DNA from: Streptomyces sp. QL37
GTDB lineage: Bacteria; Actinomycetota; Actinomycetes; Streptomycetales; Streptomycetaceae
Length of the DNA stretch: 64,000 bases
Assembly (NCBI RefSeq): GCF_002941025.1
Contig: NZ_PTJS01000001.1
Location: 7,144,605 to 7,208,604, forward strand
Direction: 5' to 3'
Shown: piece by piece, positions 1-64,000 of the stretch
Position numbering within the stretch: position 1 is the stretch's first letter
How the letters are laid out: each line of letters starts with the position of its first letter
Position numbers and translations under genes: made by a program
The notes under the pieces: generated by a model
The model's database searches: none
The model's input: the letters and a program-made list of their open reading frames with translations, nothing else
Told to the model about the DNA's origin: nothing

Positions 1-1
1 G

Positions 2-391
2 GTCGTCCCGCTGTTCGCCGGGTACGACGTCGACCGCGAGAAGGGCCGGATCTTCTCGTACGACGTCACCGGCGGCCGGTCCGAGGAGCGCGGCTACGCG
101 GCCACCGGCTCCGGTTCCGTCTTCGCGCGCGGCTCGATGAAGAAGCTGTTCCGCGACGACCTGACGGAGGAGCAGACACTCACGCTGGTCGTGCAGGCGC
201 TGTACGACGCGGCCGACGACGACTCGGCGACCGGTGGCCCGGACGTGGCCCGCCGGATCTACCCGATCGTCACCGTCATCACCGACGAGGGCTTCCGCAG
301 GCTGGACGACGCGGAATCCTCGGAGATCGCGCGCGCGATCCTGGAGCGCCGGCTCGAGCAGCCCGACGGCCCCCGCGCCGCGCTCCTCTGA
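2..391 (+). CDS. prcB: 20S proteasome beta subunit, C-terminal part (5'-truncated by window edge)
   Basis: This is the tail of the catalytic beta subunit of the actinobacterial 20S proteasome, which degrades pupylated proteins in the cytoplasm. The frame is open from base 2 to a TGA at 389-391. The visible 129 residues include the Ntn-hydrolase segment VVPLFAGYD and the [15 protein letters not shown] stretch, which is conserved in PrcB. The N-terminal propeptide and catalytic threonine lie outside the window. It is followed after 55 bases by prcA in the usual prcB-prcA order, so the two are probably co-transcribed. The family call rests on these motifs together with the neighbouring prcA and pafA. 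Confidence 0.95.
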
Positions 392-446
392 CCGGCCCGA
401 TGCTTCTCCGATGCACTCGTCACTGACAGAAAGGGACGGATAGCCG

Positions 447-1307
447 GTGTCGACGCCGTTCTATGTCTCACCTCAGCAGGCCATGGCCGACCGGGCGGAA
501 TACGCCCGGAAGGGCATCGCCCGTGGTCGCAGCCTGGTTGTGCTGCAGTACGCCGACGGCATTGTGTTCGTCGGCGAGAACCCGTCCCGCGCGCTGCACA
601 AGTTCAGCGAGATCTACGACCGGATCGGTTTCGCCGCCGCCGGCAAGTACAACGAGTACGAGAACCTCCGCATCGGCGGAGTCCGCTACGCCGATCTGCG
701 GGGATACACCTACGACCGCGACGACGTGACGGCCCGTGGGCTGGCCAACGTCTACGCGCAGACGCTCGGCACCATCTTCTCCAGCGCCGCCGAGAAGCCT
801 TACGAGGTGGAGCTGGTGGTCGCCGAGGTCGGCGCCGGGCCCGAGGGCGACCAGATCTACCGGCTGCCGCACGACGGCTCGATCGTGGACGAGCACGGCT
901 CCGTCGCGGTCGGCGGGAACGCCGAGCAGATCAGCAGCTTCCTGGACCAGCGCCACCGCGACGGGATGTCGCTGGCCGAGGCACTGAAGCTGGCTGTGCA
1001 GGCCCTGTCCCGCGAGGCCAACGGCAACGAGCGGGAGATCCCCGCCGAGCGGCTCGAGGTCGCGGTCCTGGACCGCACGAGGCCTCAGCAGCGCAAGTTC
1101 AAGCGGATCGTCGGCCGTCAGCTGACCAGGCTGCTGGACGCGGACGGCGCTGGGGCGACCCCGACGGACGCCCCGTCCGACACGGAGGAGCCCGAGGACG
1201 GCACCACCCCGGACACCGGCACCGACACCCCCGGGAAGGGTGCCGACACCCCTGAGAAGGGCACCGCCGGGCCCGAGGAGGGCACGGGCGGGACCCCGAA
1301 GGAGTAG
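447..1307 (+). CDS. prcA: 20S proteasome alpha subunit
   Basis: PrcA forms the outer rings of the proteasome and the gate through which the ARC/Mpa ATPase feeds pupylated substrates. The 286-residue protein has the alpha-type N-terminus ([20 protein letters not shown]) and the core [20 protein letters not shown], with no catalytic threonine, as expected. The last 50 or so residues are a low-complexity acidic tail rich in T, P, E, D and G with repeated DTP-KG units, typical of Streptomyces PrcA and probably disordered. The GTG start at 447 follows the purine-rich AAAGGGACGGA at a normal distance. A strong inverted repeat at 1329-1372 ends the transcript. Confidence 0.97.
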
Positions 1308-1328
1308 CCGGTTCCGGAAGATCTCCGG

Positions 1329-1372
1329 ACGGAGCCCTCCGGCCGTCGCAGGCGACGGCCGGAGGGCTCCGT
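1329..1372. terminator. Bidirectional terminator between prcA and the lacI-type gene
   Basis: A perfect 21-bp inverted repeat (1329-1349 and 1352-1372) with a two-base loop lies between the convergent ends of prcA and the LacI-family gene. It overlaps the last base of the lacI-type stop codon. There is no long T run, which is usual for Streptomyces terminators. Confidence 0.85.
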
Positions 1373-2400
1373 CATGCGGTGGCCGGGGGCGCGGTGGAGC
1401 CCCGGACGACCAGACGGACGGGGAGGTCGTGGGCGACCGCGGGGCGGCCCTCCAGGACGGCCAGCAGGGCTGTCATGCCGCGCTCGCCCACCTGCTCGGC
1501 CGGGAGGCGCACGGTGGTGAGCTCCGGTTCCACCGCCGTGGCGAGCGCCAGGTCGTCGAAACCGGTCACGGAGATGTCGTCGGGCACCCGCAGCCCTCGT
1601 CTGCGCACCGCCTTGCATGCGCCGGCGGCGAGGATGTCGTCGTCACAGACGATGGCCGTCGGCAGCGGGCCGGGGGAGGCCAGGACCGCCTCGACGGCCT
1701 CGCGCCCCGACCGTACGTCCAGCGGGGCGGTGACGGTACGCAGAACGGCGCCGGGGACGTCACGCACGGCCTCCCGCAGCGCCCGGGCACGCACCGCGAA
1801 GGTCCAGGTGTCCACGGCGGAGGCGAGGTGTGTGATCCGGCGGTGGCCGAGGCCGAGCAGATGGCGCGTCACCTGGCGCATGCCGTCCGCGATGTCGAGG
1901 TTCACGCACGCCGCGGCGCCGTGGCCCTCGGGGTCGCTGTCCAGCATCACCAGCGGCAGGTCCGCGCCCCGCAGGGCCCCCAGGGCGTCCGCCGCCATCG
2001 ACGAGGCGATCACCCCGTCGAGCGCCGCGCGGGCCGAGGCGAACGGGTCCCTGGCGGGGCCGGTGCCGTCGGGGGACGGGTAGAGGACCACGCCGAAGTC
2101 GTGCTCGGCGGCCACGGCGGCGGCCCCCGTGTACACCCGGGCGAAGAACTCGTTGGTGAGCGCCGGGACGACGAGGAGGGCCGTGCGGGTGCGGCCCGTC
2201 CGGAGACTGCGGGCCGCGATGTTCGGTCGGTAGCCGAGGTCCCTGGCACTGTCGCGGACCCGTTCGGCGGTCGCCGTGGAGACCCGGCCCGGCCACTTGT
2301 CACCGAGTACGAGCGAGACCGTCGCCTGCGAGACGCCCGCCGCCCGTGCCACGTCACGGCTGGTGGGCCGTGGTGGGGAGGGCTGCTGGGTGCTGCTCAC
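1372..2400 (-). CDS. LacI-family transcriptional regulator
   Basis: A 342-residue repressor of the LacI/GalR family. The N-terminal helix-turn-helix is TSRDVARAAGVSQATVSLVL, followed by a hinge and a periplasmic-binding-protein-like effector domain ending with the family motif GFDDLALA. The GTG start at 2400 gives the standard N-terminus just before the helix-turn-helix; the frame remains open far upstream on this strand, but that extension runs through the divergent transporter and is not credible. It is divergent from the MFS gene at 2530, and the intergenic region holds a candidate operator (2463-2489), so it probably controls that transporter and itself. The effector, perhaps a sugar, cannot be told from sequence. 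Confidence 0.9.
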   Translation of the reverse strand: MSSTQQPSPPRPTSRDVARAAGVSQATVSLVLGDKWPGRVSTATAERVRDSARDLGYRPNIAARSLRTGRTRTALLVVPALTNEFFARVYTGAAAVAAEHDFGVVLYPSPDGTGPARDPFASARAALDGVIASSMAADALGALRGADLPLVMLDSDPEGHGAAACVNLDIADGMRQVTRHLLGLGHRRITHLASAVDTWTFAVRARALREAVRDVPGAVLRTVTAPLDVRSGREAVEAVLASPGPLPTAIVCDDDILAAGACKAVRRRGLRVPDDISVTGFDDLALATAVEPELTTVRLPAEQVGERGMTALLAVLEGRPAVAHDLPVRLVVRGSTAPPATA

Positions 2401-2462
2401 TCGTGCCTCCGTGCTGGGCCGGTCGGATCGTGGCGGGATGGACTGCCGGGCTGCCCACATGG

Positions 2463-2489
2463 TACGTATGAGCATCGACGTTATACGTA
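2463..2489. promoter_or_regulatory. Candidate LacI-family operator in the lacI/MFS divergent region
   Basis: TACGTAT at 2463-2469 is repeated in inverted orientation as ATACGTA at 2483-2489, with 13 bases between. It is AT-rich against its surroundings and lies between the divergent starts (2400 and 2530). The wide spacing is not the classical LacI dyad, so this could also be two half-sites or promoter elements. Confidence 0.4.
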
Positions 2490-2529
2490 AAACCCCAGGG
2501 TGTGGCACCGGTGGGGGAGAGGGGCGGAC

Positions 2530-3789
2530 ATGGCCGCGGGGTACATGGACATCCTCCGGGCGCGGCACGCCGCCCGGCTGCTGGCGGGAACGCTGGTGGG
2601 GCGGCTGCCGAACGGCACCGCCCCCATCGCGATCGTCCTGTTCACCCGCGCGGAGGGCGGCAGCTACTCGCTGGCCGGCGCCCTGGCGGCGGTGTACGGC
2701 CTCGCCACGGCGGTGGGGCAGCCCCTGCTGGGCCGGGCCGTGGACCTGTACGGCCAGCCGCGTGTCCAGCTCCCCGCGGCGGTCGTCTCCGCGCTGGGGA
2801 TGGCCGTGCTCGCCCTGATCGGCCTCGGCCCGCTCCCGGCCGCCTACGCGGCGGTCGTCGTGGCCGGCGTGTTCACGCCCCCGCTGGAGGGCGGCCTGCG
2901 TGCCCTGTGGCCGACGGTCCTGGGCCGGGAGGACCGGGTGTACCGGGCCTACGCCATGGACGCGGTGGCCCAGGAGATCATGTTCACCGTGGGACCGCTC
3001 CTCGTGACGGTCCTCGTGTCGCTCTGGTCGCCCGCCGCCGCGCTCCTGGTCATCAACGCCATCGGCGTACTGGGCGCGCTGTCCGTCGTCCTGTCCGAGC
3101 CCTCCAGGGTGTGGCGCTCGGCGCCCCGCGAGGCGCACTGGCTGGGCGCCCTGCGCTCGCCCGGACTGCTCGCCCTGCTCGGCGCCTTCTTCTTCGTCGG
3201 GCTCGCGCTCGGCTCCATCACGGTGGCCGGTGTCGCCTACGCCGACGACCAGGGCCGCGAATCCGTGTACGGCTGGCTGATGGCCGCGCTCGGCCTCGGC
3301 GCGCTGGTCGGCGGAGCGGTCTACGGGGCGCGGCAGTGGGCCGGGGCGCCCGAGCGCAGGCTGCGGATCATCGTCGCGCTGCTGGCGCTGGGCTATCTGC
3401 CGCTGATGCTGACGCCCGGTGTGCCCGCCATGACCGCACTGGCGGCGCTCGCCGGAGTGTTCCTCGCCCCGGCGATCGCGTGCTCGTTCATCGTCGTGGA
3501 CAGGCACGCGCCACAGGGCACGGTGACCGAGGCGTTCTCCTGGCTCGTGACGACCTTCGGAGTGGGCGCGGCGGCCGGGACGGCGGTGGCGGGCCCGGCC
3601 GTGGAGCTCGGCGGGACGGCGTGGAGTTTCGCCGTCGCCGGGGCCGGTGGAGTGGCGGCGCTGCTGGTTCTGCTGGCCACCGGAAGGGTCCTCGCAGCTC
3701 CCGGGCGTACGCCCGCGGTTGTGGCCGGTTCGGAAAATGATCGAAACGGTGCTGCCGAACCCGGTTTCAGCTCAGGCCATAAGGCGTAA
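2530..3789 (+). CDS. MFS transporter
   Basis: A 419-residue integral membrane protein with about twelve hydrophobic segments and the weakly conserved loop motif GRAVDLYGQPRVQ after the second helix, as in major facilitator superfamily carriers. The substrate is unknown. ATG at 2530 is preferred over a GTG at 2500 because GGGGGAGAGGGG lies just upstream and the shorter protein begins with a normal cytoplasmic N-terminus. It sits between prcA and pafA, divergent from a LacI-type regulator, and its stop is only nine bases before pafA. Nothing in the protein suggests a direct proteasome role. Confidence 0.85.
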   Translation: MAAGYMDILRARHAARLLAGTLVGRLPNGTAPIAIVLFTRAEGGSYSLAGALAAVYGLATAVGQPLLGRAVDLYGQPRVQLPAAVVSALGMAVLALIGLGPLPAAYAAVVVAGVFTPPLEGGLRALWPTVLGREDRVYRAYAMDAVAQEIMFTVGPLLVTVLVSLWSPAAALLVINAIGVLGALSVVLSEPSRVWRSAPREAHWLGALRSPGLLALLGAFFFVGLALGSITVAGVAYADDQGRESVYGWLMAALGLGALVGGAVYGARQWAGAPERRLRIIVALLALGYLPLMLTPGVPAMTALAALAGVFLAPAIACSFIVVDRHAPQGTVTEAFSWLVTTFGVGAAAGTAVAGPAVELGGTAWSFAVAGAGGVAALLVLLATGRVLAAPGRTPAVVAGSENDRNGAAEPGFSSGHKA

Positions 3790-3792
3790 TGT
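3787..3792 (+). promoter_or_regulatory. Possible -10 element giving a leaderless pafA transcript
   Basis: TAATGT at 3787-3792 fits the TANNNT -10 pattern and would start transcription at or next to the pafA ATG (3799). No clear ribosome-binding site precedes pafA, which agrees with a leaderless mRNA. The -35 is poorly defined (TTTCAG near 3764 is one option). Confidence 0.35.
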
Positions 3793-3798
3793 TCAGTC

Positions 3799-5160
3799 AT
3801 GGACCGCCGCATTTTCGGGCTGGAGAACGAGTACGGCGTCACGTGCACGTTCAGGGGACAGCGCCGACTGTCACCTGACGAAGTGGCGCGCTACCTCTTC
3901 CGCCGTGTTGTGTCATGGGGCCGCAGCAGCAATGTCTTCCTGCGGAACGGCGCCCGCCTGTACCTCGACGTGGGATCGCATCCGGAATACGCGACACCCG
4001 AATGCGACAACGTGACCGAACTGGTCACGCACGACAAGGCGGGCGAGCGCATTCTCGAAGGCCTGCTCGTCGACGCCGAACGCCGCCTGCACGAGGAGGG
4101 AATCGCGGGCGACGTCTATCTCTTCAAGAACAACACCGACTCGGCTGGAAACTCCTACGGGTGTCACGAGAACTACCTCGTGGCCCGGCACGGAGAATTC
4201 TCCCGGCTCGCGGACATCCTCATTCCGTTCCTCGTCACCCGTCAGCTGATCTGTGGTGCCGGCAAGGTGCTCCAGACGCCGCGCGGAGCCGTCTACTGCG
4301 TGAGCCAGCGGGCCGAGCACATCTGGGAGGGCGTCAGTTCCGCGACGACGCGCTCCCGTCCCATCATCAACACCCGGGACGAACCGCACGCCGACGCGGA
4401 GCGGTACCGCCGCCTCCACGTCATCGTCGGTGACTCCAACATGTCCGAGACGACCATGCTGCTCAAGGTCGGCGCCACCGATCTCGTGCTCCGCATGATC
4501 GAGGCGGGCACCGTGATGCGTGACCTGACCCTGGAGAACCCGATCCGGGCGATCCGCGAGGTCAGTCACGACATCACCGGACAGCGCAAGGTGCGCCTGG
4601 CCAGCGGCCGCGAGGCGTCCGCCATCGAGGTCCAGCGCGAGTACTACGAGAAGGCCGTCGACTTCGTCGAACGCCGTGGCATCCGCACCGGCACCGTCGA
4701 CCAGGTCCTCGAGCTGTGGGGCCGCACGCTGGACGCCATCGAGGCCGAGGACCTCGACCGGATCGGCACCGAGATCGACTGGGTCATGAAGTACAAGCTC
4801 ATCGAGCGGTACCGCGCCAAGCACAACATGACCATGTCGAATCCGCGGGTCGCCCAGATAGACCTCGCCTACCACGACATCCACCGGCGGCGCGGGCTCT
4901 ACTACCTCCTGGAGCGCAAGGGCCAGGCCGCCCGCATCTGCAACGACATGAAGATCTTCGAGGGCAAGTCGGTGCCCCCGCAGACGACCAGGGCGCGGTT
5001 GCGGGGCGACTTCATCCGGCGGGCCCAGGAGCAGCGGCGGGACTTCACCGTCGACTGGGTCCACCTCAAGCTCAACGACCAGGCGCAGCGCACCGTGCTG
5101 TGCAAGGACCCCTTCCGTTCCGTCGACGACCGGGTGGAGAAGCTGATCGCGGGCATGTGA
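3799..5160 (+). CDS. pafA: Pup-protein ligase PafA
   Basis: PafA attaches the small protein Pup to lysines of target proteins, marking them for the proteasome. It belongs to the carboxylate-amine/glutamine-synthetase superfamily. The 453-residue protein shows the N-terminal [11 protein letters not shown] with the metal-binding glutamate (residue 9), the [17 protein letters not shown] block with the catalytic aspartate (residue 57) and the C-terminal [17 protein letters not shown]. Length and sequence are typical. It starts nine bases after the MFS stop without a good ribosome-binding site and may be read from its own leaderless transcript. A hairpin at 5195-5223 follows. Confidence 0.97.
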
Positions 5161-5194
5161 CCCGGGACAGGAATGTCCTTCCCCAGATGCGACC

Positions 5195-5223
5195 GGGCCC
5201 CGTACGTTCCTCGTACGGGGCCC
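5195..5223. terminator. Terminator after pafA
   Basis: A perfect 12-bp stem (5195-5206 with 5212-5223) with a five-base loop lies 35 bases after the pafA stop and before the FKBP lipoprotein gene. Confidence 0.8.
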
Positions 5224-5282
5224 TTCCGTCCGCCTAGAGTGTCGGGGGACCATTCACGTGCCGTCTGAGATCTGAGGAACCA

Positions 5283-6218
5283 GTGCGCCGACTTGCCGGC
5301 CTTCTCGTCGTCCCCCTGCTGCTGCTGTCCACGGCGGCATGCGGCGACGACAAGGCCTCCGACTCCGCCTCGACCGAGAAGGGCGTTCCCGCGATCACCG
5401 CGGGCGCGAAGTTCGGCGAGAAGCCCACTCTGGCGAAGGGTGAGGGGGATCCTCCCAAGGAACTGAAGACCGACGTCATCAGTGAGGGTGACGGCGCGAA
5501 GCTCAAGAACGGCGACGCGATCCAGGTCAACTACCTCGGGCAGGCGTGGGACTCCACCAAGCCCTTCGACAACAGCTTCGACCGTAAGCAGCCCTTCGAC
5601 CTGACGCTCGGTGCGGGCATGGTCATCCAGGGCTGGGACAAGGGGCTCGTCGGCCAGAAGGTCGGAAGCCGCGTCGAGTTGGTCATCCCGCCGAGCCTCG
5701 GCTACGGCGAGCAGGGCCAGGGCGACATCAAGCCCAATGCCACCCTCGTCTTCGTCGTCGACATCGTGAAGGCGACGCAGATCCCGAAGTCCGCCGAGGG
5801 CGCGGCGGTGGCCCAGGACAACATCGACCTGCCGAAGGTCGGGACCAAGACCGACGGCAAGGCACCGACCGTCACGATCCCCAAGAGCGACCCGCCTAAG
5901 AAGCTGGTCTCCAACTACGTGCTGGAGTCCGAGGGCGAGGTCATCAAGGAGACCGACAGCGTCGTCGTGAACTACGTGGGTCTGCTCTGGAAGGGCAGCA
6001 AGCCCTTCGACAGCACCTACCAGACCGGCAAGACCCAGACCTTCCCGCTCGCCCAGGTCACCCTCAAGGGTCTGAAGAACGGTCTGGTCGGCAAGAAGGT
6101 CGGCAGCCGTGTGCTGCTCGTCATCCCGCCGGACCAGGGCTTCGGTGACGAGGCCCAGCAGTCCATCCCCGGGAAGTCCACGCTCGTCTTCGCCGTGGAC
6201 ATCCTGACAAAGATGTAA
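5283..6218 (+). CDS. FKBP-type peptidyl-prolyl isomerase, lipoprotein with two FKBP domains
   Basis: A 311-residue secreted prolyl isomerase. The N-terminus has basic residues, a hydrophobic core and the lipobox LSTAAC with Cys20, so it should be anchored outside the membrane. Two FKBP domains follow: one around residues 75-165 (NYLGQAWDS, VIQGWDKGLVGQKVGSRVELVIPP) and a more diverged one around 210-311 (NYVGLLWKGSKPFDSTY, VLLVIPPDQGFG). The second lacks the VIQGWD signature (it has LKGLKNGLVG), so its catalytic activity is doubtful and it may act as a chaperone. GTG at 5283. The cytoplasmic FKBP gene follows after 43 bases. Confidence 0.93.
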   Translation: MRRLAGLLVVPLLLLSTAACGDDKASDSASTEKGVPAITAGAKFGEKPTLAKGEGDPPKELKTDVISEGDGAKLKNGDAIQVNYLGQAWDSTKPFDNSFDRKQPFDLTLGAGMVIQGWDKGLVGQKVGSRVELVIPPSLGYGEQGQGDIKPNATLVFVVDIVKATQIPKSAEGAAVAQDNIDLPKVGTKTDGKAPTVTIPKSDPPKKLVSNYVLESEGEVIKETDSVVVNYVGLLWKGSKPFDSTYQTGKTQTFPLAQVTLKGLKNGLVGKKVGSRVLLVIPPDQGFGDEAQQSIPGKSTLVFAVDILTKM

Positions 6219-6261
6219 GACTGTCCCGGTTGCCCAGTTCATCAGTAAGAGGAGCAGTTCA

Positions 6262-6633
6262 GTGAGCATCGACAAGCCCGAGATCGACTTCCCGGGTGGC
6301 GAGCCGCCGGCCGACCTGGAGATCAAGGAAATCTGGGAGGGCGACGGACCGGTGGCCCAGGCGGGCCAGACCGTCTCCGTGCACTACGTCGGTGTGGCCT
6401 TCTCCACCGGCGAGGAGTTCGACGCCTCGTGGAACCGCGGCACCCCGCTCAAGTTCCAGCTCGGTGCCGGTCAGGTCATCGCCGGCTGGGACCAGGGTGT
6501 CCAGGGCATGAAGGTCGGCGGCCGTCGTCAGCTGACCATCCCCGCGCACCTCGCCTACGGTGACCGCGGCGCGGGCCGCGCGATCGCCCCGGGCGAGACG
6601 CTGATCTTCGTCTGCGACCTCGTCGGCGTCTGA
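6262..6633 (+). CDS. FKBP-type peptidyl-prolyl cis-trans isomerase, cytoplasmic
   Basis: A single-domain 123-residue FKBP, the classic FK506-binding isomerase size, without a signal peptide. Signature segments include VSVHYVGVAFSTGEEFDASW, the active-site VIAGWDQGVQGMKVGGRRQL and the C-terminal LIFVCDLVGV. The GTG start at 6262 is preceded by AAGAGGAG. It is probably co-transcribed with the lipoprotein FKBP upstream and ends at the terminator at 6654-6681. Confidence 0.95.
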   Translation: MSIDKPEIDFPGGEPPADLEIKEIWEGDGPVAQAGQTVSVHYVGVAFSTGEEFDASWNRGTPLKFQLGAGQVIAGWDQGVQGMKVGGRRQLTIPAHLAYGDRGAGRAIAPGETLIFVCDLVGV

Positions 6634-6653
6634 TCCGTCCGTTTACAGCAGTC

Positions 6654-6681
6654 AGGGCCCGTGCCGCAAGGCACGGGCCCT
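6654..6681. terminator. Terminator after the cytoplasmic FKBP gene
   Basis: A 12-bp stem (6654-6665 with 6670-6681) closed by a GCAA tetraloop, followed by TCGCTTTGG. It separates the FKBP genes from pafB. Confidence 0.85.
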
Positions 6682-6748
6682 CGCTTTGGTCCGGACACCC
6701 CGGGGCGGTACGGTCGACGGTCGGAGAGCACGTCGAGAAAGGGCGTCG

Positions 6749-7702
6749 ATGGCGATTGCCAAGGCCGAACGGCTGATGAACCTGGCACTGTGTCTGCTGG
6801 GTACCCGGCGTCCGCTCAGCAAGCGTGAGCTCCGCGGGTCCATCGAGGCCTACCTGGAGGCGGGATCCGACGAATCCTTCAACCGGATGTTCGAGCGCGA
6901 CAAGGACGATCTGCGTGAACTCGGCCTGATCATCGAGACCGTGGAGAATCTGGACGGCGACACCGGATACCTCGCGCGCCGCGACAGCAACCGGCTGCCC
7001 CCCATCACCCTGGACGCCGAGGAGGCAGCGGCCCTCGGGCTCGCCGCCAAGGTCTGGCAGCAGGCCCGGCTGGCCGGCGCGGCCAGCGGCGCACTGCAGA
7101 AGCTGCGGGCAGCCGGCATGCCGGAGGCCGAGGACGCCTACGAGGTGCACAGCGCCCTCGAACCCCGTATCCCGGTCCACGAGGCCGCGTTCGAGCCTCT
7201 GATGCTCGCCTGCCGGGACCGCCGCCCGGTCACCTTCGACTACCGCAAGGGCAACGCCGCACGCCCGGAGCAGCGCCAGGTCGAGCCCTGGACGCTCGAG
7301 TGCTGGCGCGGCCACTGGTATCTGGCCGGCTGGGACCGTGAGCGGGGCGCCGAGCGGGTCTTCCGGCTCTCCCGGATCTCCGGCCGGGTCCGCTCCCGCG
7401 CGGGGGCCTTCACGGCCCCCGTGCCCGACGCCGTCACCGTCCGCGAGACGGTGGAGAGCTGGGCGGGGGAGACCGCGACCAGGACCGCCCGCATCAGGCT
7501 GCGTACCGGCTCCGGCTACCCGCTGCGCTCCCGCGCGATATCCGTACGGGAACTGGGCGACGGCTGGGACGAGTTGGAGATCCCGTACGGGCACGGGCTG
7601 GACGCCTGGCTCGTGGAGTTCGGGCCCGACGTGATCGTGAGCGAACCCGCCGATCTGCGGGCCGACGTGATGGACCGGCTGCGCGCCGTGGCCAAGGACT
7701 GA
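6749..7702 (+). CDS. pafB: WYL-domain DNA-damage regulator PafB
   Basis: PafB pairs with PafC to form the activator of the LexA-independent DNA-damage response in actinobacteria. The 317-residue protein has an N-terminal winged helix (about residues 1-65), a middle linker and a WYL domain with the segment GHWYLAGWD and the effector-binding arginines that follow (RVFRLSRI). ATG at 6749 is chosen over an earlier in-frame start at 6686 because GAGAAAGGG precedes it and the earlier start falls in the terminator tail. pafC follows after 15 bases. Confidence 0.93.
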   Translation: MAIAKAERLMNLALCLLGTRRPLSKRELRGSIEAYLEAGSDESFNRMFERDKDDLRELGLIIETVENLDGDTGYLARRDSNRLPPITLDAEEAAALGLAAKVWQQARLAGAASGALQKLRAAGMPEAEDAYEVHSALEPRIPVHEAAFEPLMLACRDRRPVTFDYRKGNAARPEQRQVEPWTLECWRGHWYLAGWDRERGAERVFRLSRISGRVRSRAGAFTAPVPDAVTVRETVESWAGETATRTARIRLRTGSGYPLRSRAISVRELGDGWDELEIPYGHGLDAWLVEFGPDVIVSEPADLRADVMDRLRAVAKD

Positions 7703-7717
7703 GGGGGACCCGTACTC

Positions 7718-8674
7718 GTGGCCACGAACGCGATCGACCAGACCCGGCGGATGCTCTCCCTCGTCACGTACCTGCGTGAGCGCCCCGGCGCGCACGTCCA
7801 GGACGTGGCCCGGGCCTTCGGGATCACCGAGGACGAGCTGATCTCCGACCTCGACGTGCTGCCCATGTGCGGGACCAGCTTCCGCGGCGGTGACCTGCTG
7901 GACATCGACACGGACGGCGACCGGATCTGGTGGCACAACCCGGACGACGTCGCGGAGCCGCTGCGTCTGGCCGCCGACGAGGCGACGGCCCTGCTCGTCG
8001 CCGCCCGGGCCGTCGCCACCCTCCCCGGCCTGCGGGAGAGCGACCGGCAGGCACTGGTGCGCGCGACCGCGAAGCTGGAGACGGCGGCCGGTGAGGTGGG
8101 GGCCGCCAGCTCGCGGCTCTCGGTCACCTTCGAGTCCGAGGGCGGTGTCTTCGCCGACGTCGACCGGGCGATCTCCGAGCGGCGCCGCCTCTGGCTGCGC
8201 TACTACTCGCCCGCGCGCGACGAGCTGACCGAGCGCGAGGTGGACCCGATCCGGCTGTTCGCCGTCGGCCACACCTATATGGAGGGCTGGTGCCGCCTCT
8301 CCGAGGCGCGGCGTACGTTCCGGCTGGACCGGGTCGCCGAGATCAGACTCCTCGACGCGCCGTCCGCCCCGCCCGAGCTGGAGCTGCGCGACCTCTCCGA
8401 GGGGCTGGTGCAGCCCGCAGCCGAGGACCCGGAGGTCGTGATCGAGGTCGGCCCCGGCGGCCGGTGGGTCGCGGAGTACTACCCGCACGACAGCGCGGAG
8501 GAACTCCCCGACGGTGGTCTGCGGATCACACTCCGTACGCCCGACCCGGCCTCCCTGCGCAGGCTCGCCCTGCGGCTGGGCGGCGAAGGACGCATCACAT
8601 CGCCCCCGGACCTGGCCGAGAGCGCCCGGCTGGCGGCGCGTGAGGCACTGGCCGCCTACGACGGCGCGCTCTGA
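7718..8674 (+). CDS. pafC: WYL-domain DNA-damage regulator PafC
   Basis: The partner of PafB, 318 residues with the same layout: an N-terminal helix-turn-helix (HVQDVARAFGITEDELISDL), an acidic segment ending WWHN, a central WYL-like domain and a C-terminal beta domain. In place of the W-Y-L tripeptide it has MEGWCRLSEARRTFRLDR, as in other PafC proteins. GTG at 7718 follows GAGGGGGA. pafB and pafC are expected to act as a heterodimer, and their linkage to pafA is ancestral in actinobacteria although they do not work on pupylation directly. Confidence 0.92.
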   Translation: MATNAIDQTRRMLSLVTYLRERPGAHVQDVARAFGITEDELISDLDVLPMCGTSFRGGDLLDIDTDGDRIWWHNPDDVAEPLRLAADEATALLVAARAVATLPGLRESDRQALVRATAKLETAAGEVGAASSRLSVTFESEGGVFADVDRAISERRRLWLRYYSPARDELTEREVDPIRLFAVGHTYMEGWCRLSEARRTFRLDRVAEIRLLDAPSAPPELELRDLSEGLVQPAAEDPEVVIEVGPGGRWVAEYYPHDSAEELPDGGLRITLRTPDPASLRRLALRLGGEGRITSPPDLAESARLAAREALAAYDGAL

Positions 8675-8708
8675 GAGGAGGCCGGCGGTGCACCGAGGAG
8701 ACGACCAC

Positions 8709-8984
8709 ATGACTGCGATATCGGGCACACAGGCCGGGCCGGTCCCGGTCACGGTGCCCGACACCGTGCGCTTCCGGGCCGCCTGCCCGGACTGCCGTGA
8801 GCGGTTCGAGCTCGGCGCCGGCTCGCTGAGGCTGGCCATAGGAGCCAGCCGCCGTACGACCTTCTACTCCTTCACGTGTCCCGCCTGCGGGTCCGCGGTC
8901 CGCAAGCCCGCCGGGGAGCGCATCATCGAACTCCTCAGCGGCGGCGGGGTACGGACACTGCGCCTGCACACCGCCCTGCGGTAA
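8709..8984 (+). CDS. Small protein with paired CPxC motifs (zinc-ribbon-like)
   Basis: A 91-residue protein, not assigned to a named family. The sequence shows two cysteine pairs, CPDC near residue 28 and CPAC near residue 57, spaced as in small zinc ribbons, separated by a segment with basic residues. GGAGACG lies upstream of the ATG at 8709. It sits directly after pafC on the same strand and is followed by a short membrane protein. A structural or DNA/RNA-binding zinc ribbon is one possibility; no function can be claimed. Confidence 0.75.
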   Translation: MTAISGTQAGPVPVTVPDTVRFRAACPDCRERFELGAGSLRLAIGASRRTTFYSFTCPACGSAVRKPAGERIIELLSGGGVRTLRLHTALR

Positions 8985-9007
8985 CGAGAAACACCGAGGA
9001 TCCGCCC

Positions 9008-9205
9008 ATGTTCTGGCCCATGCTCGCCATCGCTCTGGGATTCGCCGGCCTGGCCGTGCTCGGCGTGCTGGCCGTCAAGGTCTTCATCGAGGCACAGCGG
9101 CTCGCCGGGCAGGTCGCCGCGACCACGCGGCGTATCAACCGAGCGGCAGAGGATCTCGAACGAGCGGCCACCACCCTCGCCGACACGGGAGAGGCCCTGC
9201 GATAG
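9008..9205 (+). CDS. Small single-pass membrane protein of unknown function
   Basis: A 65-residue protein starting with a hydrophobic helix (WPMLAIALGFAGLAVLGVLAV) followed by an amphipathic, arginine- and alanine-rich helix with heptad-like spacing (RINRAAEDLERAATTLADTG). This topology, one anchor plus a cytoplasmic helix, resembles TatA-type or DUF948-like proteins, but no family signature is present. It starts 23 bases after the CPxC protein and lies upstream of tatA, with which it may share expression. Confidence 0.7.
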   Translation: MFWPMLAIALGFAGLAVLGVLAVKVFIEAQRLAGQVAATTRRINRAAEDLERAATTLADTGEALR

Positions 9206-9350
9206 CAGTGCGCGGCCTCCTGATTCACCGGTTCGGGGGGTACGCTGCTGGAGCGGCCCAGGCAGGGAGGTGTGGGCCGCAAGCGGGAGTATGCACGGGC
9301 ATTGCCTCGCGTTTACCCCTGCGGGTTACGATCGCTGCCAGCGCGAAGGT

Positions 9351-9364
9351 CGGACAACTGTCCG
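9351..9364. promoter_or_regulatory. Short inverted repeat in the tatA leader
   Basis: CGGACA at 9351-9356 is mirrored by TGTCCG at 9359-9364 across two bases. It lies between a possible -10 (TACGAT, 9327-9332) and the tatA start. It may be an operator or a small hairpin; no regulator can be named. Confidence 0.3.
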
Positions 9365-9419
9365 GTCGTACGGGTAGCGAGCCCACCCTCCAGACGCCTC
9401 AGTGAGAAGGAAGTCGCAC

Positions 9420-9713
9420 ATGATCGGCAATCTGAAGCCCCTCGAGATCGTTCTGATCATCGCTGTCATCCTGCTGCTCTTCGGTGCCAAGAAGCTTCCC
9501 GACATGGCGCGTTCGCTCGGCAAGTCGGCCCGCATCCTCAAGAGCGAGGCCAAGGCCATGAAGAAGGACGACGCGGAGCCCGCGGCGCCCACCACCGAGA
9601 ACGTGGCGGACACCACCCCGCCCGCGGCCACCGCGCGCACGATCCAGGCCGCTCCGGGGGATGTCACCAGCTCCCGCCCGGTCAGCGAGGCCAAGCCCAC
9701 CACCCAGAGCTGA
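9420..9713 (+). CDS. tatA: Twin-arginine translocase subunit TatA
   Basis: TatA forms the pore-like assembly of the Sec-independent pathway that exports folded proteins. The 97-residue protein has the short N-terminal transmembrane helix, the hinge [19 protein letters not shown] with the hallmark FG dipeptide, and an amphipathic helix followed by a polar, alanine/threonine-rich tail. ATG at 9420 follows AGAAGGAAG. tatC is 49 bases downstream; a TatB gene, if any, is elsewhere. Confidence 0.96.
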
Positions 9714-9762
9714 CAGCTGATCCGCACCACCTGACGCTGCCGCACGAGACGAGGGAAGTGGG

Positions 9763-10725
9763 TTGCTCAAGTCTGCCCGCAAGCAGGAGAAGGACGACGA
9801 GGGGCGGATGCCCCTCCTCGATCACCTGCGTGAGCTGCGCAACCGGCTGCTGAAGTCGGTCCTGGCGATCGTCATCGCCGTGATCGTGGCCGCCTTCTTC
9901 CAGAAGGAGATCTTCGAGTTCCTGATGAAGCCGATCCTGGACTCGGTCGGCTGCAGGAACGGCGCCGTGACCATGATCAACGGCCGGCCCTGCGCGGAGA
10001 TGACCACCAACGGTCTGCTGTCGCCGTTCACCATCGCGCTGAAGGTGTCCTTGATGGCAGGCGTGCTGGTGGCCACCCCGGTGTGGCTGTACCAGCTGTG
10101 GGCCTTCGTCGCCCCCGGCCTCCACAAGCAGGAGAAGCGCTACTCGGTCGCCTTCGTCGCGGCCGGGGTACCGCTCTTCGTCGCCGGTGCCTACCTGGCG
10201 TACGCGATCCTGCCGCAGACCGCCGAGATCATGCTCGGCTTCACGCCCGACAACGTGAAGAACCTGCTGCCGCTGGACGACTTCCTGGACCTGATCACCC
10301 GCATGGTGATCGTCTTCGGGCTTGCCTTCGAGCTGCCGCTCCTGCTCATCCTGCTGAACCTGACCGGTGTCCTGTCCGGCGCCCGCATGCTGCGCTGGTG
10401 GCGCGGGATGCTCGTCGGGCTGACCGCTTTCGCGGCCATCGCCACGCCTGGCGGCGAGCCCATCTCGATGCTGCTGCTCGCCGGCCCGCTCGCCGTGCTC
10501 TACTTCGTGGCCGTCGGCTTCTCGCTGCTCAACGACAAGCGCAGGCGGCGCGCCAACCCCGACGCCGAGCTCGACGACGACGAGGCGTCGAGCCTGGACC
10601 TCACCCCCGAGGCGGTCGGCGCCGTCGAACCGGTGGCCTCCCGGCCCGCCCTGCCCGAGCAGGCCGGCGGCGACGCGGACGGTGGACGGTCGCACCGGCT
10701 CAACGGTTACGACGACATCACCTGA
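9763..10725 (+). CDS. tatC: Twin-arginine translocase subunit TatC
   Basis: TatC recognises the RR signal peptide and recruits TatA. The 320-residue protein begins with the conserved MPLLDHLRELRNRLLKS and has six hydrophobic helices, including the FLMKPI and FGLAFELPLLLILLNLTGVL segments. The C-terminal 55 residues are polar and extend beyond the usual TatC end, as in other Streptomyces. The TTG start at 9763 is supported by GAGGGAAG upstream and by similarity of the first residues to related TatC proteins. Confidence 0.96.
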   Translation: MLKSARKQEKDDEGRMPLLDHLRELRNRLLKSVLAIVIAVIVAAFFQKEIFEFLMKPILDSVGCRNGAVTMINGRPCAEMTTNGLLSPFTIALKVSLMAGVLVATPVWLYQLWAFVAPGLHKQEKRYSVAFVAAGVPLFVAGAYLAYAILPQTAEIMLGFTPDNVKNLLPLDDFLDLITRMVIVFGLAFELPLLLILLNLTGVLSGARMLRWWRGMLVGLTAFAAIATPGGEPISMLLLAGPLAVLYFVAVGFSLLNDKRRRRANPDAELDDDEASSLDLTPEAVGAVEPVASRPALPEQAGGDADGGRSHRLNGYDDIT

Positions 10726-10743
10726 CCTTGTAAGGTCCCGCGG

Positions 10744-11634
10744 GTGACCAGCGAGATCACCCTCTTCGTCAATCCCACCGCGGGGAGCGGCCGGGGCGCG
10801 CGTGCCGCGCAGCCGGCCGCTTCCGCTCTGCGGGACGCAGGCTTCTCCGTACGGACGGTTCTCGGCGAGGACGCCGACGACGCCCTGCGACGGGCCCGGG
10901 AGGCGGTGGCACTCGGGACCGGGGCACTGATAGCCGTGGGCGGGGACGGCATGATGTCCCTCGCCCTGCAGGCCGTCGCCGGTACCCCGACACCGCTCGG
11001 TGCCGTGGCCGTGGGCACCGGGAACGACTTCGCCCGTGCCCTCGGGCTGCCGATCCGGTCGCCCGCCGCCGCCGGACGGCTGGCCGCCGAGATGCTCGGG
11101 GCCGGGACGTCGCGTGCGATCGACCTGGGCCGGGTCGGGGAGCGCTGGTTCGGCTCCGTGCTGGCCTCGGGCTTCGACTCGCGGGTCAACGACCGGGGGA
11201 ACCGGATGCGCTGGGCCGGCGGGCGCTTCAAGTACGACCTGGCGATCCTCGCCGAGCTGGCCTCCTTCAAGCCGATCCCGTACCGCGTCAGGCTGGACGG
11301 CGGACCGGTGACCGAGATGGAGGCGACGCTGATCGCCGTGGGCAACGGGACGACGTACGGCGGCGGCATGCGGATCTGTGCCGACGCCGTCATGGACGAC
11401 GGGCTCTTCGACGTGACCGTGGTGGGCGACTGCAGCCGGGCCACTCTGCTCAAGGTCTTCCCGAAGGTCTACAAGGGCACGCACCTGGGACACCCGAAGG
11501 TCACCGTCCACCGGGTGTCCTCGATAGAGCTGGCCGCGGGCGGCGTCACGGCGTACGCGGACGGTGAGCCGCTGGGCGCGCTGCCCCTCAGCGCCACGTG
11601 CGTGCCCGGCGCGGTCCGGGTCCTTGCACCGTGA
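10744..11634 (+). CDS. Diacylglycerol/lipid kinase family protein
   Basis: A 296-residue enzyme of the DagK/YegS family, which phosphorylates diacylglycerol or related lipids at the membrane with ATP. Family motifs are clear: FVNPTAGSGRGARA (nucleotide-binding start), VGGDGMMSLALQAV (the GGDG glycine-rich motif) and GTGNDFARALGL. The GTG at 10744 lies 18 bases after the tatC stop. Which lipid is used cannot be decided from the sequence. Confidence 0.92.
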   Translation: MTSEITLFVNPTAGSGRGARAAQPAASALRDAGFSVRTVLGEDADDALRRAREAVALGTGALIAVGGDGMMSLALQAVAGTPTPLGAVAVGTGNDFARALGLPIRSPAAAGRLAAEMLGAGTSRAIDLGRVGERWFGSVLASGFDSRVNDRGNRMRWAGGRFKYDLAILAELASFKPIPYRVRLDGGPVTEMEATLIAVGNGTTYGGGMRICADAVMDDGLFDVTVVGDCSRATLLKVFPKVYKGTHLGHPKVTVHRVSSIELAAGGVTAYADGEPLGALPLSATCVPGAVRVLAP

Positions 11635-11651
11635 AATAAAGATCGGGCTGA

Positions 11652-11674
11652 CTGTCATACGGGGCGGGTAGGCT
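11652..11674 (+). promoter_or_regulatory. Promoter region of helY
   Basis: TAGGCT at 11669-11674 is a good -10 and puts the start point within a few bases of the ATG at 11684, so the transcript is nearly leaderless. The upstream CTGTCATAC (11652-11660) stands exactly eight bases before the -10. That spacing recalls the PafBC-type damage promoter (TGTC box, N8, TANNNT), but the box matches only in TGTC. Confidence 0.4.
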
Positions 11675-11683
11675 CGTATCAAG

Positions 11684-14512
11684 ATGACAGAGGACCTCTC
11701 ACCAGCTGAGCGATACCAGGCGTCCCGGGTCCGTGCGGCCGAGCAGGCCACCGCCCTCGGGCCCTTCCGCGAGATGTACGAATTCGGACTGGACCCGTTC
11801 CAGATCGAGGCCTGCCAGGCCCTTGAGGCCGGCAAGGGGGTGCTGGTCGCGGCCCCGACCGGGTCGGGCAAGACGATCGTCGGTGAATTCGCCGTTCACC
11901 TGGCCCTCGAGCAGGGCCGCAAGTGCTTCTACACCACGCCCATCAAGGCGCTGTCCAACCAGAAGTTCACCGATCTCGTCCGGCGCTACGGCGCGGACAA
12001 GGTCGGTCTGCTGACCGGTGACAACAGCGTCAACGCGGACGCACCCGTGGTCGTCATGACGACCGAGGTCCTGCGCAACATGCTGTACGCGGGCTCCCAG
12101 GCCCTCACCGGGCTCGGTTACGTGGTCATGGACGAGGTCCACTACCTCTCGGACCGCTTCCGCGGCGCCGTGTGGGAGGAAGTGATCATCCACCTCCCGG
12201 AGTCCGTGACGCTGGTGTCGCTGTCGGCGACCGTGTCCAACGCCGAGGAGTTCGGCGACTGGCTGGACACCGTCCGGGGCGACACCCAGGTGATCGTCTC
12301 CGAGCACCGGCCCGTGCCGCTGTGGCAGCACGTCATGGCCGGACGCCGGATGTACGACCTCTTCGAGGAGGAGACCGACCACGGCGGCCGGGGCACCGGC
12401 CGGCGCGAGGTCAGTCCGGACCTCGTCCGGCTCGCCCGCATGGAGAACCAGCGCGGATACAACCCGCGCGACCGCAGGCGCGGGAAGATGGTGCGCGAGG
12501 CGGACCGCGAGCGTGAGCGGCGTCAGCGCAGCCGGATCTGGACCCCGTCCAGGCCCGAGGTCATCGACCGGCTCGACGCCGAGGGTCTGCTGCCCGCCAT
12601 CACCTTCATCTTCAGCCGGGCCGGCTGCCAGGCGGCCGTCCAGCAGTGCCTGCAGGCCGGTCTTCGGCTGAACGACGAGAACAAGCGCGGGCTGGTGCGC
12701 GAGATCGTCGAGGAGCGGACGGCGTCCATTCCCCCCGAGGACCTCCATGTCCTCGGGTACTACGAGTGGCTCGAAGGCCTGGAGCGCGGCATCGCGGCGC
12801 ACCACGCCGGGATGCTGCCGACCTTCAAGGAGGTCGTGGAGGAGCTGTTCGTCCGCGGCCTGGTCAAGGCGGTCTTCGCCACGGAGACGCTGGCGCTCGG
12901 CATCAACATGCCCGCGCGCTCCGTGGTGCTGGAGAAGCTCGTCAAGTGGAACGGCGAGCAGCACGCCGACATCACGCCCGGTGAGTACACCCAGCTGACC
13001 GGGCGGGCCGGGCGCCGCGGCATCGACGTCGAGGGCCATGCGGTCGTCCTGTGGCAGCGGGGGATGGACCCCGGCGCGCTCGCCGGACTCGCGGGGACGC
13101 GTACGTATCCGCTGCGATCCAGCTTCCGGCCCTCGTACAACATGGCCGTGAACCTCGTGCAGCAGTTCGGGCGGCACCGTTCGCGTGAGCTGCTCGAAAC
13201 CTCCTTCGCGCAGTTCCAGGCCGACCGGTCCGTCGTCGGGATCTCCCGGCAGGTCCAGCGCAACGAGGAGGGCCTCGCGGGCTACAAGGAGGGCATGACC
13301 TGCCACCTCGGGGACTTCGAGGAGTACGCGCGGCTGCGCCGCGACCTCAAGGACCGCGAGACGGAGCTGGCCAAACAGGGCGCGGCACAGCGGCGGGCGG
13401 CCGCCGCGTCGTCCCTGGAGAAGCTGAAGCCCGGTGACGTCATCCACGTCCCCACCGGCAAGTTCGCCGGACTCGCCCTGGTCCTCGACCCGGGCCTGCC
13501 CGCCGGGCGGACCAACGGCCATCGCGGGCTGGAGTACCACGACGGACCGCGTCCCCTCGTGCTGACCGCCGAGCGGCAGGTCAAGCGGCTGGCCCACATC
13601 GACTTCCCGGTGCCGGTCGAGGCGCTGGAGCGGATGCGGGTGCCCAAGTCCTTCAACCCCCGCTCGCCGCAGTCCCGCCGCGACCTGGCGTCCGCGCTGA
13701 GGAGCAAGGCGGGACACATCGACCCGGGCCGGCACCGCAAGCAGCGGGCCGCCGCGGCCGACGACCACGAGATCGCCCGGCTGCGCACGGAACTGCGCGC
13801 GCACCCCTGCCACGGGTGCGACGAGCGCGAGGACCACGCGCGCTGGGCCGAGCGGTATCACCGGCTGCAGCGCGACACCCGGCAGCTGGAGCACCGCATC
13901 GAGGGCCGGACGAACACCATCGCCCGGACCTTCGACCGCATCGTCGCGCTCCTGACCGAGCTGGACTACCTGCGGGGCAACGAGGTCACCGACAACGGCC
14001 GGCGGCTGGCCCGGCTCTACGGAGAGCTCGACCTGCTGGCCAGCGAATGCCTGCGGGACCGCGTCTGGGAGGGGCTCAACCCCGCCGAACTCGCCGCCTG
14101 CGTCTCGGCGCTCGTCTACGAGGCGCGCCAGGCGGACGACGCGGTCGCACCGAAGCTGCCCTCAGGGCCCGCGAAGGCCGCGATGGGCGAGATGATCCGC
14201 ATCTGGGGCCGTCTCGACGCTCTGGAGGAGGACTTCAAGATCAGCCAGACCGAAGGGGTCGGCCAGCGCGAACCCGACCTCGGTTTCGCCTGGGCGGTCT
14301 ACATGTGGGCCTCCGGCCGGACGCTCGACGAGGTGCTCCGTGAGGCGGAGATGCCGGCGGGCGACTTCGTACGGTGGTGCAAGCAGGTGATCGATGTGCT
14401 CGGCCAGATCGCGGCCGCCGCACCCCGGGACGGCAGTTCGGTCGCGAAGAACGCCCACAAGGCCGTCGACGCTGTGCTGCGGGGCGTGGTGGCGTACAGC
14501 TCGGTGGGGTGA
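11684..14512 (+). CDS. helY: Ski2-like DEVH-box helicase HelY
   Basis: A 942-residue superfamily 2 RNA helicase. Motif I is APTGSGKT (residues 57-64), motif II DEVH (150-153), motif III SAT, and motif VI QLTGRAGRRG. A long Ski2-type C-terminal region follows, with a CHGCDERE segment near residue 710. The same helicase gene sits beside tatAC and pafBC in mycobacteria, so the linkage is old. Its cellular role is probably RNA turnover or ribosome-related remodelling; this is by analogy only. Confidence 0.92.
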   Translation: MTEDLSPAERYQASRVRAAEQATALGPFREMYEFGLDPFQIEACQALEAGKGVLVAAPTGSGKTIVGEFAVHLALEQGRKCFYTTPIKALSNQKFTDLVRRYGADKVGLLTGDNSVNADAPVVVMTTEVLRNMLYAGSQALTGLGYVVMDEVHYLSDRFRGAVWEEVIIHLPESVTLVSLSATVSNAEEFGDWLDTVRGDTQVIVSEHRPVPLWQHVMAGRRMYDLFEEETDHGGRGTGRREVSPDLVRLARMENQRGYNPRDRRRGKMVREADRERERRQRSRIWTPSRPEVIDRLDAEGLLPAITFIFSRAGCQAAVQQCLQAGLRLNDENKRGLVREIVEERTASIPPEDLHVLGYYEWLEGLERGIAAHHAGMLPTFKEVVEELFVRGLVKAVFATETLALGINMPARSVVLEKLVKWNGEQHADITPGEYTQLTGRAGRRGIDVEGHAVVLWQRGMDPGALAGLAGTRTYPLRSSFRPSYNMAVNLVQQFGRHRSRELLETSFAQFQADRSVVGISRQVQRNEEGLAGYKEGMTCHLGDFEEYARLRRDLKDRETELAKQGAAQRRAAAASSLEKLKPGDVIHVPTGKFAGLALVLDPGLPAGRTNGHRGLEYHDGPRPLVLTAERQVKRLAHIDFPVPVEALERMRVPKSFNPRSPQSRRDLASALRSKAGHIDPGRHRKQRAAAADDHEIARLRTELRAHPCHGCDEREDHARWAERYHRLQRDTRQLEHRIEGRTNTIARTFDRIVALLTELDYLRGNEVTDNGRRLARLYGELDLLASECLRDRVWEGLNPAELAACVSALVYEARQADDAVAPKLPSGPAKAAMGEMIRIWGRLDALEEDFKISQTEGVGQREPDLGFAWAVYMWASGRTLDEVLREAEMPAGDFVRWCKQVIDVLGQIAAAAPRDGSSVAKNAHKAVDAVLRGVVAYSSVG

Positions 14513-14528
14513 GCGGCTTCCCTCCCCG

Positions 14529-14571
14529 CGGGTGAGGAGCCCCTCGGGTGAGGAGCCCCGCGGGTGAGGAG
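14529..14571 (+). repeat. 16-bp direct repeat, nearly three copies
   Basis: The unit CGGGTGAGGAG plus five bases starts at 14529, 14545 and 14561, between the helY stop and the terminator at 14579. It is short and local and may vary between strains. Confidence 0.7.
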
Positions 14572-14578
14572 AACGGAC

Positions 14579-14614
14579 GAGTGGCCACGGGCGGCTGTAC
14601 GCCTGTGGCCACTC
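14579..14614. terminator. Bidirectional terminator between helY and the SPW protein gene
   Basis: A 15-bp stem (14579-14593 with 14600-14614) with one wobble pair and a six-base loop lies between the convergent genes. Confidence 0.85.
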
Positions 14615-14629
14615 CTGTGCGTTCTCCCG

Positions 14630-15124
14630 TCAGGTCGTCTTCTTGTTCTTCATCGAGAGTCCCGCGCAGGCTGCCCCCAGCACAATCGCCAGACCACCGA
14701 CGATCACGTTGTTGAGGACGACGCCCATGTCAGGGCTCTGGCCCACGATCCAGGTCGACACGATGAGCCAGGCGCCCAGCGCGACGATGGCGATGCTCAT
14801 CCCGGTCATCCGCTCGGGCATGGCGGTGAAGCAGAGCGCCAGCACGGCTATCGCGATGCCGATGACGAGGTTGTGCGTCACCAGGGAGGGCTGGCTCGCG
14901 GTGAAGTGAAGCACCCACGGCGAGACGGCGCAGTACAGACCGAGCAGGAACACCGGGGCGTCCGCGCCGGCGGTGGTGCGGCGGGCGCCGCCACCCATCA
15001 CGCGGTCGTGTCGCGCTCGCATTTCTTCGGCGTCCGGGTGTCCGGAGAGGTCCCTTCCGGTGTGTCCGGAAACGTCCCTGGTGTTGCCGGAAACATCCCT
15101 TCCGGTGTGCGAGATGTTACTCAT
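14630..15124 (-). CDS. SPW-repeat membrane protein
   Basis: A 164-residue protein. The first 50 residues are polar and contain three near-repeats of DVSGHTGRD, encoded by matching DNA repeats near 15035-15110. The rest has four hydrophobic helices with SPWVLHF and a second copy-like segment (GAWLIVSTW), which is the pattern of the SPW repeat family. The start at 15124 follows GAAGGAGA. The family has no established biochemical function. Confidence 0.85.
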   Translation of the reverse strand: MSNISHTGRDVSGNTRDVSGHTGRDLSGHPDAEEMRARHDRVMGGGARRTTAGADAPVFLLGLYCAVSPWVLHFTASQPSLVTHNLVIGIAIAVLALCFTAMPERMTGMSIAIVALGAWLIVSTWIVGQSPDMGVVLNNVIVGGLAIVLGAACAGLSMKNKKTT

Positions 15125-15214
15125 GAGGATGGTCTCCTTCGCACTTGCTGGAGCGACCGCGGTCAGAAGGTGCGGTCATCAGCTCTCCAGACCCAGTGTG
15201 CTCTTATATGCCCC

Positions 15215-15894
15215 TTATGTGTAGTTTTCCTGGCGGGCGAATCCTGCGCTTCCGTCGAGGCGGCGTGCCAGTGACACCAGGTCGGCCGTGCGCAGCACAC
15301 GGGCCCCGTATCCCGGCAGTGATACGTGCAGGGGGCGGGTCCAGCGATCCGGGACGGCGTCGATCCCGTACACCGCACCGGCCAGGCCGCCCGTGACCGC
15401 GGCCACCGTGTCGGTGTCCCCGCCCACGTCGACGGCGGCTTCCAGGGCGCGCTCGAAGTCGTCGGTGGTGCGCAGAGCCCAGAGCGCCGTACAGAGGCAG
15501 GGCCAGACCGCGCCGTTGAACTCGGTGGCGTCGTCCGGGTGCCAGTCCGGGGCCAGAACGGCGGCCCAGCGGGCCCGGTGGCCGGCGTGGACCAGGTCGA
15601 GCGTGTCCTCCACGGCCGCGAGCGGGTCGCCGCCCTCCAGTGCCACGCGTACGAGTTCATGGAACACAGCGGTGCCTTCCCATGCGGCCCGGTCGCCGTG
15701 GGTCAGGGCGGCGATCCGCCGGGCCGCGTCCGTCGTGGCGGCCTGCCCCGCCCGGGCGAAGTGCACGGCCGACGTGGTGGCGCGCCCAGGGCGTCACCGA
15801 CCGCCGAGCCCACGACGGCACCCACGGCGCGAGCCCCGCGGTCCGCGCCGCTCCGGTCGGGGCGGAGGGCGTGGTCCTCGGGGCTCGGTGTCAT
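15215..15894 (-). pseudogene. ADP-ribosylglycohydrolase gene with internal deletion and frameshift
   Basis: The ADP-ribosylglycohydrolase family removes ADP-ribose from modified proteins or nucleic acids with two metal ions. The N-terminal part reads from ATG 15894 in one frame and reaches VVGSAVGDALGAP, the normal start of the family. The reading then has to change frame near 15775 to TTSAVHFARAGQAATTDAARR and continues to a TGA at 15215 through the metal-binding GGDTDTVAAVTGGLAGAVYG. About 120 or more residues that normally lie between GDALGAP and this block, including acidic metal ligands, are missing. The gene is therefore probably dead, although the 183-residue C-terminal piece from GTG 15766 could still be translated. 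Confidence 0.8.
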
Positions 15895-15922
15895 GCCGTC
15901 AGCGTACTGACAGGCCGTCGGT

Positions 15923-16564
15923 TCAGCCGGCCGGCATCAGGACGGTGTCCACGATGTAGACCGTCGCGTTGGCGGTCGGGACGTTGCCGCAGACCACCTT
16001 CGAGGAGTCGTTCACCGTGTAGGACATCTCCGATCCCGACGTCGTCAGCTTCGTCTTCGCCAGGGTGTCGAAGGAGCCCTTCTCCAGCTGCTTCGGCGTC
16101 AGCTTCTCTCCGACCACGTGCGAGGTGAGCACCTTGGTCAGTTCCGCCTTGTTCGCCAGCAGCTTGTCCAGGTCCGCCTTCGGGATCTTGGCGAAGGCGT
16201 CGTTGGTCGGGGCGAACACCGTGATGTTCTCGGCGCTGTTCAGGGTGTCGACGAGACCGGCCTGCTTGACCGCCGTCACCAGGGTGGACAGCGCCGGGTT
16301 GTTCGACGCGGCCGTGGCGACCGGGTCCTGCGCCATGCCGTCGAACGAACCGGCGCCCTCCTTCGGGACCGAGGCGCAGCCCGGGCCGAACGGCTCGTCC
16401 ATGGGCGCGGTCTCCTTGGCCGGCGCGCTCGACGCGGCCTTGTCCGCACCGGAGTCGGAGCCGGACGCGGAGGTGTCGTCGCCGGAGCAGGCGGTCAGCG
16501 CGAGCGGCAGCACGGCCGCGGCGGAGACGGTGAGGGCGATGCGGCGAAGGTGACGGTTGTTCAT
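15923..16564 (-). CDS. Fasciclin-domain lipoprotein (MPT83/MPT70-like)
   Basis: A 213-residue cell-surface lipoprotein. The signal peptide ends at the lipobox LTAC with Cys26; a low-complexity S/A/D linker leads to one FAS1 domain (about residues 75-213) with the FAS1 H1 and H2 boxes NITVFAPTNDAFAKI and VYIVDTVLMP. In mycobacteria, proteins of this kind (MPT70, MPT83) are the main targets of SigK. Here it lies 61 bases after the molybdopterin oxidoreductase with no promoter of its own visible, so it should be the second gene of a SigK-type transcript. Its molecular function is unknown; FAS1 domains usually mediate adhesion. Confidence 0.92.
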   Translation of the reverse strand: MNNRHLRRIALTVSAAAVLPLALTACSGDDTSASGSDSGADKAASSAPAKETAPMDEPFGPGCASVPKEGAGSFDGMAQDPVATAASNNPALSTLVTAVKQAGLVDTLNSAENITVFAPTNDAFAKIPKADLDKLLANKAELTKVLTSHVVGEKLTPKQLEKGSFDTLAKTKLTTSGSEMSYTVNDSSKVVCGNVPTANATVYIVDTVLMPAG

Positions 16565-16625
16565 GGTGTTCTCCTAGGTGGTTCGTTGATCAAGGGTGGG
16601 GAAAGGGGGGAGGGGCACTCGGTCG

Positions 16626-18257
16626 TCAGGGCACGTCGACCACCACCGAGTGCCACCCGGTCGCACCGTCGGGCACGGTGCCGACCCGTGTGTCGGTCTG
16701 GGTGGCGCCGGTGCGGTCCGTCGCGCGGACCTCGAGGGTGTGGTGGCCGGTCGTGGCCGGCCACTCCCACACCCACTGGCGCCAGGTGTCACGGCCGGCC
16801 TCCGCCGCCAGCCGCGCGGTGTGCCACTCCCCGCCGTCGACCCGCACCTCGACCCGGGCGATGCCCCGGTGCTGGGCCCAGGCGACACCGGCGACCGGCA
16901 CGGTCCCCGCCCCGGGGGCGGCGAAGGGGCGCGGCGTGTCGATACGGGACTGGGTCTTGACCGGAGCCTCGCGGGACCATTCGCGCTCGACCCAGTAGGC
17001 GTCGTACGCGTCGAACGTCGTCAGTTCGATGTCCCGGATCCACTTGCACGCCGAGACGTAGCCGTAGAGGCCGGGGACGACCATCCGGACCGGGAACCCG
17101 TGGTCGAACGGCAGCGGTTCGCCGTTCATGCCGACCGCGAGCAGTGCGTCACGGCCGTCCATGACCTCCTCGACCGGGGTCCCGATCGTCATCCCGTCCA
17201 CGGAGCGCGCCACGATCTGGTCAGCGGACCCGCCCTTCGACGGGGGCTTCACCCCGGCCTCGCGCAGCAGATCGGCCAGGCGTACGCCGATCCACCGGGC
17301 CGTGCCCACATAGGGACCGCCCACCTGGTTGGACACGCAGGTCAGCGTGATGTCCCGTTCCACGAGCTCGCGGTCCAGGAGGTCCTGGAAGCCGAGGGTG
17401 ACGGGTCGCGCCACCCCCTTGCCGTGGATCCGCAGCCGCCATGCGCCGGCGTCGACGCGCGGGACCACCAGAGCGGTGTCCACCCGGTAGAAGTCCTTGT
17501 TCGGGGTGGTGAAGGAGCTCAGGCCCCGGACGCCGAGATCGGCTCCGGCGGGTATCGGGGGCGCCGCCGAGGCAGGTGCCGGGAGGGCGATGTCGCCGCG
17601 TGAGGCGGAGACCCCGGCCAGTTGGGATGCCTGGAGCCGTCGGCCCAGGAGCCCCGCACCGGCCGAGGCCGCCGCGGCGGTGGTCGCCGCGATCACGAAT
17701 CCGCGGCGGTCGAAGGCGCCTCGCGCCCCGCCGTCCGTCTCCCCAGCCGCGGGAGGCGGCGCGGTCTCCGGGACGCGCAGGCGTCCGGCCAGGAGATACA
17801 GCACTCCCGCGGCCACCAGCGCTCCCACGACCGAGGGCAGTGCGTCGCCCGGCCGGCCCTCCGGCCGGCCGGCCGCGGACACCGCCCCGACCACACCGAA
17901 GACCAGGACGGCCGCAGCGCCCGTCCACCGGTGCCGCAGCGCGAGGACCCCCACCGCCATGGCGAAGACCGCCAGGAGGACGAGGATCCCGAGCCGCAGC
18001 ACCAGCTTGTCGTCGGTGCCGAAGTTCCGTACGGCGAAGTCCTTGACGGCCGGGGGAGTGCGATCGATGACCGCCCCGCCCACGGCCGTGACCGGACCCG
18101 CCTCGGGACGCACGGCGGCGGCGACGAGTTCGGCGACGCACAGGGCGGTGAACCCGGCGATCAGACCGCTGAGCGCGGCGAACGCGGCGCGTGCCCAGCG
18201 GGAACGCCGGGACCCGGGAGCCCCCTGCTTCTGCGAAACATCTCGGTCTGTTCTCAC
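16626..18257 (-). CDS. Membrane-anchored molybdopterin-dependent oxidoreductase (sulfite-oxidase fold)
   Basis: A 543-residue protein with about four membrane helices in the first 165 residues, then DRRGFVIAATTAAAASAG (residues 183-200), a twin-arginine-like segment and additional hydrophobic stretch, and finally a sulfite-oxidase-type catalytic domain facing outward. The Mo-ligating cysteine is in ITLTCVSNQVGG (Cys307), and VVPGLYGYVSACKWI and a C-terminal Ig-like dimerisation domain follow. No haem-binding domain is present, so the electron acceptor is separate. The GTG start at 18257 coincides with the predicted start point of a SigK-type promoter (18265-18292), suggesting a leaderless message. 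The substrate is unknown; methionine sulfoxide or sulfite are family precedents. Confidence 0.9.
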   Translation of the reverse strand: MRTDRDVSQKQGAPGSRRSRWARAAFAALSGLIAGFTALCVAELVAAAVRPEAGPVTAVGGAVIDRTPPAVKDFAVRNFGTDDKLVLRLGILVLLAVFAMAVGVLALRHRWTGAAAVLVFGVVGAVSAAGRPEGRPGDALPSVVGALVAAGVLYLLAGRLRVPETAPPPAAGETDGGARGAFDRRGFVIAATTAAAASAGAGLLGRRLQASQLAGVSASRGDIALPAPASAAPPIPAGADLGVRGLSSFTTPNKDFYRVDTALVVPRVDAGAWRLRIHGKGVARPVTLGFQDLLDRELVERDITLTCVSNQVGGPYVGTARWIGVRLADLLREAGVKPPSKGGSADQIVARSVDGMTIGTPVEEVMDGRDALLAVGMNGEPLPFDHGFPVRMVVPGLYGYVSACKWIRDIELTTFDAYDAYWVEREWSREAPVKTQSRIDTPRPFAAPGAGTVPVAGVAWAQHRGIARVEVRVDGGEWHTARLAAEAGRDTWRQWVWEWPATTGHHTLEVRATDRTGATQTDTRVGTVPDGATGWHSVVVDVP

Positions 18258-18264
18258 ACCGGGG

Positions 18265-18292
18265 GTTCGGCGCGGACCGCCCGGCGGATTGG
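18265..18292 (-). promoter_or_regulatory. SigK-type promoter of the molybdopterin oxidoreductase-fasciclin unit
   Basis: On the minus strand CCAATCC (18292-18286) and CCGAAC (18270-18265) are separated by exactly 15 bases. The predicted start point falls at or next to the GTG at 18257. The same two boxes with the same spacing occur at 18327-18354 and 25323-25350. Confidence 0.75.
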
Positions 18293-18326
18293 TCGTTCAC
18301 CCGATCGAAGTAATTCCGATCATCGG

Positions 18327-18354
18327 CCAATCCATGGCGCTCGCTGCCCCGAAT
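18327..18354 (+). promoter_or_regulatory. SigK-type promoter of the lipid-modification operon
   Basis: CCAATCC (18327-18333), 15 bases, then CCGAAT (18349-18354). Transcription would begin near 18361, leaving a leader of about 55 bases before the ATG at 18416. This promoter argues against an alternative in-frame ATG at 18353, which would lie within the -10 box. Confidence 0.75.
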
Positions 18355-18415
18355 GACCTCTGAGGGGCACTCAAGCAGCGCCCCGGCCAGGCACGCGACA
18401 CCGGAAGGAACCCGA

Positions 18416-19687
18416 ATGGCAGGGGAGCGGCGGCGTACAGCCGTAGTGGGCGGCGGGGTGGCGGGGCTGACCGCCGCGCACGTCCTGGGGAGGGCGCACG
18501 ACGTGACACTCCTGGAGGCGGACGAACGCGTCGGCGGGCACGCGCACACCCATGACCTCAGCTCGTCGGACGGCCGGACACACCGCGTCGACTCGGGGTT
18601 CATCGTGCATAACCGGCGGACCTACCCGAACCTCCTGCGGCTCTTCGACGAACTCGGAGTGGCCACGCAGGAGTCGGAGATGAGCATGTCCGTACGGTGC
18701 GAGGGGTGCGGGCTGGAGTACGCGGGCGCACGCGGCGCCACCGGCCTGTTCGCCCGGCCCGGGTCCCTACTCCGCGGCCCGTACCTGCGGATGCTGACCG
18801 AGGTGCCCCGCTTCCACCGGGCCGCCAGGGCGTTGCTCGCCATGCCCGAAGGCACGGGGACCATGACACTGGGCGAGTTCGCGGCGCGCGGCCGGTTCTC
18901 CGCCTACTTCCGCGCGCACTTCCTGACGCCGATGGTCTCAGCCGTGTGGTCCTGCGACCCGGTGACCGCGATGCGCTACCCGGCCCGCCACCTCTTCAGG
19001 TTCCTGGAACACCACGGGATGCTCAGGATCGGCGACTCCCCGGTCTGGCGGACCGTCACCGGCGGATCGCGCGAGTACGTCGACCGCATCGCCGAGCAGG
19101 TGCGCTCCGTGCGCACGTCCACGCCGGTCCGCACGGTGCGGCGGCTCGGCCGAGGCGTGGAGATCGTCACCGAGGACGGGACCACCGAGGAGTACGACGC
19201 GGTCGTCGTCGCCACCCACCCCGACCAGGCGCTCCGGCTGCTCGCCGACCCCACCGACGAGGAGCGGCGCACCCTCGGGGCCTTCCGCTACTCCCGCAAC
19301 CCCACACTGCTGCACACCGACACCGCACTGCTCCCGCGCAGCCGGGGGGCCGCCGCGTCCTGGAACTACCTGATGCCCTCCTGCGCCGCCGACGCCGACC
19401 GGGTCACCGTCAGCTACGACATGAACCGGCTCCAGCGGCTGGACGCGCCAGAGCGGTTCGTCGTCACCCTGAACGGCGCCGAACGGGTCGACCCGGACCT
19501 CGTCCGGGGCCGCATGGTCTACGAACACCCCGTCTTCACCCCGGAGTCGGTCGCCGCGCAGGGGCGACTGCCGGGCCTGTCCGGGCCGGTCACCGCCTTC
19601 GCGGGGGCCTACCACGGCTGGGGATTCCACGAGGACGGCTGCCGGTCGGGTGTGCGGGCCGCCGAGGCGCTGGGCGTGACCTGGTGA
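18416..19687 (+). CDS. FAD-dependent oxidoreductase (amine-oxidase/desaturase-like)
   Basis: A 423-residue flavoprotein with the N-terminal dinucleotide fold VVGGGVAGLTAAHVL and the adjacent LLEADERVGGHAHTHD, typical of the flavin amine oxidase and phytoene-desaturase-like group. It is the counterpart of the first gene in the mycobacterial sigK-linked operon (Rv0449c type). GGAAGGA precedes the ATG at 18416. The stop overlaps the next start (GTGA), so the five genes from here to 23895 form one tightly coupled operon. A role in oxidising a membrane acyl chain fits the neighbours but is inference. Confidence 0.9.
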   Translation: MAGERRRTAVVGGGVAGLTAAHVLGRAHDVTLLEADERVGGHAHTHDLSSSDGRTHRVDSGFIVHNRRTYPNLLRLFDELGVATQESEMSMSVRCEGCGLEYAGARGATGLFARPGSLLRGPYLRMLTEVPRFHRAARALLAMPEGTGTMTLGEFAARGRFSAYFRAHFLTPMVSAVWSCDPVTAMRYPARHLFRFLEHHGMLRIGDSPVWRTVTGGSREYVDRIAEQVRSVRTSTPVRTVRRLGRGVEIVTEDGTTEEYDAVVVATHPDQALRLLADPTDEERRTLGAFRYSRNPTLLHTDTALLPRSRGAAASWNYLMPSCAADADRVTVSYDMNRLQRLDAPERFVVTLNGAERVDPDLVRGRMVYEHPVFTPESVAAQGRLPGLSGPVTAFAGAYHGWGFHEDGCRSGVRAAEALGVTW

Positions 19688-20406
19688 ACGCCCTCTACCC
19701 CTGCACCATCACCCACGTACGGACCGCGCCCCGCAGACACGCCCTGCGGCACCGCACCTATCTCTGGCTCATCGACCCGGACCGCCCGCCGCGGCTGCCC
19801 GCCGTGCTGCGTCCGCTGGCCCGCTTCGACGCCCGGGACCACTTCGGAGGCACCGCCCCCACCGTCCGGGCCGGGCTCGAACGGTTCCTCCGGGCCCGGG
19901 GCGTCGACCTCGCCGGCGGAAGCGTCACCATGCTCACCCAGGCCCGCGTCCTCGGCCACGTGTTCAATCCGCTGACCGTCTACTGGTGCCACCGTCCCGA
20001 CGGCACCCCGCTCTGCGTCGTCGCGGAGGTGCACAACACCTACGGGGAGCGGCACAGCTACCTGCTGCGGACCGACGCGGCGGGGCGGGCGGTGACCGGC
20101 AAGGACTTCTACGTCTCGCCGTTCTTCCCCGTGGACGGCGACTACCGGATGCGGCTCCCGGAGCCCGGCCCCCGGCTGAACCTGACGGTCCACCTGGAGC
20201 GCGCGGAGTCACGCCCGTTCACCGCGACCGTACGCGGCGCCCGGCGTCCCGGCACCCCCGCCCAGCTGGTCCGGCTCTTCCTGCGCCACCCCTTCTCCAC
20301 CGCGGTGGTCTCCGCCGCCATCCGGCTGCACGGCATCCGGCTCCTCCTGCGCCGGCTTCCCGTGCAGCCACGTCCCCGTCATCACACCCAGGAAGGCATG
20401 CGGTGA
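19684..20406 (+). CDS. DUF1365 family protein
   Basis: A 240-residue protein of the DUF1365 family with the conserved blocks HVFNPLTVYWC, EVHNTYGERHSYLL and FYVSPFFPVDGDYRM. No enzyme activity is established. Across bacteria the family is found beside a flavin oxidoreductase and a cyclopropane-fatty-acid-type methyltransferase, as here. The GTG at 19684 overlaps the previous stop by four bases, and its own TGA overlaps the next GTG. Confidence 0.9.
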   Translation: MNALYPCTITHVRTAPRRHALRHRTYLWLIDPDRPPRLPAVLRPLARFDARDHFGGTAPTVRAGLERFLRARGVDLAGGSVTMLTQARVLGHVFNPLTVYWCHRPDGTPLCVVAEVHNTYGERHSYLLRTDAAGRAVTGKDFYVSPFFPVDGDYRMRLPEPGPRLNLTVHLERAESRPFTATVRGARRPGTPAQLVRLFLRHPFSTAVVSAAIRLHGIRLLLRRLPVQPRPRHHTQEGMR

Positions 20407-21734
20407 AGGTGCCCACCTCCCCTCTGTCACCCCGTCCCCCCGCCCCGGCCGGCCTCGGCATCCCGGCTCAGACCGGCCCCGGCACCGCCCCCGGTGCCGG
20501 AGTCGATGCCGGAGTCGATGCCGGGCGCTGGCCCGACGTGGCCTCCCCGCCACGGGCCTCCGGGGTGAGGACCGCCGTGGCGGAGCGGCTGGTACGCCAC
20601 GCGCTCGCCCGGCTCCCGCTGCGCGTCCGGATCGCCGGCACCGGCAGTACCGGGCTGGGCGGGCCCCTCATGGAGATCCGCGAACCCGACGCCTTCTTCC
20701 GGCGGATCGGAGCGAGCGGACTCATCGGCTTCGGCGAGTCCTACATGGCGGGCGAGTGGGACTCTCCCGACCTCGTCGGCGTCCTCACGGTCCTCGCGGG
20801 GAACGTGGCCGGCCTCGTACCGGCGCCCCTGCAGAAGCTGCGGAGGGTGTGGGCCCTACGGCAGCCCCCCGCCCAGGCCAACACCCCCGAGGGGGCCCGC
20901 GACAACATCAGCCACCACTACGACTTGTCGAACGACCTCTTCGCCCTCTTCCTCGACGACACACTCACGTACTCCGCCGCCTTCTTCCGCGGATTCCCCG
21001 CCGAGCAGGATCTGCTGTCCGCCGCCCAGCACCGCAAGATCGACCGGCTGCTGGACCTGGCCGGCGTGCGCGACGGGACCGAACTGCTGGAGATCGGCAC
21101 CGGCTGGGGCGAACTCGCCGTACGGGCGGCCGCGCGAGGAGCCCGGGTCACCACGCTCACCCTCTCCCGGGAACAGCAGGAGCTGGCCCGGGGCCGCATC
21201 AGGGAAGCGGGCCACCGGGACCGGGTCGACGTACGGCTCAGCGACTACCGGGACGTCACCGGCGAGTACGACGCGGTCGTCAGCGTCGAGATGATCGAGG
21301 CGGTCGGGGAGGAGTTCTGGCCGGAGTACTTCCGGACCCTGGACCGCTGCCTGGCCCCCGGCGGGAAGATCGCGCTCCAGGCGATCACGATGCCGGACGA
21401 CCGGATGCTGGCCAGCCGCAGCACCTACACCTGGATCCAGAAGTACATCTTCCCCGGCGGACTGCTGCCCTCCACCGAGGCGATGGAGCGCGTCACCGCC
21501 GGCCACACCTCCCTGCGGACGGTGCGGCGCGACGGCTTCGGCTCCCACTACGCCGAGACCCTGAGGCTGTGGCGGGAACGCTTCACGGAACGGGCCGCGC
21601 AGGTCGACGCGCTCGGCTTCGACGCGACCTTCCGCCGTATGTGGACCTTCTACCTCGCCTACTCCGAGGCCGGCTTCCGGTCCGGCTATCTCGACGTGCA
21701 GCAGATTCTCCTGACCCGTGAGGACACCGCGTGA
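20403..21734 (+). CDS. Cyclopropane-fatty-acid synthase family methyltransferase (first copy)
   Basis: A 443-residue SAM-dependent enzyme that would transfer a methylene or methyl group to an unsaturated phospholipid acyl chain. The first 55 residues are low complexity with the short repeat AGVDAGVDAG. A lipid-binding N-domain includes FGESYMAGEWDSPDL. The catalytic domain has ISHHYDLSNDLFALFLD, the SAM loop LEIGTGWGELAV and EMIEAVGEEFWPEYF. It resembles mycobacterial UfaA1 by neighbourhood. Whether it makes cyclopropane, methyl-branched or furan precursor lipids cannot be seen from sequence. Confidence 0.9.
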   Translation: MKVPTSPLSPRPPAPAGLGIPAQTGPGTAPGAGVDAGVDAGRWPDVASPPRASGVRTAVAERLVRHALARLPLRVRIAGTGSTGLGGPLMEIREPDAFFRRIGASGLIGFGESYMAGEWDSPDLVGVLTVLAGNVAGLVPAPLQKLRRVWALRQPPAQANTPEGARDNISHHYDLSNDLFALFLDDTLTYSAAFFRGFPAEQDLLSAAQHRKIDRLLDLAGVRDGTELLEIGTGWGELAVRAAARGARVTTLTLSREQQELARGRIREAGHRDRVDVRLSDYRDVTGEYDAVVSVEMIEAVGEEFWPEYFRTLDRCLAPGGKIALQAITMPDDRMLASRSTYTWIQKYIFPGGLLPSTEAMERVTAGHTSLRTVRRDGFGSHYAETLRLWRERFTERAAQVDALGFDATFRRMWTFYLAYSEAGFRSGYLDVQQILLTREDTA

Positions 21735-23095
21735 ACACCACGACCGACACCCCGGGGCGCGCTGCGCAGCGGATCGCGCCCGTCATCGAGCGGTGCCTGG
21801 GCGGCCCCCCGCCGGTCAGGATCAGGATGTGGGACGGCAGCGAGACCGGACCCCGGGACGCGCCCACGGTCCACGTGCGCTCGCGCAGGGCGCTGCGCCG
21901 GCTCCTGTGGCAGCCGGGCGAACTCGGTCTCGCCGAGGCCTACATCACCGGTGACATCGACATCGACGACGACCTGGCGGACGGGCTGCGCGCGCTGCGC
22001 CGCGCGCCGGGGGCGAACGGCCCGCGGCTGCCACGGCCCCGTGCCGCGGACCGTCTCCGGGCGGCCGGCACCGCCCTGCGGCTCGGTGCGATCGGGCCCC
22101 GCCCGCCGACACCCGCGGCCCGCGCGGGGCTCCGGGGCGCGCTGCACAGCAAGGCCCGCGACCGGGCCGCCATCAGCCACCACTACGACCTCTCCAACGC
22201 CTTCTACTCCCTGCTGCTCGACGAGACCATGGCCTACTCGTGCGGCTACTGGGCCAGTGACGCCCCCGGTTACGGGCCGGCCGACGCCCAGCGGGACAAG
22301 CTGGACCTGATCTGCCGCAAGCTCGGGCTGACGGCCGGCGCCCGGCTGCTCGACATCGGCTGCGGCTGGGGATCCCTGACGCTCCACGCGGCGGCGCGGC
22401 ACGGAGTCCGGGTCACCGCCGTCACTCTCGCCGCCGAGCAGGCGGCGTACGTACGCGGGCAGGTGGAGGCGCGCGGCCTGGAGGACCTCGTCGAGGTGCA
22501 CCGCTGCGACTACCGGGACGTCACCGGCCTGCCGGACTTCCGGGGCGGGTACGACGCCGTGTCCACCATCGAGATGGGGGAGCACGTCGGCGACGCCCAG
22601 TACCCGGCCTTCACCGCCCTGCTGCACTCCGTGCTCAGGCCCCGGGGACGCGCCCTGGTCCAGCAGATGTCCCGCGGCTCGACCGCTCCCGGCGGCGGGG
22701 CGTTCATCGAGGCGTACATCGCACCCGACATGCACATGCGCCCGCTCGGCGAGACCGTCGCCCTGCTGGAGGGCGCCGGACTCGAGGTCCGGGACGTCGA
22801 GTCGATGCGTGAGCACTACGTCCTCACCGTCCGGGCCTGGCACCGCACGCTGGAGGAGCGCTGGCCCGAGTTCGTGGCGCTGGTGGGTGAGGAGACCGCC
22901 CGGGTGTGGCGCCTCTATCTGGTGGGCGGTGCCCTCGCCTTCGAAGAACGGCGCATGGGCGTCGACCAGATCCTCTCGGTGCGTCCCGACGCGACCGGAT
23001 CGGCGGGCCCGGCGGCAACCCGGCACGGCTGGTGCGCGAGGACCGGCGACGCTCCCGGCGGACCGGCGGAAGCGGACCGGACGGCCACCCGGTGA
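21731..23095 (+). CDS. Cyclopropane-fatty-acid synthase family methyltransferase (second copy)
   Basis: A 454-residue paralogue of the upstream enzyme, clearly diverged: ISHHYDLSNAFYSLLLD, SAM loop LDIGCGWGSLTLHAA, and STIEMGEHVGDAQYPAF. The N-domain has LGLAEAYITGDIDIDDDL. The C-terminal 30 residues after DQILSV are low complexity. The GTG at 21731 overlaps the stop of the first copy. Two consecutive family members suggest two steps, or two positions, of acyl-chain modification. Confidence 0.9.
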   Translation: MNTTTDTPGRAAQRIAPVIERCLGGPPPVRIRMWDGSETGPRDAPTVHVRSRRALRRLLWQPGELGLAEAYITGDIDIDDDLADGLRALRRAPGANGPRLPRPRAADRLRAAGTALRLGAIGPRPPTPAARAGLRGALHSKARDRAAISHHYDLSNAFYSLLLDETMAYSCGYWASDAPGYGPADAQRDKLDLICRKLGLTAGARLLDIGCGWGSLTLHAAARHGVRVTAVTLAAEQAAYVRGQVEARGLEDLVEVHRCDYRDVTGLPDFRGGYDAVSTIEMGEHVGDAQYPAFTALLHSVLRPRGRALVQQMSRGSTAPGGGAFIEAYIAPDMHMRPLGETVALLEGAGLEVRDVESMREHYVLTVRAWHRTLEERWPEFVALVGEETARVWRLYLVGGALAFEERRMGVDQILSVRPDATGSAGPAATRHGWCARTGDAPGGPAEADRTATR

Positions 23096-23895
23096 GCGGG
23101 TTCGGATGGGCGGAGTTCGCCCGGGGCCTGCCGGTGGCGGCGGGCGCCGCCCTCGCCGTCATGCTCGTGACGTTCCTGATCGCCCTGCGCAAGGGCGTGC
23201 ACCGGATCGTCGACGTGGCATGGGGACTCGGGTTCGCCGCCGTCGCCCTCGTCCCGTACGCGATGCCCTCCGGTGACGGCGACGGGGGGCGCCGCGCCCT
23301 GGCGGCCGTGCTCACCGTCGTCTGGGGTCTGCGGCTGGCCGTCCACATCGGCCGGCGCGGCCGGGGCCACGGCGAGGACCCGCGCTACGAGGCCATGCTC
23401 GCCAAGGCGCCGGGCAACCCCGATCTGTACGCCCTGCGCACGGTGTACCTCCTCCAGGGCGCCCTCGTCTGGCTGATCTCCCTGCCGGTACAGGCGGCCG
23501 GCCACCTCACGGGACCGCTCGACGCGTGGTCGTGGGCAGGCACCGCGCTGTGGGCGCTGGGGCTCGGCTTCGAAGCGGTGGGGGACGCCCAACTGGCGCG
23601 CTTCAAGGCCGATCCCGCCAACAAGGGGCGGATCATGGACCGGGGCCTGTGGTCCTGGACCCGCCACCCCAACTACTTCGGGGACTTCTGCGTCTGGTGG
23701 GGTCTGTTCCTCATCGTCTGCTCGAACCCGGCGGTCGCCGCGGCGACCCTCGTCTCGCCCGTCGTCATGAGCCTCCTGCTGACCAGAGGCAGCGGAAAGG
23801 CGCTCCTGGAGCGGCACATGGCCGGACGCCCGGGGTTCGCGGAGTACCGGGCCCGCACCAGCGGCTTCTTCCCGCGCCCGCCCCGCCGGCCCTGA
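23092..23895 (+). CDS. DUF1295 membrane protein (steroid-5-alpha-reductase/ICMT fold)
   Basis: A 267-residue multi-pass membrane protein. The C-terminal motif WSWTRHPNYFGDFCVWWG is the cofactor-binding signature shared by DUF1295, steroid 5-alpha reductases and isoprenylcysteine methyltransferases. The GTG at 23092 overlaps the previous stop. As the last gene of the operon it could reduce or otherwise finish the modified lipid. The homologous position in mycobacteria is taken by Rv0446c. The operon ends at the hairpin 23904-23939. Confidence 0.88.
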   Translation: MSGFGWAEFARGLPVAAGAALAVMLVTFLIALRKGVHRIVDVAWGLGFAAVALVPYAMPSGDGDGGRRALAAVLTVVWGLRLAVHIGRRGRGHGEDPRYEAMLAKAPGNPDLYALRTVYLLQGALVWLISLPVQAAGHLTGPLDAWSWAGTALWALGLGFEAVGDAQLARFKADPANKGRIMDRGLWSWTRHPNYFGDFCVWWGLFLIVCSNPAVAAATLVSPVVMSLLLTRGSGKALLERHMAGRPGFAEYRARTSGFFPRPPRRP

Positions 23896-23903
23896 GACGG
23901 AGA

Positions 23904-23939
23904 AGTGGGCGTGCCCCCCGGCAAGGGGGCGCGCCCACT
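23904..23939. terminator. Bidirectional terminator between the lipid operon and rskA
   Basis: A 15-bp stem (23904-23918 with 23925-23939) with one wobble pair and a six-base loop, between convergent transcripts. Confidence 0.85.
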
Positions 23940-23944
23940 CGGGC

Positions 23945-24700
23945 TCAGGCGTCCCGGAACTCCATCAGGGCCACGGGGGCCGAGGTCGGCTGTTCGGATC
24001 CGCCCGCCGGTTCGACGGTGATGCCCATGCCGGACGCGCGGTCCACCGGGCCGTCCAGCAGAACGGCGTCATCGGTGGCGGACGGGTTCATCAGGCCGGC
24101 GGCACGCATGGTGCCGCCTTCGTCGAACCACAGCTGGTACACCTTGCCGCCGGGCGGCCGTGCCATGTCCGACGCGAGGAACACCGCCCGGTTCACACTC
24201 CGCGAGACGACCACCGTGCCCCGGGCGCCGTCCCCGAGATCCGCGGCGCTGGTCCTGGCGTCCGGTGCGGTCAGCACCCGCGCCACCTGCTCGTTGTGCT
24301 GTTCGGCCCGGGCGGCCTCCTGCCGGGCGTCCCGCGCGACCTGGTTCTGCCACACGGCGACCCCGCCGAAGGCGGCAGCGGCGGCCACACAGGCGGCGAG
24401 CGCGTACACCGACCAGCGGCGGGCCCGGCCGGGGGAGACCCCGGAGCCGGCACTCCGGCCCCGGGGCGGAGGCTCCTGCCGTACGGTCGTGATGTCGCGC
24501 AGCACCCGGTCCCGGAGCCCCGGGGGCGGGGTGGCGGACACGGCGAGCCCGAGCCGGGCGGCGGTGGCGGAGAGCTCCCTTACCTCCTGGGCGCACGCCT
24601 CGCAGGCACCCAGATGCCGTTCGAACGCGACGCGCTCCTCGTCCGGCAGCGCGTGCAGGGCATAGGCCCCGGTCAGTGTGTGCAGCTCGGCCGTGCTCAT
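23945..24700 (-). CDS. rskA: Anti-sigma factor, RskA type
   Basis: A 251-residue single-pass membrane anti-sigma factor. The cytoplasmic N-terminal anti-sigma domain contains HTLTGAYALHALPDEER and the zinc-binding-like HLGACEAC. A transmembrane helix (WSVYALAACVAAAAAFGGVAVW) lies around residues 95-116, and the extracytoplasmic part is an RskA domain with KVYQLWFDEGG. The start overlaps the sigma gene by four bases. Regulated proteolysis after an envelope signal should release the sigma factor. Confidence 0.93.
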   Translation of the reverse strand: MSTAELHTLTGAYALHALPDEERVAFERHLGACEACAQEVRELSATAARLGLAVSATPPPGLRDRVLRDITTVRQEPPPRGRSAGSGVSPGRARRWSVYALAACVAAAAAFGGVAVWQNQVARDARQEAARAEQHNEQVARVLTAPDARTSAADLGDGARGTVVVSRSVNRAVFLASDMARPPGGKVYQLWFDEGGTMRAAGLMNPSATDDAVLLDGPVDRASGMGITVEPAGGSEQPTSAPVALMEFRDA

Positions 24701-25281
24701 GCGTTCACCCCCAGGCAGTCACGCAGCCGGATGAGCCCGTCGCGCAGCCGTGTCTTGACGGTTCCCAGTGGTACGGACAGCAGCTCGCCGACCTCGCGGT
24801 AGGTCAGTCCGCGGTAGTACGCCAGCGTCACCGACTCCCGCTGGAGCTCGGAGAGCGTCCGCATACAGCGCCGGACCTGCTCCCTCTCCAGCCGGCTCTC
24901 GACCTGCTCGGACACCTCGTCGAACTCCGGGGTGCGGTCGAGCAGCGCCGCCTTGTGCTCCCGTGCCGCGGTCGCCTCGGCCGATCTCACCCGGTCCACC
25001 GCGCGGTGGTGGGCGAGTGTCAGCACCCAGTTCATGGCGCTGCCGCGGGTCGCCTGGTAGCGGGGGGCGGTGCGCCACACCTCGACCAGGACCTCCTGGG
25101 CCACCTCCTCCGACTGGGCCGGGTCGCGGAGCACGCTCCGCACCAGGCCGAGGACCGGCCCGCTGACCTGGTCGTACACCTGGGCGAATGCGGCCTGGTC
25201 GCCACGGGCGACCTGGCCGATCAGTTCCTGCAGGCCGGGGCCCGACGAGGGGACCCCACTGATGTGTACGGCTTCTCTCAC
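24697..25281 (-). CDS. sigK: ECF RNA polymerase sigma factor, SigK type
   Basis: A 194-residue extracytoplasmic-function sigma factor. Region 2 spans about residues 30-100 (DPAQSEEVAQEVLVEVWRTAPRY cannot be longer here), and region 4 about 135-190 (YYRGLTYREVGELLSVPLGT). The pairing with an RskA-type anti-sigma, the convergent lipid operon and the nearby fasciclin gene all match the mycobacterial sigK locus. It has a promoter of the same type as the two target units (25323-25350), so it should be autoregulated. GTG at 25281 follows GGGAGGA. Confidence 0.92.
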   Translation of the reverse strand: MREAVHISGVPSSGPGLQELIGQVARGDQAAFAQVYDQVSGPVLGLVRSVLRDPAQSEEVAQEVLVEVWRTAPRYQATRGSAMNWVLTLAHHRAVDRVRSAEATAAREHKAALLDRTPEFDEVSEQVESRLEREQVRRCMRTLSELQRESVTLAYYRGLTYREVGELLSVPLGTVKTRLRDGLIRLRDCLGVNA

Positions 25282-25322
25282 GCGGACGGTCCTCCCGGAG
25301 CACGCAACGGTTTCCTGGGGTG

Positions 25323-25350
25323 ATTCGGAGCCGACGGCCCGGAGGATTGG
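25323..25350 (-). promoter_or_regulatory. SigK-type autoregulatory promoter of sigK-rskA
   Basis: On the minus strand CCAATCC (25350-25344), 15 bases, CCGAAT (25328-25323). The start point would be near 25316 with a leader of about 35 bases. It begins ten bases from the stop of the ABA4-like gene. Confidence 0.78.
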
Positions 25351-25359
25351 TCCAACGCT

Positions 25360-25830
25360 TCAGGAATCGGCCGGTCCGCCCACCTTCTCGTACGCACGCC
25401 CGGCCGGCCGCGACCGGGTCCTCCTGGCAGCGCGGACGACGAGGAGGACCACCAGCCCGATCGGTGAGAGCAGGATCGTCAGCACCAGGAGCGGACCCGT
25501 CACCAGCGGGGACATCCCCAGCCTGCGCGACTCCAGGAACATCCACTGCCCCAGCAGCAGATCCCAGGCGATGATCTGCGCCCAGACGGCCCCGGCGCCG
25601 TTCGCCAGCGACGTCAGGTCGCGGAACGTGTCGATGTCCGGGCTGCTCACCGCGGCCCACAGCTCCGGGAACACCGGTGCGGCCATCACCGCCCAGAGGG
25701 TCAGCACAGGCAGGACGGTCAGCGGCGAGGACGCCACGCGCGCGGTGGGGCGCCAGTTCGGCGCGAAGATCATGAGCAGCCAGAACGGGGCGGCCGCCAT
25801 GAACGTGATCTCGAAGAGTGCACCGGTCAT
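25360..25830 (-). CDS. ABA4-like membrane protein
   Basis: A 156-residue protein with about four hydrophobic helices. APFWLLMIFAPNWRPT near the start and AQIIAWDLLLGQWMFLESRR in the middle match the ABA4-like family, named after a plant xanthophyll-pathway membrane protein. The bacterial function is not known. The start overlaps the upstream membrane-protein gene by four bases, so the two form an operon divergent from a MerR regulator. Confidence 0.85.
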   Translation of the reverse strand: MTGALFEITFMAAAPFWLLMIFAPNWRPTARVASSPLTVLPVLTLWAVMAAPVFPELWAAVSSPDIDTFRDLTSLANGAGAVWAQIIAWDLLLGQWMFLESRRLGMSPLVTGPLLVLTILLSPIGLVVLLVVRAARRTRSRPAGRAYEKVGGPADS

Positions 25831-26792
25831 GACACGAGCTCCTTGTCCGGCGCGGTGGCCGATGAGGCGGGGACGGCGGCCGGGCGGAGTGCGGCGAGGA
25901 CACCCGAGGCCGTCGCGGTGACGATCAGCCCCGCGGCGGTGAGTGTCGTGCCGTCGGGGTGGACCAGCGGCTGGCCGCGCAGCGCCTGCCAGGTCACCAG
26001 GGCGACGACCGCGGCGTACGCGCCGGAGGCGACGAGCACCAGCCGCAGCCGCACACGTGGGTCGCGCAGCCGGGCGACCCGGGGCGCGAGGAGGACCAGC
26101 GCCACCACGAACAGCGGGAGCGCCTGCAGGGCGTGCATGCCGACGAAGTGCGGGACGCGCAGGTCACCGCCGGTCGTCGACCAGCCGGTCAGCGGCATCG
26201 AGGGCCCGCCGTCCGGCACACCGACCGCGTGGGCGCCGACCACGTCCGCGGTGTCGAGACCGCCGGCCGCCCGCTGCCCGGCGGACGGCCGTGCCATCAG
26301 GAAGCCGAACCCCGCGCCCACCAGGGCGATCAGCACCCCCGAGCGCACGGCCCAGGCCGAGGCGCGGTCGGCGATCCGCGCGCGGAGCAGCAGGAGCGCG
26401 ACGACGAGCGTGCCGGCCCAGAGGACGACGACGGTGGCGGCCATCGCGTCGTACAGCGCCGAGTCGAGCGCGGTCCCGTGATTGAAGTGGCTCCGCTTCC
26501 CCCTGATCACCTGGCCGGTGATGATCGCCATCTCCCCGGCGCACGCCAGGGCGACCACGGTGCCTGCCCACCGGCCGACGCGCCGGCCGCGGGTCGGCAG
26601 CGTCAGCATCCACGCCAGGGCCAGCGCGTACGCCACGAACGAGGCGGCGAACTTGAACGGCTTGGCCCAGATCGGCGCGCCCGCGAGGACCCGGTCGTCC
26701 ACCAGGATCCCCACCGCCCCGACGACGGACATGACGACCATCGAGGCGGCGAACAGGAGTAACGGCCGGTGCCATGTGCGCCATGACTGCAT
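25827..26792 (-). CDS. Polytopic membrane protein of unknown function
   Basis: A 321-residue protein with about eight to nine hydrophobic segments. I do not recognise a characterised family. Visible features are an early WAKPFKFAASF segment, RGKRSHFNHGTALDSALYDAM and HFVGMHALQALPL, with histidines in or near membrane segments that could bind a metal or haem. ATG at 26792 is chosen because GGGGGA lies five bases upstream; a GTG at 26825 lies in the operator region. It is probably controlled by the divergent MerR protein. Confidence 0.75.
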   Translation of the reverse strand: MQSWRTWHRPLLLFAASMVVMSVVGAVGILVDDRVLAGAPIWAKPFKFAASFVAYALALAWMLTLPTRGRRVGRWAGTVVALACAGEMAIITGQVIRGKRSHFNHGTALDSALYDAMAATVVVLWAGTLVVALLLLRARIADRASAWAVRSGVLIALVGAGFGFLMARPSAGQRAAGGLDTADVVGAHAVGVPDGGPSMPLTGWSTTGGDLRVPHFVGMHALQALPLFVVALVLLAPRVARLRDPRVRLRLVLVASGAYAAVVALVTWQALRGQPLVHPDGTTLTAAGLIVTATASGVLAALRPAAVPASSATAPDKELVS

Positions 26793-26814
26793 AGGTTCCC
26801 CCAGGGAAATTATG

Positions 26815-26852
26815 GATAGTGGCACTACCTGCTATCCGATAGGGGGACTATC
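26815..26852. promoter_or_regulatory. Cluster of GATAG/CTATC half-sites, candidate MerR operator
   Basis: GATAG at 26815-26819 and 26838-26842 alternates with CTATC at 26832-26836 and 26848-26852. The middle pair makes the dyad CTATC-C-GATAG and the last pair GATAG-N5-CTATC. The cluster lies between the divergent membrane operon and the MerR gene. Confidence 0.5.
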
Positions 26853-26897
26853 TATGATGAAGGCCGGCTTGGCAACCTCCTGGAGGGTGAACGAACA

Positions 26898-27566
26898 GTG
26901 CGCATCGGCGAATTGAGTCGCAGGTCCGGGGTCCCGGTGCCGACGATCAAGTACTACGTACGCGAGGGGCTGCTGCCCGCCGGTGTTCTGACCAGCCCCA
27001 ACCAGGCGCGCTACGACGACGGGCACGAGCGCAGGCTGCGGCTGATCCGGGCACTCCTGGACGTCGGAGGGCTGTCGCTGTCCGCCATCGCGGAGGTCCT
27101 GGAGGCGGTCGACGATCCGGGGCAGCCGGTGCACAAGGTGCTCGGTGCGGCGGCCGGACGCATCACGCCCGAGGGGTCCGAGGAGTCCGAGGGCTCCGGG
27201 GAGGAGGGGCCCGAATCGGCCGAGGCCCGCGAGGCGGTCGCCGCGCTGCTGGCGCGGCGCGGCTGGCTCGTGGGCGCGGACAGCCCGGCGGGACGGTCAC
27301 TGGCGGGTGTGCTGGCGGCCCTGCGCCGGGCGGGGCACGGAGGATTCGTCGAACTGCTCGACGTCTACGCGGACGCGGCTGAGCCCGTCGCGCACGCGGA
27401 CCTCGACTACGTCCGACGGCGCGTGGCACGCGAGGACCTGGTGGAGAGCGTGGTGGTCGGCACGGTTCTCGGCGAGGCCATGTTCGGGGCGCTCAGGCGG
27501 CTCGCCCACGTGGACGCCTCCGCCCGGGCCTACCAGGGTGGAGCGGAACGGGAGGCCGGGGGATGA
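26898..27566 (+). CDS. MerR-family transcriptional regulator
   Basis: A 222-residue regulator. The N-terminal winged helix reads MRIGELSRRSGVPVPTIKYYVREGLLP, and a dimerisation helix follows. After an acidic E/S/G linker (about residues 90-112) there is an all-helical C-terminal domain of about 100 residues that is not a B12-binding domain and has no obvious metal-binding cysteines. The GTG at 26898 follows GGAGGG. It is divergent from the ABA4-like operon and is likely its regulator; the inducer is unknown. Confidence 0.88.
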   Translation: MRIGELSRRSGVPVPTIKYYVREGLLPAGVLTSPNQARYDDGHERRLRLIRALLDVGGLSLSAIAEVLEAVDDPGQPVHKVLGAAAGRITPEGSEESEGSGEEGPESAEAREAVAALLARRGWLVGADSPAGRSLAGVLAALRRAGHGGFVELLDVYADAAEPVAHADLDYVRRRVAREDLVESVVVGTVLGEAMFGALRRLAHVDASARAYQGGAEREAGG

Positions 27567-27578
27567 CGACACGCGCGT

Positions 27579-27611
27579 GACCCGGTCGCCGTGCGGGACG
27601 GCGGCCGGGTC
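27579..27611. terminator. Bidirectional terminator between the merR-type gene and the SIP gene
   Basis: Stem of 7+6 bp (27579-27585/27605-27611 and 27587-27592/27598-27603) with one single-base internal mismatch and a five-base loop, between convergent genes. Confidence 0.75.
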
Positions 27612-27630
27612 AAGGGGGAAGCGGGCAGGG

Positions 27631-28473
27631 TCAGGCGGCGCTCTCCTGCTCGCGCTCCACCTGCTCGTTCCACTCGCGCTTGACCGCGCGCCACGCGTCG
27701 TCGTTCTGGCCGAGGCGCCAGTAGCCCGAGATCGACAGCTGCTGGAGCGGGATGCCGCGGTCCAGACGGAGGTGGCGCCGGATCTCCTTCACGAAGCCCG
27801 CCTCGCCGTGGACGAAGGCCTGCACCTGGCCCTCGGGGAAGTCCAGGTCCCTCACCGCCGCGACGAGAGCCTCGCCGACCGGGCGGTCGCCGCGGTGCAG
27901 CCAGGTCACCGAGACGCCGTCCGGCTCCACGAGCTTCTGCTCCTCCGAGGCGTCGGGCACCTCCACGAAGACGTGCGCCACCGCGCCCTCGGGCAGGTGC
28001 TCCAGGGACGCCGCGATCGCGGGCAGCGCGCTCTCGTCGCCCACCAGCAGATGCCAGTCGGCCGAGGCCTCCGGGACGTAACCCCCGCCGGGGCCCAGGA
28101 AGGTCACCTGGTCGCCGCGCTGCGCGCGTGCCGCCCAGGGGCCCGCCAGGCCCTCGTCGCCGTGCACCACGAAGTCGACGGCGAGCTCACGGGCGTCGGG
28201 GTCCCAGGAGCGCACGGTGTACGTCCGGGTGGTGGGCCACAGCTCGCGCGGGTACTCCTCGCGGATCCTGGCCATGTCGAAGGGGTGGCTGTAGTCCGCG
28301 CCCTCGGGGGCGAAGCACAGCTTGATGTAGTGGTCGGTGTACCCGGCGAGGGTGAAGCCGGCCAGGCCGTCGCCGCCGAGAATCACGCGCACCATGTGCG
28401 GGGTGATCTGCTCGGTGCGCAGGACCTGCGCCCCCTGCGCCTTCGGTGTCCGGCGTTGCGGCCGCTCTGCCAC
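27631..28473 (-). CDS. Siderophore-interacting protein (ferric-siderophore reductase, SIP/ViuB)
   Basis: A 280-residue flavin reductase that releases iron from imported ferric siderophores in the cytoplasm. The FAD-binding barrel contains TRTYTVRSWD, the nucleotide part LLVGDESALPAIAA, and the C-terminus the SIP motif SISGYWRLGQNDDAWR. An iron-box sequence 53-71 bases upstream (28526-28544) indicates repression by a DmdR/DtxR-type regulator when iron is plentiful. No siderophore genes lie nearby. Confidence 0.95.
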   Translation of the reverse strand: MAERPQRRTPKAQGAQVLRTEQITPHMVRVILGGDGLAGFTLAGYTDHYIKLCFAPEGADYSHPFDMARIREEYPRELWPTTRTYTVRSWDPDARELAVDFVVHGDEGLAGPWAARAQRGDQVTFLGPGGGYVPEASADWHLLVGDESALPAIAASLEHLPEGAVAHVFVEVPDASEEQKLVEPDGVSVTWLHRGDRPVGEALVAAVRDLDFPEGQVQAFVHGEAGFVKEIRRHLRLDRGIPLQQLSISGYWRLGQNDDAWRAVKREWNEQVEREQESAA

Positions 28474-28525
28474 GGAGTGCTCCCTAGCTCTGGGCCCGGA
28501 TGAGGCGGGCCCATATGAGGTTCTA

Positions 28526-28544
28526 CGTACTTAGGCTTACCTAA
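28526..28544. promoter_or_regulatory. Iron box (DmdR/DtxR-type operator)
   Basis: TTAGGCTTACCTAA at 28531-28544 matches the conserved part of the DtxR/DmdR 19-bp operator; the outer five bases (28526-28530) do not match. It lies in the promoter region of the siderophore-interacting protein gene. Confidence 0.8.
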
Positions 28545-28554
28545 GCTAGCATCT

Positions 28555-29478
28555 TCATGCCTGGAGCGTGAGGAGCAGGCGCTGCAGCGCGTTTCCGAGG
28601 CCCCATCGGTTCGCGAGGGCCTCCAGGGCAGCGGGATCGCGCGGTTCGCGGGGGAGCGCGGGGGTGAAGTCGGGCAGCGGCACGTCGTCGGCGACGCGGA
28701 CGACCTTCGGGGCGACCGCCACATAGTCCCGGGCCTCGTCGAGCCGCTTGCGCTGGGACGGGGTCAGCCGGGCCCCGGGATCGTCCACCGCGGCCATGAT
28801 GCCGGCCAGATCACCGAAGGTGTCCAGCAGCTTCGCCGCCGTCTTCTCGCCGATACCGGGGACCCCGGGCAGCCCGTCGCTCGGATCGCCGCGCAGCAGG
28901 GCCAGATCGACGTATCCGCTGCCGTCCACGCCGTACTTCCCCCGCAGCCAGGCCTCATCCGTGATCTGGAGCGTCCCCACGCCATTCAGCGGGTAGAGCA
29001 CCCGCACCCGGCGGGCGTCGTCGACCAGCTGATACAGGTCGCGGTCCCCGGTCACGATGTCCACCGGGCCGGTGGCCCGCCCGGCCAGCGTGCCGATCAC
29101 GTCGTCCGCCTCGTACGGCGCGACGCCCACCCGGGCGATCCCGAGCGCGTCCAGCACGGCCTCGATCACCGGGACCTGCGGGGAGAGGGTGTCGGGGACC
29201 TCCTCCTCGTCGGGGATGCCCTCGGTGGTCTCGACGGCCACCCGGTGCGCCTTGTAGGTCGGGATCAGGTCGACGCGCCACTGCGGGCGCCAGTCCGCGT
29301 CCATGCAGGCGACCAGGTCGTCGGGCCGGTGGTCCTGGACCAGCCTGGCGATGAAGTCGAGCAGTCCGCGCACGGCGTTGACCGGGGTGCCGTCCGGTGC
29401 GCGCACCGAGTCCGGGACGCCGAAATAGGCGCGGAAGTAGAGGGAGGCGGTGTCGAGGAGCATCAGGCGTCGCGTCAC
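28555..29478 (-). CDS. 5'-3' exonuclease (DNA polymerase I-like FEN domain)
   Basis: A 307-residue stand-alone flap-type exonuclease. It has the N-terminal metal-binding LMLLDTASLYFRAYFG, the middle acidic cluster GVAPYEADDVIGTLA and VTGDRDLYQLV, and the helix-hairpin-helix GDPSDGLPGVPGIGEKTA. It corresponds to the 5' nuclease domain of PolA and would remove RNA primers or flaps. The GTG at 29478 is preferred to the ATG five codons later, but either is possible. It is divergent from the betaine transporter. Confidence 0.92.
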   Translation of the reverse strand: MTRRLMLLDTASLYFRAYFGVPDSVRAPDGTPVNAVRGLLDFIARLVQDHRPDDLVACMDADWRPQWRVDLIPTYKAHRVAVETTEGIPDEEEVPDTLSPQVPVIEAVLDALGIARVGVAPYEADDVIGTLAGRATGPVDIVTGDRDLYQLVDDARRVRVLYPLNGVGTLQITDEAWLRGKYGVDGSGYVDLALLRGDPSDGLPGVPGIGEKTAAKLLDTFGDLAGIMAAVDDPGARLTPSQRKRLDEARDYVAVAPKVVRVADDVPLPDFTPALPREPRDPAALEALANRWGLGNALQRLLLTLQA

Positions 29479-29554
29479 ACCCCGATGATGCCGTACGCCT
29501 CCGACAGCCGGGCCGGGTGCGGCGCGTGGTTCCCGCGACAGCGGTTTCTTATGA

Positions 29555-29568
29555 GTGATCTGAATCAC
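29555..29568. promoter_or_regulatory. Crp-like binding site upstream of the betaine transporter
   Basis: GTGATCTGAATCAC is a perfect GTGA-N6-TCAC dyad, the CRP/FNR-type half-sites with the standard spacing. It lies between the divergent exonuclease and transporter genes, about 165 bases before the transporter start. Confidence 0.55.
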
Positions 29569-29675
29569 ACACGTGTTTGGGTCGCGTAAGTGGGGGCAGG
29601 CGCGGCACCGGAGCGGACCACGTCCATTTTTCAACAAGATGCGCGTGCTCTGCGGACGGAATCCGCACCGCTCCA

Positions 29676-29706
29676 CGGTCTGCCGAAGGGGGTGGCAGAC
29701 CGTTTT
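29676..29706 (+). promoter_or_regulatory. Terminator-like hairpin in the transporter leader, possible attenuator
   Basis: A 9-bp perfect stem (29676-29684 with 29694-29702), nine-base loop, directly followed by TTTT (29703-29706) and then, after 12 bases, the ribosome-binding site. An intrinsic terminator this close to the start, downstream of a leader with a second small hairpin (29651-29667), suggests transcriptional attenuation. No known riboswitch could be recognised by eye. Confidence 0.45.
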
Positions 29707-29728
29707 CGGTTCAACGCGTGAGGTGTAT

Positions 29729-30832
29729 GTGTCAAGGCTGCAAGCTGAGCACTTGTACAAAGTGTTCGGCAGACGACCCGATCAAGCCGTGCAGAAGCTC
29801 GAAGGCGGCACACACCGCGACGAGCTGCGCGCCGACGGAACGACCGCAGCGGTGATCGACGCCTCGTTCACCGTGGAACCTGGCCAGATCTTCGTCGTCA
29901 TGGGACTCTCCGGTTCGGGGAAGTCCACACTGCTGCGGATGCTCAACGGCCTGCTGGAGCCCACCGCCGGCCGTGTGCTCTTCGACGGGCAGGACCTGAC
30001 CGCCCTGAGCGCCCGTGACCTGCGCACCGTCCGCTCCAGGAAGATCAGCATGGTCTTCCAGCACTTCGCGCTCTTCCCCCACAGGAGCGTCCTGGAGAAC
30101 GCCGCCTACGGCCTGGAGGTCCAGGGCGTCCCGCGCGCGGAGCGAGAGGCGCGCGCCTCCGAGGCGCTGGAGATGACCGGCCTCGCCGGCTGGGAGAAGT
30201 CCTGGCCCGACGAACTGTCCGGCGGTATGCAGCAGCGTGTGGGTCTGGCCCGCGCGCTCGCCACCGACGCCGACCTGCTCCTGATGGACGAGTCCTTCAG
30301 CGCGCTCGACCCGCTGATCCGGCGGGACATGCAGGACCAGCTCCTCGAACTGCAGAAGCGTCTGAAGAAGACGATCGTCTTCATCACGCACGACCTCAAC
30401 GAGGCCATGCGTCTCGGCGACCGCATCGCCGTGATGCGGGACGGCGAGATCGTCCAGCAGGGCACCGCCGAGGACATCCTCGTCCGGCCGTCCAACGACT
30501 ACGTCGCGTCCTTCATCCAGGACGTCGACCGCTCCCGGGTGCTCACCGCCGGTTCGATCATGGAGGCGCCCGCAGCGGGCAGCTCCGACGCCGAGCTGAA
30601 GGCCGAGGCACCCGCGACGGTGTCCGCCGAGACGCCCATCGCCGAGCTCTTCACCCCCTGCTCCACCAGCGGGGCGGCCGTCGCCGTCACCGGTGAGGAC
30701 GGCAAGGTCATAGGTATGGTCCCGCGCGCCAGGCTGCTCGCCGCGCTCGGCGAGGAACCGCAGGTCGACAGCCGGGCCGACGCCCAGGTTCCGGCCCCGC
30801 GTGAGGTCAAGAAGGTGATCGCCGGTGCCTAG
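29729..30832 (+). CDS. Glycine betaine/proline-type ABC transporter, ATP-binding subunit
   Basis: A 367-residue OpuAA/ProV-type ATPase that powers uptake of compatible solutes. Walker A is GLSGSGKST, the signature LSGGMQQRVGLARALA and Walker B DLLLMDESFSALDP; a C-terminal region of about 100 residues holds a partial CBS-like segment (AVAVTGEDGKVIGMVPRARLL). GTG at 29729 is preceded by TGAGGTG. The end overlaps the permease start by eight bases. The family is specific to quaternary amines or proline; the exact substrate is inferred. Confidence 0.93.
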   Translation: MSRLQAEHLYKVFGRRPDQAVQKLEGGTHRDELRADGTTAAVIDASFTVEPGQIFVVMGLSGSGKSTLLRMLNGLLEPTAGRVLFDGQDLTALSARDLRTVRSRKISMVFQHFALFPHRSVLENAAYGLEVQGVPRAEREARASEALEMTGLAGWEKSWPDELSGGMQQRVGLARALATDADLLLMDESFSALDPLIRRDMQDQLLELQKRLKKTIVFITHDLNEAMRLGDRIAVMRDGEIVQQGTAEDILVRPSNDYVASFIQDVDRSRVLTAGSIMEAPAAGSSDAELKAEAPATVSAETPIAELFTPCSTSGAAVAVTGEDGKVIGMVPRARLLAALGEEPQVDSRADAQVPAPREVKKVIAGA

Positions 30833-33455
30833 GTTCACCTTCGGCGCATGGGTCGAGGACGTGGTCGACTGGCTCCAGTCGAACCTCACCTGGATCTTCG
30901 ACGCCATCAAGACCGTGCTGGGCGGGATGTACGACGGCGTCAACGCCGTGCTGAGCGGTGGCGAGCCGCTTCTGATGGCGGGCATCTTCGCCGTCCTGGC
31001 CTTCTGGCTGCGCGGGGTGGTACCCGCGGTGCTCACCTTCGTGGGGTTCGCGCTCATCGACTCCCTCGCCCTCTGGGACGAGGCGATGGCCACCCTCTCG
31101 CTGGTCGTCGTGGCCGCGGTCATCACGATCATCATCGCGGTGCCCATGGGTATCTGGGCGGCGCGCAACAACAGGGTCAGTGCCACGCTGCGGCCGGTGC
31201 TCGACGTCATGCAGACGATGCCCGCCTTCGTCTACCTGATCCCCGGCGTCATGTTCTTCGGCGTCGGCGTCACCCCCGGCGTGATCGCCACCATCGTCTT
31301 CGCGATGCCGCCCGGCGTCCGCATGACCGAGCTGGGCATCCGCCAGGTCGACGGCGAGCTGGTCGAGGCCGCCGCGGCCTTCGGAACCACGCCCAAGCAC
31401 ACCCTCACCCGGGTGCAGCTGCCCCTCGCCCTGCCGACGATCATGGCCGGGATCAACCAGGTCATCATGCTGTCCCTGTCGATGGTCGTCATCGGCGGCA
31501 TGGCCGGCGCCGGCGGCCTCGGCGAGAAGGTCTACGCGGCCATCACCCAGCTCCAGGTCGGCCTCGCCGCCGAGAGCGGGATCGCCGTCGTCATCCTCGC
31601 CATGTACCTGGACCGGATGACCGGCGCGCTCAACGAGCGGGTCTCCCCGCTCGGCCGCCGTGCCGCCGCCAAGGTCGCCGCCGGTGCGCGTCGGCTCAAG
31701 TTCACGCACTACAAGCCGGGAACCGCCGTCGCGATGACCGGTGTCGTCGTCCTCGCGCTGGTCGCGGGCGGCCTCAACATCGCCGGTTCCGGCGACTCGA
31801 AGGCCGATCAGGCCGGCAGCGGGAACGTCGGCCAGGGCCAGAAGATCAACATGGGGTACATCCCCTGGGACGAGGGCATCGCCTCCACCTTCCTGTGGAA
31901 GGAGATCCTGGAGCAGCGCGGTTACGAGACCGGGATCACCCAGCTCGACGCCGGTCCGCTCTACTCCGGCGTCGCCCGCGGCGACATCGACTTCCAGACG
32001 GACTCCTGGCTGCCGACCACGCACAAGGACTACTGGGCCAAGTACAGCGACCAGCTGGACGACCTGGGCTCCTGGTACGGGCCGACCTCGCTGGAGCTGA
32101 CGGTTCCGTCGTACGTCAAGGGCATCGACTCGCTCGATGACCTCAAGGGCCAGGGCAAGAAGTTCGACGGCAAGATCATCGGCATCGAGGCCAGCGCCGG
32201 GATGATGGGCACCCTGAACAAGAAGGTGCTCAAGGAGTACGGCCTGGAGGGCGAGTACGAGGTCGTCTCCTCCAGCACCTCCTCGATGCTCGCCGAGCTC
32301 AACGCCTCCATCAAGAAGAAGGAGCCGGTCGTGGTGACCCTGTGGTCGCCGCACTGGGCCTACGGCAAGCACGACCTGAAGAAGCTCAAGGACCCGAAGG
32401 GTGCCTGGGGCAAGGGCGAAGAGGTCCACACCGTCGCCCACAAGGGCTTCGCGAAGAAGGCTCCCGCCGTCGCCAAGTGGCTCAAGGACTTCAAGCTCAG
32501 CGAGAAGCAGCTCACGAGCCTGGAGAACGAGATCCAGAACGCCGGTCAGGGCCAGGAGCAGGACGGCGTCCGCGCCTGGCTGAAGAAGAACCCCGGCCTG
32601 GTCGACAAGCTGGCCCCGGTGCCGGGCGGCGCGGGTGGCTCGCAGCAGGGCAAGGACGCGGGCAAGACCGTCAACATGGGGTACTTCCCGTGGGACGAGG
32701 CCATCGCCTCCACCTACCTCTGGCAGAACATGCTGGAGGACCGGGGTTACAAGACGACGGTCAAGCAGCTCGACCCGGGACCGCTCTACACCGGTCTCGC
32801 ACAGGGCCAGCTCGACGTCCAGTTCGACTCCTGGCTGCCGACGACGCACAAGGACTACTGGGACCGGTACAAGGAGAACCTCGTCGATCTCGGGTCCTGG
32901 TACGGGCCGACCTCGCTGGAGCTGACGGTTCCGTCGTACGTCAAGGGCATCGACTCGCTCGAGGACCTCAAGGGCCAGGGCAAGAAGTTCAACGGCAAGA
33001 TCATCGGCATCGAGTCGAGCGCCGGGATGATGGGCACCCTGAACAAGAAGGTGCTCAAGGAGTACGGCCTCGAAGGTGAGTACGAGGTGGTCTCCTCCAG
33101 CACCTCGTCGATGCTGGCCGAGCTGAACCGGTCGATCAAGAAGAAGGAGCCGGTCGTGGTGACCCTGTGGTCGCCGCACTGGGCCTACGGCAAGCACGAC
33201 CTGAAGAAGCTCGAGGACCCGAAGGGTGCCTGGGGCAAGGGCGAGCAGATCCACACGGTCGCCAAGAAGGACTTCGCCAAGGACTTCCCCGAGCTGACCG
33301 GCTGGCTGAAGGACTTCAAGCTCACCGAGGCGCAGCTGGCCTCGCTCGAGGTGGAGCTCCAGAAGGGCGGCGCCGGCAAGGAGAAGGAGTCCGCCCGCCG
33401 CTGGATGGACGCCAACCCGGACGTGGTGGCGAAGCTGGCGCCCGTCGGCAGCTGA
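30825..33455 (+). CDS. Betaine-type ABC permease fused to two tandem substrate-binding domains
   Basis: An 876-residue protein. Residues 1-300 form the membrane permease with the EAA-type loop VEAAAAFGTTPKHTLTRVQL. A further helix near residue 305-325 leads outside to two OpuAC-type binding domains, starting INMGYIPWDEGIAS (about 341) and VNMGYFPWDEAIAS (about 616). Each carries the aromatic-cage segments DSWLPTTHKDYW and SLELTVPSYVKG. OpuA-type permease-binder fusions are known, but with one binding domain per permease; here there are two in series, 825 bases apart in the DNA and nearly identical over their middle part. As the transporter should contain two permease chains, four binding domains would serve one channel. 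Confidence 0.92.
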   Translation: MPRFTFGAWVEDVVDWLQSNLTWIFDAIKTVLGGMYDGVNAVLSGGEPLLMAGIFAVLAFWLRGVVPAVLTFVGFALIDSLALWDEAMATLSLVVVAAVITIIIAVPMGIWAARNNRVSATLRPVLDVMQTMPAFVYLIPGVMFFGVGVTPGVIATIVFAMPPGVRMTELGIRQVDGELVEAAAAFGTTPKHTLTRVQLPLALPTIMAGINQVIMLSLSMVVIGGMAGAGGLGEKVYAAITQLQVGLAAESGIAVVILAMYLDRMTGALNERVSPLGRRAAAKVAAGARRLKFTHYKPGTAVAMTGVVVLALVAGGLNIAGSGDSKADQAGSGNVGQGQKINMGYIPWDEGIASTFLWKEILEQRGYETGITQLDAGPLYSGVARGDIDFQTDSWLPTTHKDYWAKYSDQLDDLGSWYGPTSLELTVPSYVKGIDSLDDLKGQGKKFDGKIIGIEASAGMMGTLNKKVLKEYGLEGEYEVVSSSTSSMLAELNASIKKKEPVVVTLWSPHWAYGKHDLKKLKDPKGAWGKGEEVHTVAHKGFAKKAPAVAKWLKDFKLSEKQLTSLENEIQNAGQGQEQDGVRAWLKKNPGLVDKLAPVPGGAGGSQQGKDAGKTVNMGYFPWDEAIASTYLWQNMLEDRGYKTTVKQLDPGPLYTGLAQGQLDVQFDSWLPTTHKDYWDRYKENLVDLGSWYGPTSLELTVPSYVKGIDSLEDLKGQGKKFNGKIIGIESSAGMMGTLNKKVLKEYGLEGEYEVVSSSTSSMLAELNRSIKKKEPVVVTLWSPHWAYGKHDLKKLEDPKGAWGKGEQIHTVAKKDFAKDFPELTGWLKDFKLTEAQLASLEVELQKGGAGKEKESARRWMDANPDVVAKLAPVGS
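32066..32420 (+). repeat. Intragenic repeat, copy 1 (substrate-binding domain 1)
   Basis: This stretch recurs at 32891-33245 with an exact offset of 825 bases and only scattered differences, many of them synonymous. It codes for the middle of the first binding domain. Confidence 0.9.
32891..33245 (+). repeat. Intragenic repeat, copy 2 (substrate-binding domain 2)
   Basis: Second copy of the repeat at 32066-32420. Flanking parts of the two domains are much less alike, so the near-identity looks like recent gene conversion or selection on the ligand-binding core. Confidence 0.9.
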
Positions 33456-33480
33456 TCCGCTGGTCCACCCACGCGTCACC

Positions 33481-33525
33481 CTGAAGGGGACGGTCCCGGT
33501 CGCGAACCGGAGCCGTCCCCTTCAG
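33481..33525. terminator. Terminator after the betaine transporter
   Basis: A 13-bp outer stem (33481-33493 with 33513-33525) and a 5-bp inner stem (33496-33500 with 33506-33510), 25 bases after the permease stop. Confidence 0.85.
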
Positions 33526-33654
33526 GCTTGTCTGAGGGAGTCCCCCGAAGGTTCCCCGTCCGGCCCCGTCCGTCGGCTTCCCCTCCGTCTGCGCAAAGCA
33601 CATGCGTAGGGTGCTGGCAACCGGGAGGATGGCGATCCGGGGAGGGAGCCGGAC

Positions 33655-34200
33655 ATGGACGACAAGGAAGCCCTTCGAGTGGGCGCGGCGGTCCGCCGAC
33701 GCCGCAGGAGCCTCGGACTCACCCTGGCCGCGGTGGCCGGGCGCAGCGGCCTGTCCGTACCGTTCCTCAGCCAGATCGAGAACGAACGGGCCAGACCCAG
33801 CCCCCGCTCCCTGCACCGGGTGGCGGAGGCGCTGGAGACCACGACCGAGCGGCTGCGGGCCGCGGCGGACTCGGCACGTGCCGTGGACGTCGTACGGGCG
33901 GACGACGAGGACGGCGTACGCAGGCTGGTGCGCGGACGGCACCAGCTGAGCGCGCTGGAGTTCATCGGCGAGCAGGACCTGGGGCGTGAGTTCCAGCACC
34001 GCAACGACGAGGTGATGTACGTCGTGGAGGGCGCCGTCGAGGTCGAGGCCGAGGGCCGGGCCCACCGGCTGGGCCGGGGCGACGCCCTCTTCCTCTCGGG
34101 CGGGGTGCGGCACAGGTGGCGGGCGACCGTGCCGGACACCCGGCTGTTGGTCGTCTCGGTCGCCGAGCACATCGACGCGACGTACGACTCGCGCCGCTGA
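33655..34200 (+). CDS. XRE-family regulator with cupin domain
   Basis: A 181-residue repressor-type protein. The N-terminal helix-turn-helix is LTLAAVAGRSGLSVPFLSQI, and the C-terminal half is a cupin barrel (HRNDEVMYVVEGAVEVEAEG, ALFLSGGVRHRWRAT). This HTH-cupin architecture is found in regulators of amino-acid or polyamine metabolism such as PuuR, but the ligand here is unknown. GGGGAGGGAG precedes the ATG at 33655. It may be co-transcribed with the metal-receptor protein starting 12 bases later. Confidence 0.9.
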   Translation: MDDKEALRVGAAVRRRRRSLGLTLAAVAGRSGLSVPFLSQIENERARPSPRSLHRVAEALETTTERLRAAADSARAVDVVRADDEDGVRRLVRGRHQLSALEFIGEQDLGREFQHRNDEVMYVVEGAVEVEAEGRAHRLGRGDALFLSGGVRHRWRATVPDTRLLVVSVAEHIDATYDSRR

Positions 34201-34211
34201 CGGGGGAGTGA

Positions 34212-34922
34212 GTGAGGATGCGTGTCGTCTCCCTCGTCCCGTCGCTCACCGAGGCCGTCGCCGTCACCGCTCCCGGCCTGCTCGTCGGTGTCACCGACTG
34301 GTGCACCCGTCCCGCGGGGCTGACCGCCGCCCGGATCGGCGGCACGAAGAACCCCGACACCGCCGCCGTGGCAGCCCTGCGCCCCGACCTCGTCATCGCC
34401 AACGAGGAGGAGAACCGGGAGGCGGACCTGGCCGCACTGCGGGAGGCTGGGCTGAACGTCCTGGTCACCGAGGTCCGCACCCTCGACCAGGCCTTCGCCG
34501 AGCTGGAACGGGTCCTCACCGCCTGCGGGCTGCCCAGGCCGCCGTGGCTGGAGGAGTCCCGGACCGCCTGGTCGGCGCTGCCGCCCGCCCCCGCCCCGCG
34601 CCCCGCGATCGTGCCGGTCTGGCGCAGGCCCTGGATGGTCCTGGGCCGCGACACCTTCGCCGGTGACCTGCTGGCCCGCCTCGGGGTGCGGAACGTGTAC
34701 GCCGGCCACCAGGACCGCTACCCCCGCGTCCCCCTGGCCGAGCTGAACGCGTCCGGCGCCGAGCTGGTCGTACTGCCCGACGAGCCGTACCGCTTCACCG
34801 CCGCCGACGGGCCCGAGGCCTTCCCCGGCATGCCCGCCGCGCTCGTCGACGGGCGTCACCTCACGTGGTACGGACCGTCGCTGGCCGAAGCGGCCGGGGC
34901 GCTGCGAGCAGCGCTCCGCTGA
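34212..34922 (+). CDS. Helical-backbone metal-receptor domain protein (BtuF/FecB-like), no signal peptide
   Basis: A 236-residue protein of the periplasmic-binding-protein type III fold used for cobalamin or siderophore binding: VVSLVPSLTEAV at the start, LRPDLVIANEEENREADLAAL and VYAGHQDRYPRV. There is no signal peptide, so unlike a transport binding protein it should stay in the cytoplasm. GTG at 34212 is chosen because GGGGGAG lies at the right distance; an ATG two codons later is possible. Its 3' end overlaps the convergent transporter gene by 62 bases. Confidence 0.82.
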   Translation: MRMRVVSLVPSLTEAVAVTAPGLLVGVTDWCTRPAGLTAARIGGTKNPDTAAVAALRPDLVIANEEENREADLAALREAGLNVLVTEVRTLDQAFAELERVLTACGLPRPPWLEESRTAWSALPPAPAPRPAIVPVWRRPWMVLGRDTFAGDLLARLGVRNVYAGHQDRYPRVPLAELNASGAELVVLPDEPYRFTAADGPEAFPGMPAALVDGRHLTWYGPSLAEAAGALRAALR

Positions 34923-36015
34923 AGAGCCCGCCCAGCGTCCGCGCGCCGGCGACCGCCCAGGCGGTCACCAGCAGCGCGTAGAGCGCCACGGCCAGCCAGG
35001 TGAACGCGTCCAGCCCGGTGTGCCGCGCCAGTCCCGCCGCGCCGGTGACGCACGTGCCGACCGGGAAGGTGAAGCCCCACCACGTCATCGTGAACCCCAT
35101 GCCGCGCCGCATCGCGCGCACCACCAGAGCGACGGACAGGGCCAGCCACAGCAGGGCGAACCCCATCACGGGCACTCCGTACAGGACGGCGAACGCGCCG
35201 AACGCCGAAACGTAGGGCGCCCCGATCGCGCCCGGTGCCACATCGGCCAGCTGGTTGACGGCGGTCGTGGACTGGCCGAGCGGCCCGAGCACCAGGAACA
35301 GCGTCGGGGTCAGCGCGAGCGGCGGCGGGCCCTGGTGGACCAGGCGCGCGAAGACGAGCGGAACGACCACCAGGGTCGCCAGCAGGGACAGCCCGAACAT
35401 CGCGTAGCAGGCCAGCAGGAGTGCCTCGCGCGCCTGGCCGGGGGCCAGCTCGGGGACCAGCAGCGGCCCTACGGCGGCCGAGACCATCGGGGCCACCAGA
35501 GGCAGCAGCCAGACCGGCGACGCGGTGCCCGGGGCAGGCCGGTGGCGTACGACCATGAGGTACGGGATCGCCACCGCGGCGGCGAGTCCGGCGACCGTGC
35601 CCGCTGTGAAGAGCAGCGCGTCCACGGCGACGGCGGCGGGATGCCCGATGACGTCCTGCCCCACCAGGAGGGTGCCCGCGCCGACGGCGAGCAGCGCCAT
35701 GGACAGACAGCCGTGGAACGGGGCGACGGCGGGATCCAGCAGGTGGGCGCGGGCCTGGTCCCGGTGCAGCATCCAGTGCCCGGCCCGTGCGGCCAGCACC
35801 ACGGTCAGCGCCACGGCGGACAGGGCCCACACCACGACGCAGGCGGTCCGCAGGCCCGGCACGTGCACGGGCAGCGCGGCGCCCGCCGTCGCGACGACGG
35901 CGGTCCCCATCACCGTCGCGTACCAGTTGGGGCCGAGGTGCCGCAGGGCCGGGAGCCGGGGGGCGACGGGGCGGGAGGGGGGTGTCCCGGTCTTGGTCTG
36001 CGGAAAGATGGCCAT
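34861..36015 (-). CDS. SLAC1/TehA (TDT) family membrane transporter
   Basis: A 384-residue protein with about ten transmembrane helices. NWYATVMGTAVVATAG near residue 30, WALYAL-type helices and the late MTWWGFTFPVGTCVTGAAGL fit the tellurite-resistance/dicarboxylate transporter family, which carries anions, C4-dicarboxylates or sulfite. ATG at 36015. It is divergent from a LysR-type regulator with a perfect dyad in the 70-base gap, so that protein probably controls it. Its last 62 bases overlap the convergent metal-receptor gene. Confidence 0.88.
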   Translation of the reverse strand: MAIFPQTKTGTPPSRPVAPRLPALRHLGPNWYATVMGTAVVATAGAALPVHVPGLRTACVVVWALSAVALTVVLAARAGHWMLHRDQARAHLLDPAVAPFHGCLSMALLAVGAGTLLVGQDVIGHPAAVAVDALLFTAGTVAGLAAAVAIPYLMVVRHRPAPGTASPVWLLPLVAPMVSAAVGPLLVPELAPGQAREALLLACYAMFGLSLLATLVVVPLVFARLVHQGPPPLALTPTLFLVLGPLGQSTTAVNQLADVAPGAIGAPYVSAFGAFAVLYGVPVMGFALLWLALSVALVVRAMRRGMGFTMTWWGFTFPVGTCVTGAAGLARHTGLDAFTWLAVALYALLVTAWAVAGARTLGGLFSGALLAAPRPLRPATVRTT

Positions 36016-36062
36016 GCCACGATTCTCACCGGGCGGACCGCCGCCCACCAGGGAGCGCGGGG

Positions 36063-36076
36063 CTATGAGGTCATAG
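36063..36076. promoter_or_regulatory. Candidate LysR-type operator
   Basis: CTATGA-GG-TCATAG, a perfect 6-bp inverted repeat, lies ten bases before the LysR-type start and 48 bases from the divergent transporter start. It would block the regulator's own promoter when bound. Confidence 0.45.
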
Positions 36077-36085
36077 GCTGGGCTT

Positions 36086-37024
36086 ATGTCCAGTCCTCCG
36101 TCCACGCCCTCCTCCCTGCCCCACCGGGTCCCCGACCTGGGAGCCATGGTGCTGCTGATAGCCGTCGCGCGGCACGGGAGTCTGGGCAGGGCGGCACGGG
36201 ACGTCGGCATCAGCCAGCCCGCCGCCTCGGGCCGCATCCGGTCGATGGAGCGGCAGCTGGGCGTCGCACTCCTGGACCGCTCACCGCGCGGTTCCCGGCT
36301 GACCGACGCGGGCGCCCTCGTCACCGACTGGGCGCGCAGGGTCGTCGAGGCGGCAGAGGCGTTCGACGCGGGTGCCCAGGCGCTGCGGGACCGGCGCGAC
36401 TCCCGGCTGCGGGTCGCCGCGAGCATGACCATCGCGGAGTACCTGCTGCCGGGCTGGCTGATCGCGCTGCGGGCGGGGCTCCCCGACACGGCGGTGTCCC
36501 TGCTCGCGGGGAACTCGGCCGCCGTCGCCCGGCGGCTGCTCGCGGGCGAGGCCGACCTGGGCTTCGTCGAGGGGCTGTCCGTGCCGGAAGGCCTCGACGG
36601 CACCGTCGTCGCACACGACCGCCTCGTCGTGGTGGTGGCCCCGTCCCATCCCTGGGCCCGCCGGCGCACGCAGCTGACTCCCCGGGAGCTCGCGGCGACG
36701 CCGCTGATCCTGCGGGAACACGGTTCGGGTACCCGCCAGGTCCTGGACGCCGCGCTCGCCGTGCACGGGGGACTGGCGCGCCCCCTGCTGGAGCTCTCCT
36801 CGACCACCGCGGTGAAGGGGGCCGCGGAGAGCGGCGCCGGCCCCTGCGTACTCAGCGAGCTCGCGCTCGACGAGGAGCTCTCCGCGCGGCGGCTGGTCAA
36901 GGTGCCGGTCGCCGGTGTCCGGCTGCGCCGTCAGCTGCGCGCGGTCTGGCCCGCCGGCCACCGGCCCACCGGGCCGGCGCGCGACCTGCTCTCCCTGACC
37001 GCCCGCGAGGCACGGGAGCCCTGA
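36086..37024 (+). CDS. LysR-family transcriptional regulator
   Basis: A 312-residue regulator with an N-terminal helix-turn-helix (LIAVARHGSLGRAARDVGIS followed by QPAASGRIRSMERQLG) and a substrate-binding-like C-domain (LREHGSGTRQVLDAAL). The domain resembles the CysB/CbbR/YeiE side of the family. ATG at 36086. Divergent from the TDT transporter, which is the likely target; sulfite or a dicarboxylate are reasonable effectors by family, unproven. Confidence 0.92.
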   Translation: MSSPPSTPSSLPHRVPDLGAMVLLIAVARHGSLGRAARDVGISQPAASGRIRSMERQLGVALLDRSPRGSRLTDAGALVTDWARRVVEAAEAFDAGAQALRDRRDSRLRVAASMTIAEYLLPGWLIALRAGLPDTAVSLLAGNSAAVARRLLAGEADLGFVEGLSVPEGLDGTVVAHDRLVVVVAPSHPWARRRTQLTPRELAATPLILREHGSGTRQVLDAALAVHGGLARPLLELSSTTAVKGAAESGAGPCVLSELALDEELSARRLVKVPVAGVRLRRQLRAVWPAGHRPTGPARDLLSLTAREAREP

Positions 37025-37087
37025 CGGCCCCGGGCGCGGGAATCCCGCTCGTCCGGCGCCGGGGCGTCGGGCGGAGGCGCCGGGGTC

Positions 37088-37801
37088 TCAGGCGGAGGGT
37101 ACGGCCGCCTCCTCCCGGGCCGCCGCCACCAGGGCCCGCATGATCCGCAGGTCGTCGCCCATCTCCGGGTGCCACTGGACCCCGAGCACCCACCGGTCGC
37201 CCGGCAGCTCGACCGCCTCCACCGTGCCGTCCGCCGCGTGTGCGGAGGCGACCAGACCCGGCGCGAGCCGGTCCACGGCCTGGTGGTGGTACGTGGGTAC
37301 GGACGCCTCCTCGGGCACGAGCGAGGCGTACAGCGTCCCCGGGACCGGCGTCACCAGGTGCTCGCCGAGGACGCCGGCCTTGCCGAACGGGCCCGCGTGG
37401 CCGTCCAGATGCTGGGTCAGCGTGCCGCCCAGCGCCACGTTGAGCAGCTGCATGCCCCGGCAGATCCCGAGCACCGGAGTGCCGGCCTCCCTCGCCGCGC
37501 GGAGCAGGGCCACTTCCCAGGTGTCGCGCTCATGGGCCGGCGGTCCCGTCCTGAAGTCGCGCTCCGCGCCGTACAGTCCGGGTTCGACGTCGGGGCCGCC
37601 CGCGATCACGAGGCCGTCCACCCTGGCCACGACGGCCGCAGCCTTCGACGGGTCGTCGGGCGGCAGCAGCGCGGCGATTCCGCCGGAGCGCTGGACGAGG
37701 GCGGGGTAGGCGGCGGGAAGCAGCGCCGCGGGAAGTTCCCAGACGCCCCAGCGAGCCGCCGGCTCCAGATAGGTCGTGACGCCGATGAGCGGTTCGTGCA
37801 T
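37088..37801 (-). CDS. Gamma-glutamyl-gamma-aminobutyrate hydrolase-type class I amidotransferase
   Basis: A 237-residue PuuD-like enzyme that would hydrolyse a gamma-glutamyl amide to glutamate and the free acid. The nucleophile is Cys114 in LGICRGMQLLNVALGG; the partner histidine and glutamate are in GVQWHPEMG. It lies next to the FadR-type regulator and the gamma-glutamyl ligase, and its promoter region carries the same 21-bp motif as the ligase promoter (37845-37865), so it belongs to the same pathway although it is transcribed separately. Confidence 0.92.
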   Translation of the reverse strand: MHEPLIGVTTYLEPAARWGVWELPAALLPAAYPALVQRSGGIAALLPPDDPSKAAAVVARVDGLVIAGGPDVEPGLYGAERDFRTGPPAHERDTWEVALLRAAREAGTPVLGICRGMQLLNVALGGTLTQHLDGHAGPFGKAGVLGEHLVTPVPGTLYASLVPEEASVPTYHHQAVDRLAPGLVASAHAADGTVEAVELPGDRWVLGVQWHPEMGDDLRIMRALVAAAREEAAVPSA

Positions 37802-37844
37802 GGTGCGGTCCCTCCGGCGGCCGGTCTGTCGGCCGGCCCGGTGC

Positions 37845-37865
37845 AATGGTGTTGCGGCATACCTT
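37845..37865. promoter_or_regulatory. Shared operator motif, copy upstream of the puuD-like gene
   Basis: AATGGT, seven bases, CATACCTT. Both ends form inverted half-sites of the kind AAWGGT. The copy at 38672-38692 has the same ends and the same spacing, 16 of 21 positions identical. Confidence 0.65.
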
Positions 37866-37913
37866 TGTTCGTACGGAGCCGCCACGCAAGAGCAGTGATC
37901 CGGAAGGGCGGGA

Positions 37914-38651
37914 TCAAGCCAGGAAGCCGCGGAGCAGCGCGGCGGTCCCCGCGCAGTGCTCGCGCATCACCGCCCGCGCGCCGGCCTCGTCGCCGTCGAG
38001 CACCGCGCCGACGAGGGCCGTGTGCTGATGCTGCGAATGTTCGAGGTTCCGTACCAGCAGGGGGAGGCAGTCCAGCAGGTCGTTGACGCTCGCCCTCACA
38101 GCCGCGTACCGGGCGGCGAGGGAGGGTGAGCCGGAGAGCTCGGCCAGCGTCAGATGGAAAAGGGTGTCGATCCTGCGGTAGTCGGGCAGAGGTGCCTCGT
38201 GTGTCGCCGCCAGAGCCGTACGCAGCCGCTCCGCCCCCTCCTCGTCGAGGCCGCGCGACGCGCAGAGCCCGGCCGCCCCCGACTCCAGGACCTCGCGGAA
38301 GAGCAGGACGTCCTCGAGGTCGACGTCCGCCACCCGGCGGCGCAGCTCGTCACCGTCGGCCGGGCCGGTGCGGGGGAGCACGAACGTACCGCCGTACCGG
38401 CCGCGCCGGGCCTCGATCAGGCCCTGGTCCTGGAGCACCTTCAGCACCTCGCGCAGGGTGACACGGCTGATACCGAGGAGCCCGGCCAGCTCGCGCTCGG
38501 CCGGCAGCCGCCCGCCGCCGGGCACCAGGCCGAGCCGGACCACCTGGAGGATCTGCTCCAAGGCCTCCTCGAAGCCGTTGCCCGCGCGGACCGGCCGCAG
38601 CGCGGGCAGCAGCCGGCCGGAGGCCTCGGGTTCCCCGGTCTCTTCCGCCAC
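37914..38651 (-). CDS. FadR-type GntR-family regulator
   Basis: A 245-residue regulator with an N-terminal winged helix (LPAERELAGLLGISRVTLRE) and an all-helical FCD effector domain (FREVLESGAAGLCASRG, FHLTLAELSGSPSL) whose histidines usually bind a metal. GTG at 38651 is chosen because GGGGGGAAGGG lies upstream; an ATG at 38687 would overlap the operator. It lies between the two operator copies and is divergent from the glnA4-like gene, so it most likely represses both the ligase operon and the hydrolase. Confidence 0.9.
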   Translation of the reverse strand: MAEETGEPEASGRLLPALRPVRAGNGFEEALEQILQVVRLGLVPGGGRLPAERELAGLLGISRVTLREVLKVLQDQGLIEARRGRYGGTFVLPRTGPADGDELRRRVADVDLEDVLLFREVLESGAAGLCASRGLDEEGAERLRTALAATHEAPLPDYRRIDTLFHLTLAELSGSPSLAARYAAVRASVNDLLDCLPLLVRNLEHSQHQHTALVGAVLDGDEAGARAVMREHCAGTAALLRGFLA

Positions 38652-38671
38652 GTCCCGATTCCCTTCCCCCC

Positions 38672-38692
38672 AATGGTTTTCTCCCATACCTT
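38672..38692. promoter_or_regulatory. Shared operator motif, copy in the gntR/glnA4 divergent region
   Basis: AATGGT, seven bases, CATACCTT, identical in both ends to the copy at 37845-37865. It lies 20 bases before the regulator start and 33 bases before the ligase start, so binding could repress both. Confidence 0.68.
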
Positions 38693-38725
38693 AAGCCTTC
38701 CGGCTGACCGAACGAGGAGCGTCCC

Positions 38726-40087
38726 GTGGCAGACCGAAAACCCCCGCTGGGGACCGACGAGCTGCGTGTGCTCGTGGAACGCGGTGAGATCGACACCGTG
38801 GTCCTCGCCTTCCCCGACATGCAGGGCAGGCTGCAGGGCAAACGGTTCGCGGCGTCCTTCTTCCTCGACGAGGTGCTGGAGCACGGCACGGAGGGCTGCA
38901 ACTACCTCCTCGCCGTCGACACGGACATGAACACCGTCGACGGCTTCGCGATGTCCTCCTGGTCCAACGGCTACGGCGACTTCGCGATGCGCCCCGACCT
39001 CACGACCCTGCGCCTGATCCCCTGGCACGAGGGAACCGCCCTGGTCATGGCCGATCTCTCCTGGGACGACGGCTCGCCGGTCGTCGCCGCGCCCCGCCAG
39101 ATCCTCCGGCGGCAGCTGGAGAGGCTCGCCGCACACGGACTGACCGCCCACGTCGGCACGGAACTCGAATTCATCGTCTTCAAGGACACCTACGAGGAGG
39201 CGTGGGACCGCGACTACCGCGGCCTCACCCCGGCGAACCAGTACAACATCGACTACTCGGTCCTCGGCACGGGCCGCGTCGAACCGCTGCTGCGCCGCAT
39301 CCGCAACGAGATGGCGGCCGCCGGGCTGACCGTCGAGTCCGCCAAGGGCGAGTGCAACCCCGGCCAGCACGAGATCGTCTTCCGCTACGACGAGGCCCTC
39401 GTCACCTGCGACCAGCACGCCGTCTACAAGACGGGCTCCAAGGAGATCGCGGCCCAGGAGGGCGTCTCGCTCACCTTCATGGCCAAGTTCAACGAGCGCG
39501 AGGGCAACTCCTGCCACATCCACCTCTCGCTCCAGGACGCCGGAGGACACAGCGTCATGGCGGGCGAGGACGGCACGATGTCGCCCGTGATGCGGCACTT
39601 CCTCGCCGGCCAGCTCGCGGCCCTGCGCGACTTCTCCCTGCTGTACGCGCCGAACATCAACTCCTACAAGCGTTTCCAGCCCGGCTCCTTCGCCCCGACC
39701 GCCGTCGCCTGGGGCCACGACAACCGCACCTGCGCCCTGCGCGTCGTCGGCCACGGCCGCTCGATGCGCTTCGAGAACCGGCTGCCCGGCGGTGACGTCA
39801 ACCCGTACCTGGCGGTCGCCGGCCTCGTCGCCGCCGGACTCCACGGCATCGAGAACGAACTGGAACTCCCCGACGCCTGCGAGGGAAACGCCTACACCGC
39901 CGGATACGACCAGGTCCCCACCACGCTCCGCGAGGCCGCCGCACTCTGGGAGGACAGCGAGGTGGCCCGGGAGGCCTTCGGCGACGACGTCGTCGCGCAC
40001 TACCGCAACACGGCGCGCGTCGAACTGGAGGCCTTCGACGCAGCGGTGACCGACTGGGAGCTCCGCCGCTCCTTCGAACGTCTGTGA
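38726..40087 (+). CDS. glnA4: Gamma-glutamyl-amine ligase, glutamine-synthetase-like (GlnA4 type)
   Basis: A 453-residue member of the glutamine-synthetase superfamily. The ATP/metal segments are present (VGTELEFIVFKD, AKGECNPGQHEIVFRY, FMAKFNEREGNSCHIHLSL and the RFENRLPGGDVNPYLA end), but it is not a classical GlnA, lacking the adenylylation loop tyrosine context. In S. coelicolor the gene at this position between a GntR regulator and an aldehyde dehydrogenase is glnA4, described as gamma-glutamylethanolamide synthetase. Assignment is by synteny and family; ethanolamine or another monoamine is the likely substrate. It heads an operon with the dehydrogenase and SDR. Confidence 0.85.
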   Translation: MADRKPPLGTDELRVLVERGEIDTVVLAFPDMQGRLQGKRFAASFFLDEVLEHGTEGCNYLLAVDTDMNTVDGFAMSSWSNGYGDFAMRPDLTTLRLIPWHEGTALVMADLSWDDGSPVVAAPRQILRRQLERLAAHGLTAHVGTELEFIVFKDTYEEAWDRDYRGLTPANQYNIDYSVLGTGRVEPLLRRIRNEMAAAGLTVESAKGECNPGQHEIVFRYDEALVTCDQHAVYKTGSKEIAAQEGVSLTFMAKFNEREGNSCHIHLSLQDAGGHSVMAGEDGTMSPVMRHFLAGQLAALRDFSLLYAPNINSYKRFQPGSFAPTAVAWGHDNRTCALRVVGHGRSMRFENRLPGGDVNPYLAVAGLVAAGLHGIENELELPDACEGNAYTAGYDQVPTTLREAAALWEDSEVAREAFGDDVVAHYRNTARVELEAFDAAVTDWELRRSFERL

Positions 40088-40095
40088 GGCACCCC

Positions 40096-41460
40096 GTGAA
40101 CCACGAACACCGCGTCCTGAACCCGGCGACCGAGGAGCTCGTCGCCACCGTCCCCGCCACCACCGCCGCCGAGGTGGACGCCGCCGTCACCCGGGCCGCG
40201 GCCGCCCAGCGCGCCTGGGCGGCCCTGGCGCCCGGCGACCGCGCCCGGCTGCTGCGCCGCTTCGCCGTCGTCGTCGACGAACACGCCGAGGAACTGGCCC
40301 TGCTGGAGGTCACCGAAGCGGGCCACACCGTGGGCAACGCACGCTGGGAGGCCGCCAACGTCCGGGACCTGCTGGACTACGCGGCCGGGGGAGTGGAACG
40401 CCTGACGGGGCGCCAGATCCCCGTACCGGGCGGGATCGACCTCACGTTCCTCGAACCGCTGGGCGTCGTCGGAGTGATCGCCCCGTGGAACTTCCCCATG
40501 CCGATCGCGGCCTGGGGTACCGCCCCCGCCCTCGCCGCCGGAAACGCCGTCCTCCTCAAACCGGCCGAGACCACCCCGCTCACCGCCCTCCGGCTGGCCC
40601 GGCTCGCTCTCGACGCCGGCCTCCCCGAACACCTCTTCCAGGTCCTGCCCGGCGCCGGCGACGTGGCGGGCAACGCACTCGTCGAACACCCGGGTGTGGC
40701 CAAGATCGTCTTCACCGGGTCGGCCCGCGTCGGCAAGCGGATCATGGCCGGATGCGCGGACCGGGTGAAGCGGCTGACCCTCGAACTCGGAGGCAAGAGC
40801 CCCAACATCGTCTTCGCCGACGCCGACATCGAGGCCGCCGCGGCCGCCGCGCCCATGTCCTTCCTGGACAACGCGGGCCAGGACTGCTGTGCCCGCAGCC
40901 GCATCCTGGTCCAGCGGTCGGCCTACGACCGCTTCCTGGAACTCCTCGTCCCGGCCGTCGCCTCCGTCGTCGTGGGAGACCCGTCGGACGAGAAGACGGA
41001 TATGGGACCGCTGATCTCCCGGACCCAGCTGGAGCGCGTCCGCGCGTACGTACCCCCGGGCGCGGACGGCATCCGGGGCGGCGCGCCCACCGGCCCGGGC
41101 TTCTGGTTCCCCCCGACCGTCCTCACCGGGATCGCCCCCGACGCCCCCGTGGCCACCGAAGAGGTCTTCGGGCCGGTCGCCGTCGTCCTGCCCTTCGACG
41201 ACGAGGACGACGCCGTCCGGCTGGCCGACGCCACCGAACACGGCCTGGCCGGCTCCATCTGGACCCGCGACGTGGGCCGCGCCCTGCGGGTCTCCCGGGC
41301 GGTCCGGGCCGGGAACCTCTCCGTCAACTCCCACTCCGCCGTCCGCTACTGGACCCCGTTCGGCGGGTACAAACAGTCCGGGCTCGGCCGTGAACTGGGG
41401 CCAGACGCCCTCACGGCCTTCACCGAAACCAAGAACGTCTTCATCGGCACGGAGGCCTGA
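40096..41460 (+). CDS. NAD(P)-dependent aldehyde dehydrogenase
   Basis: A 454-residue aldehyde dehydrogenase. The catalytic cysteine is in NAGQDCCARSRILV, the general-base glutamate in LTLELGGKSPNIVF, and the cofactor motif FTGSARVGKRIM is intact. In the pathway it would oxidise the gamma-glutamyl aldehyde made from the glutamylated amine before hydrolysis by the PuuD-like enzyme. GTG at 40096 is preferred because GAGG (40086-40089) is well spaced; a GTG at 40084 overlapping the glnA4 stop is the alternative. Confidence 0.93.
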   Translation: MNHEHRVLNPATEELVATVPATTAAEVDAAVTRAAAAQRAWAALAPGDRARLLRRFAVVVDEHAEELALLEVTEAGHTVGNARWEAANVRDLLDYAAGGVERLTGRQIPVPGGIDLTFLEPLGVVGVIAPWNFPMPIAAWGTAPALAAGNAVLLKPAETTPLTALRLARLALDAGLPEHLFQVLPGAGDVAGNALVEHPGVAKIVFTGSARVGKRIMAGCADRVKRLTLELGGKSPNIVFADADIEAAAAAAPMSFLDNAGQDCCARSRILVQRSAYDRFLELLVPAVASVVVGDPSDEKTDMGPLISRTQLERVRAYVPPGADGIRGGAPTGPGFWFPPTVLTGIAPDAPVATEEVFGPVAVVLPFDDEDDAVRLADATEHGLAGSIWTRDVGRALRVSRAVRAGNLSVNSHSAVRYWTPFGGYKQSGLGRELGPDALTAFTETKNVFIGTEA

Positions 41461-41466
41461 ACACAC

Positions 41467-42258
41467 ATGACCACCGACACGGGGAACATCTGCCGCCGCC
41501 TGACCGGCCGCACCGCCGTCATCACCGGGGCCGGCAGCGGCATCGGCCTCGCCACCGCCCGCAGGCTGGCGTCGGAAGGGGCGCACGTCGTCTGCGGCGA
41601 CATCGACGAGAGCGCGGGCAGGGCCGCCGCGAAGGAGGCGGGAGGCACCTTCGTACGCGTCGACGTCACCGACCCCGACCAGGTCGAGGCACTCTTCGCC
41701 GCGGCTGACGACACCTACGGCTCCGTCGACATCGCCTTCAACAACGCGGGCATCTCGCCGCCCGACGACGACTCGATCCTCACCACCGGTCTCGAGGCCT
41801 GGAAACGCGTCCAGGACGTCAACCTCACCTCCGTCTACCTCTGCTGCAAGGCCGCACTCCCCTACATGAGGCGCCAGGGCCGCGGTTCGATCATCAACAC
41901 CGCGTCCTTCGTGGCCCGGATGGGCGCGGCGACCTCCCAGATCTCGTACACCGCGTCCAAGGGCGGCGTCCTCGCCCTGTCCCGCGAACTCGGGGTGCAG
42001 TTCGCCCGCGAGGGGATCCGGGTCAACGCCCTCTGCCCCGGACCGGTCAACACCCCCCTGCTCCAGGAGCTGTTCGCCACCGACCCGGAGCGTGCCGCCC
42101 GCAGGCTCGTCCACATCCCGCTCGGCCGGTTCGCCGAGGCCACGGAGATCGCCGCCGCCGTCGCCTTCCTCGCGAGCGACGACTCCTCGTTCGTCAACGC
42201 CACCGACTTCCTCGTCGACGGCGGGATCTCGGGGGCGTACGTGACCCCGCTCGACTGA
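41467..42258 (+). CDS. Short-chain dehydrogenase/reductase
   Basis: A 263-residue Rossmann-fold enzyme with the nucleotide loop TGAGSGIGLATAR, the structural NNAG motif and the catalytic YTASK. The C-terminus has the typical FLVDGGISGAYVTPLD. It starts six bases after the aldehyde dehydrogenase and should share its transcript. It could oxidise the hydroxyl of the gamma-glutamyl alcohol to the aldehyde, which the ligase-dehydrogenase pathway would need for ethanolamine; this step is inferred from position. Confidence 0.92.
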   Translation: MTTDTGNICRRLTGRTAVITGAGSGIGLATARRLASEGAHVVCGDIDESAGRAAAKEAGGTFVRVDVTDPDQVEALFAAADDTYGSVDIAFNNAGISPPDDDSILTTGLEAWKRVQDVNLTSVYLCCKAALPYMRRQGRGSIINTASFVARMGAATSQISYTASKGGVLALSRELGVQFAREGIRVNALCPGPVNTPLLQELFATDPERAARRLVHIPLGRFAEATEIAAAVAFLASDDSSFVNATDFLVDGGISGAYVTPLD

Positions 42259-42276
42259 CACTTCCAGGGTGGCGAC

Positions 42277-43185
42277 ATGAACAACGCGACTCCGCCCGGC
42301 TGGTACCCGGACGTGAACGTGCCCGGCACCGAGCGGTGGTGGGACGGCACCGCCTGGACCGGCCACACCCGCTCGACCGCCGTCACCCGGCCGCTCGCGG
42401 TCCAGCCGCGGGCCGCACCCCGGGGATCCGGCGCCACCAGGGCCGTCGCCATGACCGTGGCGGGCCTGCTCGTCGCCGCCGCCGTCGTCACCGGCTTCGT
42501 GGTGCTGGGCGAGGACGGCGGCACGGAGCCGACGTCCTCGCCCCGCACCGGCGCGCCGCCCACCGCCACGGACAGCGCGAGCGCGCCCGGCCCGACGCCC
42601 GCCGAGGGCCCGGACGACGACCCCGCGGTGCTGGTCGACCAGCTCAACGGGGTCACGCTTCCCGTCCCCGACGGCTGGGAGAAGCCGGAGAACACCCTCG
42701 ACGACGCCTCGACGATGCGTACGGTCGGCTCCTACACCTGCCCCGGCGACTCGGGGAGCTTCTGCTACCACGGCACGGTCACGGTCCGGACCGCGAGCGG
42801 GACCGACCTCACGGACATGAGGGCGCTGGCCGAGGAGGACATCGGGACGGCGGCCGACCGCGCCTACGGCAAGGACATCGTCGGCGACCGCATCCACGGG
42901 GGCATCAGGTCCCACAAGGACCTGGCGTCCAGGTCCGTGACCGTGGCGGGGCGTACCGGACACCTGGTGCGCCGACAGGTCACCACGGGCAAGGGCCCCG
43001 GCGGCTACGTGCAGTCCCTCGTCTTCCCCTCCGCGGTGGGCAGCGAGACGCCGGTCATCGTGCGCTTCGCGTTCGACGCGGGCCGGGGCGACCTGCCTCT
43101 CTCCCTCATGGACACCATCACCCGGGGCATCCGCCCGATCGGCGACGCCACCGGCGGCGGCGTGGGAAGCACCGTCGGGCCCTGA
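42277..43185 (+). CDS. DUF2510 domain membrane protein
   Basis: A 302-residue protein. The first 30 residues are the DUF2510 signature PPGWYPDVNVPGTERWWDG. A transmembrane helix follows (about residues 52-75), then a T/P/S-rich linker and an extracytoplasmic domain of about 200 residues with a CPGDSGSFCYHG pair of cysteines that may form a disulfide. It starts 18 bases after the SDR and may be read through, but it shows no metabolic link to that operon. Function unknown. Confidence 0.85.
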   Translation: MNNATPPGWYPDVNVPGTERWWDGTAWTGHTRSTAVTRPLAVQPRAAPRGSGATRAVAMTVAGLLVAAAVVTGFVVLGEDGGTEPTSSPRTGAPPTATDSASAPGPTPAEGPDDDPAVLVDQLNGVTLPVPDGWEKPENTLDDASTMRTVGSYTCPGDSGSFCYHGTVTVRTASGTDLTDMRALAEEDIGTAADRAYGKDIVGDRIHGGIRSHKDLASRSVTVAGRTGHLVRRQVTTGKGPGGYVQSLVFPSAVGSETPVIVRFAFDAGRGDLPLSLMDTITRGIRPIGDATGGGVGSTVGP

Positions 43186-43193
43186 GCGGCGTA

Positions 43194-44396
43194 CTACAGG
43201 AAGGTGCGGCCCTCACCGCGGTACGTCGGCACGGTGGCCGTGATCCGGTCGCCCTCGATCAGCCGCAGTTCGTCGAAGCGCTCGCACAGCTCGCCCGCCT
43301 TGGCGTGCCGGAACCACACCTTGTCCCCGATCAGCAGGTCGTCCGCCGGAGCGCCGAGCAGCGGAGTCTGGACCTCGCCCGGGCCCTCCTGCGGGTCGTA
43401 CCGAAGCCCTTCGGGCAGATACGGCACCGGCAGCCGGTCCGCGCCCGCAGCCCCGGACGCCGGGTAGCCGCCGCCGAGCACCGTCACCACGCCCACGCCC
43501 GGCCGCCGCACCACGGGCTGAGCGAACAGCGCCGCCGGACGGCCCCTGAACGACGTGTAGTTGTCGAACAGCCTCGGTACATAGAGACCCGAGCCCGCCG
43601 CGATCTCCGTCACCGCGGGCTCGGCGGCGGTGTGCTGCACGCTGCCGGTGCCGCCGCCGTTCACGAACTCCAGGCCGGGTGCCACCGCGCGGACCGCCCG
43701 CACGACCTCCGCGCGGCGGGCCGCCAGCTCCTTGCGGGCCGCCGTCTGCATCAGCCGGACCGCGCGCGAACGCAGCGGCCGGCCGGCGACCGAGTCGCCC
43801 ACACCGGCGACGTGGCCCTCGTACGCCATCAGACCCACCAGCCGGAAGCCGGGCCTGCGGTCCACCGAGCGGGCCAGCTCGGCCAGTTGGGCGGGGGAGC
43901 GGAGAGGGGAGCGCAGAGCGCCGATCCTGACCCGGCCGCCGAGCAGCCGCAGCGAGGTGTCCAGCTCCAGGCAGACCCGGATCTCCTCGGTGCCGCCCGC
44001 CCGCGCCGCGTCGATCAGCTCCAGCTGCGCGTGATCGTCCACCATCACCGTCACGGCGGCCGCGAGCTTCGGATCGGCCGCCAGTTCGGCGTACGCGGAC
44101 CGGTCGGCCGACGGATAGGCCAGCAGTACGTCGTCGAATCCGGCGCGGGCCAGCCACAGCGACTCCGCGAGCGTGAACGACATGATCCCCGCGAAGCCGG
44201 GACGCGCGAGCACCCGCTCCAGAAGGGCTCGGCAGCGTACGGACTTGCTCGCCACCCGGACGGGCTTCCCGGCAGCCCGGCGCACCAGGTCGTCGGCGTT
44301 GGCGTCGAAGGCATCGAGGTCGACGACGGCCACCGGGGCGTCCAGATGGGCGGTGGCCCTGTTGTAGCGGCTCCGGTCAGCGGTGCGGGCAGTCAT
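43194..44396 (-). CDS. PLP-dependent alanine racemase/D-threonine-aldolase-like protein
   Basis: A 400-residue fold-type III PLP enzyme. The N-terminal barrel has VAVVDLDAFDANADDL and RVASKSVRCRALLERVL, in which the lysine (ASKS) should carry PLP. The C-terminal part resembles D-threonine aldolase/amino-acid deaminase proteins rather than alanine racemase. Substrate unknown. ATG at 44396. The stop lies eight bases from the convergent DUF2510 gene, so little room is left for a terminator. Confidence 0.85.
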   Translation of the reverse strand: MTARTADRSRYNRATAHLDAPVAVVDLDAFDANADDLVRRAAGKPVRVASKSVRCRALLERVLARPGFAGIMSFTLAESLWLARAGFDDVLLAYPSADRSAYAELAADPKLAAAVTVMVDDHAQLELIDAARAGGTEEIRVCLELDTSLRLLGGRVRIGALRSPLRSPAQLAELARSVDRRPGFRLVGLMAYEGHVAGVGDSVAGRPLRSRAVRLMQTAARKELAARRAEVVRAVRAVAPGLEFVNGGGTGSVQHTAAEPAVTEIAAGSGLYVPRLFDNYTSFRGRPAALFAQPVVRRPGVGVVTVLGGGYPASGAAGADRLPVPYLPEGLRYDPQEGPGEVQTPLLGAPADDLLIGDKVWFRHAKAGELCERFDELRLIEGDRITATVPTYRGEGRTFL

Positions 44397-44582
44397 GGCC
44401 CGCAGCTTGCCAGACGGCCGTACCACTGGGTAGGGGACGTTCGGTGCAGATCGTCCCGCACGCTCCGTCCCGTTCCCACGGGGCGCCGTCCACCCCGTAG
44501 AGTGACCGTCACACGATCGACCGACGGGCCCGTGCGCAACGGCGGTCCGTGGGCGGTGCGGGGACGTGGACCAGGGGGGCGG

Positions 44583-45536
44583 ATGAGTACCGAGGCGCAG
44601 CGCGCTCCAGTGCCGCCCCGCCCGACCACCCCTCCGCACGTACCCGGCACCGCGTCCGTGCCGCCGGTCCCGCCGGAGCCCGCACCGCCGGCCCCCGGAC
44701 CCCCGGCCCCGCCCGGCGCCTACTACGCGTACGCCGAGACACCCGCCGAGACCACCACCCGGCTCCGCCCGGTCAAGGCCGGGAACCCGTTCAGGACCGC
44801 GGCTGCCGCGGTGTGCGCCGTGCTCGGCCTCGGGCTCATCGGCGGCGCGATCACCGGCAGTTGGCTCACCGGCGACTCCGCCGCCGAGCCCGGCGCCGGG
44901 AGCGCGTACGCCGTGGGTCGCTCGGTCTGGCACAGCGTGCCCGTCGAGACCCTCTTCCCGGCCACCCTCAAGGGCGGCGGCGCGGGCCCCGGAGCCACCG
45001 ACCGCGTCTGGACCAGGGTCGCCGTCGCGAGCGACAGCGGCTGCGGTCCTGGCCTGGACCCGCTGCTGCTCCAGGCGATCCGCCCCGTCGGCTGCGAACG
45101 CCTGGTGCGCGCCACCTACACGGACGCCACGCGCAGCAGCGTCACGACCGTCGGCATCGTCTTCACCGAGGGCGACACCGACGCCATGCGCGCGCTCGAC
45201 ATCCGGTTCACCACCCAGCGTCTCGCAGGCCGCTCCGACCTGATGCCCCGTACCTACCCGGTCAAGGGCACCGTCGCCGCGGGCTTCGGTGACCGGCAGC
45301 GCGCCAGCTGGACGGTCCATGTCCTGACCGAGCTGCCCGCCGTCGTGTTCGCCGTGTCCGGCTTCGCCGACGGGCGCCCGGTCGCCGAGCCGCAGCCCGC
45401 CGCCGAGGCCATGGCCGCCGACGCCACGACCGCCCCGGCCCAGGCAGGGCTCGGCCACGAGGCGAAGGGCGTCGCCGACCGGGTCGAGCGCACCCTGCGC
45501 AGGACCGTCACCGACCTCACGGAGCAGCCGGAATGA
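44583..45536 (+). CDS. Proline-rich single-pass membrane protein, partner of the mycosin-like protease
   Basis: A 317-residue protein, not recognised as a named family. The first 50 residues are mostly P and A, followed by a membrane helix (TAAAAVCAVLGLGLIGGAITGSW around residues 80-100) and an extracytoplasmic domain with two cysteines (CGPGLDPLLLQAIRPVGC). Its stop overlaps the protease start by four bases, so both are translated together. Such pairs occur in loci linked to type VII secretion; no ESX core gene lies in the window. Confidence 0.75.
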   Translation: MSTEAQRAPVPPRPTTPPHVPGTASVPPVPPEPAPPAPGPPAPPGAYYAYAETPAETTTRLRPVKAGNPFRTAAAAVCAVLGLGLIGGAITGSWLTGDSAAEPGAGSAYAVGRSVWHSVPVETLFPATLKGGGAGPGATDRVWTRVAVASDSGCGPGLDPLLLQAIRPVGCERLVRATYTDATRSSVTTVGIVFTEGDTDAMRALDIRFTTQRLAGRSDLMPRTYPVKGTVAAGFGDRQRASWTVHVLTELPAVVFAVSGFADGRPVAEPQPAAEAMAADATTAPAQAGLGHEAKGVADRVERTLRRTVTDLTEQPE

Positions 45537-46759
45537 CCCGTCCCCGCCGGCTGCGGGCGCTCGCCGCCGTGGCCACGGCCACCGCCTTCGCGCTGCTGCC
45601 CGCCGTGCCCGCCCGGGCGGACGCCATCCGGGACCAGCAGTGGGGCCTGGAGGCCCTCCACACCGGAACGGCGTGGCAGACCACCAAGGGCAAGGGCATC
45701 ACGGTCGCGGTCCTGGACACCGGGGTCGACGACGACCACCCCGACCTCGCCGGGCAGGTGCTTCCGGGCAAGGACCTCATCGGCTTCGGGGCCGAACCCG
45801 GCGACCGCTCCTGGGCCCTGCACGGCACCGCCATGGCCGGCATCATCGCGGGCCGCGGGAACGGCCCCGGCCGGGAGGACGGCGTGCTCGGCGTCGCCCC
45901 GGAAGCGAAGATCCTGCCCGTGCGGGTGATCCTGGAATCCGGCGACCCGTCGCGCGCCAAGGCCCGCGAGTCACGCGGGACCGCGCTCGCCGACGGCATC
46001 CGCTGGGCGGCCGACCACGGTGCCGACGTCATCAACCTCTCCCTCGGCGACGACAGCGAGTCGGCCCACCCGGAGCCCGGCGAGGACGCCGCCGTGCAGT
46101 ACGCCCTGGGCAAGGGCGTCGCCGTCGTCGCCTCCGCGGGCAACAGCGGGGAGAAGGGCGACCGGATCTCCTACCCCGCCGCCTACCCCGGTGTGATCGC
46201 CGCGGCGGCCGTGGACGAGTACGGCACGCACGCCGCGTTCTCCACCCGCCGCTGGTACGCCACCGTCAGCGCGCCCGGCGTCGACATCGTCGTGGCCAAC
46301 CCCGACCGGCACTACTACATCGAGTGGGGCACGTCCGCCGCGTCGGCGTTCGTCTCCGGAGCCGTGGCCCTCGTGCGCGCCGCGCACCCCGGCCTCTCTC
46401 CGGCACAGATCAAGACCCTGATCACCGACACCGCCGGCAACGCACCCTCCGGCGGCCGCGACGACGCCAGGGGCTACGGCATGGTCGACCCCGCCGCGGC
46501 GATCGAGGCGGGGGCGAAGCTGCGCCCCGAGGAGCTGAGCGCCCGGTCCGCGAAGGCCGGCTACCGCAAGGAGTACTTCGGGTCCGGCCCCGCCCCGCAG
46601 GGTGGTGACCGGGACCCCGCGGGCTGGCTGGCACCCGCTGCGGGCGGCCTCGGAGCCGTGCTGCTCGCCCTGGCCGTCGTGCTGTGGCGCGGCAGGGGAG
46701 CCGGCGGCCGAGCAGCGTCGCCCGTGCACGACCCGTTCCCCACCCGCCCCCTCCGCTGA
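45533..46759 (+). CDS. Mycosin-like S8 serine protease, membrane anchored
   Basis: A 408-residue subtilase exported by an N-terminal signal peptide (cut near PARADA) and held by a C-terminal helix around residues 365-385, the layout of type VII secretion mycosins. The triad is intact: Asp62 in VLDTGVDDDHPD, His97 in LHGTAMAG and Ser in WGTSAASAFVSG. The overlap with the upstream membrane protein suggests one functional unit. The physiological target is unknown. Confidence 0.9.
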   Translation: MTRPRRLRALAAVATATAFALLPAVPARADAIRDQQWGLEALHTGTAWQTTKGKGITVAVLDTGVDDDHPDLAGQVLPGKDLIGFGAEPGDRSWALHGTAMAGIIAGRGNGPGREDGVLGVAPEAKILPVRVILESGDPSRAKARESRGTALADGIRWAADHGADVINLSLGDDSESAHPEPGEDAAVQYALGKGVAVVASAGNSGEKGDRISYPAAYPGVIAAAAVDEYGTHAAFSTRRWYATVSAPGVDIVVANPDRHYYIEWGTSAASAFVSGAVALVRAAHPGLSPAQIKTLITDTAGNAPSGGRDDARGYGMVDPAAAIEAGAKLRPEELSARSAKAGYRKEYFGSGPAPQGGDRDPAGWLAPAAGGLGAVLLALAVVLWRGRGAGGRAASPVHDPFPTRPLR

Positions 46760-46770
46760 GCGGACCGGCC

Positions 46771-47676
46771 TCAACCCGGTCCGGCCACCGCACCGGTCAC
46801 GCCCACCGCGGCCTTCGCGACGGACTCCACGAGAGCGATGCCCGCCTCCTTCGTGGCGTGCCCGCGCGACAGCACCGCCACCAGCACGGTGTGCCCGCCG
46901 CTCTCCACCCGCCCGATGCTGTTGACGTCCCACAGCCCGGTCGTCGTCCGGGGCATCCAGCCGTTCTTCAGCACGGCGTCGGTGCCCGCCGCGGACACCC
47001 CCCACCGCTGGTCCGCCTCGACCTGTCCCATCAGCTCCGTGACGTACGCCCGCGAGGCCGCCGACAGCTCCGAATCCGCCCCGGACACCGCCTCCAGCAG
47101 CCGCACCTGGTCGGCGGCCGTGGTCTGGGTCAGCCCCCACGCGTGGGCCGCCTCCGTCCCGGTCAGCCCCAGCCGTTGGTTGGCCGCGTCGAGGGCCTCC
47201 TCCCCGCCGATCACCTTGAGCAGCTCGGTGGCCGAGGTGTTGTCGCTGCGCCGGATCATGGCCTCCGCGTACGCCTGTTCGGCGCCGTTCAGCTCCCGGT
47301 CCTCGTCCTGCGCCTTGAGCAGCAGCGCCGCCAGGATGTCGACCTTCACGATGCTGGCGGCGTCGTACGCCCCGTCCCCGTACACGGCTCTCGCGCCGCT
47401 CTCCGTGTCCAGCACGGCCACCGACATGTCGGCGCCGTCCGCCAGGGGCGCCAGCGCCTCGGCCAGCTCCGCGTCGAGATCCACCTCGGACTCCTCGCTC
47501 CGGCCTGCCGTGGCCGGCGGGCTCGGGGCGGACGATACGGCGGCCACGGCCGCGTGCGCGTCATCCGGGGAGTGAGCCACGAGATACGCACCTCCCGCGG
47601 CCGAACCGGCCAGCAGCACGACGGCGGCGGACACAAGGCCGGACAGCGCGGGCCTGCGCGTTCTGTGACGGGGCAT
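46771..47676 (-). CDS. Secreted serine hydrolase of the class A beta-lactamase fold
   Basis: A 301-residue exported or membrane-anchored protein: signal-like helix in residues 12-33, an S/P/A linker, then a penicillin-recognising domain with the nucleophile Ser108 in SIVK and the SDN motif (RRSDNTSA). The third motif, normally KTG, reads KNG (VLKNGWMP), and no Glu166-type omega loop is obvious, so true beta-lactamase activity is uncertain; a DD-peptidase-like or binding role is possible. ATG 47676 gives the better signal peptide; a GTG at 47721 is an alternative. Confidence 0.8.
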   Translation of the reverse strand: MPRHRTRRPALSGLVSAAVVLLAGSAAGGAYLVAHSPDDAHAAVAAVSSAPSPPATAGRSEESEVDLDAELAEALAPLADGADMSVAVLDTESGARAVYGDGAYDAASIVKVDILAALLLKAQDEDRELNGAEQAYAEAMIRRSDNTSATELLKVIGGEEALDAANQRLGLTGTEAAHAWGLTQTTAADQVRLLEAVSGADSELSAASRAYVTELMGQVEADQRWGVSAAGTDAVLKNGWMPRTTTGLWDVNSIGRVESGGHTVLVAVLSRGHATKEAGIALVESVAKAAVGVTGAVAGPG

Positions 47677-47762
47677 GGCCCGGAGGCCAGGGAGCCCGGC
47701 CGGCAGCAGCCTGTGCCCCACCTGTCGCCCGGATGGGAGAGCCGACCCACTACGCTCCTCGT

Positions 47763-48491
47763 GTGGCGCTCAAGAACATCCCGGACCCCGGTTTCTCCGA
47801 CGACGACGGCACTGCCTCGCCCGAACTGACGGCAGCCCTCGCGGCGTGGGCCGACGACAGGACGGCGATCGGCCCGGTCCTCGCGGCGCTCCGCGGCGCC
47901 CGGCTGCTCGTGCCGGTCGTCGCCGTCCTCGGCGAGGTCGAGGAGGACGAGAACGGTCTGCGCCGCGAGAAGACCAGCGACATGGCGGTGCCGACCCTGC
48001 AGGCCGGGGACCGGCGCGCGCTGCCCGCCTTCACCTCCACCGCGTCCCTGGCCCGCTGGGACCCGCAGGCGCGCCCCGTCGCCGTGCCCCTGCACCAGGC
48101 GCTGCAAGCCGCCGCGCACGAGAAGGCCGACACCGTGGTCCTCGATCTCGCGGGGCCCGTCGCCTTCGAGCTGACCGGCCCGGCGCTGCTCGCTCTGGCG
48201 GAGAACCGCACCAGTACGGACCCGCTCGACGACCCCGCCGTCGTCGCCGCGGTGCGGGACGCGGTCGCCGCCGAGCCCGCGGTGCTGCGCGCCCACCTCG
48301 GCCCCGGCCGGGCCGACGGCACCCTCGCCCTGGTCCTCTCCCCGGACGCCGTGGTCGGCGACGCCGCGCGCCGGGTCGCCGACGCGCTGTCGGCCAGCGA
48401 GGTGCTGCGCGCCCGGCTGGTGCGCGGGATCGACCTGGCGCTGCTGCCGGCCGACGCCGACGCCCCGGGCGAGCCGCTGTTCAGCCGCTGA
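47763..48491 (+). CDS. SseB family protein
   Basis: A 242-residue soluble protein. The N-terminal half has the SseB domain pattern ARLLVPVVAVLGEVEED and ALPAFTSTASLARW. The C-terminal half holds a second, related domain (AHLGPGRADGTLALVLSP). Function is not established in actinobacteria. TACGCT at 47751-47756 fits a -10 that would start the message at the GTG of 47763, so it is probably leaderless; no ribosome-binding site is seen. Confidence 0.82.
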   Translation: MALKNIPDPGFSDDDGTASPELTAALAAWADDRTAIGPVLAALRGARLLVPVVAVLGEVEEDENGLRREKTSDMAVPTLQAGDRRALPAFTSTASLARWDPQARPVAVPLHQALQAAAHEKADTVVLDLAGPVAFELTGPALLALAENRTSTDPLDDPAVVAAVRDAVAAEPAVLRAHLGPGRADGTLALVLSPDAVVGDAARRVADALSASEVLRARLVRGIDLALLPADADAPGEPLFSR

Positions 48492-48499
48492 CGCACGAG

Positions 48500-48530
48500 A
48501 GCCCGCCGCCTGGGACGGGCGACGGGCTCA
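48500..48530. terminator. Bidirectional terminator between the SseB and DUF1844 genes
   Basis: Stem of 7+4 bp (48500-48506/48524-48530 and 48508-48511/48519-48522) with one mismatch, between convergent stops. Confidence 0.7.
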
Positions 48531-48546
48531 AGAGGTGCGGGGGTGA

Positions 48547-48912
48547 CTAGCCGTAGACGGGACCGGTGTACTTCTCGCCCGGCCCCCGGCCCGGCTCGTC
48601 CGGCACGAGCGAGGCCTCCCGGAAGGCCAGCTGGAGCGACTTCAGGCCGTCGCGCAGCGGCGAGGCGTGGAAGGTGCTGATCTCGGTGGCGCTCGCGTCG
48701 AGCAGCCCGGCCAGCGCATGGACCAGCTTGCGCGCCTCGTCCAGGTCCTTGTGCTGCTCGCCCTCCTCGGTCAGGCCGAGCTTCACGGCTGCCGCGCTCA
48801 TCAGATTGACGGCGACGGTCACGATCACCTCGACCGCGGGAACCTCCGCGATGTCGCGGGCCATGTCGTCGAAGCCGGGGTTCTCGGTGCTGGGAGTGGT
48901 CGCGTCGCTCAT
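48547..48912 (-). CDS. DUF1844 family protein
   Basis: A 121-residue protein of the DUF1844 family, conserved in position upstream of infC in Streptomyces. VEVIVTVAVNLMSAAAVKLGL and the acidic EEGEQHKDLDEARKLVHALAGLL are the family blocks. No signal peptide or clear membrane helix. Divergent from infC with about 390 bases between. Function unknown. Confidence 0.85.
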   Translation of the reverse strand: MSDATTPSTENPGFDDMARDIAEVPAVEVIVTVAVNLMSAAAVKLGLTEEGEQHKDLDEARKLVHALAGLLDASATEISTFHASPLRDGLKSLQLAFREASLVPDEPGRGPGEKYTGPVYG

Positions 48913-48974
48913 GCCCCACACGATAAGGCCAGGCGGTGCGTGCCCTTCCTGCGGGAGCGTTGTGAGACACGGGA

Positions 48975-49004
48975 TTAGCGCACGCGGGGGCGGGCTGCTA
49001 ACCT
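48975..49004 (+). promoter_or_regulatory. Main promoter of infC-rpmI-rplT
   Basis: TTAGCG (48975-48980) and TAACCT (48999-49004) with an 18-base spacer fit a vegetative promoter. The transcript would start near 49011 and carry a leader of about 290 bases. Confidence 0.6.
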
Positions 49005-49010
49005 TGTGTA

Positions 49011-49299
49011 ACGACCGGCCGGACATCTATGTGTCTGGCCCACAAGTGGAGGCTCCGATCTCCCACCTGACCGTCCTCCGGGACGGCGGGTCACCGGTCA
49101 GGTGGCAGCCATCGTTCCGTACGGACGATGGGGCCGCCCGATTGCGCCCCGCGGTTGCACGCGACGGTGTTCCGGTATTTCCAGGAGCCCCGCCTGTGTC
49201 CCGTCCGGGGCATTTCTGCTTTTCCGGCTCGGTTGGTCATACATAAGACGTTACGCGGCTGTCCGCCAGGCGGTCGCGTGGTGCTACCGAGGAGGATCC
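49011..49299 (+). promoter_or_regulatory. Long structured leader of infC-rpmI-rplT
   Basis: The leader holds at least three stems: 49017-49025 with 49032-49040 (9 bp, one wobble), 49063-49072 with 49096-49105 (10 bp, containing an inner 49073-49076/49081-49084 hairpin) and 49109-49115 with 49125-49131 (7 bp plus an inner 3 bp). In other bacteria L20 or IF3 regulates this operon through leader structure; here the same is likely but unproven. Confidence 0.55.
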
Positions 49300-49962
49300 A
49301 TCAGCGCCGAGCCCCGCATCAACGACCGGATTCGCGTTCCCGAGGTGCGACTTGTCGGTCCCAGCGGCGAGCAGGTCGGGATTGTTCCGCTTGCCAAGGC
49401 CCTGGAGCTCGCACAGGAGTACGACCTCGACCTGGTCGAGGTGGCGGCGACAGCCCGTCCCCCCGTGTGCAAGCTCATGGACTACGGGAAGTTCAAGTAC
49501 GAGTCGGCCATGAAGGCCCGTGAGGCGCGCAAGAACCAGGCGCACACGGTCATCAAGGAAATGAAGCTCCGGCCGAAGATCGACCCGCACGACTACGACA
49601 CCAAGAAGGGTCACGTCGTCCGGTTCCTCAAGCAGGGGGACAAGGTCAAGATCACGATCATGTTCCGCGGTCGTGAGCAGTCCCGCCCCGAGCTGGGCTT
49701 CCGGCTGCTCCAGCGTCTCGCTTCGGACGTCGAGGACCTCGGGTTCATCGAGTCCAACCCGAAGCAGGACGGCCGGAACATGATCATGGTTCTGGGCCCG
49801 CACAAGAAGAAGACCGAAGCCATGGCCGAAGCCCGTGAGGCCCAGGCCGCCCGCAAGGCGGAGCGTCAGGGATCCACCCCCGACGCCGAGTCCGAGGGTG
49901 ACACCGCTGAGGCCCCGGCCGCAGCGGCCGAGGCTCCGGCCGAGACACCTTCCGAGGCGTGA
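49300..49962 (+). CDS. infC: Translation initiation factor IF-3
   Basis: IF-3 binds the 30S subunit and checks start-codon pairing. The protein, [20 protein letters not shown] onward, is complete and typical up to [11 protein letters not shown], followed by an alanine/glutamate-rich tail of about 40 residues. The reading frame has no ATG, GTG or TTG near this N-terminus; ATC at 49300-49302 stands four bases after AGGAGG (49290-49295) and is taken as the start. A non-standard start is the rule for infC in several bacteria because IF-3 discriminates against it, giving self-regulation. The frame is open to a GTG at 49102, but that adds 66 residues with no family match. Confidence 0.93.
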
Positions 49963-50082
49963 CCTCCGGGGGTCGCCACCCAGGCGCCCCCGGGTCCCTC
50001 GGAAACCACCCAAAGATCTGACGCCCCTGCAGTCCGGTGCCCGCACCGAGAGGGGCGCCACTGACGAGGAGATAACGGCGCG

Positions 50083-50277
50083 ATGCCGAAGAACAAGACG
50101 CACAGCGGTGCCAGCAAGCGCTTCAAGATCACGGGCTCCGGCAAGGTGCTGCGCGAGAAGGCCGGCAAGCGCCACCTGCTCGAGCACAAGTCCTCGAAGA
50201 AGACCCGCTCGCTGACCGGCACGGTCGTCGTGGCTCCGGCCGACGCCAAGAAGGTCAAGAAGCTTCTCGGCAAGTGA
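50083..50277 (+). CDS. rpmI: Ribosomal protein bL35
   Basis: A 64-residue, lysine-rich ribosomal protein of the large subunit with the family start [20 protein letters not shown] and end [19 protein letters not shown] precedes the ATG at 50083. Second gene of the infC-rpmI-rplT operon. Confidence 0.97.
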
Positions 50278-50283
50278 GGCGCC

Positions 50284-50304
50284 GCCTCCGGTGAACCCGG
50301 AGGC
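50284..50304 (+). promoter_or_regulatory. Hairpin between rpmI and rplT
   Basis: An 8-bp stem (50284-50291 with 50297-50304) seven bases after rpmI and about 90 bases before rplT. It could be a partial terminator, an mRNA processing site or an L20 target. Confidence 0.4.
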
Positions 50305-50391
50305 GCGACCTCGATCCGACCGGGACCAATTCGTTTCCGGGTCCGGTGAGTCCTCACTTCGACCACCTGACCCCGCTGCAAGGAGTTAAAA

Positions 50392-50775
50392 GTGGCACGC
50401 GTCAAGCGGGCGGTAAACGCCCACAAGAAGCGCCGGGCGATCCTCGAGGCCGCCAGCGGTTACCGCGGTCAGCGTTCGCGCCTGTACCGCAAGGCCAAGG
50501 AGCAGGTCACCCACTCCCTGGTCTACAACTACAACGACCGCAAGAAGCGCAAGGGCGACTTCCGTCAGCTCTGGATCCAGCGCATCAACGCGGCCGCTCG
50601 CCAGAACGGCATGACGTACAACCGCCTCATCCAGGGTCTGAAGGCCGCCAACATCGAGGTGGACCGCAAGATCCTGGCCGAGCTCGCGGTCAACGACGCC
50701 AACGCGTTCGCCGCCCTCGTCGAGGTCGCCCAGAAGGCCCTCCCGAGCGACGTCAACGCCCCGAAGGCCGCCTGA
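50392..50775 (+). CDS. rplT: Ribosomal protein bL20
   Basis: A 127-residue large-subunit protein needed early in 50S assembly. The N-terminus [19 protein letters not shown] and the [20 protein letters not shown] block are typical. GTG at 50392 follows AAGGAG. In other phyla L20 represses its own operon by binding a leader RNA structure. Confidence 0.97.
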
Positions 50776-50871
50776 TCCAGGCAGTACTTCCGTCGTTCCA
50801 GCGTTTCGAGCCGGACCCGCAGGCGCGCGCCGTCTGCGGGTCCGGTGCGTTGCAGCACGTGTCGCGTACGT

Positions 50872-50922
50872 AGTCAGCCGTACGCAGAGAAACGTACGCA
50901 GAGAAGCTGACTTACGCAGAGA
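50872..50922 (+). repeat. Three copies of TACGCAGAGA inside a hairpin region upstream of the TrmH gene
   Basis: TACGCAGAGA occurs at 50881-50890, 50895-50904 and 50913-50922. AGTCAGC at 50872-50878 pairs with GCTGACT at 50906-50912, enclosing the first two copies. The last copy ends 15 bases before the start codon. Confidence 0.75.
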
Positions 50923-50937
50923 GGCTCGCCGCCGACC

Positions 50938-51774
50938 ATGGGCACCCCCGAACTGATCTCCGCGCGGTCACCGCGAATCGCCGCCGCACGCCGGCTGGCC
51001 AGGCGCAATTTCCGCGGCAAGGAGCGCAGGTTCATCGCCGAGGGGCCGCAGGCCGTGCGGGAGGCCGCCGCACACCGGGGTACCGACGGCGAACCCACGC
51101 TGACCGAGCTCTTCGCCACCGTCGAGGCGGCCGACCGGTACGCCGACATCATCGACGCCGCCCGCGGAGCCGGTGCCCGTGTGCACCTCGCGGACGGCGA
51201 CGTGCTCGCCGACGTCTCGCAGACCGTCACCCCCCAGGGGCTGATCGGCGTCTGCCGGTTCCTGGACTCGCCCTTCGAGGACATTCTCGCGGCGAAGCCC
51301 ACCCTGGTCGCCGTCCTCGCCCACGTACGCGACCCCGGCAACGCCGGCACGGTGCTGCGCTGTGCGGACGCCGCGGGCGCGGACGCGGTGGTGCTGACCG
51401 ACGCTTCCGTGGACCTCTACAACCCCAAGTCCGTCCGTGCCTCCGTCGGCTCCCTGTTCCATCTGCCGGTGGCCGTCGGGGTGCCCGTGGAGCAGGCCGT
51501 GCAGGGGCTCCGGGACGCCGGTGTGCGCATCCTGGCGGCCGACGGCGCGGGCGACGACCTCGACGACGAGCTCGACGCGGGCACCATGGGCGGGCCGACC
51601 GCCTGGGTGTTCGGCAACGAGGCGTGGGGTCTCCCCGAGGAGACACGCGCCCTGGCCGACGCCGTGGTCCGGGTCCCGATCCACGGCAAGGCCGAGAGCC
51701 TCAACCTCGCCACCGCCGCCGCCGTCTGCCTCTACGCCTCCGCGCGGGCCCAGCGTCCGCGGCGGGCGGGCTGA
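50938..51774 (+). CDS. TrmH/SpoU-family 23S rRNA (2'-O-ribose) methyltransferase
   Basis: A 278-residue knotted SAM-dependent methyltransferase acting on rRNA. An N-terminal substrate-binding domain (RRFIAEGPQAVREA) is followed by the SPOUT domain with VLAHVRDPGNAGTVLRCADAAG, WVFGNEAWGLPEE and the cofactor end VRVPIHGKAESLNLATAAAV. ATG at 50938 after GAGAGG. Members of this type at this position include thiostrepton-resistance-like methylases, but the target base cannot be told. Confidence 0.92.
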   Translation: MGTPELISARSPRIAAARRLARRNFRGKERRFIAEGPQAVREAAAHRGTDGEPTLTELFATVEAADRYADIIDAARGAGARVHLADGDVLADVSQTVTPQGLIGVCRFLDSPFEDILAAKPTLVAVLAHVRDPGNAGTVLRCADAAGADAVVLTDASVDLYNPKSVRASVGSLFHLPVAVGVPVEQAVQGLRDAGVRILAADGAGDDLDDELDAGTMGGPTAWVFGNEAWGLPEETRALADAVVRVPIHGKAESLNLATAAAVCLYASARAQRPRRAG

Positions 51775-51830
51775 CCCCCGGCGCCCGCCGGCCGATACGG
51801 GCCGCACCCCGCCGGTGCCGCTCCGGAGGG

Positions 51831-51860
51831 TGTCGCCCGGCCGCCGGCGCCTAGTAGGGT
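51831..51860 (+). promoter_or_regulatory. Promoter of the PAS histidine kinase gene
   Basis: TGTCGC (51831-51836) and TAGGGT (51855-51860) with an 18-base spacer, about 50 bases before the start codon. Confidence 0.45.
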
Positions 51861-51910
51861 GACGAACTCGGGGGCCCACTGCACCGGTTCGAGAGGTGGG
51901 GTACGGGAAG

Positions 51911-53065
51911 ATGGCTGTCGGCATGAGCAGGCCGCGAGCGGCACACACGGCCGCCGTGCGCGCCCTCTCCGACGGGGCCGGCGCGAGCGGGACCGTCGGG
52001 GACCCCGCGACGGGCATCGACCCGGACGATCTGCCGGACGGTCTCGTCGTGGCCGACGAGAACGGCAAGGTCATCTGCTTCAACGCGGCCGCGGCCCGGA
52101 TCACCGCCACACCCGTGGCCGAGGCGCTCGGCCGCTCCCTCGACCAGGCCCTGCCCCTGGAGGACCTCAAAGGGCGCCGCTGGTGGGCCCTGACCGACCC
52201 GTACGGGGGCCTCGCCACCCGGGTCGGCCAGCCCGAGCGGAATCTGCTGCTCCCCGGCGGCCGCGAGGTCCTGGTCTCCGCCCGGTACGTACGCGAGAGC
52301 CCGACCGGCCCGGTCCGCCGGCTCGTCGTGTCGCTGCGCGGCACCGAGGCGCGCCGGCGCACCGAGCTCAGCCACGCCGAGCTGATCGCCACCGTCGCCC
52401 ATGAGCTGCGCTCCCCGCTCACCTCGGTCAAGGGCTTCACCGCCACACTGCTGGCCAAGTGGGAGCGGTTCACCGACGACCAGAAGCGGCTGATGCTGGA
52501 GACCGTCGACGCCGACGCCAACAGGGTCACCCGGCTCATCGCCGAGCTGCTCGACATCTCCCGTATCGACTCGGGCCGGCTCGAGCTGCGCCGCCAGCCC
52601 GTCGACATCGCCGCGGCCGTCGAACGCCACATCCAGGCGCACACGGCGAACGGCCAGGCGCCCGACCGCTTCCTCGTGCACACCCGGCAGCCGCTGCCCG
52701 CGCTCTGGGCGGACCCCGACAAGGTCGACCAGGTCCTGGGAAACCTCCTGGAAAACGCGGTGCGGCACGGCGAGGGAACCGTCACTATTGAGATCGCCCC
52801 TGCGCCCGCACCGGGCAAGGACGACGAGAGCGGAACGGCAGTCACCGTGAGCGACGAAGGTCCCGGCATCCCCGAGGAGTCGATGGGCCGCGTCTTCACC
52901 CGCTTCTGGCGGGGGAGCAAGCGCGGCGGGACCGGCCTGGGCCTGTACATCGTCAAGGGCATCGTCGAGGCGCACGGCGGGACGATCACCGTCGCCCGGG
53001 CACCCGGCGGCGGCGCCGAATTCCGATTTATCCTGCCCGTGAGCATGCCGGCCTACCTGGTCTGA
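51911..53065 (+). CDS. PAS-domain sensor histidine kinase, soluble
   Basis: A 384-residue kinase without membrane helices. A PAS-like domain (about residues 35-135; DGLVVADENGKVICFNAAAA) precedes a dimerisation helix with the phospho-acceptor histidine in LIATVAHELRSPLTSVKGF. The ATPase domain has the N box (LGNLLENAVRHG), G1 (VSDEGPGIP) and G2 (GGTGLGLYIVK). No response-regulator gene is adjacent, so it is an orphan here. ATG at 51911; earlier and later in-frame starts are possible. Confidence 0.9.
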   Translation: MAVGMSRPRAAHTAAVRALSDGAGASGTVGDPATGIDPDDLPDGLVVADENGKVICFNAAAARITATPVAEALGRSLDQALPLEDLKGRRWWALTDPYGGLATRVGQPERNLLLPGGREVLVSARYVRESPTGPVRRLVVSLRGTEARRRTELSHAELIATVAHELRSPLTSVKGFTATLLAKWERFTDDQKRLMLETVDADANRVTRLIAELLDISRIDSGRLELRRQPVDIAAAVERHIQAHTANGQAPDRFLVHTRQPLPALWADPDKVDQVLGNLLENAVRHGEGTVTIEIAPAPAPGKDDESGTAVTVSDEGPGIPEESMGRVFTRFWRGSKRGGTGLGLYIVKGIVEAHGGTITVARAPGGGAEFRFILPVSMPAYLV

Positions 53066-53103
53066 GCTGCCCACGGGCTTCTTCGCCTCCCGGCGGCCCG
53101 TAG

Positions 53104-54305
<1,202 letters not shown>

Positions 54306-54306
<1 letters not shown>

Positions 54307-56816
54307 TGCGCGTCCCGCTTTCCTGGCTGCGGGAATACGTCGACCTGCCGGCGACGGAGACCGGCCGTGACGTACAGGCCAAGCTCGTCTCCGTCGGCCT
54401 CGAGGTCGAGACCGTCGAGCAGACCGGCGCCGGCCTCAAGGGCCCCCTGGTCGTCGGACAGGTCCTGACCATCGAGGAGCTGGAGGGCTTCAAGAAGCCC
54501 ATCCGCTTCTGCACCGTCGACGTCGGCACCGCCAACGGCACCGGGGAACCGCAGGAGATCGTCTGCGGCGCCCGTAACTTCTCCGTCGGCGACAAGGTCG
54601 TCGTGGTCCTCCCGGGCGCCGTGCTGCCCGGTGACTTCGCGATCGCCGCGCGCAAGACGTACGGCAAGACCTCGCACGGCATGATCTGCTCCACCGACGA
54701 GCTCGGCATGGGCGACGACGGCACGCACGGCATCATCGTGCTGCCGCCGGAGTTCGAGCCCGGCACCGACGCGATCGAGCTCCTGGAGCTCGTCGACGAG
54801 GTCCTCGACATCGCCGTCACCCCCGACCGCGGCTACTGCCTCTCGATGCGCGGCGTCGCCCGGGAGACCGCCATCGCGTACGGGCTGCCGCTGCGCGACC
54901 CGGCGCTGCTCGACGTGCCCCCGCCCAACGCGCACGGCTACCCGGTGAAGGTGTCCGACCCGTTCGGCTGCAGCAACTTCACCGCGCGTACGGTCACCGG
55001 CCTGCGGCCCGAGGCGCGCTCCCCGATCTGGATGCAGCGCAGGCTGCAGAAGGCCGGGATGCGCACCGTCTCGCTGGCCGTCGACATCACCAACTACGTG
55101 ATGCTGGAGCTCGGCCAGCCACTGCACGCCTACGACCGCTCCCGTGTCGCGGGGACGATCGGGGTGCGCCGCGCCCAGCAGGGCGAGAAGCTCACCACGC
55201 TCGACGGTGCCAAGCGCGTCCTGGACTCCCAGGACCTGGTCATCACCGACGACCGCGGGCCGATCGGCCTCGCGGGCGTCATGGGCGGCGCCGACACCGA
55301 GATCGCCGACCACGCCGAGGACACCGGGACCACCGAGGTCGTCATCGAGGCCGCGCACTTCGACGCGATCGCCATCGCCCGGACCGCCCGCCGCCACAAG
55401 CTGAGCTCCGAGGCGTCCAAGCGCTTCGAGCGCGGTGTCGACCCGCGGGCCGCCGCCGCTGCCGCGCAGCGCACGGTCGACCTGCTGGTCCTCCTCGCGG
55501 GCGGCACGGCCGAGGCCGGCGTCACGGAGATCACCGCCCCGTCCGCGCCCCGCACCATCGCCATGCCGGCGAACCACCCGGACCGGGTGGCCGGTGTGGC
55601 GTACGGCCGCGAGACCGTCGTACGCCGCCTCCAGCAGGTCGGCTGCGACGTCTACGGCCAGGACGAGCTGATCGTCACGGTGCCGTCCTGGCGCCCCGAC
55701 CTCGCCGAGCCGAACGACCTGGCCGAAGAGGTCATCCGGCTGGAGGGGTACGAGAACCTCCCGTCGACCCTGCCGACTCCGCCGTCCGGGCGCGGGCTCA
55801 CCGACCGCCAGCGGCTGCACCGCCGCATCGGCCGTGCCCTCGCGGGCGCCGGTTACGTCGAGGCGCTGAGCTACCCGTTCATCGGCGACGCCGTCCTCGA
55901 CCAGCTCGGCCTGGAGAAGGACGACGCCCGCCGCCGCACGGTCACCCTCGTCAACCCGCTCTCCGACGAGGAGCCCGCGCTGCGCACGACGCTGCTGCCG
56001 GGTCTGCTCGGCGCGCTGCGGCGCAACGACGGCCGTGGCAGCCACGACCTGGCGCTCTTCGAGACCGGCCTGGTCTTCAGGCCGACCGGCGAGGAGACCA
56101 AGGCCGTCCGGCTGCCCGTCGACCGCCGTCCCACCGACGAGGAGATCGCAGGCCTGGACGCCGCGCTCCCGCGTCAGCCGCGCCGTGCCGCAGTCGTCCT
56201 CGCGGGCGCCCGCGAGCAGGCCGGCTGGTGGGGCAAGGGCCGCCCCGCGGACTGGGCGGACTCCGTCGAGGCGGCGCGCACCATCGCCCGTGAGGCGGGC
56301 GTCGAGGTGACGGTCCGCGCCGACCGGCACGCACCGTGGCACCCCGGCCGCTGCGCCGCGCTGTACGTCACGGTCGACGGCCAGGAGACACTCTTCGGAC
56401 ACGCGGGCGAACTGCACCCGCGCGTCATCAAGGAGCTCCACCTGCCCGAGCGGACCTGCGCCATGGAGGTCGAGCTCGACGTCCTGGAGCAGGCCGTCGA
56501 CGGTGCGCTCCAGGCGCCCCGCATCTCCACCTTCCCGGTGGCGACCCAGGACGTCGCACTGGTCGTCGCCTCGGACGTGCCCGCCGACGCGGTGGAGAAG
56601 GCCCTGCGCGAAGGCGCCGGCGATCTGCTCGAATCGCTCCGGCTGTTCGACGTCTTCACCGGCGAGCAGATCGGTGAGGGCAACAAGTCCCTGGCGTACG
56701 CGCTGCGGTTCCGTGCCCCGGACCGCACGCTGACCGTGGAGGAGGCCTCCGCGGCCCGCGACACCGCGGTCGCCCTGGCCACCGAGCGCACCGGCGCGGT
56801 GCTGCGCGGCGCGTAG
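54306..56816 (+). CDS. pheT: Phenylalanyl-tRNA synthetase beta subunit
   Basis: An 836-residue subunit that forms the alpha2-beta2 enzyme. In order: an N-terminal EMAP-type tRNA-binding domain ([21 protein letters not shown]), B3/B4 editing domain, B5, a catalytic-like core and a C-terminal anticodon-binding FDX-ACB domain ([19 protein letters not shown]). The ATG shares its A with the pheS stop (TGATG), giving tight translational coupling. A strong terminator follows. Confidence 0.97.
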
Positions 56817-56830
56817 GCGTACAGGCGGTG

Positions 56831-56867
56831 AGAAGGGGCGTATCCGGCCATCGGATACGCCCCTTCT
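56831..56867. terminator. Terminator after pheST
   Basis: A perfect 16-bp stem (56831-56846 with 56852-56867), five-base loop, 15 bases after the pheT stop. Confidence 0.9.
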
Positions 56868-57112
56868 GTCTCGCCGGACGGCCCGGTGACCGCACACGGG
56901 CCTCCTGTCATCGGGGCAGTGGGCTGTGCGGTCCGGCGCCGTCCGCCCTGCCACGGAGTGTCGGGCAGGCCGGCAGAACGAACGGCGCGGGGCGGGTCGT
57001 CGAACTGTTACGAGGGGGAGCCGACGACCCGGCCGCCTCTTGCGAGGAGCTCATTCAACCGAGCGGCGCCCCGGCGCGGCAGAGCGCACAGCAGGATGGT
57101 TCGGGCATTCCG
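56868..57112 (+). other. Intergenic region with one hairpin, no gene seen
   Basis: No supported coding region. A 10-bp stem (56993-57002 with 57022-57031) encloses 19 bases including TTACGAGGGGGAG. It may be RNA structure of a longer leader or simple dyad DNA. Confidence 0.4.
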
Positions 57113-57146
57113 TTCACACCCCGTGTGAATCGTGCTCCGCTAGGCT
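57113..57146 (+). promoter_or_regulatory. Promoter with overlapping operator dyad for the TPR regulator
   Basis: TTCACAC-CCC-GTGTGAA (57113-57129) is a perfect 7-bp inverted repeat overlapping the expected -35; TAGGCT at 57141-57146 is the -10. The arrangement fits repression, possibly autoregulation. Confidence 0.55.
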
Positions 57147-57172
57147 CGTCGCGACGCGCACATGGGGGGGCA

Positions 57173-58513
57173 ATGGAGCCCAATGTCCTGCTCGAATCCC
57201 TGATCGACGAGGCGGGTGTGTCCCGCGCCGGGCTCGCCGGTCATGTCAACCAGGCCGGCCGCGCCCGCGGGCTGTGCCTGCGCTACGAGCACACGGCGGT
57301 CGCCCGCTGGCTCAAGGGCCAGCGCCCGCGCGGGCAGGTCCCCGACCTGATCTGCGAAGTTCTCGCCGGCCGACTGCGCCGGCCCGTCACGCTCGACGAC
57401 ATCGGCATGGGGATCTCCGGGGCGCACCCGGCGGCCCGGAGCGCCGGCCTGTCCGGGTTCGTCGAACACGCGACGGCCCTGTGGCGCTCCGACGAACAGC
57501 AGCGTCCCCACCTCACCGCCGCACCCGCCGTCACGGGCACGACAGCCGTGATGCCGGTCTGGGAGTGGGAGAACCCGCCCGAGGACACCGACGTCTCACG
57601 GCCGGGGCCGTCCCGCGTGAGCGTGGCGGACATAGCGATGCTCCGCGCGGCCCGGGCGCACTACGAGCAGATGTACCGGAAGGCGGGCGGCATCGCGACC
57701 AGGTCCCGCATCGTCGGCTTCCTCAACGCCGAGACCGCGCCGCTGCTGCGCGGCGGGTACAGCGACGCCATGGGCCGTCAGCTCCATCGCGCGACCGCCG
57801 GGCTGGTGGCCGTCGCGGGCATCTGCGCCTACGACTCGGACGCCCATGGACTCGCCCAGCGCTATTTCCACCAGGCACTGCGCCTGGCCAAGGCGAGCGG
57901 TGACCGGGGGATCGGCGGCTATGTGATCGCGCTGCTCGTCAACCAGTCGCTGTACCTGGCCGAATTCCGCCGGTCCGTGGCCTTCGCCGAGGCCGCACTG
58001 CGCGCGGCGGGCCCGCACATCACCCCGGCGCTCGCCACCGACCTGCACGCGATGCAGGCCAAGGCCTATGCCCAGCTCGGCGACCACCGCAGCGCCCTGG
58101 AGTGCATCCGCCGCGCCGAGGCCGAGGCCGGCCGCATCCGGAGCGGGGGCGAGCCGGACGAGACGGGATACGTCCAGCCGGGCCTCGTCAACGTCCAGGT
58201 GGCGGAGGCGCTGCTGTGCCTCGGGGATCTCCCCGGTGCCCGGGAGCACGCGGCGGCCGCCGTACGCTCCCCGGCGCACGACCGGGGGACCGTGCACCGG
58301 CTCGCCATGCTGACGCACCTGGAACTGCTCCAGGGCGAGGCGGACAAGGCGGCCCGCACCGCCTCGGAAATGGCGGAACGCGCCCGGGGCATGGAGTCCC
58401 AGCGGCTCCGGGACCGGCTCCGCTCCGTACGGACACATCTTGCCGCGAGCGGCAGCGCCGACGCCGCGGCGGCGGCCGGCCTCATCGACGGGGCGCTGCG
58501 CGTGCCCCTGTGA
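57173..58513 (+). CDS. TPR-containing regulatory protein with N-terminal helix-turn-helix (NsdA-like)
   Basis: A 446-residue protein of a Streptomyces family resembling NsdA/BldD-neighbour regulators. The N-terminal 75 residues form a DNA-binding-like domain (VNQAGRARGLCLRYEHTAVARWLKG is at its core, quoted here only in part: HTAVARWLKGQRPRG). The rest is helical with tetratricopeptide-like units (YFHQALRLAKASGDR, HRSALECIRRAEAEAG, LPGAREHAAAAVRSP). Such proteins influence differentiation and antibiotic production. ATG at 57173 after GGGGGG. Confidence 0.8.
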   Translation: MEPNVLLESLIDEAGVSRAGLAGHVNQAGRARGLCLRYEHTAVARWLKGQRPRGQVPDLICEVLAGRLRRPVTLDDIGMGISGAHPAARSAGLSGFVEHATALWRSDEQQRPHLTAAPAVTGTTAVMPVWEWENPPEDTDVSRPGPSRVSVADIAMLRAARAHYEQMYRKAGGIATRSRIVGFLNAETAPLLRGGYSDAMGRQLHRATAGLVAVAGICAYDSDAHGLAQRYFHQALRLAKASGDRGIGGYVIALLVNQSLYLAEFRRSVAFAEAALRAAGPHITPALATDLHAMQAKAYAQLGDHRSALECIRRAEAEAGRIRSGGEPDETGYVQPGLVNVQVAEALLCLGDLPGAREHAAAAVRSPAHDRGTVHRLAMLTHLELLQGEADKAARTASEMAERARGMESQRLRDRLRSVRTHLAASGSADAAAAAGLIDGALRVPL

Positions 58514-58600
58514 GCCTCGTCCGGGGAGCCTCCACACGTTCCCCTGAGGGGCGGACCCTGCTCCGATGTTGCCATCGACCAGTCGGAAGGTGGCAGAACT

Positions 58601-59131
58601 GTGCAGTGGACGAACTTAAACGAACAAACTGTGTATGAGAATCGCTGGTTCCGGGTCAATCTGGCGGATGTCGTACTCCCCGACGGCCGCCATCTGGACC
58701 ACTTCCTCATCCGCCTCCGGGCCGTCGCCGCGGCGACCGTCGTCAACGAGGCCAACGAGGTCCTGCTCCTGTGGCGGCACCGCTTCATCACGGACAGCTG
58801 GGGCTGGGAGCTGGCCGCGGGTGTGGTGGAGGACGGCGAGGACATCGCCGCCGCGGCGGCTCGGGAGATGGAGGAGGAGACCGGATGGCGCCCGGGCGCG
58901 CTGCAACCGCTGATGACCGTGGAGCCGGCCAACGGCCTGGTCGACGCCAGGCACCACATCTTCTGGGCCCGGGAGGCGACGTACACCGGTCATCCGGCGG
59001 ACGACTTCGAGTCCTCGCGCCGTGAGTGGGTCCCGCTCAAGCTCGTGCCGGACATGGTCGCACGCGGTGAGATTCCGGCGGCCAACATGGCGGCCGGGCT
59101 GCTGATGCTCCATCACATGAGGCTGGGCTGA
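58601..59131 (+). CDS. Nudix hydrolase with an early TTA codon
   Basis: A 176-residue Nudix enzyme, ADP-ribose-pyrophosphatase-like. The Nudix box spans residues 74-96 (G-V-V-E-D-G-E-D start, REMEEETG end) with all catalytic glutamates. The sixth codon (58616-58618) is TTA, the rare leucine codon read by the bldA tRNA, and the first 15 codons are AT-rich compared with the rest. GTG 58601 is supported by GGAAGGTGG; a GTG at 58631 would avoid the TTA but has no ribosome-binding site. Confidence 0.9.
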   Translation: MQWTNLNEQTVYENRWFRVNLADVVLPDGRHLDHFLIRLRAVAAATVVNEANEVLLLWRHRFITDSWGWELAAGVVEDGEDIAAAAAREMEEETGWRPGALQPLMTVEPANGLVDARHHIFWAREATYTGHPADDFESSRREWVPLKLVPDMVARGEIPAANMAAGLLMLHHMRLG

Positions 59132-59233
59132 CGCCACATGACGAAACGGCGGGTGGCCCGGAAGGGCCCGGGCCACCCGCCGTCCGCACCCCGCACTCTT
59201 CGCCGGGCGACCGGCAGGGCCGTTTCCCTGGGT

Positions 59234-60244
59234 TCACGTCATGGAGACGACGACCTTGCCGGCCTTCGCGCGGCCTTTCTCGACGTACTCCATGGCCCGA
59301 AGGGTCTCGTCGAAGGGGAAGACCCGGTCGACGACGGGGCGGATCTTCCCGGCGTCGATGAGGGGGGTGAGTTCGCGCAGCTGGTCGCCACTGGCCTTCA
59401 TGAACAGGAAGGAGTACGTGACACCGAGACGCTTGGCCTGGCGCCGGATCCTGGCGCTGAGCGCGGCGATGGCCAGGCGGAGCACCAGGTTCGAGCCGAG
59501 TTCGCGGGCGGTGGCCGGGTCGGGCGGGCCCGCGACGGAGATGGCCAGGCCGGCGGGCTTGAGGATGCGCAGGGACTTGGCGAGGTTCTCACCGCCGAGG
59601 GAGTCCAGGACGAGGTCGTAGCCGGTGAGGAGTTCGGAGAAGTCCTGGGTGCGGTAGTCGATGACCTCGTCCGCGCCGAGGTCCTTGACGAGGTCGATCT
59701 TGGCGGTGCTCGCGGTGGCGGCCACGTGCGCGCCCAGTGCCTTGGCCAGTTGGATGGTGATGGATCCCAGGCCGCCGGCGCCCGCGTGGATGAGGACCTT
59801 CTGGCCCGGCTGGACGTTCGCCCGCTCGACCAGGGCCTGCCAGGCGGTCAGCGCGACCAGGGGGAGGGAGGCGGCCTCGGTCATGGTGAGCGTGGCGGGC
59901 TTGGGGGCGAGGTCGTCCTGGTGGACGGCGAGGAGTTCGGCGAAGGTGCCGATGCGGTCCTTGTCGGGCCGTGCCCAGACCTCGTCGCCCACCGCGAAGC
60001 GGGTGATGGACGATCCGACGCGGACGACGGTCCCGGCGAGGTCGTTGCCCAGGATGAGCGGGAGACGGTAGGGCAGGATCTGCTTGAGGTCACCGTCGCG
60101 GATCTTCATGTCCAGTGGGTTGACACTCGCCGCGTCGATCCTGATCAGGACGTCGTCGGCACCCACCTGGGGGTCGGGTACCTCGGCGGCACGCATGTTG
60201 GACGCGTCGCCGTACTTCTCGACCCTGAAGGCCTTCACCGTCAT
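59234..60244 (-). CDS. Zinc-independent MDR oxidoreductase (quinone-reductase type)
   Basis: A 336-residue NAD(P)H-dependent enzyme of the medium-chain family: AASVNPLDMKIRDGD, LGNDLAGTVVRVG, and the nucleotide loop IHAGAGGLGSITIQLAK. The zinc-binding cysteines and histidines of alcohol dehydrogenases are absent, as in quinone reductases. It is the last of a set of minus-strand oxidoreductase genes below the divergent TetR gene; the aldo/keto reductase between it and the SDR is decayed. A 7-bp hairpin (60259-60278) lies just upstream of its start. Confidence 0.92.
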   Translation of the reverse strand: MTVKAFRVEKYGDASNMRAAEVPDPQVGADDVLIRIDAASVNPLDMKIRDGDLKQILPYRLPLILGNDLAGTVVRVGSSITRFAVGDEVWARPDKDRIGTFAELLAVHQDDLAPKPATLTMTEAASLPLVALTAWQALVERANVQPGQKVLIHAGAGGLGSITIQLAKALGAHVAATASTAKIDLVKDLGADEVIDYRTQDFSELLTGYDLVLDSLGGENLAKSLRILKPAGLAISVAGPPDPATARELGSNLVLRLAIAALSARIRRQAKRLGVTYSFLFMKASGDQLRELTPLIDAGKIRPVVDRVFPFDETLRAMEYVEKGRAKAGKVVVSMT

Positions 60245-60258
60245 CTCCGTTCGTGTGG

Positions 60259-60278
60259 TCTCCCGTCCAAGCGGGAGA
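60259..60278. promoter_or_regulatory. Small inverted repeat upstream of the MDR gene
   Basis: TCTCCCG (60259-60265) and CGGGAGA (60272-60278) with six bases between, 15 bases before the ATG. It may be an operator or a leader hairpin. Confidence 0.35.
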
Positions 60279-60410
60279 GGCGTTATTACCCGTGAGGGAT
60301 TTGCCTCGTTACGAGACAGTTCGTGGTGTCTTCTGGTCCGCGCGCTCCGTGTCGGCACGGCAGTGGCCAGTGCCCGCGCGGAGAGCTCTGCGGCGGCCGT
60401 GTTTCCGGGC

Positions 60411-60750
60411 TCAGGCCACCGGCACGACCGGGGCGAGGACGCTGCCCGCGTCGCCGCCCCGGAGGCGGCCCGGCGAGCCCGCGACGCCCTCGTGCGGTAC
60501 GCCGAGCGGCATGGCGCTCGGCGTTGTCGAGGCGCGTGTACTGCTCGTCGGTGAGCTGGTCGTCGAGGGCCGCGGAGGAGCTGCCGGCGCTGTCGAGGAG
60601 AGTGCCGAGGGCCTCGGCCTACCGGTCGAAGATCCGGGGGGCCTCGTCGGGCTCGGCACCGGCGCCCCGGCCGGTGCCGAAGTTCGCGGTGCCGAGCGCG
60701 TACTCGGAGACGAGCAGTCCGGTCCTGCGGCCGAAGGCCGTGTAACGCGT
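60411..60750 (-). pseudogene. Aldo/keto reductase remnant with several lesions
   Basis: Read on the minus strand from 60750, the first 43 codons give YTAFGRRTGLLVSEYALG and TANFG...DEAPRIFDR, an aldo/keto reductase N-terminus. The expected ATG is ACG (60748-60750), a TAG interrupts the frame at 60619-60621, the protein then jumps after AEALGTLLDSA to the C-terminal AALDDQLTDEQYTRLD, and a frameshift is needed to reach MPLGVPHEGVAG and the TGA at 60411. More than 200 codons of the barrel, including the catalytic residues, are gone. It is dead. It lies in the SDR-MDR oxidoreductase module. Confidence 0.82.
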
Positions 60751-60810
60751 GAGTCGTCCTTGCGTAAGGGGGCCTGGAAGGCCGTCGTGCCGTGGTGGAG
60801 GGGGTGAGCG

Positions 60811-61503
60811 TCAGCCCGCGTGCGGCTGGGGCGCCGCGGACAGGCTCTGCTTGACGTACCGGCTGGTCTCGTCGGCGAGGATCTCGGGCAGGCCGGTCTC
60901 GATGCCGTACAGGGCCTGGGCTGCGACGTCGGCGGCGGCGACCTTCTGATCGGCGGGCACGCCGGCGGCCATGTCGGTGTCCATGTAGCCGACGTGCAGC
61001 GCCAAGACGGTGATCCCGCGGGGCGCCAGTTCCTCGCGGCTCGCGTCGCTCAGCGCCCAGGCGGCGGCCTTGGAGGCCGCGTAGGAGCCGAGTCCTGCCG
61101 GGTGGAACCAGGACAGGGCGGACAGGACGTTGAGTACGGCGCCGCCGCCGTTGCCCTCGATGACGGGGGCGAAGGCCCGTGTGGCGAGGAGCGGGCCGAA
61201 GAAGTTGGTCTCCATCTCGCGGCGTACTTCGTCCAGGTCGCCGCCGACCAGCGTCGCGCCGGTGGAGACGCCCGCGTTGTTGATCAGAAGCGTCGCGTCC
61301 GACGCGATGCGGGCGGCCTCCCGTATCGACTCCTGGTCCGTCACGTCGAGGCGCAACGGGTGGACGCCCGGCAGGTCGACCGTCTCGGGACGGCGGGCCG
61401 CCGCGTAGACCTTGGCGCCGTGCTCCACGAGCTGGGCGGCCAGGTGCCGCCCGAGGCCCCGGTTGGCGCCGGTGACCACCGCGACCGCGTTCTTGAGTTC
61501 CAT
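60811..61503 (-). CDS. Short-chain dehydrogenase/reductase
   Basis: A 230-residue SDR with the cofactor loop VTGANRGLGRHLA, the NNAG motif and the catalytic YAASK. It is divergent from a TetR regulator, and its promoter region contains two inverted repeats, so it is probably the direct target. The aldo/keto reductase remnant and the MDR gene follow on the same strand. The set looks like a quinone/aldehyde detoxification module. Confidence 0.92.
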   Translation of the reverse strand: MELKNAVAVVTGANRGLGRHLAAQLVEHGAKVYAAARRPETVDLPGVHPLRLDVTDQESIREAARIASDATLLINNAGVSTGATLVGGDLDEVRREMETNFFGPLLATRAFAPVIEGNGGGAVLNVLSALSWFHPAGLGSYAASKAAAWALSDASREELAPRGITVLALHVGYMDTDMAAGVPADQKVAAADVAAQALYGIETGLPEILADETSRYVKQSLSAAPQPHAG

Positions 61504-61548
61504 GCTCGCTCCCGTCCTTCGCTGGCGCCGTCGGAGCACCCGCGTCAA

Positions 61549-61570
61549 TTAGATTGCAACCACAATCTAA
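61549..61570. promoter_or_regulatory. TetR-type operator O1
   Basis: TTAGATTG-N6-CAATCTAA, a perfect 8-bp inverted repeat, 46 bases before the SDR start and 49 before the TetR start. Confidence 0.7.
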
Positions 61571-61584
61571 ACACGGGGCTATGA

Positions 61585-61604
61585 TAGATGCCAGTCGACA
61601 TCTA
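61585..61604. promoter_or_regulatory. TetR-type operator O2
   Basis: TAGATG-N8-CATCTA, a weaker relative of O1, 15 bases before the TetR-type start codon. Binding here would repress the regulator gene. Confidence 0.5.
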
Positions 61605-61618
61605 AATGGGAGGTGGCC

Positions 61619-62221
61619 ATGGGCCGCGTATCGCAGGCGCAGGCGGAGGAAAACCGCAGGCGGGTGGTGGACACCGCGTCGCGGCTGTTCCGGGAGCAGG
61701 GCACCCACGTCAGCGTCGCGGATCTCATGAAGGCGGCCGGCCTCACCCACGGTGCCTTCTACAAGCAGTTCCCCTCCAAGGAAGCGCTCGTGGATGAGGT
61801 CACCGCCCACGTCTTCGATGAGATCGCGTGGCGCAATGCGGCCGGGCTCGACCGGCACGACGGGCAGCGGGATGCCGCTCAGCGGGCCCTGATCGACGCC
61901 TACCTCTCCGTCGAGCACCGTGACAACGCGGCGGACGGCTGCCCGGTCGCGGCTCTCGCCACCGACATCGCGCGCGGACCCGAAGGCCGCGAGGCGCGCC
62001 GTACCTACGCGGAGGGCGTGGCCGGCTTCGCGGCGTTCCTCGCCCCCGCCGAGGCCGTCGCGGGCGGCGAGGGCGTCGGGGGCGTCGGGGGCGGCGAGGA
62101 CGGCCTCGCCCGGCTGTCCACCCTGGTCGGTGCTCTGGTCCTGTCCCGGGCCACCCAGGGCTCCCCGCTCTCCGAGGAGATCCTCGCCGCCGCGCACGCG
62201 GCCCTGACGGAAGCCGGCTGA
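61619..62221 (+). CDS. TetR-family transcriptional regulator
   Basis: A 200-residue repressor. The helix-turn-helix is VSVADLMKAAGLTHGAFYKQF, cited in part as DLMKAAGLTHGAFYKQF; the C-terminal ligand domain contains DGCPVAALATDIARGP, a block found in regulators of reactive-aldehyde or quinone responses (cysteine included). It has a short glycine repeat (EGVGGVGGGEDG). ATG 61619 follows GGGAGG. It probably represses itself and the divergent SDR-led genes. Confidence 0.92.
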   Translation: MGRVSQAQAEENRRRVVDTASRLFREQGTHVSVADLMKAAGLTHGAFYKQFPSKEALVDEVTAHVFDEIAWRNAAGLDRHDGQRDAAQRALIDAYLSVEHRDNAADGCPVAALATDIARGPEGREARRTYAEGVAGFAAFLAPAEAVAGGEGVGGVGGGEDGLARLSTLVGALVLSRATQGSPLSEEILAAAHAALTEAG

Positions 62222-62500
62222 CCGGGGGCCCGGCGTCGGGCGCCGCGCGGCGTGTGTGCACCGGCCGCACCCGCCTCACGACCACACACCGAAGCCCCGG
62301 AGCCGTGGAACCCGGCGCCCACCCGGCACGACAGCCGGGCCACCGGCATACCCGATACCCTCCCGGAAACGCAGATCGCCCTCCAGTCGCAGCTGACGGG
62401 CGATCACGAAAGAGCAAGGCCAGGTCGTCGGGGGACGCCTCCCGAAGCGAACGGGCCCGATCACCTTTTCGACGCGCGGCGGCGAAACCCCCGCGGTGTC

Positions 62501-62944
62501 TCAGGAACGTACGACGGCGGACGGCTGGCCCTCGCCGCGGCGCCTGGTGGCGAACCTCCGCATCATCGGCTTCTCGACTGGTTCGTACAGCGCCCACGCG
62601 GCGACGACCGAGACTGCCAGGGAGCCCAGAACGAACCCGACGGAACTCAGGTTCGTCGCCCGGAAGCCGAGTCCGATGACGTGGAGGACCACCTGGATCG
62701 CGAAGAAGTGCAGGAGATGGAACGCGTAGGAGATGTTTCCCGGCCAGACCATGACCGGCCCGGACAGTAGAGAACGGCGCTTCTGTACGTCCGATATGGC
62801 CGCCGCTGCTATCAGTACCGCGACCGGGAGGACTCCGACCGCGACGATCGCGTAATCCTTCGGGGCCTTCGACACCACCGCGTAGCCACCTGCGAAATCG
62901 AGCCAGGCCAGCCACAGGGGGGAGTTGGTCCGATGCTTCTCCAA
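62501..62944 (-). pseudogene. C-terminal remnant of an acyltransferase-3 membrane protein
   Basis: A 147-residue open frame matching the last third of the OafA/acyltransferase-3 family: four hydrophobic helices, GNISYAFHLLHFFAIQ and the end ALYEPVEKPMMRRFATRR. The N-terminal helices with the catalytic histidine are absent, and only a TTG (62944) is available as start. The open frame runs on upstream for some codons without family similarity. It is probably a decayed gene, although a short expressed protein cannot be excluded. Confidence 0.6.
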
Positions 62945-63410
62945 CTGCCCGCTGCCGCGCCGCAGCCGAGGAACCGTCGTCGTGTCGTGTGCGTGGCGTG
63001 CATTGCGCGCCCCTCCCGTCAGGTCGTCGGCCTCAGTGTGGGGAGGGGCACTCTGGCACCGCTTGAATCCGGCCAGGGGGCTGATCGGGCCGCGTTGACA
63101 TGGTCCCTGAGCGCTCGTTCAAATGAGAGATGTGGCGCGTGGCACCGGCCAAAGAGAACTGGCCCGGCCGGTGACCGGGCGACCACCCGCACTTTGGGGA
63201 ACACTCCATGCGTTCTCTCCTCACGCTTCTGTCTGACAGGCACCTCGGCGTGCCCGCACCGCTGCTCCAGCCGGCCGTGCTCTTTACCCCGTGTCGCAAC
63301 TGCCGTTTCCGGTAGGCCCGTTTCCCGCGCCTCTCTCGCTGGTACGGCCCCATGCGCACGCACCCCCTCCCCTCCCTCTTCTGTCGCCTCACCAAGGAGT
63401 CCGACCTCGT
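62945..63410. other. Gene-poor region with no supported gene
   Basis: No frame here shows convincing coding features. A 114-codon minus-strand frame (63019-63363) is lysine/arginine rich, has no motif and is probably accidental. The last 20 bases hold the AAGGAG ribosome-binding site of the next gene. The region lies between two damaged loci and may be the scar of a rearrangement. Confidence 0.4.
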
Positions 63411-64000
63411 ATGTCCTTCAATGAGTCCGTCATCGACGAGTTCCGCGCGAACCAGGGAAAGGTCGGCGGCTATTTCGAGGGCAGTGACCTGCTGCTGCTC
63501 ACCACCACCGGCGCCAAGTCGGGCGAGGAGCGGACCACCCCGCTGGGCTATGTGACCCATGACGACGAGCTCTTGGTCGTCGGCTCCAACCTGGGCGGCC
63601 CCAAACACCCCGACTGGTACCACAACGTGCTCGCGAACCCGCTGGTGCAGGTGGAGATCGGCGCCGACGCCTTCGAGGCGGTCGCGGTGCCGGCCGAAGG
63701 CGCGGACCGCGACCGGCTGTTCGCGCACGTGGTGGCCTCGGAGCCGGGCTACGGCGAGTACCAGGAGAACACCAGCCGTGTCCTGCCCGTGGTGGCGTTG
63801 CAGAGGAGCGACCCCGCTCCGGGGGAGGGCCCGGCGGAGGTGCGGAGCCTGGCCGACAAGGTGGTCGAGGTGCACGTGTGGCTGCGCGGGCAGTTGCGGC
63901 ACGTGAGTGCCGAGGTGGACGAGTACTTCGCGAAGGCTGCCGCGCACGAAGGCGAGGGGGCGGTGCCGACGGTGGGGCTCGGGCCAGATCCGCCAGCACT
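63411..64000 (+). CDS. F420-dependent nitroreductase/quinone-reductase family protein, 3' end outside window
   Basis: The open frame starts at ATG 63411 after AAGGAG and runs to the window edge. Residues 1-145 form a deazaflavin-type (DDN-like) domain: LLLLTTTGAKSGEERTTPLGY, GGPKHPDWYHNVLANPLV. These use coenzyme F420 or F420-like flavins. After an acidic linker the sequence continues VVEVHVWLRGQLRHVSAEVDEYF, which resembles the first helix of a hemerythrin-type domain; a DDN-hemerythrin fusion is suspected but the end is missing. Confidence 0.85.
   Translation, partial: MSFNESVIDEFRANQGKVGGYFEGSDLLLLTTTGAKSGEERTTPLGYVTHDDELLVVGSNLGGPKHPDWYHNVLANPLVQVEIGADAFEAVAVPAEGADRDRLFAHVVASEPGYGEYQENTSRVLPVVALQRSDPAPGEGPAEVRSLADKVVEVHVWLRGQLRHVSAEVDEYFAKAAAHEGEGAVPTVGLGPDPPA

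What the first reader, a model, noticed from the sequence alone, without database searches (positions are those of the whole stretch)
15923..25350. SigK-type regulon written into the DNA: three promoters with the same boxes and identical spacing
CCAATCC-N15-CCGAA(T/C) occurs three times: before sigK-rskA (25350-25323, minus), before the five-gene lipid operon (18327-18354, plus) and before the molybdopterin oxidoreductase-fasciclin unit (18292-18265, minus). I saw no other copy in the window. The boxes resemble the mycobacterial SigK promoter as I recall it (CCATCC and CCGAAT), and the targets match too: fasciclin lipoproteins and the Rv0449c-Rv0446c-like lipid genes. The whole extracytoplasmic response, including a molybdoenzyme not part of the classic mycobacterial regulon, appears in one 10-kb block.
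Basis: partly seen in the sequence, partly recalled or inferred. Interest (0 to 1): 0.82.

Follow-up and report, generated by a model that had tools for sequence, protein, structure and literature searches.

The report
SigK stress regulon in Streptomyces
Three matching DNA switches mark genes run by one stress-sensing regulator (SigK) in a Streptomyces-type bacterium, and the genes they control closely resemble another bacterium's defence against light-driven oxygen damage, which suggests what this regulator may sense.

Summary
CCAATCC-N15-CCGAAY occurs three times in the window (chance 0.01) and nowhere else in the 8.78-Mb genome. I read the sites as SigK promoters with high confidence. In loci chosen by homology to one target gene, not by motif, it lies before ufaD (57/82), sigK (40/61) and the molybdoenzyme gene (29/36) with at most one mismatch; 300 permuted motifs average 0.02 or fewer. 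In one Streptomyces clade the -10 changed from CGAAT to CGGAT at all these promoters together, a single event. Corrections: a probable fourth promoter, before an alpha/beta-hydrolase gene, lies about 3 Mb away, and paralogous sigma systems in relatives use the same boxes. New inference: the lipid operon is ufaD-ufaO-ufaM-like, the proven furan-fatty-acid gene set of Rhodobacter, where an unrelated sigma pair (RpoE-ChrR) controls it together with a fasciclin gene and answers singlet oxygen. So SigK-RskA may be an actinobacterial photo-oxidative stress system. Expression, product and signal are untested.

The parts
25323..25350 (-). SigK-type promoter before sigK-rskA (CCAATCC-N15-CCGAAT); 41 nt from box end to the sigK GTG
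24697..25281 (-). sigK, ECF sigma factor with Cys139 and Cys189
   Evidence: NF007228 287 bits over cut-off 226; best PDB match M. tuberculosis SigK 4nqw, E 3.7e-45; both Cys in 63 of 63 aligned sequences, window included
23945..24700 (-). rskA, one-TM anti-sigma factor
   Evidence: RskA_C and RskA_N in Pfam; one TM 98-116 by hydropathy
18327..18354 (+). SigK-type promoter before the ufaD-ufaO-CMAS-CMAS-DUF1295 operon; 61 nt to ATG 18416
18416..19687 (+). ufaD-like FAD oxidoreductase
   Evidence: Pfam Amino_oxidase; 41% identity over 423 aligned columns to the Ensifer homologue beside ECF sigma-ChrR
19684..20406 (+). ufaO-like DUF1365 protein
   Evidence: PF07103, 231 bits; 35% identity to the Ensifer homologue; model pLDDT 83, no PDB fold match at E<=0.001
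20403..21734 (+). CMAS methyltransferase 1, the better ufaM candidate
   Evidence: PF02353; 41% to Ensifer CFA against 32% for CMAS2
21731..23095 (+). CMAS methyltransferase 2
   Evidence: PF02353; no separate second CMAS in the ufa operons of L239 and L240 in the gene listing
23092..23895 (+). DUF1295 membrane protein, last gene of the operon
   Evidence: PF06966
18265..18292 (-). SigK-type promoter before the molybdoenzyme-fasciclin unit; GTG follows the box by 7 nt, so a leaderless mRNA is predicted
16626..18257 (-). membrane-anchored sulfite-oxidase-fold molybdoenzyme (moco); four predicted TM, twin-arginine stretch, Cys307 aligned with a Cys of SorA (its role as Mo ligand is recalled)
   Evidence: PF00174 149 bits; below the NCBIfam cut-offs of the four models it hit; aligned to SorA 2blf; hydropathy
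15923..16564 (-). fasciclin lipoprotein, MPT70/MPT83-like
   Evidence: PF02469; MPT70 1nyo E 6.2e-34; lipobox LTAC in the sequence
18297..18312 (.). conserved palindrome 4 bp upstream of the moco -35 box, possible site of a second regulator

Best explanation
The three sites are promoters of one ECF sigma factor, SigK, held by the one-pass membrane anti-sigma factor RskA. On a signal from outside or within the membrane RskA releases SigK, which transcribes its own operon (feedback), a five-gene lipid operon, and a molybdoenzyme-fasciclin unit read from a leaderless mRNA; a fourth likely target, an alpha/beta hydrolase, lies elsewhere in the genome. Shown here: the sites, their uniqueness, conservation, spacing and joint change, and the gene families. 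Inferred: SigK dependence, start points, release by proteolysis (from the M. tuberculosis literature). Further inferred, less surely: the lipid operon makes methyl-branched and furan fatty acids that quench singlet oxygen or signal membrane oxidation, so the response is to photo-oxidative or similar membrane stress.
For: Three exact sites, all before the predicted targets; one SigK-like sigma in this genome at E<=1e-30. Motif in 212 of 240 genomes with SigK over the cut-off against 24 of 55 without, Fisher 1e-11 (related genomes, so p is nominal). Loci chosen by UfaO homology: at most one mismatch in 57/82 ufaD, 40/61 sigK, 29/36 moco regions; 300 permuted motifs average 0.02, 0.01 and 0.01 such regions, at most 1. 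153 of 161 exact-type sites in 82 loci precede a homologue of the window block. Other genera: 16 of 37 SigK loci have a site before a regulon homologue, permuted mean 0.01, at most 1. Same -10 type at ufaD and sigK in 40 of 40 loci, ufaD and moco 28/28, sigK and moco 25/25, from one switch on the tree. SigK keeps Cys139 and Cys189, aligned with M. tuberculosis SigK. PMC7509140 (passages): SigK sites are conserved among Actinobacteria and SigKs of other species recognise the mpt70 site.
Against: No transcript or binding data. The -10 switch is a single event, so its perfect concordance counts once, not 40 times. Some close relatives with SigK have no ufaD or sigK site within two mismatches (L312, L323). 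Of 240 genus genomes with SigK over the cut-off 28 lack the exact motif, and 24 of 55 below the cut-off have it. In other genera 21 of 37 SigK loci showed no such site; of 20 UfaO loci in other genera, motif within 400 nt before ufaD in 2 of 4 of the same class and 0 of 16 beyond it. The furan product rests on homology alone, and one study (PMC5660069, title and start of abstract in a listing only) finds an FAD-binding oxidoreductase plus a methyltransferase necessary for 10-methyl stearic acid instead.
Confidence: 0.88

Rival explanations
1. The boxes are recognised by another or by several related ECF sigma factors; SigK is only one user.
For: In the same genus CCAATCC-N15-CCGAAT also lies before a DUF4331 protein, in most of these loci divergent from a SigK paralogue (23 of 115 classified sites), and before zf-HC2 anti-sigma-type genes (29 of 115), in L064 with another ECF gene nearby.
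Against: This genome has one SigK-like sigma at E<=1e-30 and no exact site outside the block. In G095 the sigK promoter has CCGGAT while the DUF4331 promoter keeps CCGAAT, so the systems are told apart there.
Confidence: 0.08
2. The lipid operon makes cyclopropane or 10-methyl (tuberculostearic-type) fatty acids, not furan fatty acids; the regulon is a general envelope or redox stress response.
For: Two CMAS enzymes of cyclopropane-synthase type; an FAD oxidoreductase plus methyltransferase is necessary for 10-methyl stearate in a mycobacterium's pathway (PMC5660069, title and start of abstract in a listing only).
Against: DUF1365 (UfaO) is the furan-forming step in Rhodobacter (PMC7380195, passages); ufaD, ufaO and a CMAS/CFA homologue stand together in 20 of 20 further loci of other genera; two Alphaproteobacterial copies sit beside a sigma-ChrR pair.
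Confidence: 0.35
3. The matches are inherited or chance sequence without promoter function.
For: The loci are related by descent; one-mismatch sites in this genome are near the control rate; 28 of 115 classified genus sites precede unrelated single genes.
Against: Permuted-motif controls; conserved moco spacing; the joint -10 change; sites before the same hydrolase family elsewhere in genomes.
Confidence: 0.01

Closest known systems
Mycobacterial SigK-RskA regulon (mpt70, mpt83, Rv0449c operon)
   Same: SigK and RskA families, cysteine pair, fasciclin lipoprotein target, FAD-DUF1365-CMAS-DUF1295 genes (gene content of the Rv0449c operon recalled), self-activation
   Different: sigK has its own promoter instead of lying behind the Rv0449c promoter (PMC7509140); second CMAS; molybdoenzyme with the fasciclin gene; no dipZ among the block's genes (dipZ in the mycobacterial unit is recalled)
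RpoE-ChrR (ECF11) singlet-oxygen regulon of Rhodobacter, and like clusters in Ensifer and Qingshengfaniella
   Same: Targets or neighbours: ufaD, ufaO, ufaM/cfa and a fasciclin gene, with sigma and anti-sigma; photolyase is a target in Rhodobacter and a neighbour here in some relatives
   Different: Sigma only 27-31% identical (Ensifer, Qingshengfaniella), anti-sigma of another family; no molybdoenzyme in the RpoE table that I saw (an excerpt)
Rhodobacter UfaM-UfaD-UfaO furan fatty acid pathway
   Same: FAD desaturase, DUF1365 and methyltransferase homologues in one operon
   Different: Product not shown here; extra CMAS and DUF1295

Membership tests
SigK-RskA regulon | sigma factor of the SigK family | tested here: met
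   NF007228 287 bits over cut-off 226; best PDB match SigK 4nqw
SigK-RskA regulon | adjacent RskA-type one-TM anti-sigma factor | tested here: met
   RskA_C 106 bits, RskA_N; TM 98-116; N-terminus HTLTGAYALHAL against the AS19-1 consensus HTLAGAYALDAL quoted in PMC7406223 (passages). phmmer found no PDB chain for it at E<=0.001
SigK-RskA regulon | the two conserved SigK cysteines | tested here: met
   Cys139 and Cys189 align with cysteines of M. tuberculosis SigK; 63 of 63
SigK-RskA regulon | fasciclin lipoprotein target with a SigK site | tested here: met
   fasciclin 15923-16564 behind the moco gene with the promoter at 18265-18292; MPT70 match
SigK-RskA regulon | published SigK promoter boxes | tested here: inconclusive
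Several other genera carry CCCATCC-N15-CCGAAT before homologues
SigK-RskA regulon | transcription depends on SigK | not testable with these tools
   needs mutants or in vitro transcription
furan fatty acid pathway (UfaM-UfaD-UfaO) | homologues of all three enzymes in one unit | tested here: met
   pathway described in PMC7380195 (passages). The comparison was with the Ensifer and Qingshengfaniella homologues, not with the Rhodobacter proteins themselves
furan fatty acid pathway (UfaM-UfaD-UfaO) | makes furan fatty acid | not testable with these tools
   needs fatty-acid analysis
ECF11 RpoE-ChrR system | sigma and anti-sigma of the ECF11/ChrR families | tested here: not met
   27-31% sigma identity and best RskA-ChrR match E 0.047; ChrR model 20 bits against cut-off 124.5. 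The ECF group number itself was not assigned by a tool
MsrP or sulfite dehydrogenase (moco gene) | NCBIfam equivalog cut-off of SorA, SoxC, SorT or MsrP | tested here: not met
   120/600, 107/420, 86/570 and 44/207 bits: same fold family, function open

The most novel reading that the evidence does not exclude
SigK-RskA of Actinobacteria is the counterpart of RpoE-ChrR of Proteobacteria: two unrelated sigma/anti-sigma pairs have each come to govern one module, fasciclin plus furan-fatty-acid enzymes, and the unknown signal of the SigK family is singlet oxygen or oxidised membrane lipid. In Streptomyces an extracytoplasmic molybdoenzyme made from a leaderless mRNA has joined as a repair arm.
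Probability: 0.42. Interest if true: 0.82.

Novelty: new variant of a known kind. Interest (0 to 1): 0.64.

Why it matters
PMC7509140 (passages) states that the signal that starts the SigK cascade is still unknown. If the target set is a photo-oxidative one, the signal question becomes a direct test in harmless Streptomyces, and the role of the fasciclin and DUF1365 families gets a shared frame across two phyla. It would also be a clear case of two different regulators converging on one gene module, and of the promoters of one sigma factor shifting their -10 sequence together.

Tried and rejected
Chance match: rejected. Motif private to SigK: rejected, paralogous systems use it. Whole response in one block: rejected in the strict sense. 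Filing the sigma under ECF11: rejected. Naming the molybdoenzyme MsrP or SorA: not supported. SigK residues that covary with the -10 type (e.g. 78, 81, 83): not claimed, because the tree has one switch and hence one independent pair. A structural home for DUF1365: model good, no PDB match at E<=0.001. Genes near the palindrome as a clue to its regulator: mixed set, no regulator named.

Mends made on checking: one search cut three upstream regions wrongly (two moco, one fasciclin region, far too long because the gene ran off the locus) and used one moco region of masked DNA; one search repeats the count without them (moco 29/36 instead of 29/39, fasciclin 8/50 instead of 9/51; ufaD and sigK unchanged) and adds permuted-motif controls. 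The reversed pattern is a weak control in these GC-rich genomes: it gives 17 matches in 295 genomes (counted by eye), whereas 28 of 115 classified sites look largely like chance. An earlier count said 33 of 40 for the palindrome; the call shows 33 of 39.

Literature: I saw passages of PMC7509140, PMC7380195, PMC6852236, PMC7406223 and PMC7074977, and search listings for the rest. That a SigK-furan fatty acid link is not in print rests only on searches of this open-licence library, whose listings were capped; the 2008 paper on SigK regulon evolution is not held.
Full report
What is there. The pattern CCAATCC-N(14-16)-CCGAAY occurs three times in the window, all with 15-base spacers, at 18265-18292 (-), 18327-18354 (+) and 25323-25350 (-); shuffles give 0.01. 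The window lies in a genome of 8,783,195 bases in 5 contigs, and the pattern occurs nowhere else in it; the reversed pattern has no match. Extrapolated to the genome the shuffle rate would allow about one chance site, so the telling point is where the three lie. SigK passes the NCBIfam SigK cut-off (287 against 226 bits) and its best solved relative is M. tuberculosis SigK. The fasciclin protein matches MPT70 from residue 59 to 212.

The genus. In 295 genomes of the same genus the pattern has 466 matches (counts, summed) against 17 for the reversed pattern (counted by eye). It is present in 212 of 240 genomes with a SigK over the family cut-off and 24 of 55 without. I fetched 100 regions holding 112 of the sites listed, whose list was itself capped, and classified them with the 3 window sites: of 115, the first downstream gene fell in repeated families for 87 (29 anti-sigma-type, 23 DUF4331, 13 sigK, 12 moco, 5 fasciclin, 3 ufaD, 2 CHRD) and was a singleton for 28. 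Spacing was N15 in 85 of the 87 and in 14 of the 28, so the singletons look largely like chance, and the chance rate is higher than the reversed pattern suggests.

An independent set. Loci chosen by homology to the DUF1365 protein, not by the motif (80 named genome loci, the best 80 of 547, plus two plasmid loci), give the fairest test. Upstream regions carry the motif with at most one mismatch for 57 of 82 ufaD genes, 40 of 61 sigK genes and 29 of 36 moco genes; 300 permutations of the motif letters average 0.02, 0.01 and 0.01 regions and reach at most 1 (which mends). Fasciclin genes do so in 8 of 50 (permuted mean 0.05, at most 3), as expected if fasciclin is usually the second gene behind moco. 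All exact sites of the two -10 types (CCAATCC-N15-NCGRAY) in 82 loci, window included, number 161, and 153 of them precede a homologue of a gene in the window block. The loci are mostly Streptomyces and close kin, so these are not independent events.

Promoter behaviour. The first possible moco start codon lies 7 nt (26) or 8 nt (3) after the -10 box in 29 of 29 exact-type sites, and 7 nt after it in 10 of the 12 moco sites of the first set (the other two have an earlier possible start at 1 nt). ECF promoters start transcription about that far downstream (general knowledge), so the moco mRNA is predicted to be leaderless. The sigK start lies 37-41 nt after the box in 10 of 13 sites (14, 26 and 27 nt in the others by first possible start). 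In a Streptomyces clade the -10 reads NCGGAT instead of NCGAAT. The two types never mix within a locus: ufaD and sigK agree in 40 of 40, ufaD and moco in 28 of 28, sigK and moco in 25 of 25, ufaD and fasciclin in 8 of 8; of 82 loci 46 are A, 28 G and 8 unclassed. The tree of 75 rows needs one change. So this is one joint change of several promoters, best explained by one sigma factor reading them all; it is not 40 independent confirmations. The window's genome has no exact site of the GGA type. In G095 the sigK promoter carries CCGGAT while the DUF4331 promoter beside a SigK paralogue keeps CCGAAT, so the change followed the SigK regulon and not the genome.

Wider distribution. In 37 SigK loci of other genera across the phylum a site with at most one mismatch lies upstream of a regulon-gene homologue in 16; permuted motifs average 0.01 and reach at most 1. 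Several have CCCATCC. L219 and L234 have ufaD-ufaO-CMAS-DUF1295-sigK-rskA in one order; L209 has moco, fasciclin, sigK and rskA in a row with the moco match beginning 8 positions after the box. For ufaD loci of other genera that lie away from sigK, the motif precedes ufaD within 400 nt in 2 of 4 genomes of the same class and 0 of 16 beyond it, although ufaD, ufaO and a CMAS/CFA homologue stand together in all 20; eight further one-mismatch or exact sites in these loci lie inside or far from the genes. The gene unit is therefore older or more widespread than its SigK wiring.

A fourth target. One of the seven one-mismatch sites in this genome, G000:C1:4117553-4117580 (CCCATCC-N15-CCGAAT), lies about 46 nt before a likely start of an alpha/beta hydrolase. 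A homologue in G056 has an exact site, one in L321 has the GGAT type expected of its clade, and a Rhodococcus plasmid homologue beside ufaD has CCCATCC-N15-CCGAAT. Of 27 listed loci with a homologue 10 have a site with at most one mismatch, three of which were found through the motif, and none has a reversed-control site below 3 mismatches (L193 and L216 are one place). In L241 the homologue is the last gene of the ufa operon. So the response is not wholly in one block.

What the regulon does. In Rhodobacter sphaeroides UfaM, UfaD (NAD/FAD domain) and UfaO (DUF1365) convert cis-vaccenate to a furan fatty acid (PMC7380195, passages). The window operon has homologues of all three in the order ufaD-ufaO-CMAS; against an Ensifer cluster that sits beside an ECF sigma and ChrR, UfaD is 41%, UfaO 35%, CMAS1 41% and CMAS2 32% identical. 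A Rhodobacterales plasmid has fasciclin, ChrR, sigma, ufaD and ufaO together. The published RpoE regulon table of R. sphaeroides lists rpoE, chrR, cfaS (ufaM), phrA photolyase, RSP_1091 (ufaD), RSP_1090 (ufaO) and a Beta-Ig-H3/fasciclin gene, with positive log2 changes under singlet oxygen for these (PMC7074977, excerpts). SigK and the Ensifer and Qingshengfaniella sigma factors are only 27-31% identical and RskA does not convincingly match ChrR (best E 0.047). Photolyase genes lie within the fetched flanks in 20 of 80 named ufaO loci, 6 of 100 genus regions and 2 of 40 phylum SigK loci, and a lycopene cyclase gene lies in L127; the window has no photolyase match. I infer that the SigK regulon is a photo-oxidative or membrane-oxidation response with furan or related fatty acids as product. 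The molybdoenzyme may repair or sense oxidised sulfur groups outside the cell; this is a guess from the fold, since it fails the curated cut-offs of the families it hit.

Mechanism, step by step. Shown: sites, genes, conservation, cysteines. From the literature (PMC7509140, passages): RskA binds and inhibits SigK, is cut by a membrane protease, the cysteine pair affects binding, SigK sites are conserved in Actinobacteria, signal unknown. Inferred: the same chain here. Open: signal, product, and the role of a conserved palindrome 4 bp upstream of the moco -35 box. Of 49 moco sites 39 have it within 4 mismatches (shuffled sequence: 2), 33 of these at exactly 4 bp; at sigK promoters 7 of 95 reach 4 mismatches, at scattered distances. 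It hints at a second regulator.

Verdict. As a regulon it is a variant of a known kind. The new value is the link to the furan-fatty-acid, singlet-oxygen module, which makes the unknown SigK signal testable.

Noticed in passing
window 18297-18312; other loci: Palindrome TCAYYCGATCGRRTGA fixed 4 bp upstream of the moco -35 box; related sites recur at other genes of the genus (4-8 per genome within one mismatch in 15 genomes), e.g. near lipB-lipA-like genes by eye. The reversed control was 0, but it contains CTAG, which is rare in such genomes (recalled), so it is weak. Regulator unknown.
   Followed up: partly
L094, L104 and 21 further loci: A DUF4331 secreted protein gene carries the same boxes, in most of these loci divergent from a second SigK-RskA-like pair.
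   Followed up: partly
L064, L102 and 27 further loci: A zf-HC2 anti-sigma-type gene carries the same promoter, 105-106 nt before the first possible start in 21 of 29; an ECF sigma gene lies about 0.7 kb upstream in L064.
   Followed up: partly
L068, L125, L290: CHRD-like secreted protein (weak Pfam match in L068, followed there by a sortase) under the same kind of promoter.
   Followed up: no
L244 (Qingshengfaniella plasmid): Fasciclin gene directly beside ChrR-sigma-ufaD-ufaO, linking fasciclin with the furan genes also in Proteobacteria.
   Followed up: partly
window 19684-20406: Predicted DUF1365 (UfaO) structure is confident (mean pLDDT 83) but has no PDB match at E<=0.001; many of the weak hits are lipocalin-like barrels.
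   Followed up: partly
L255, L258, L323: A moco-type promoter persists before short reading frames that look like remnants of the moco gene in some relatives.
   Followed up: no
L154:4001: An exact site stands just before a stretch that begins like a DipZ/CcdA protein (by eye) and then seems to lose the reading frame.
   Followed up: no
L365, L366: Photolyase matches beside or near ufaD-ufaO-CFA in genomes outside the class, which showed no site of the SigK type within one mismatch in these loci.
   Followed up: no
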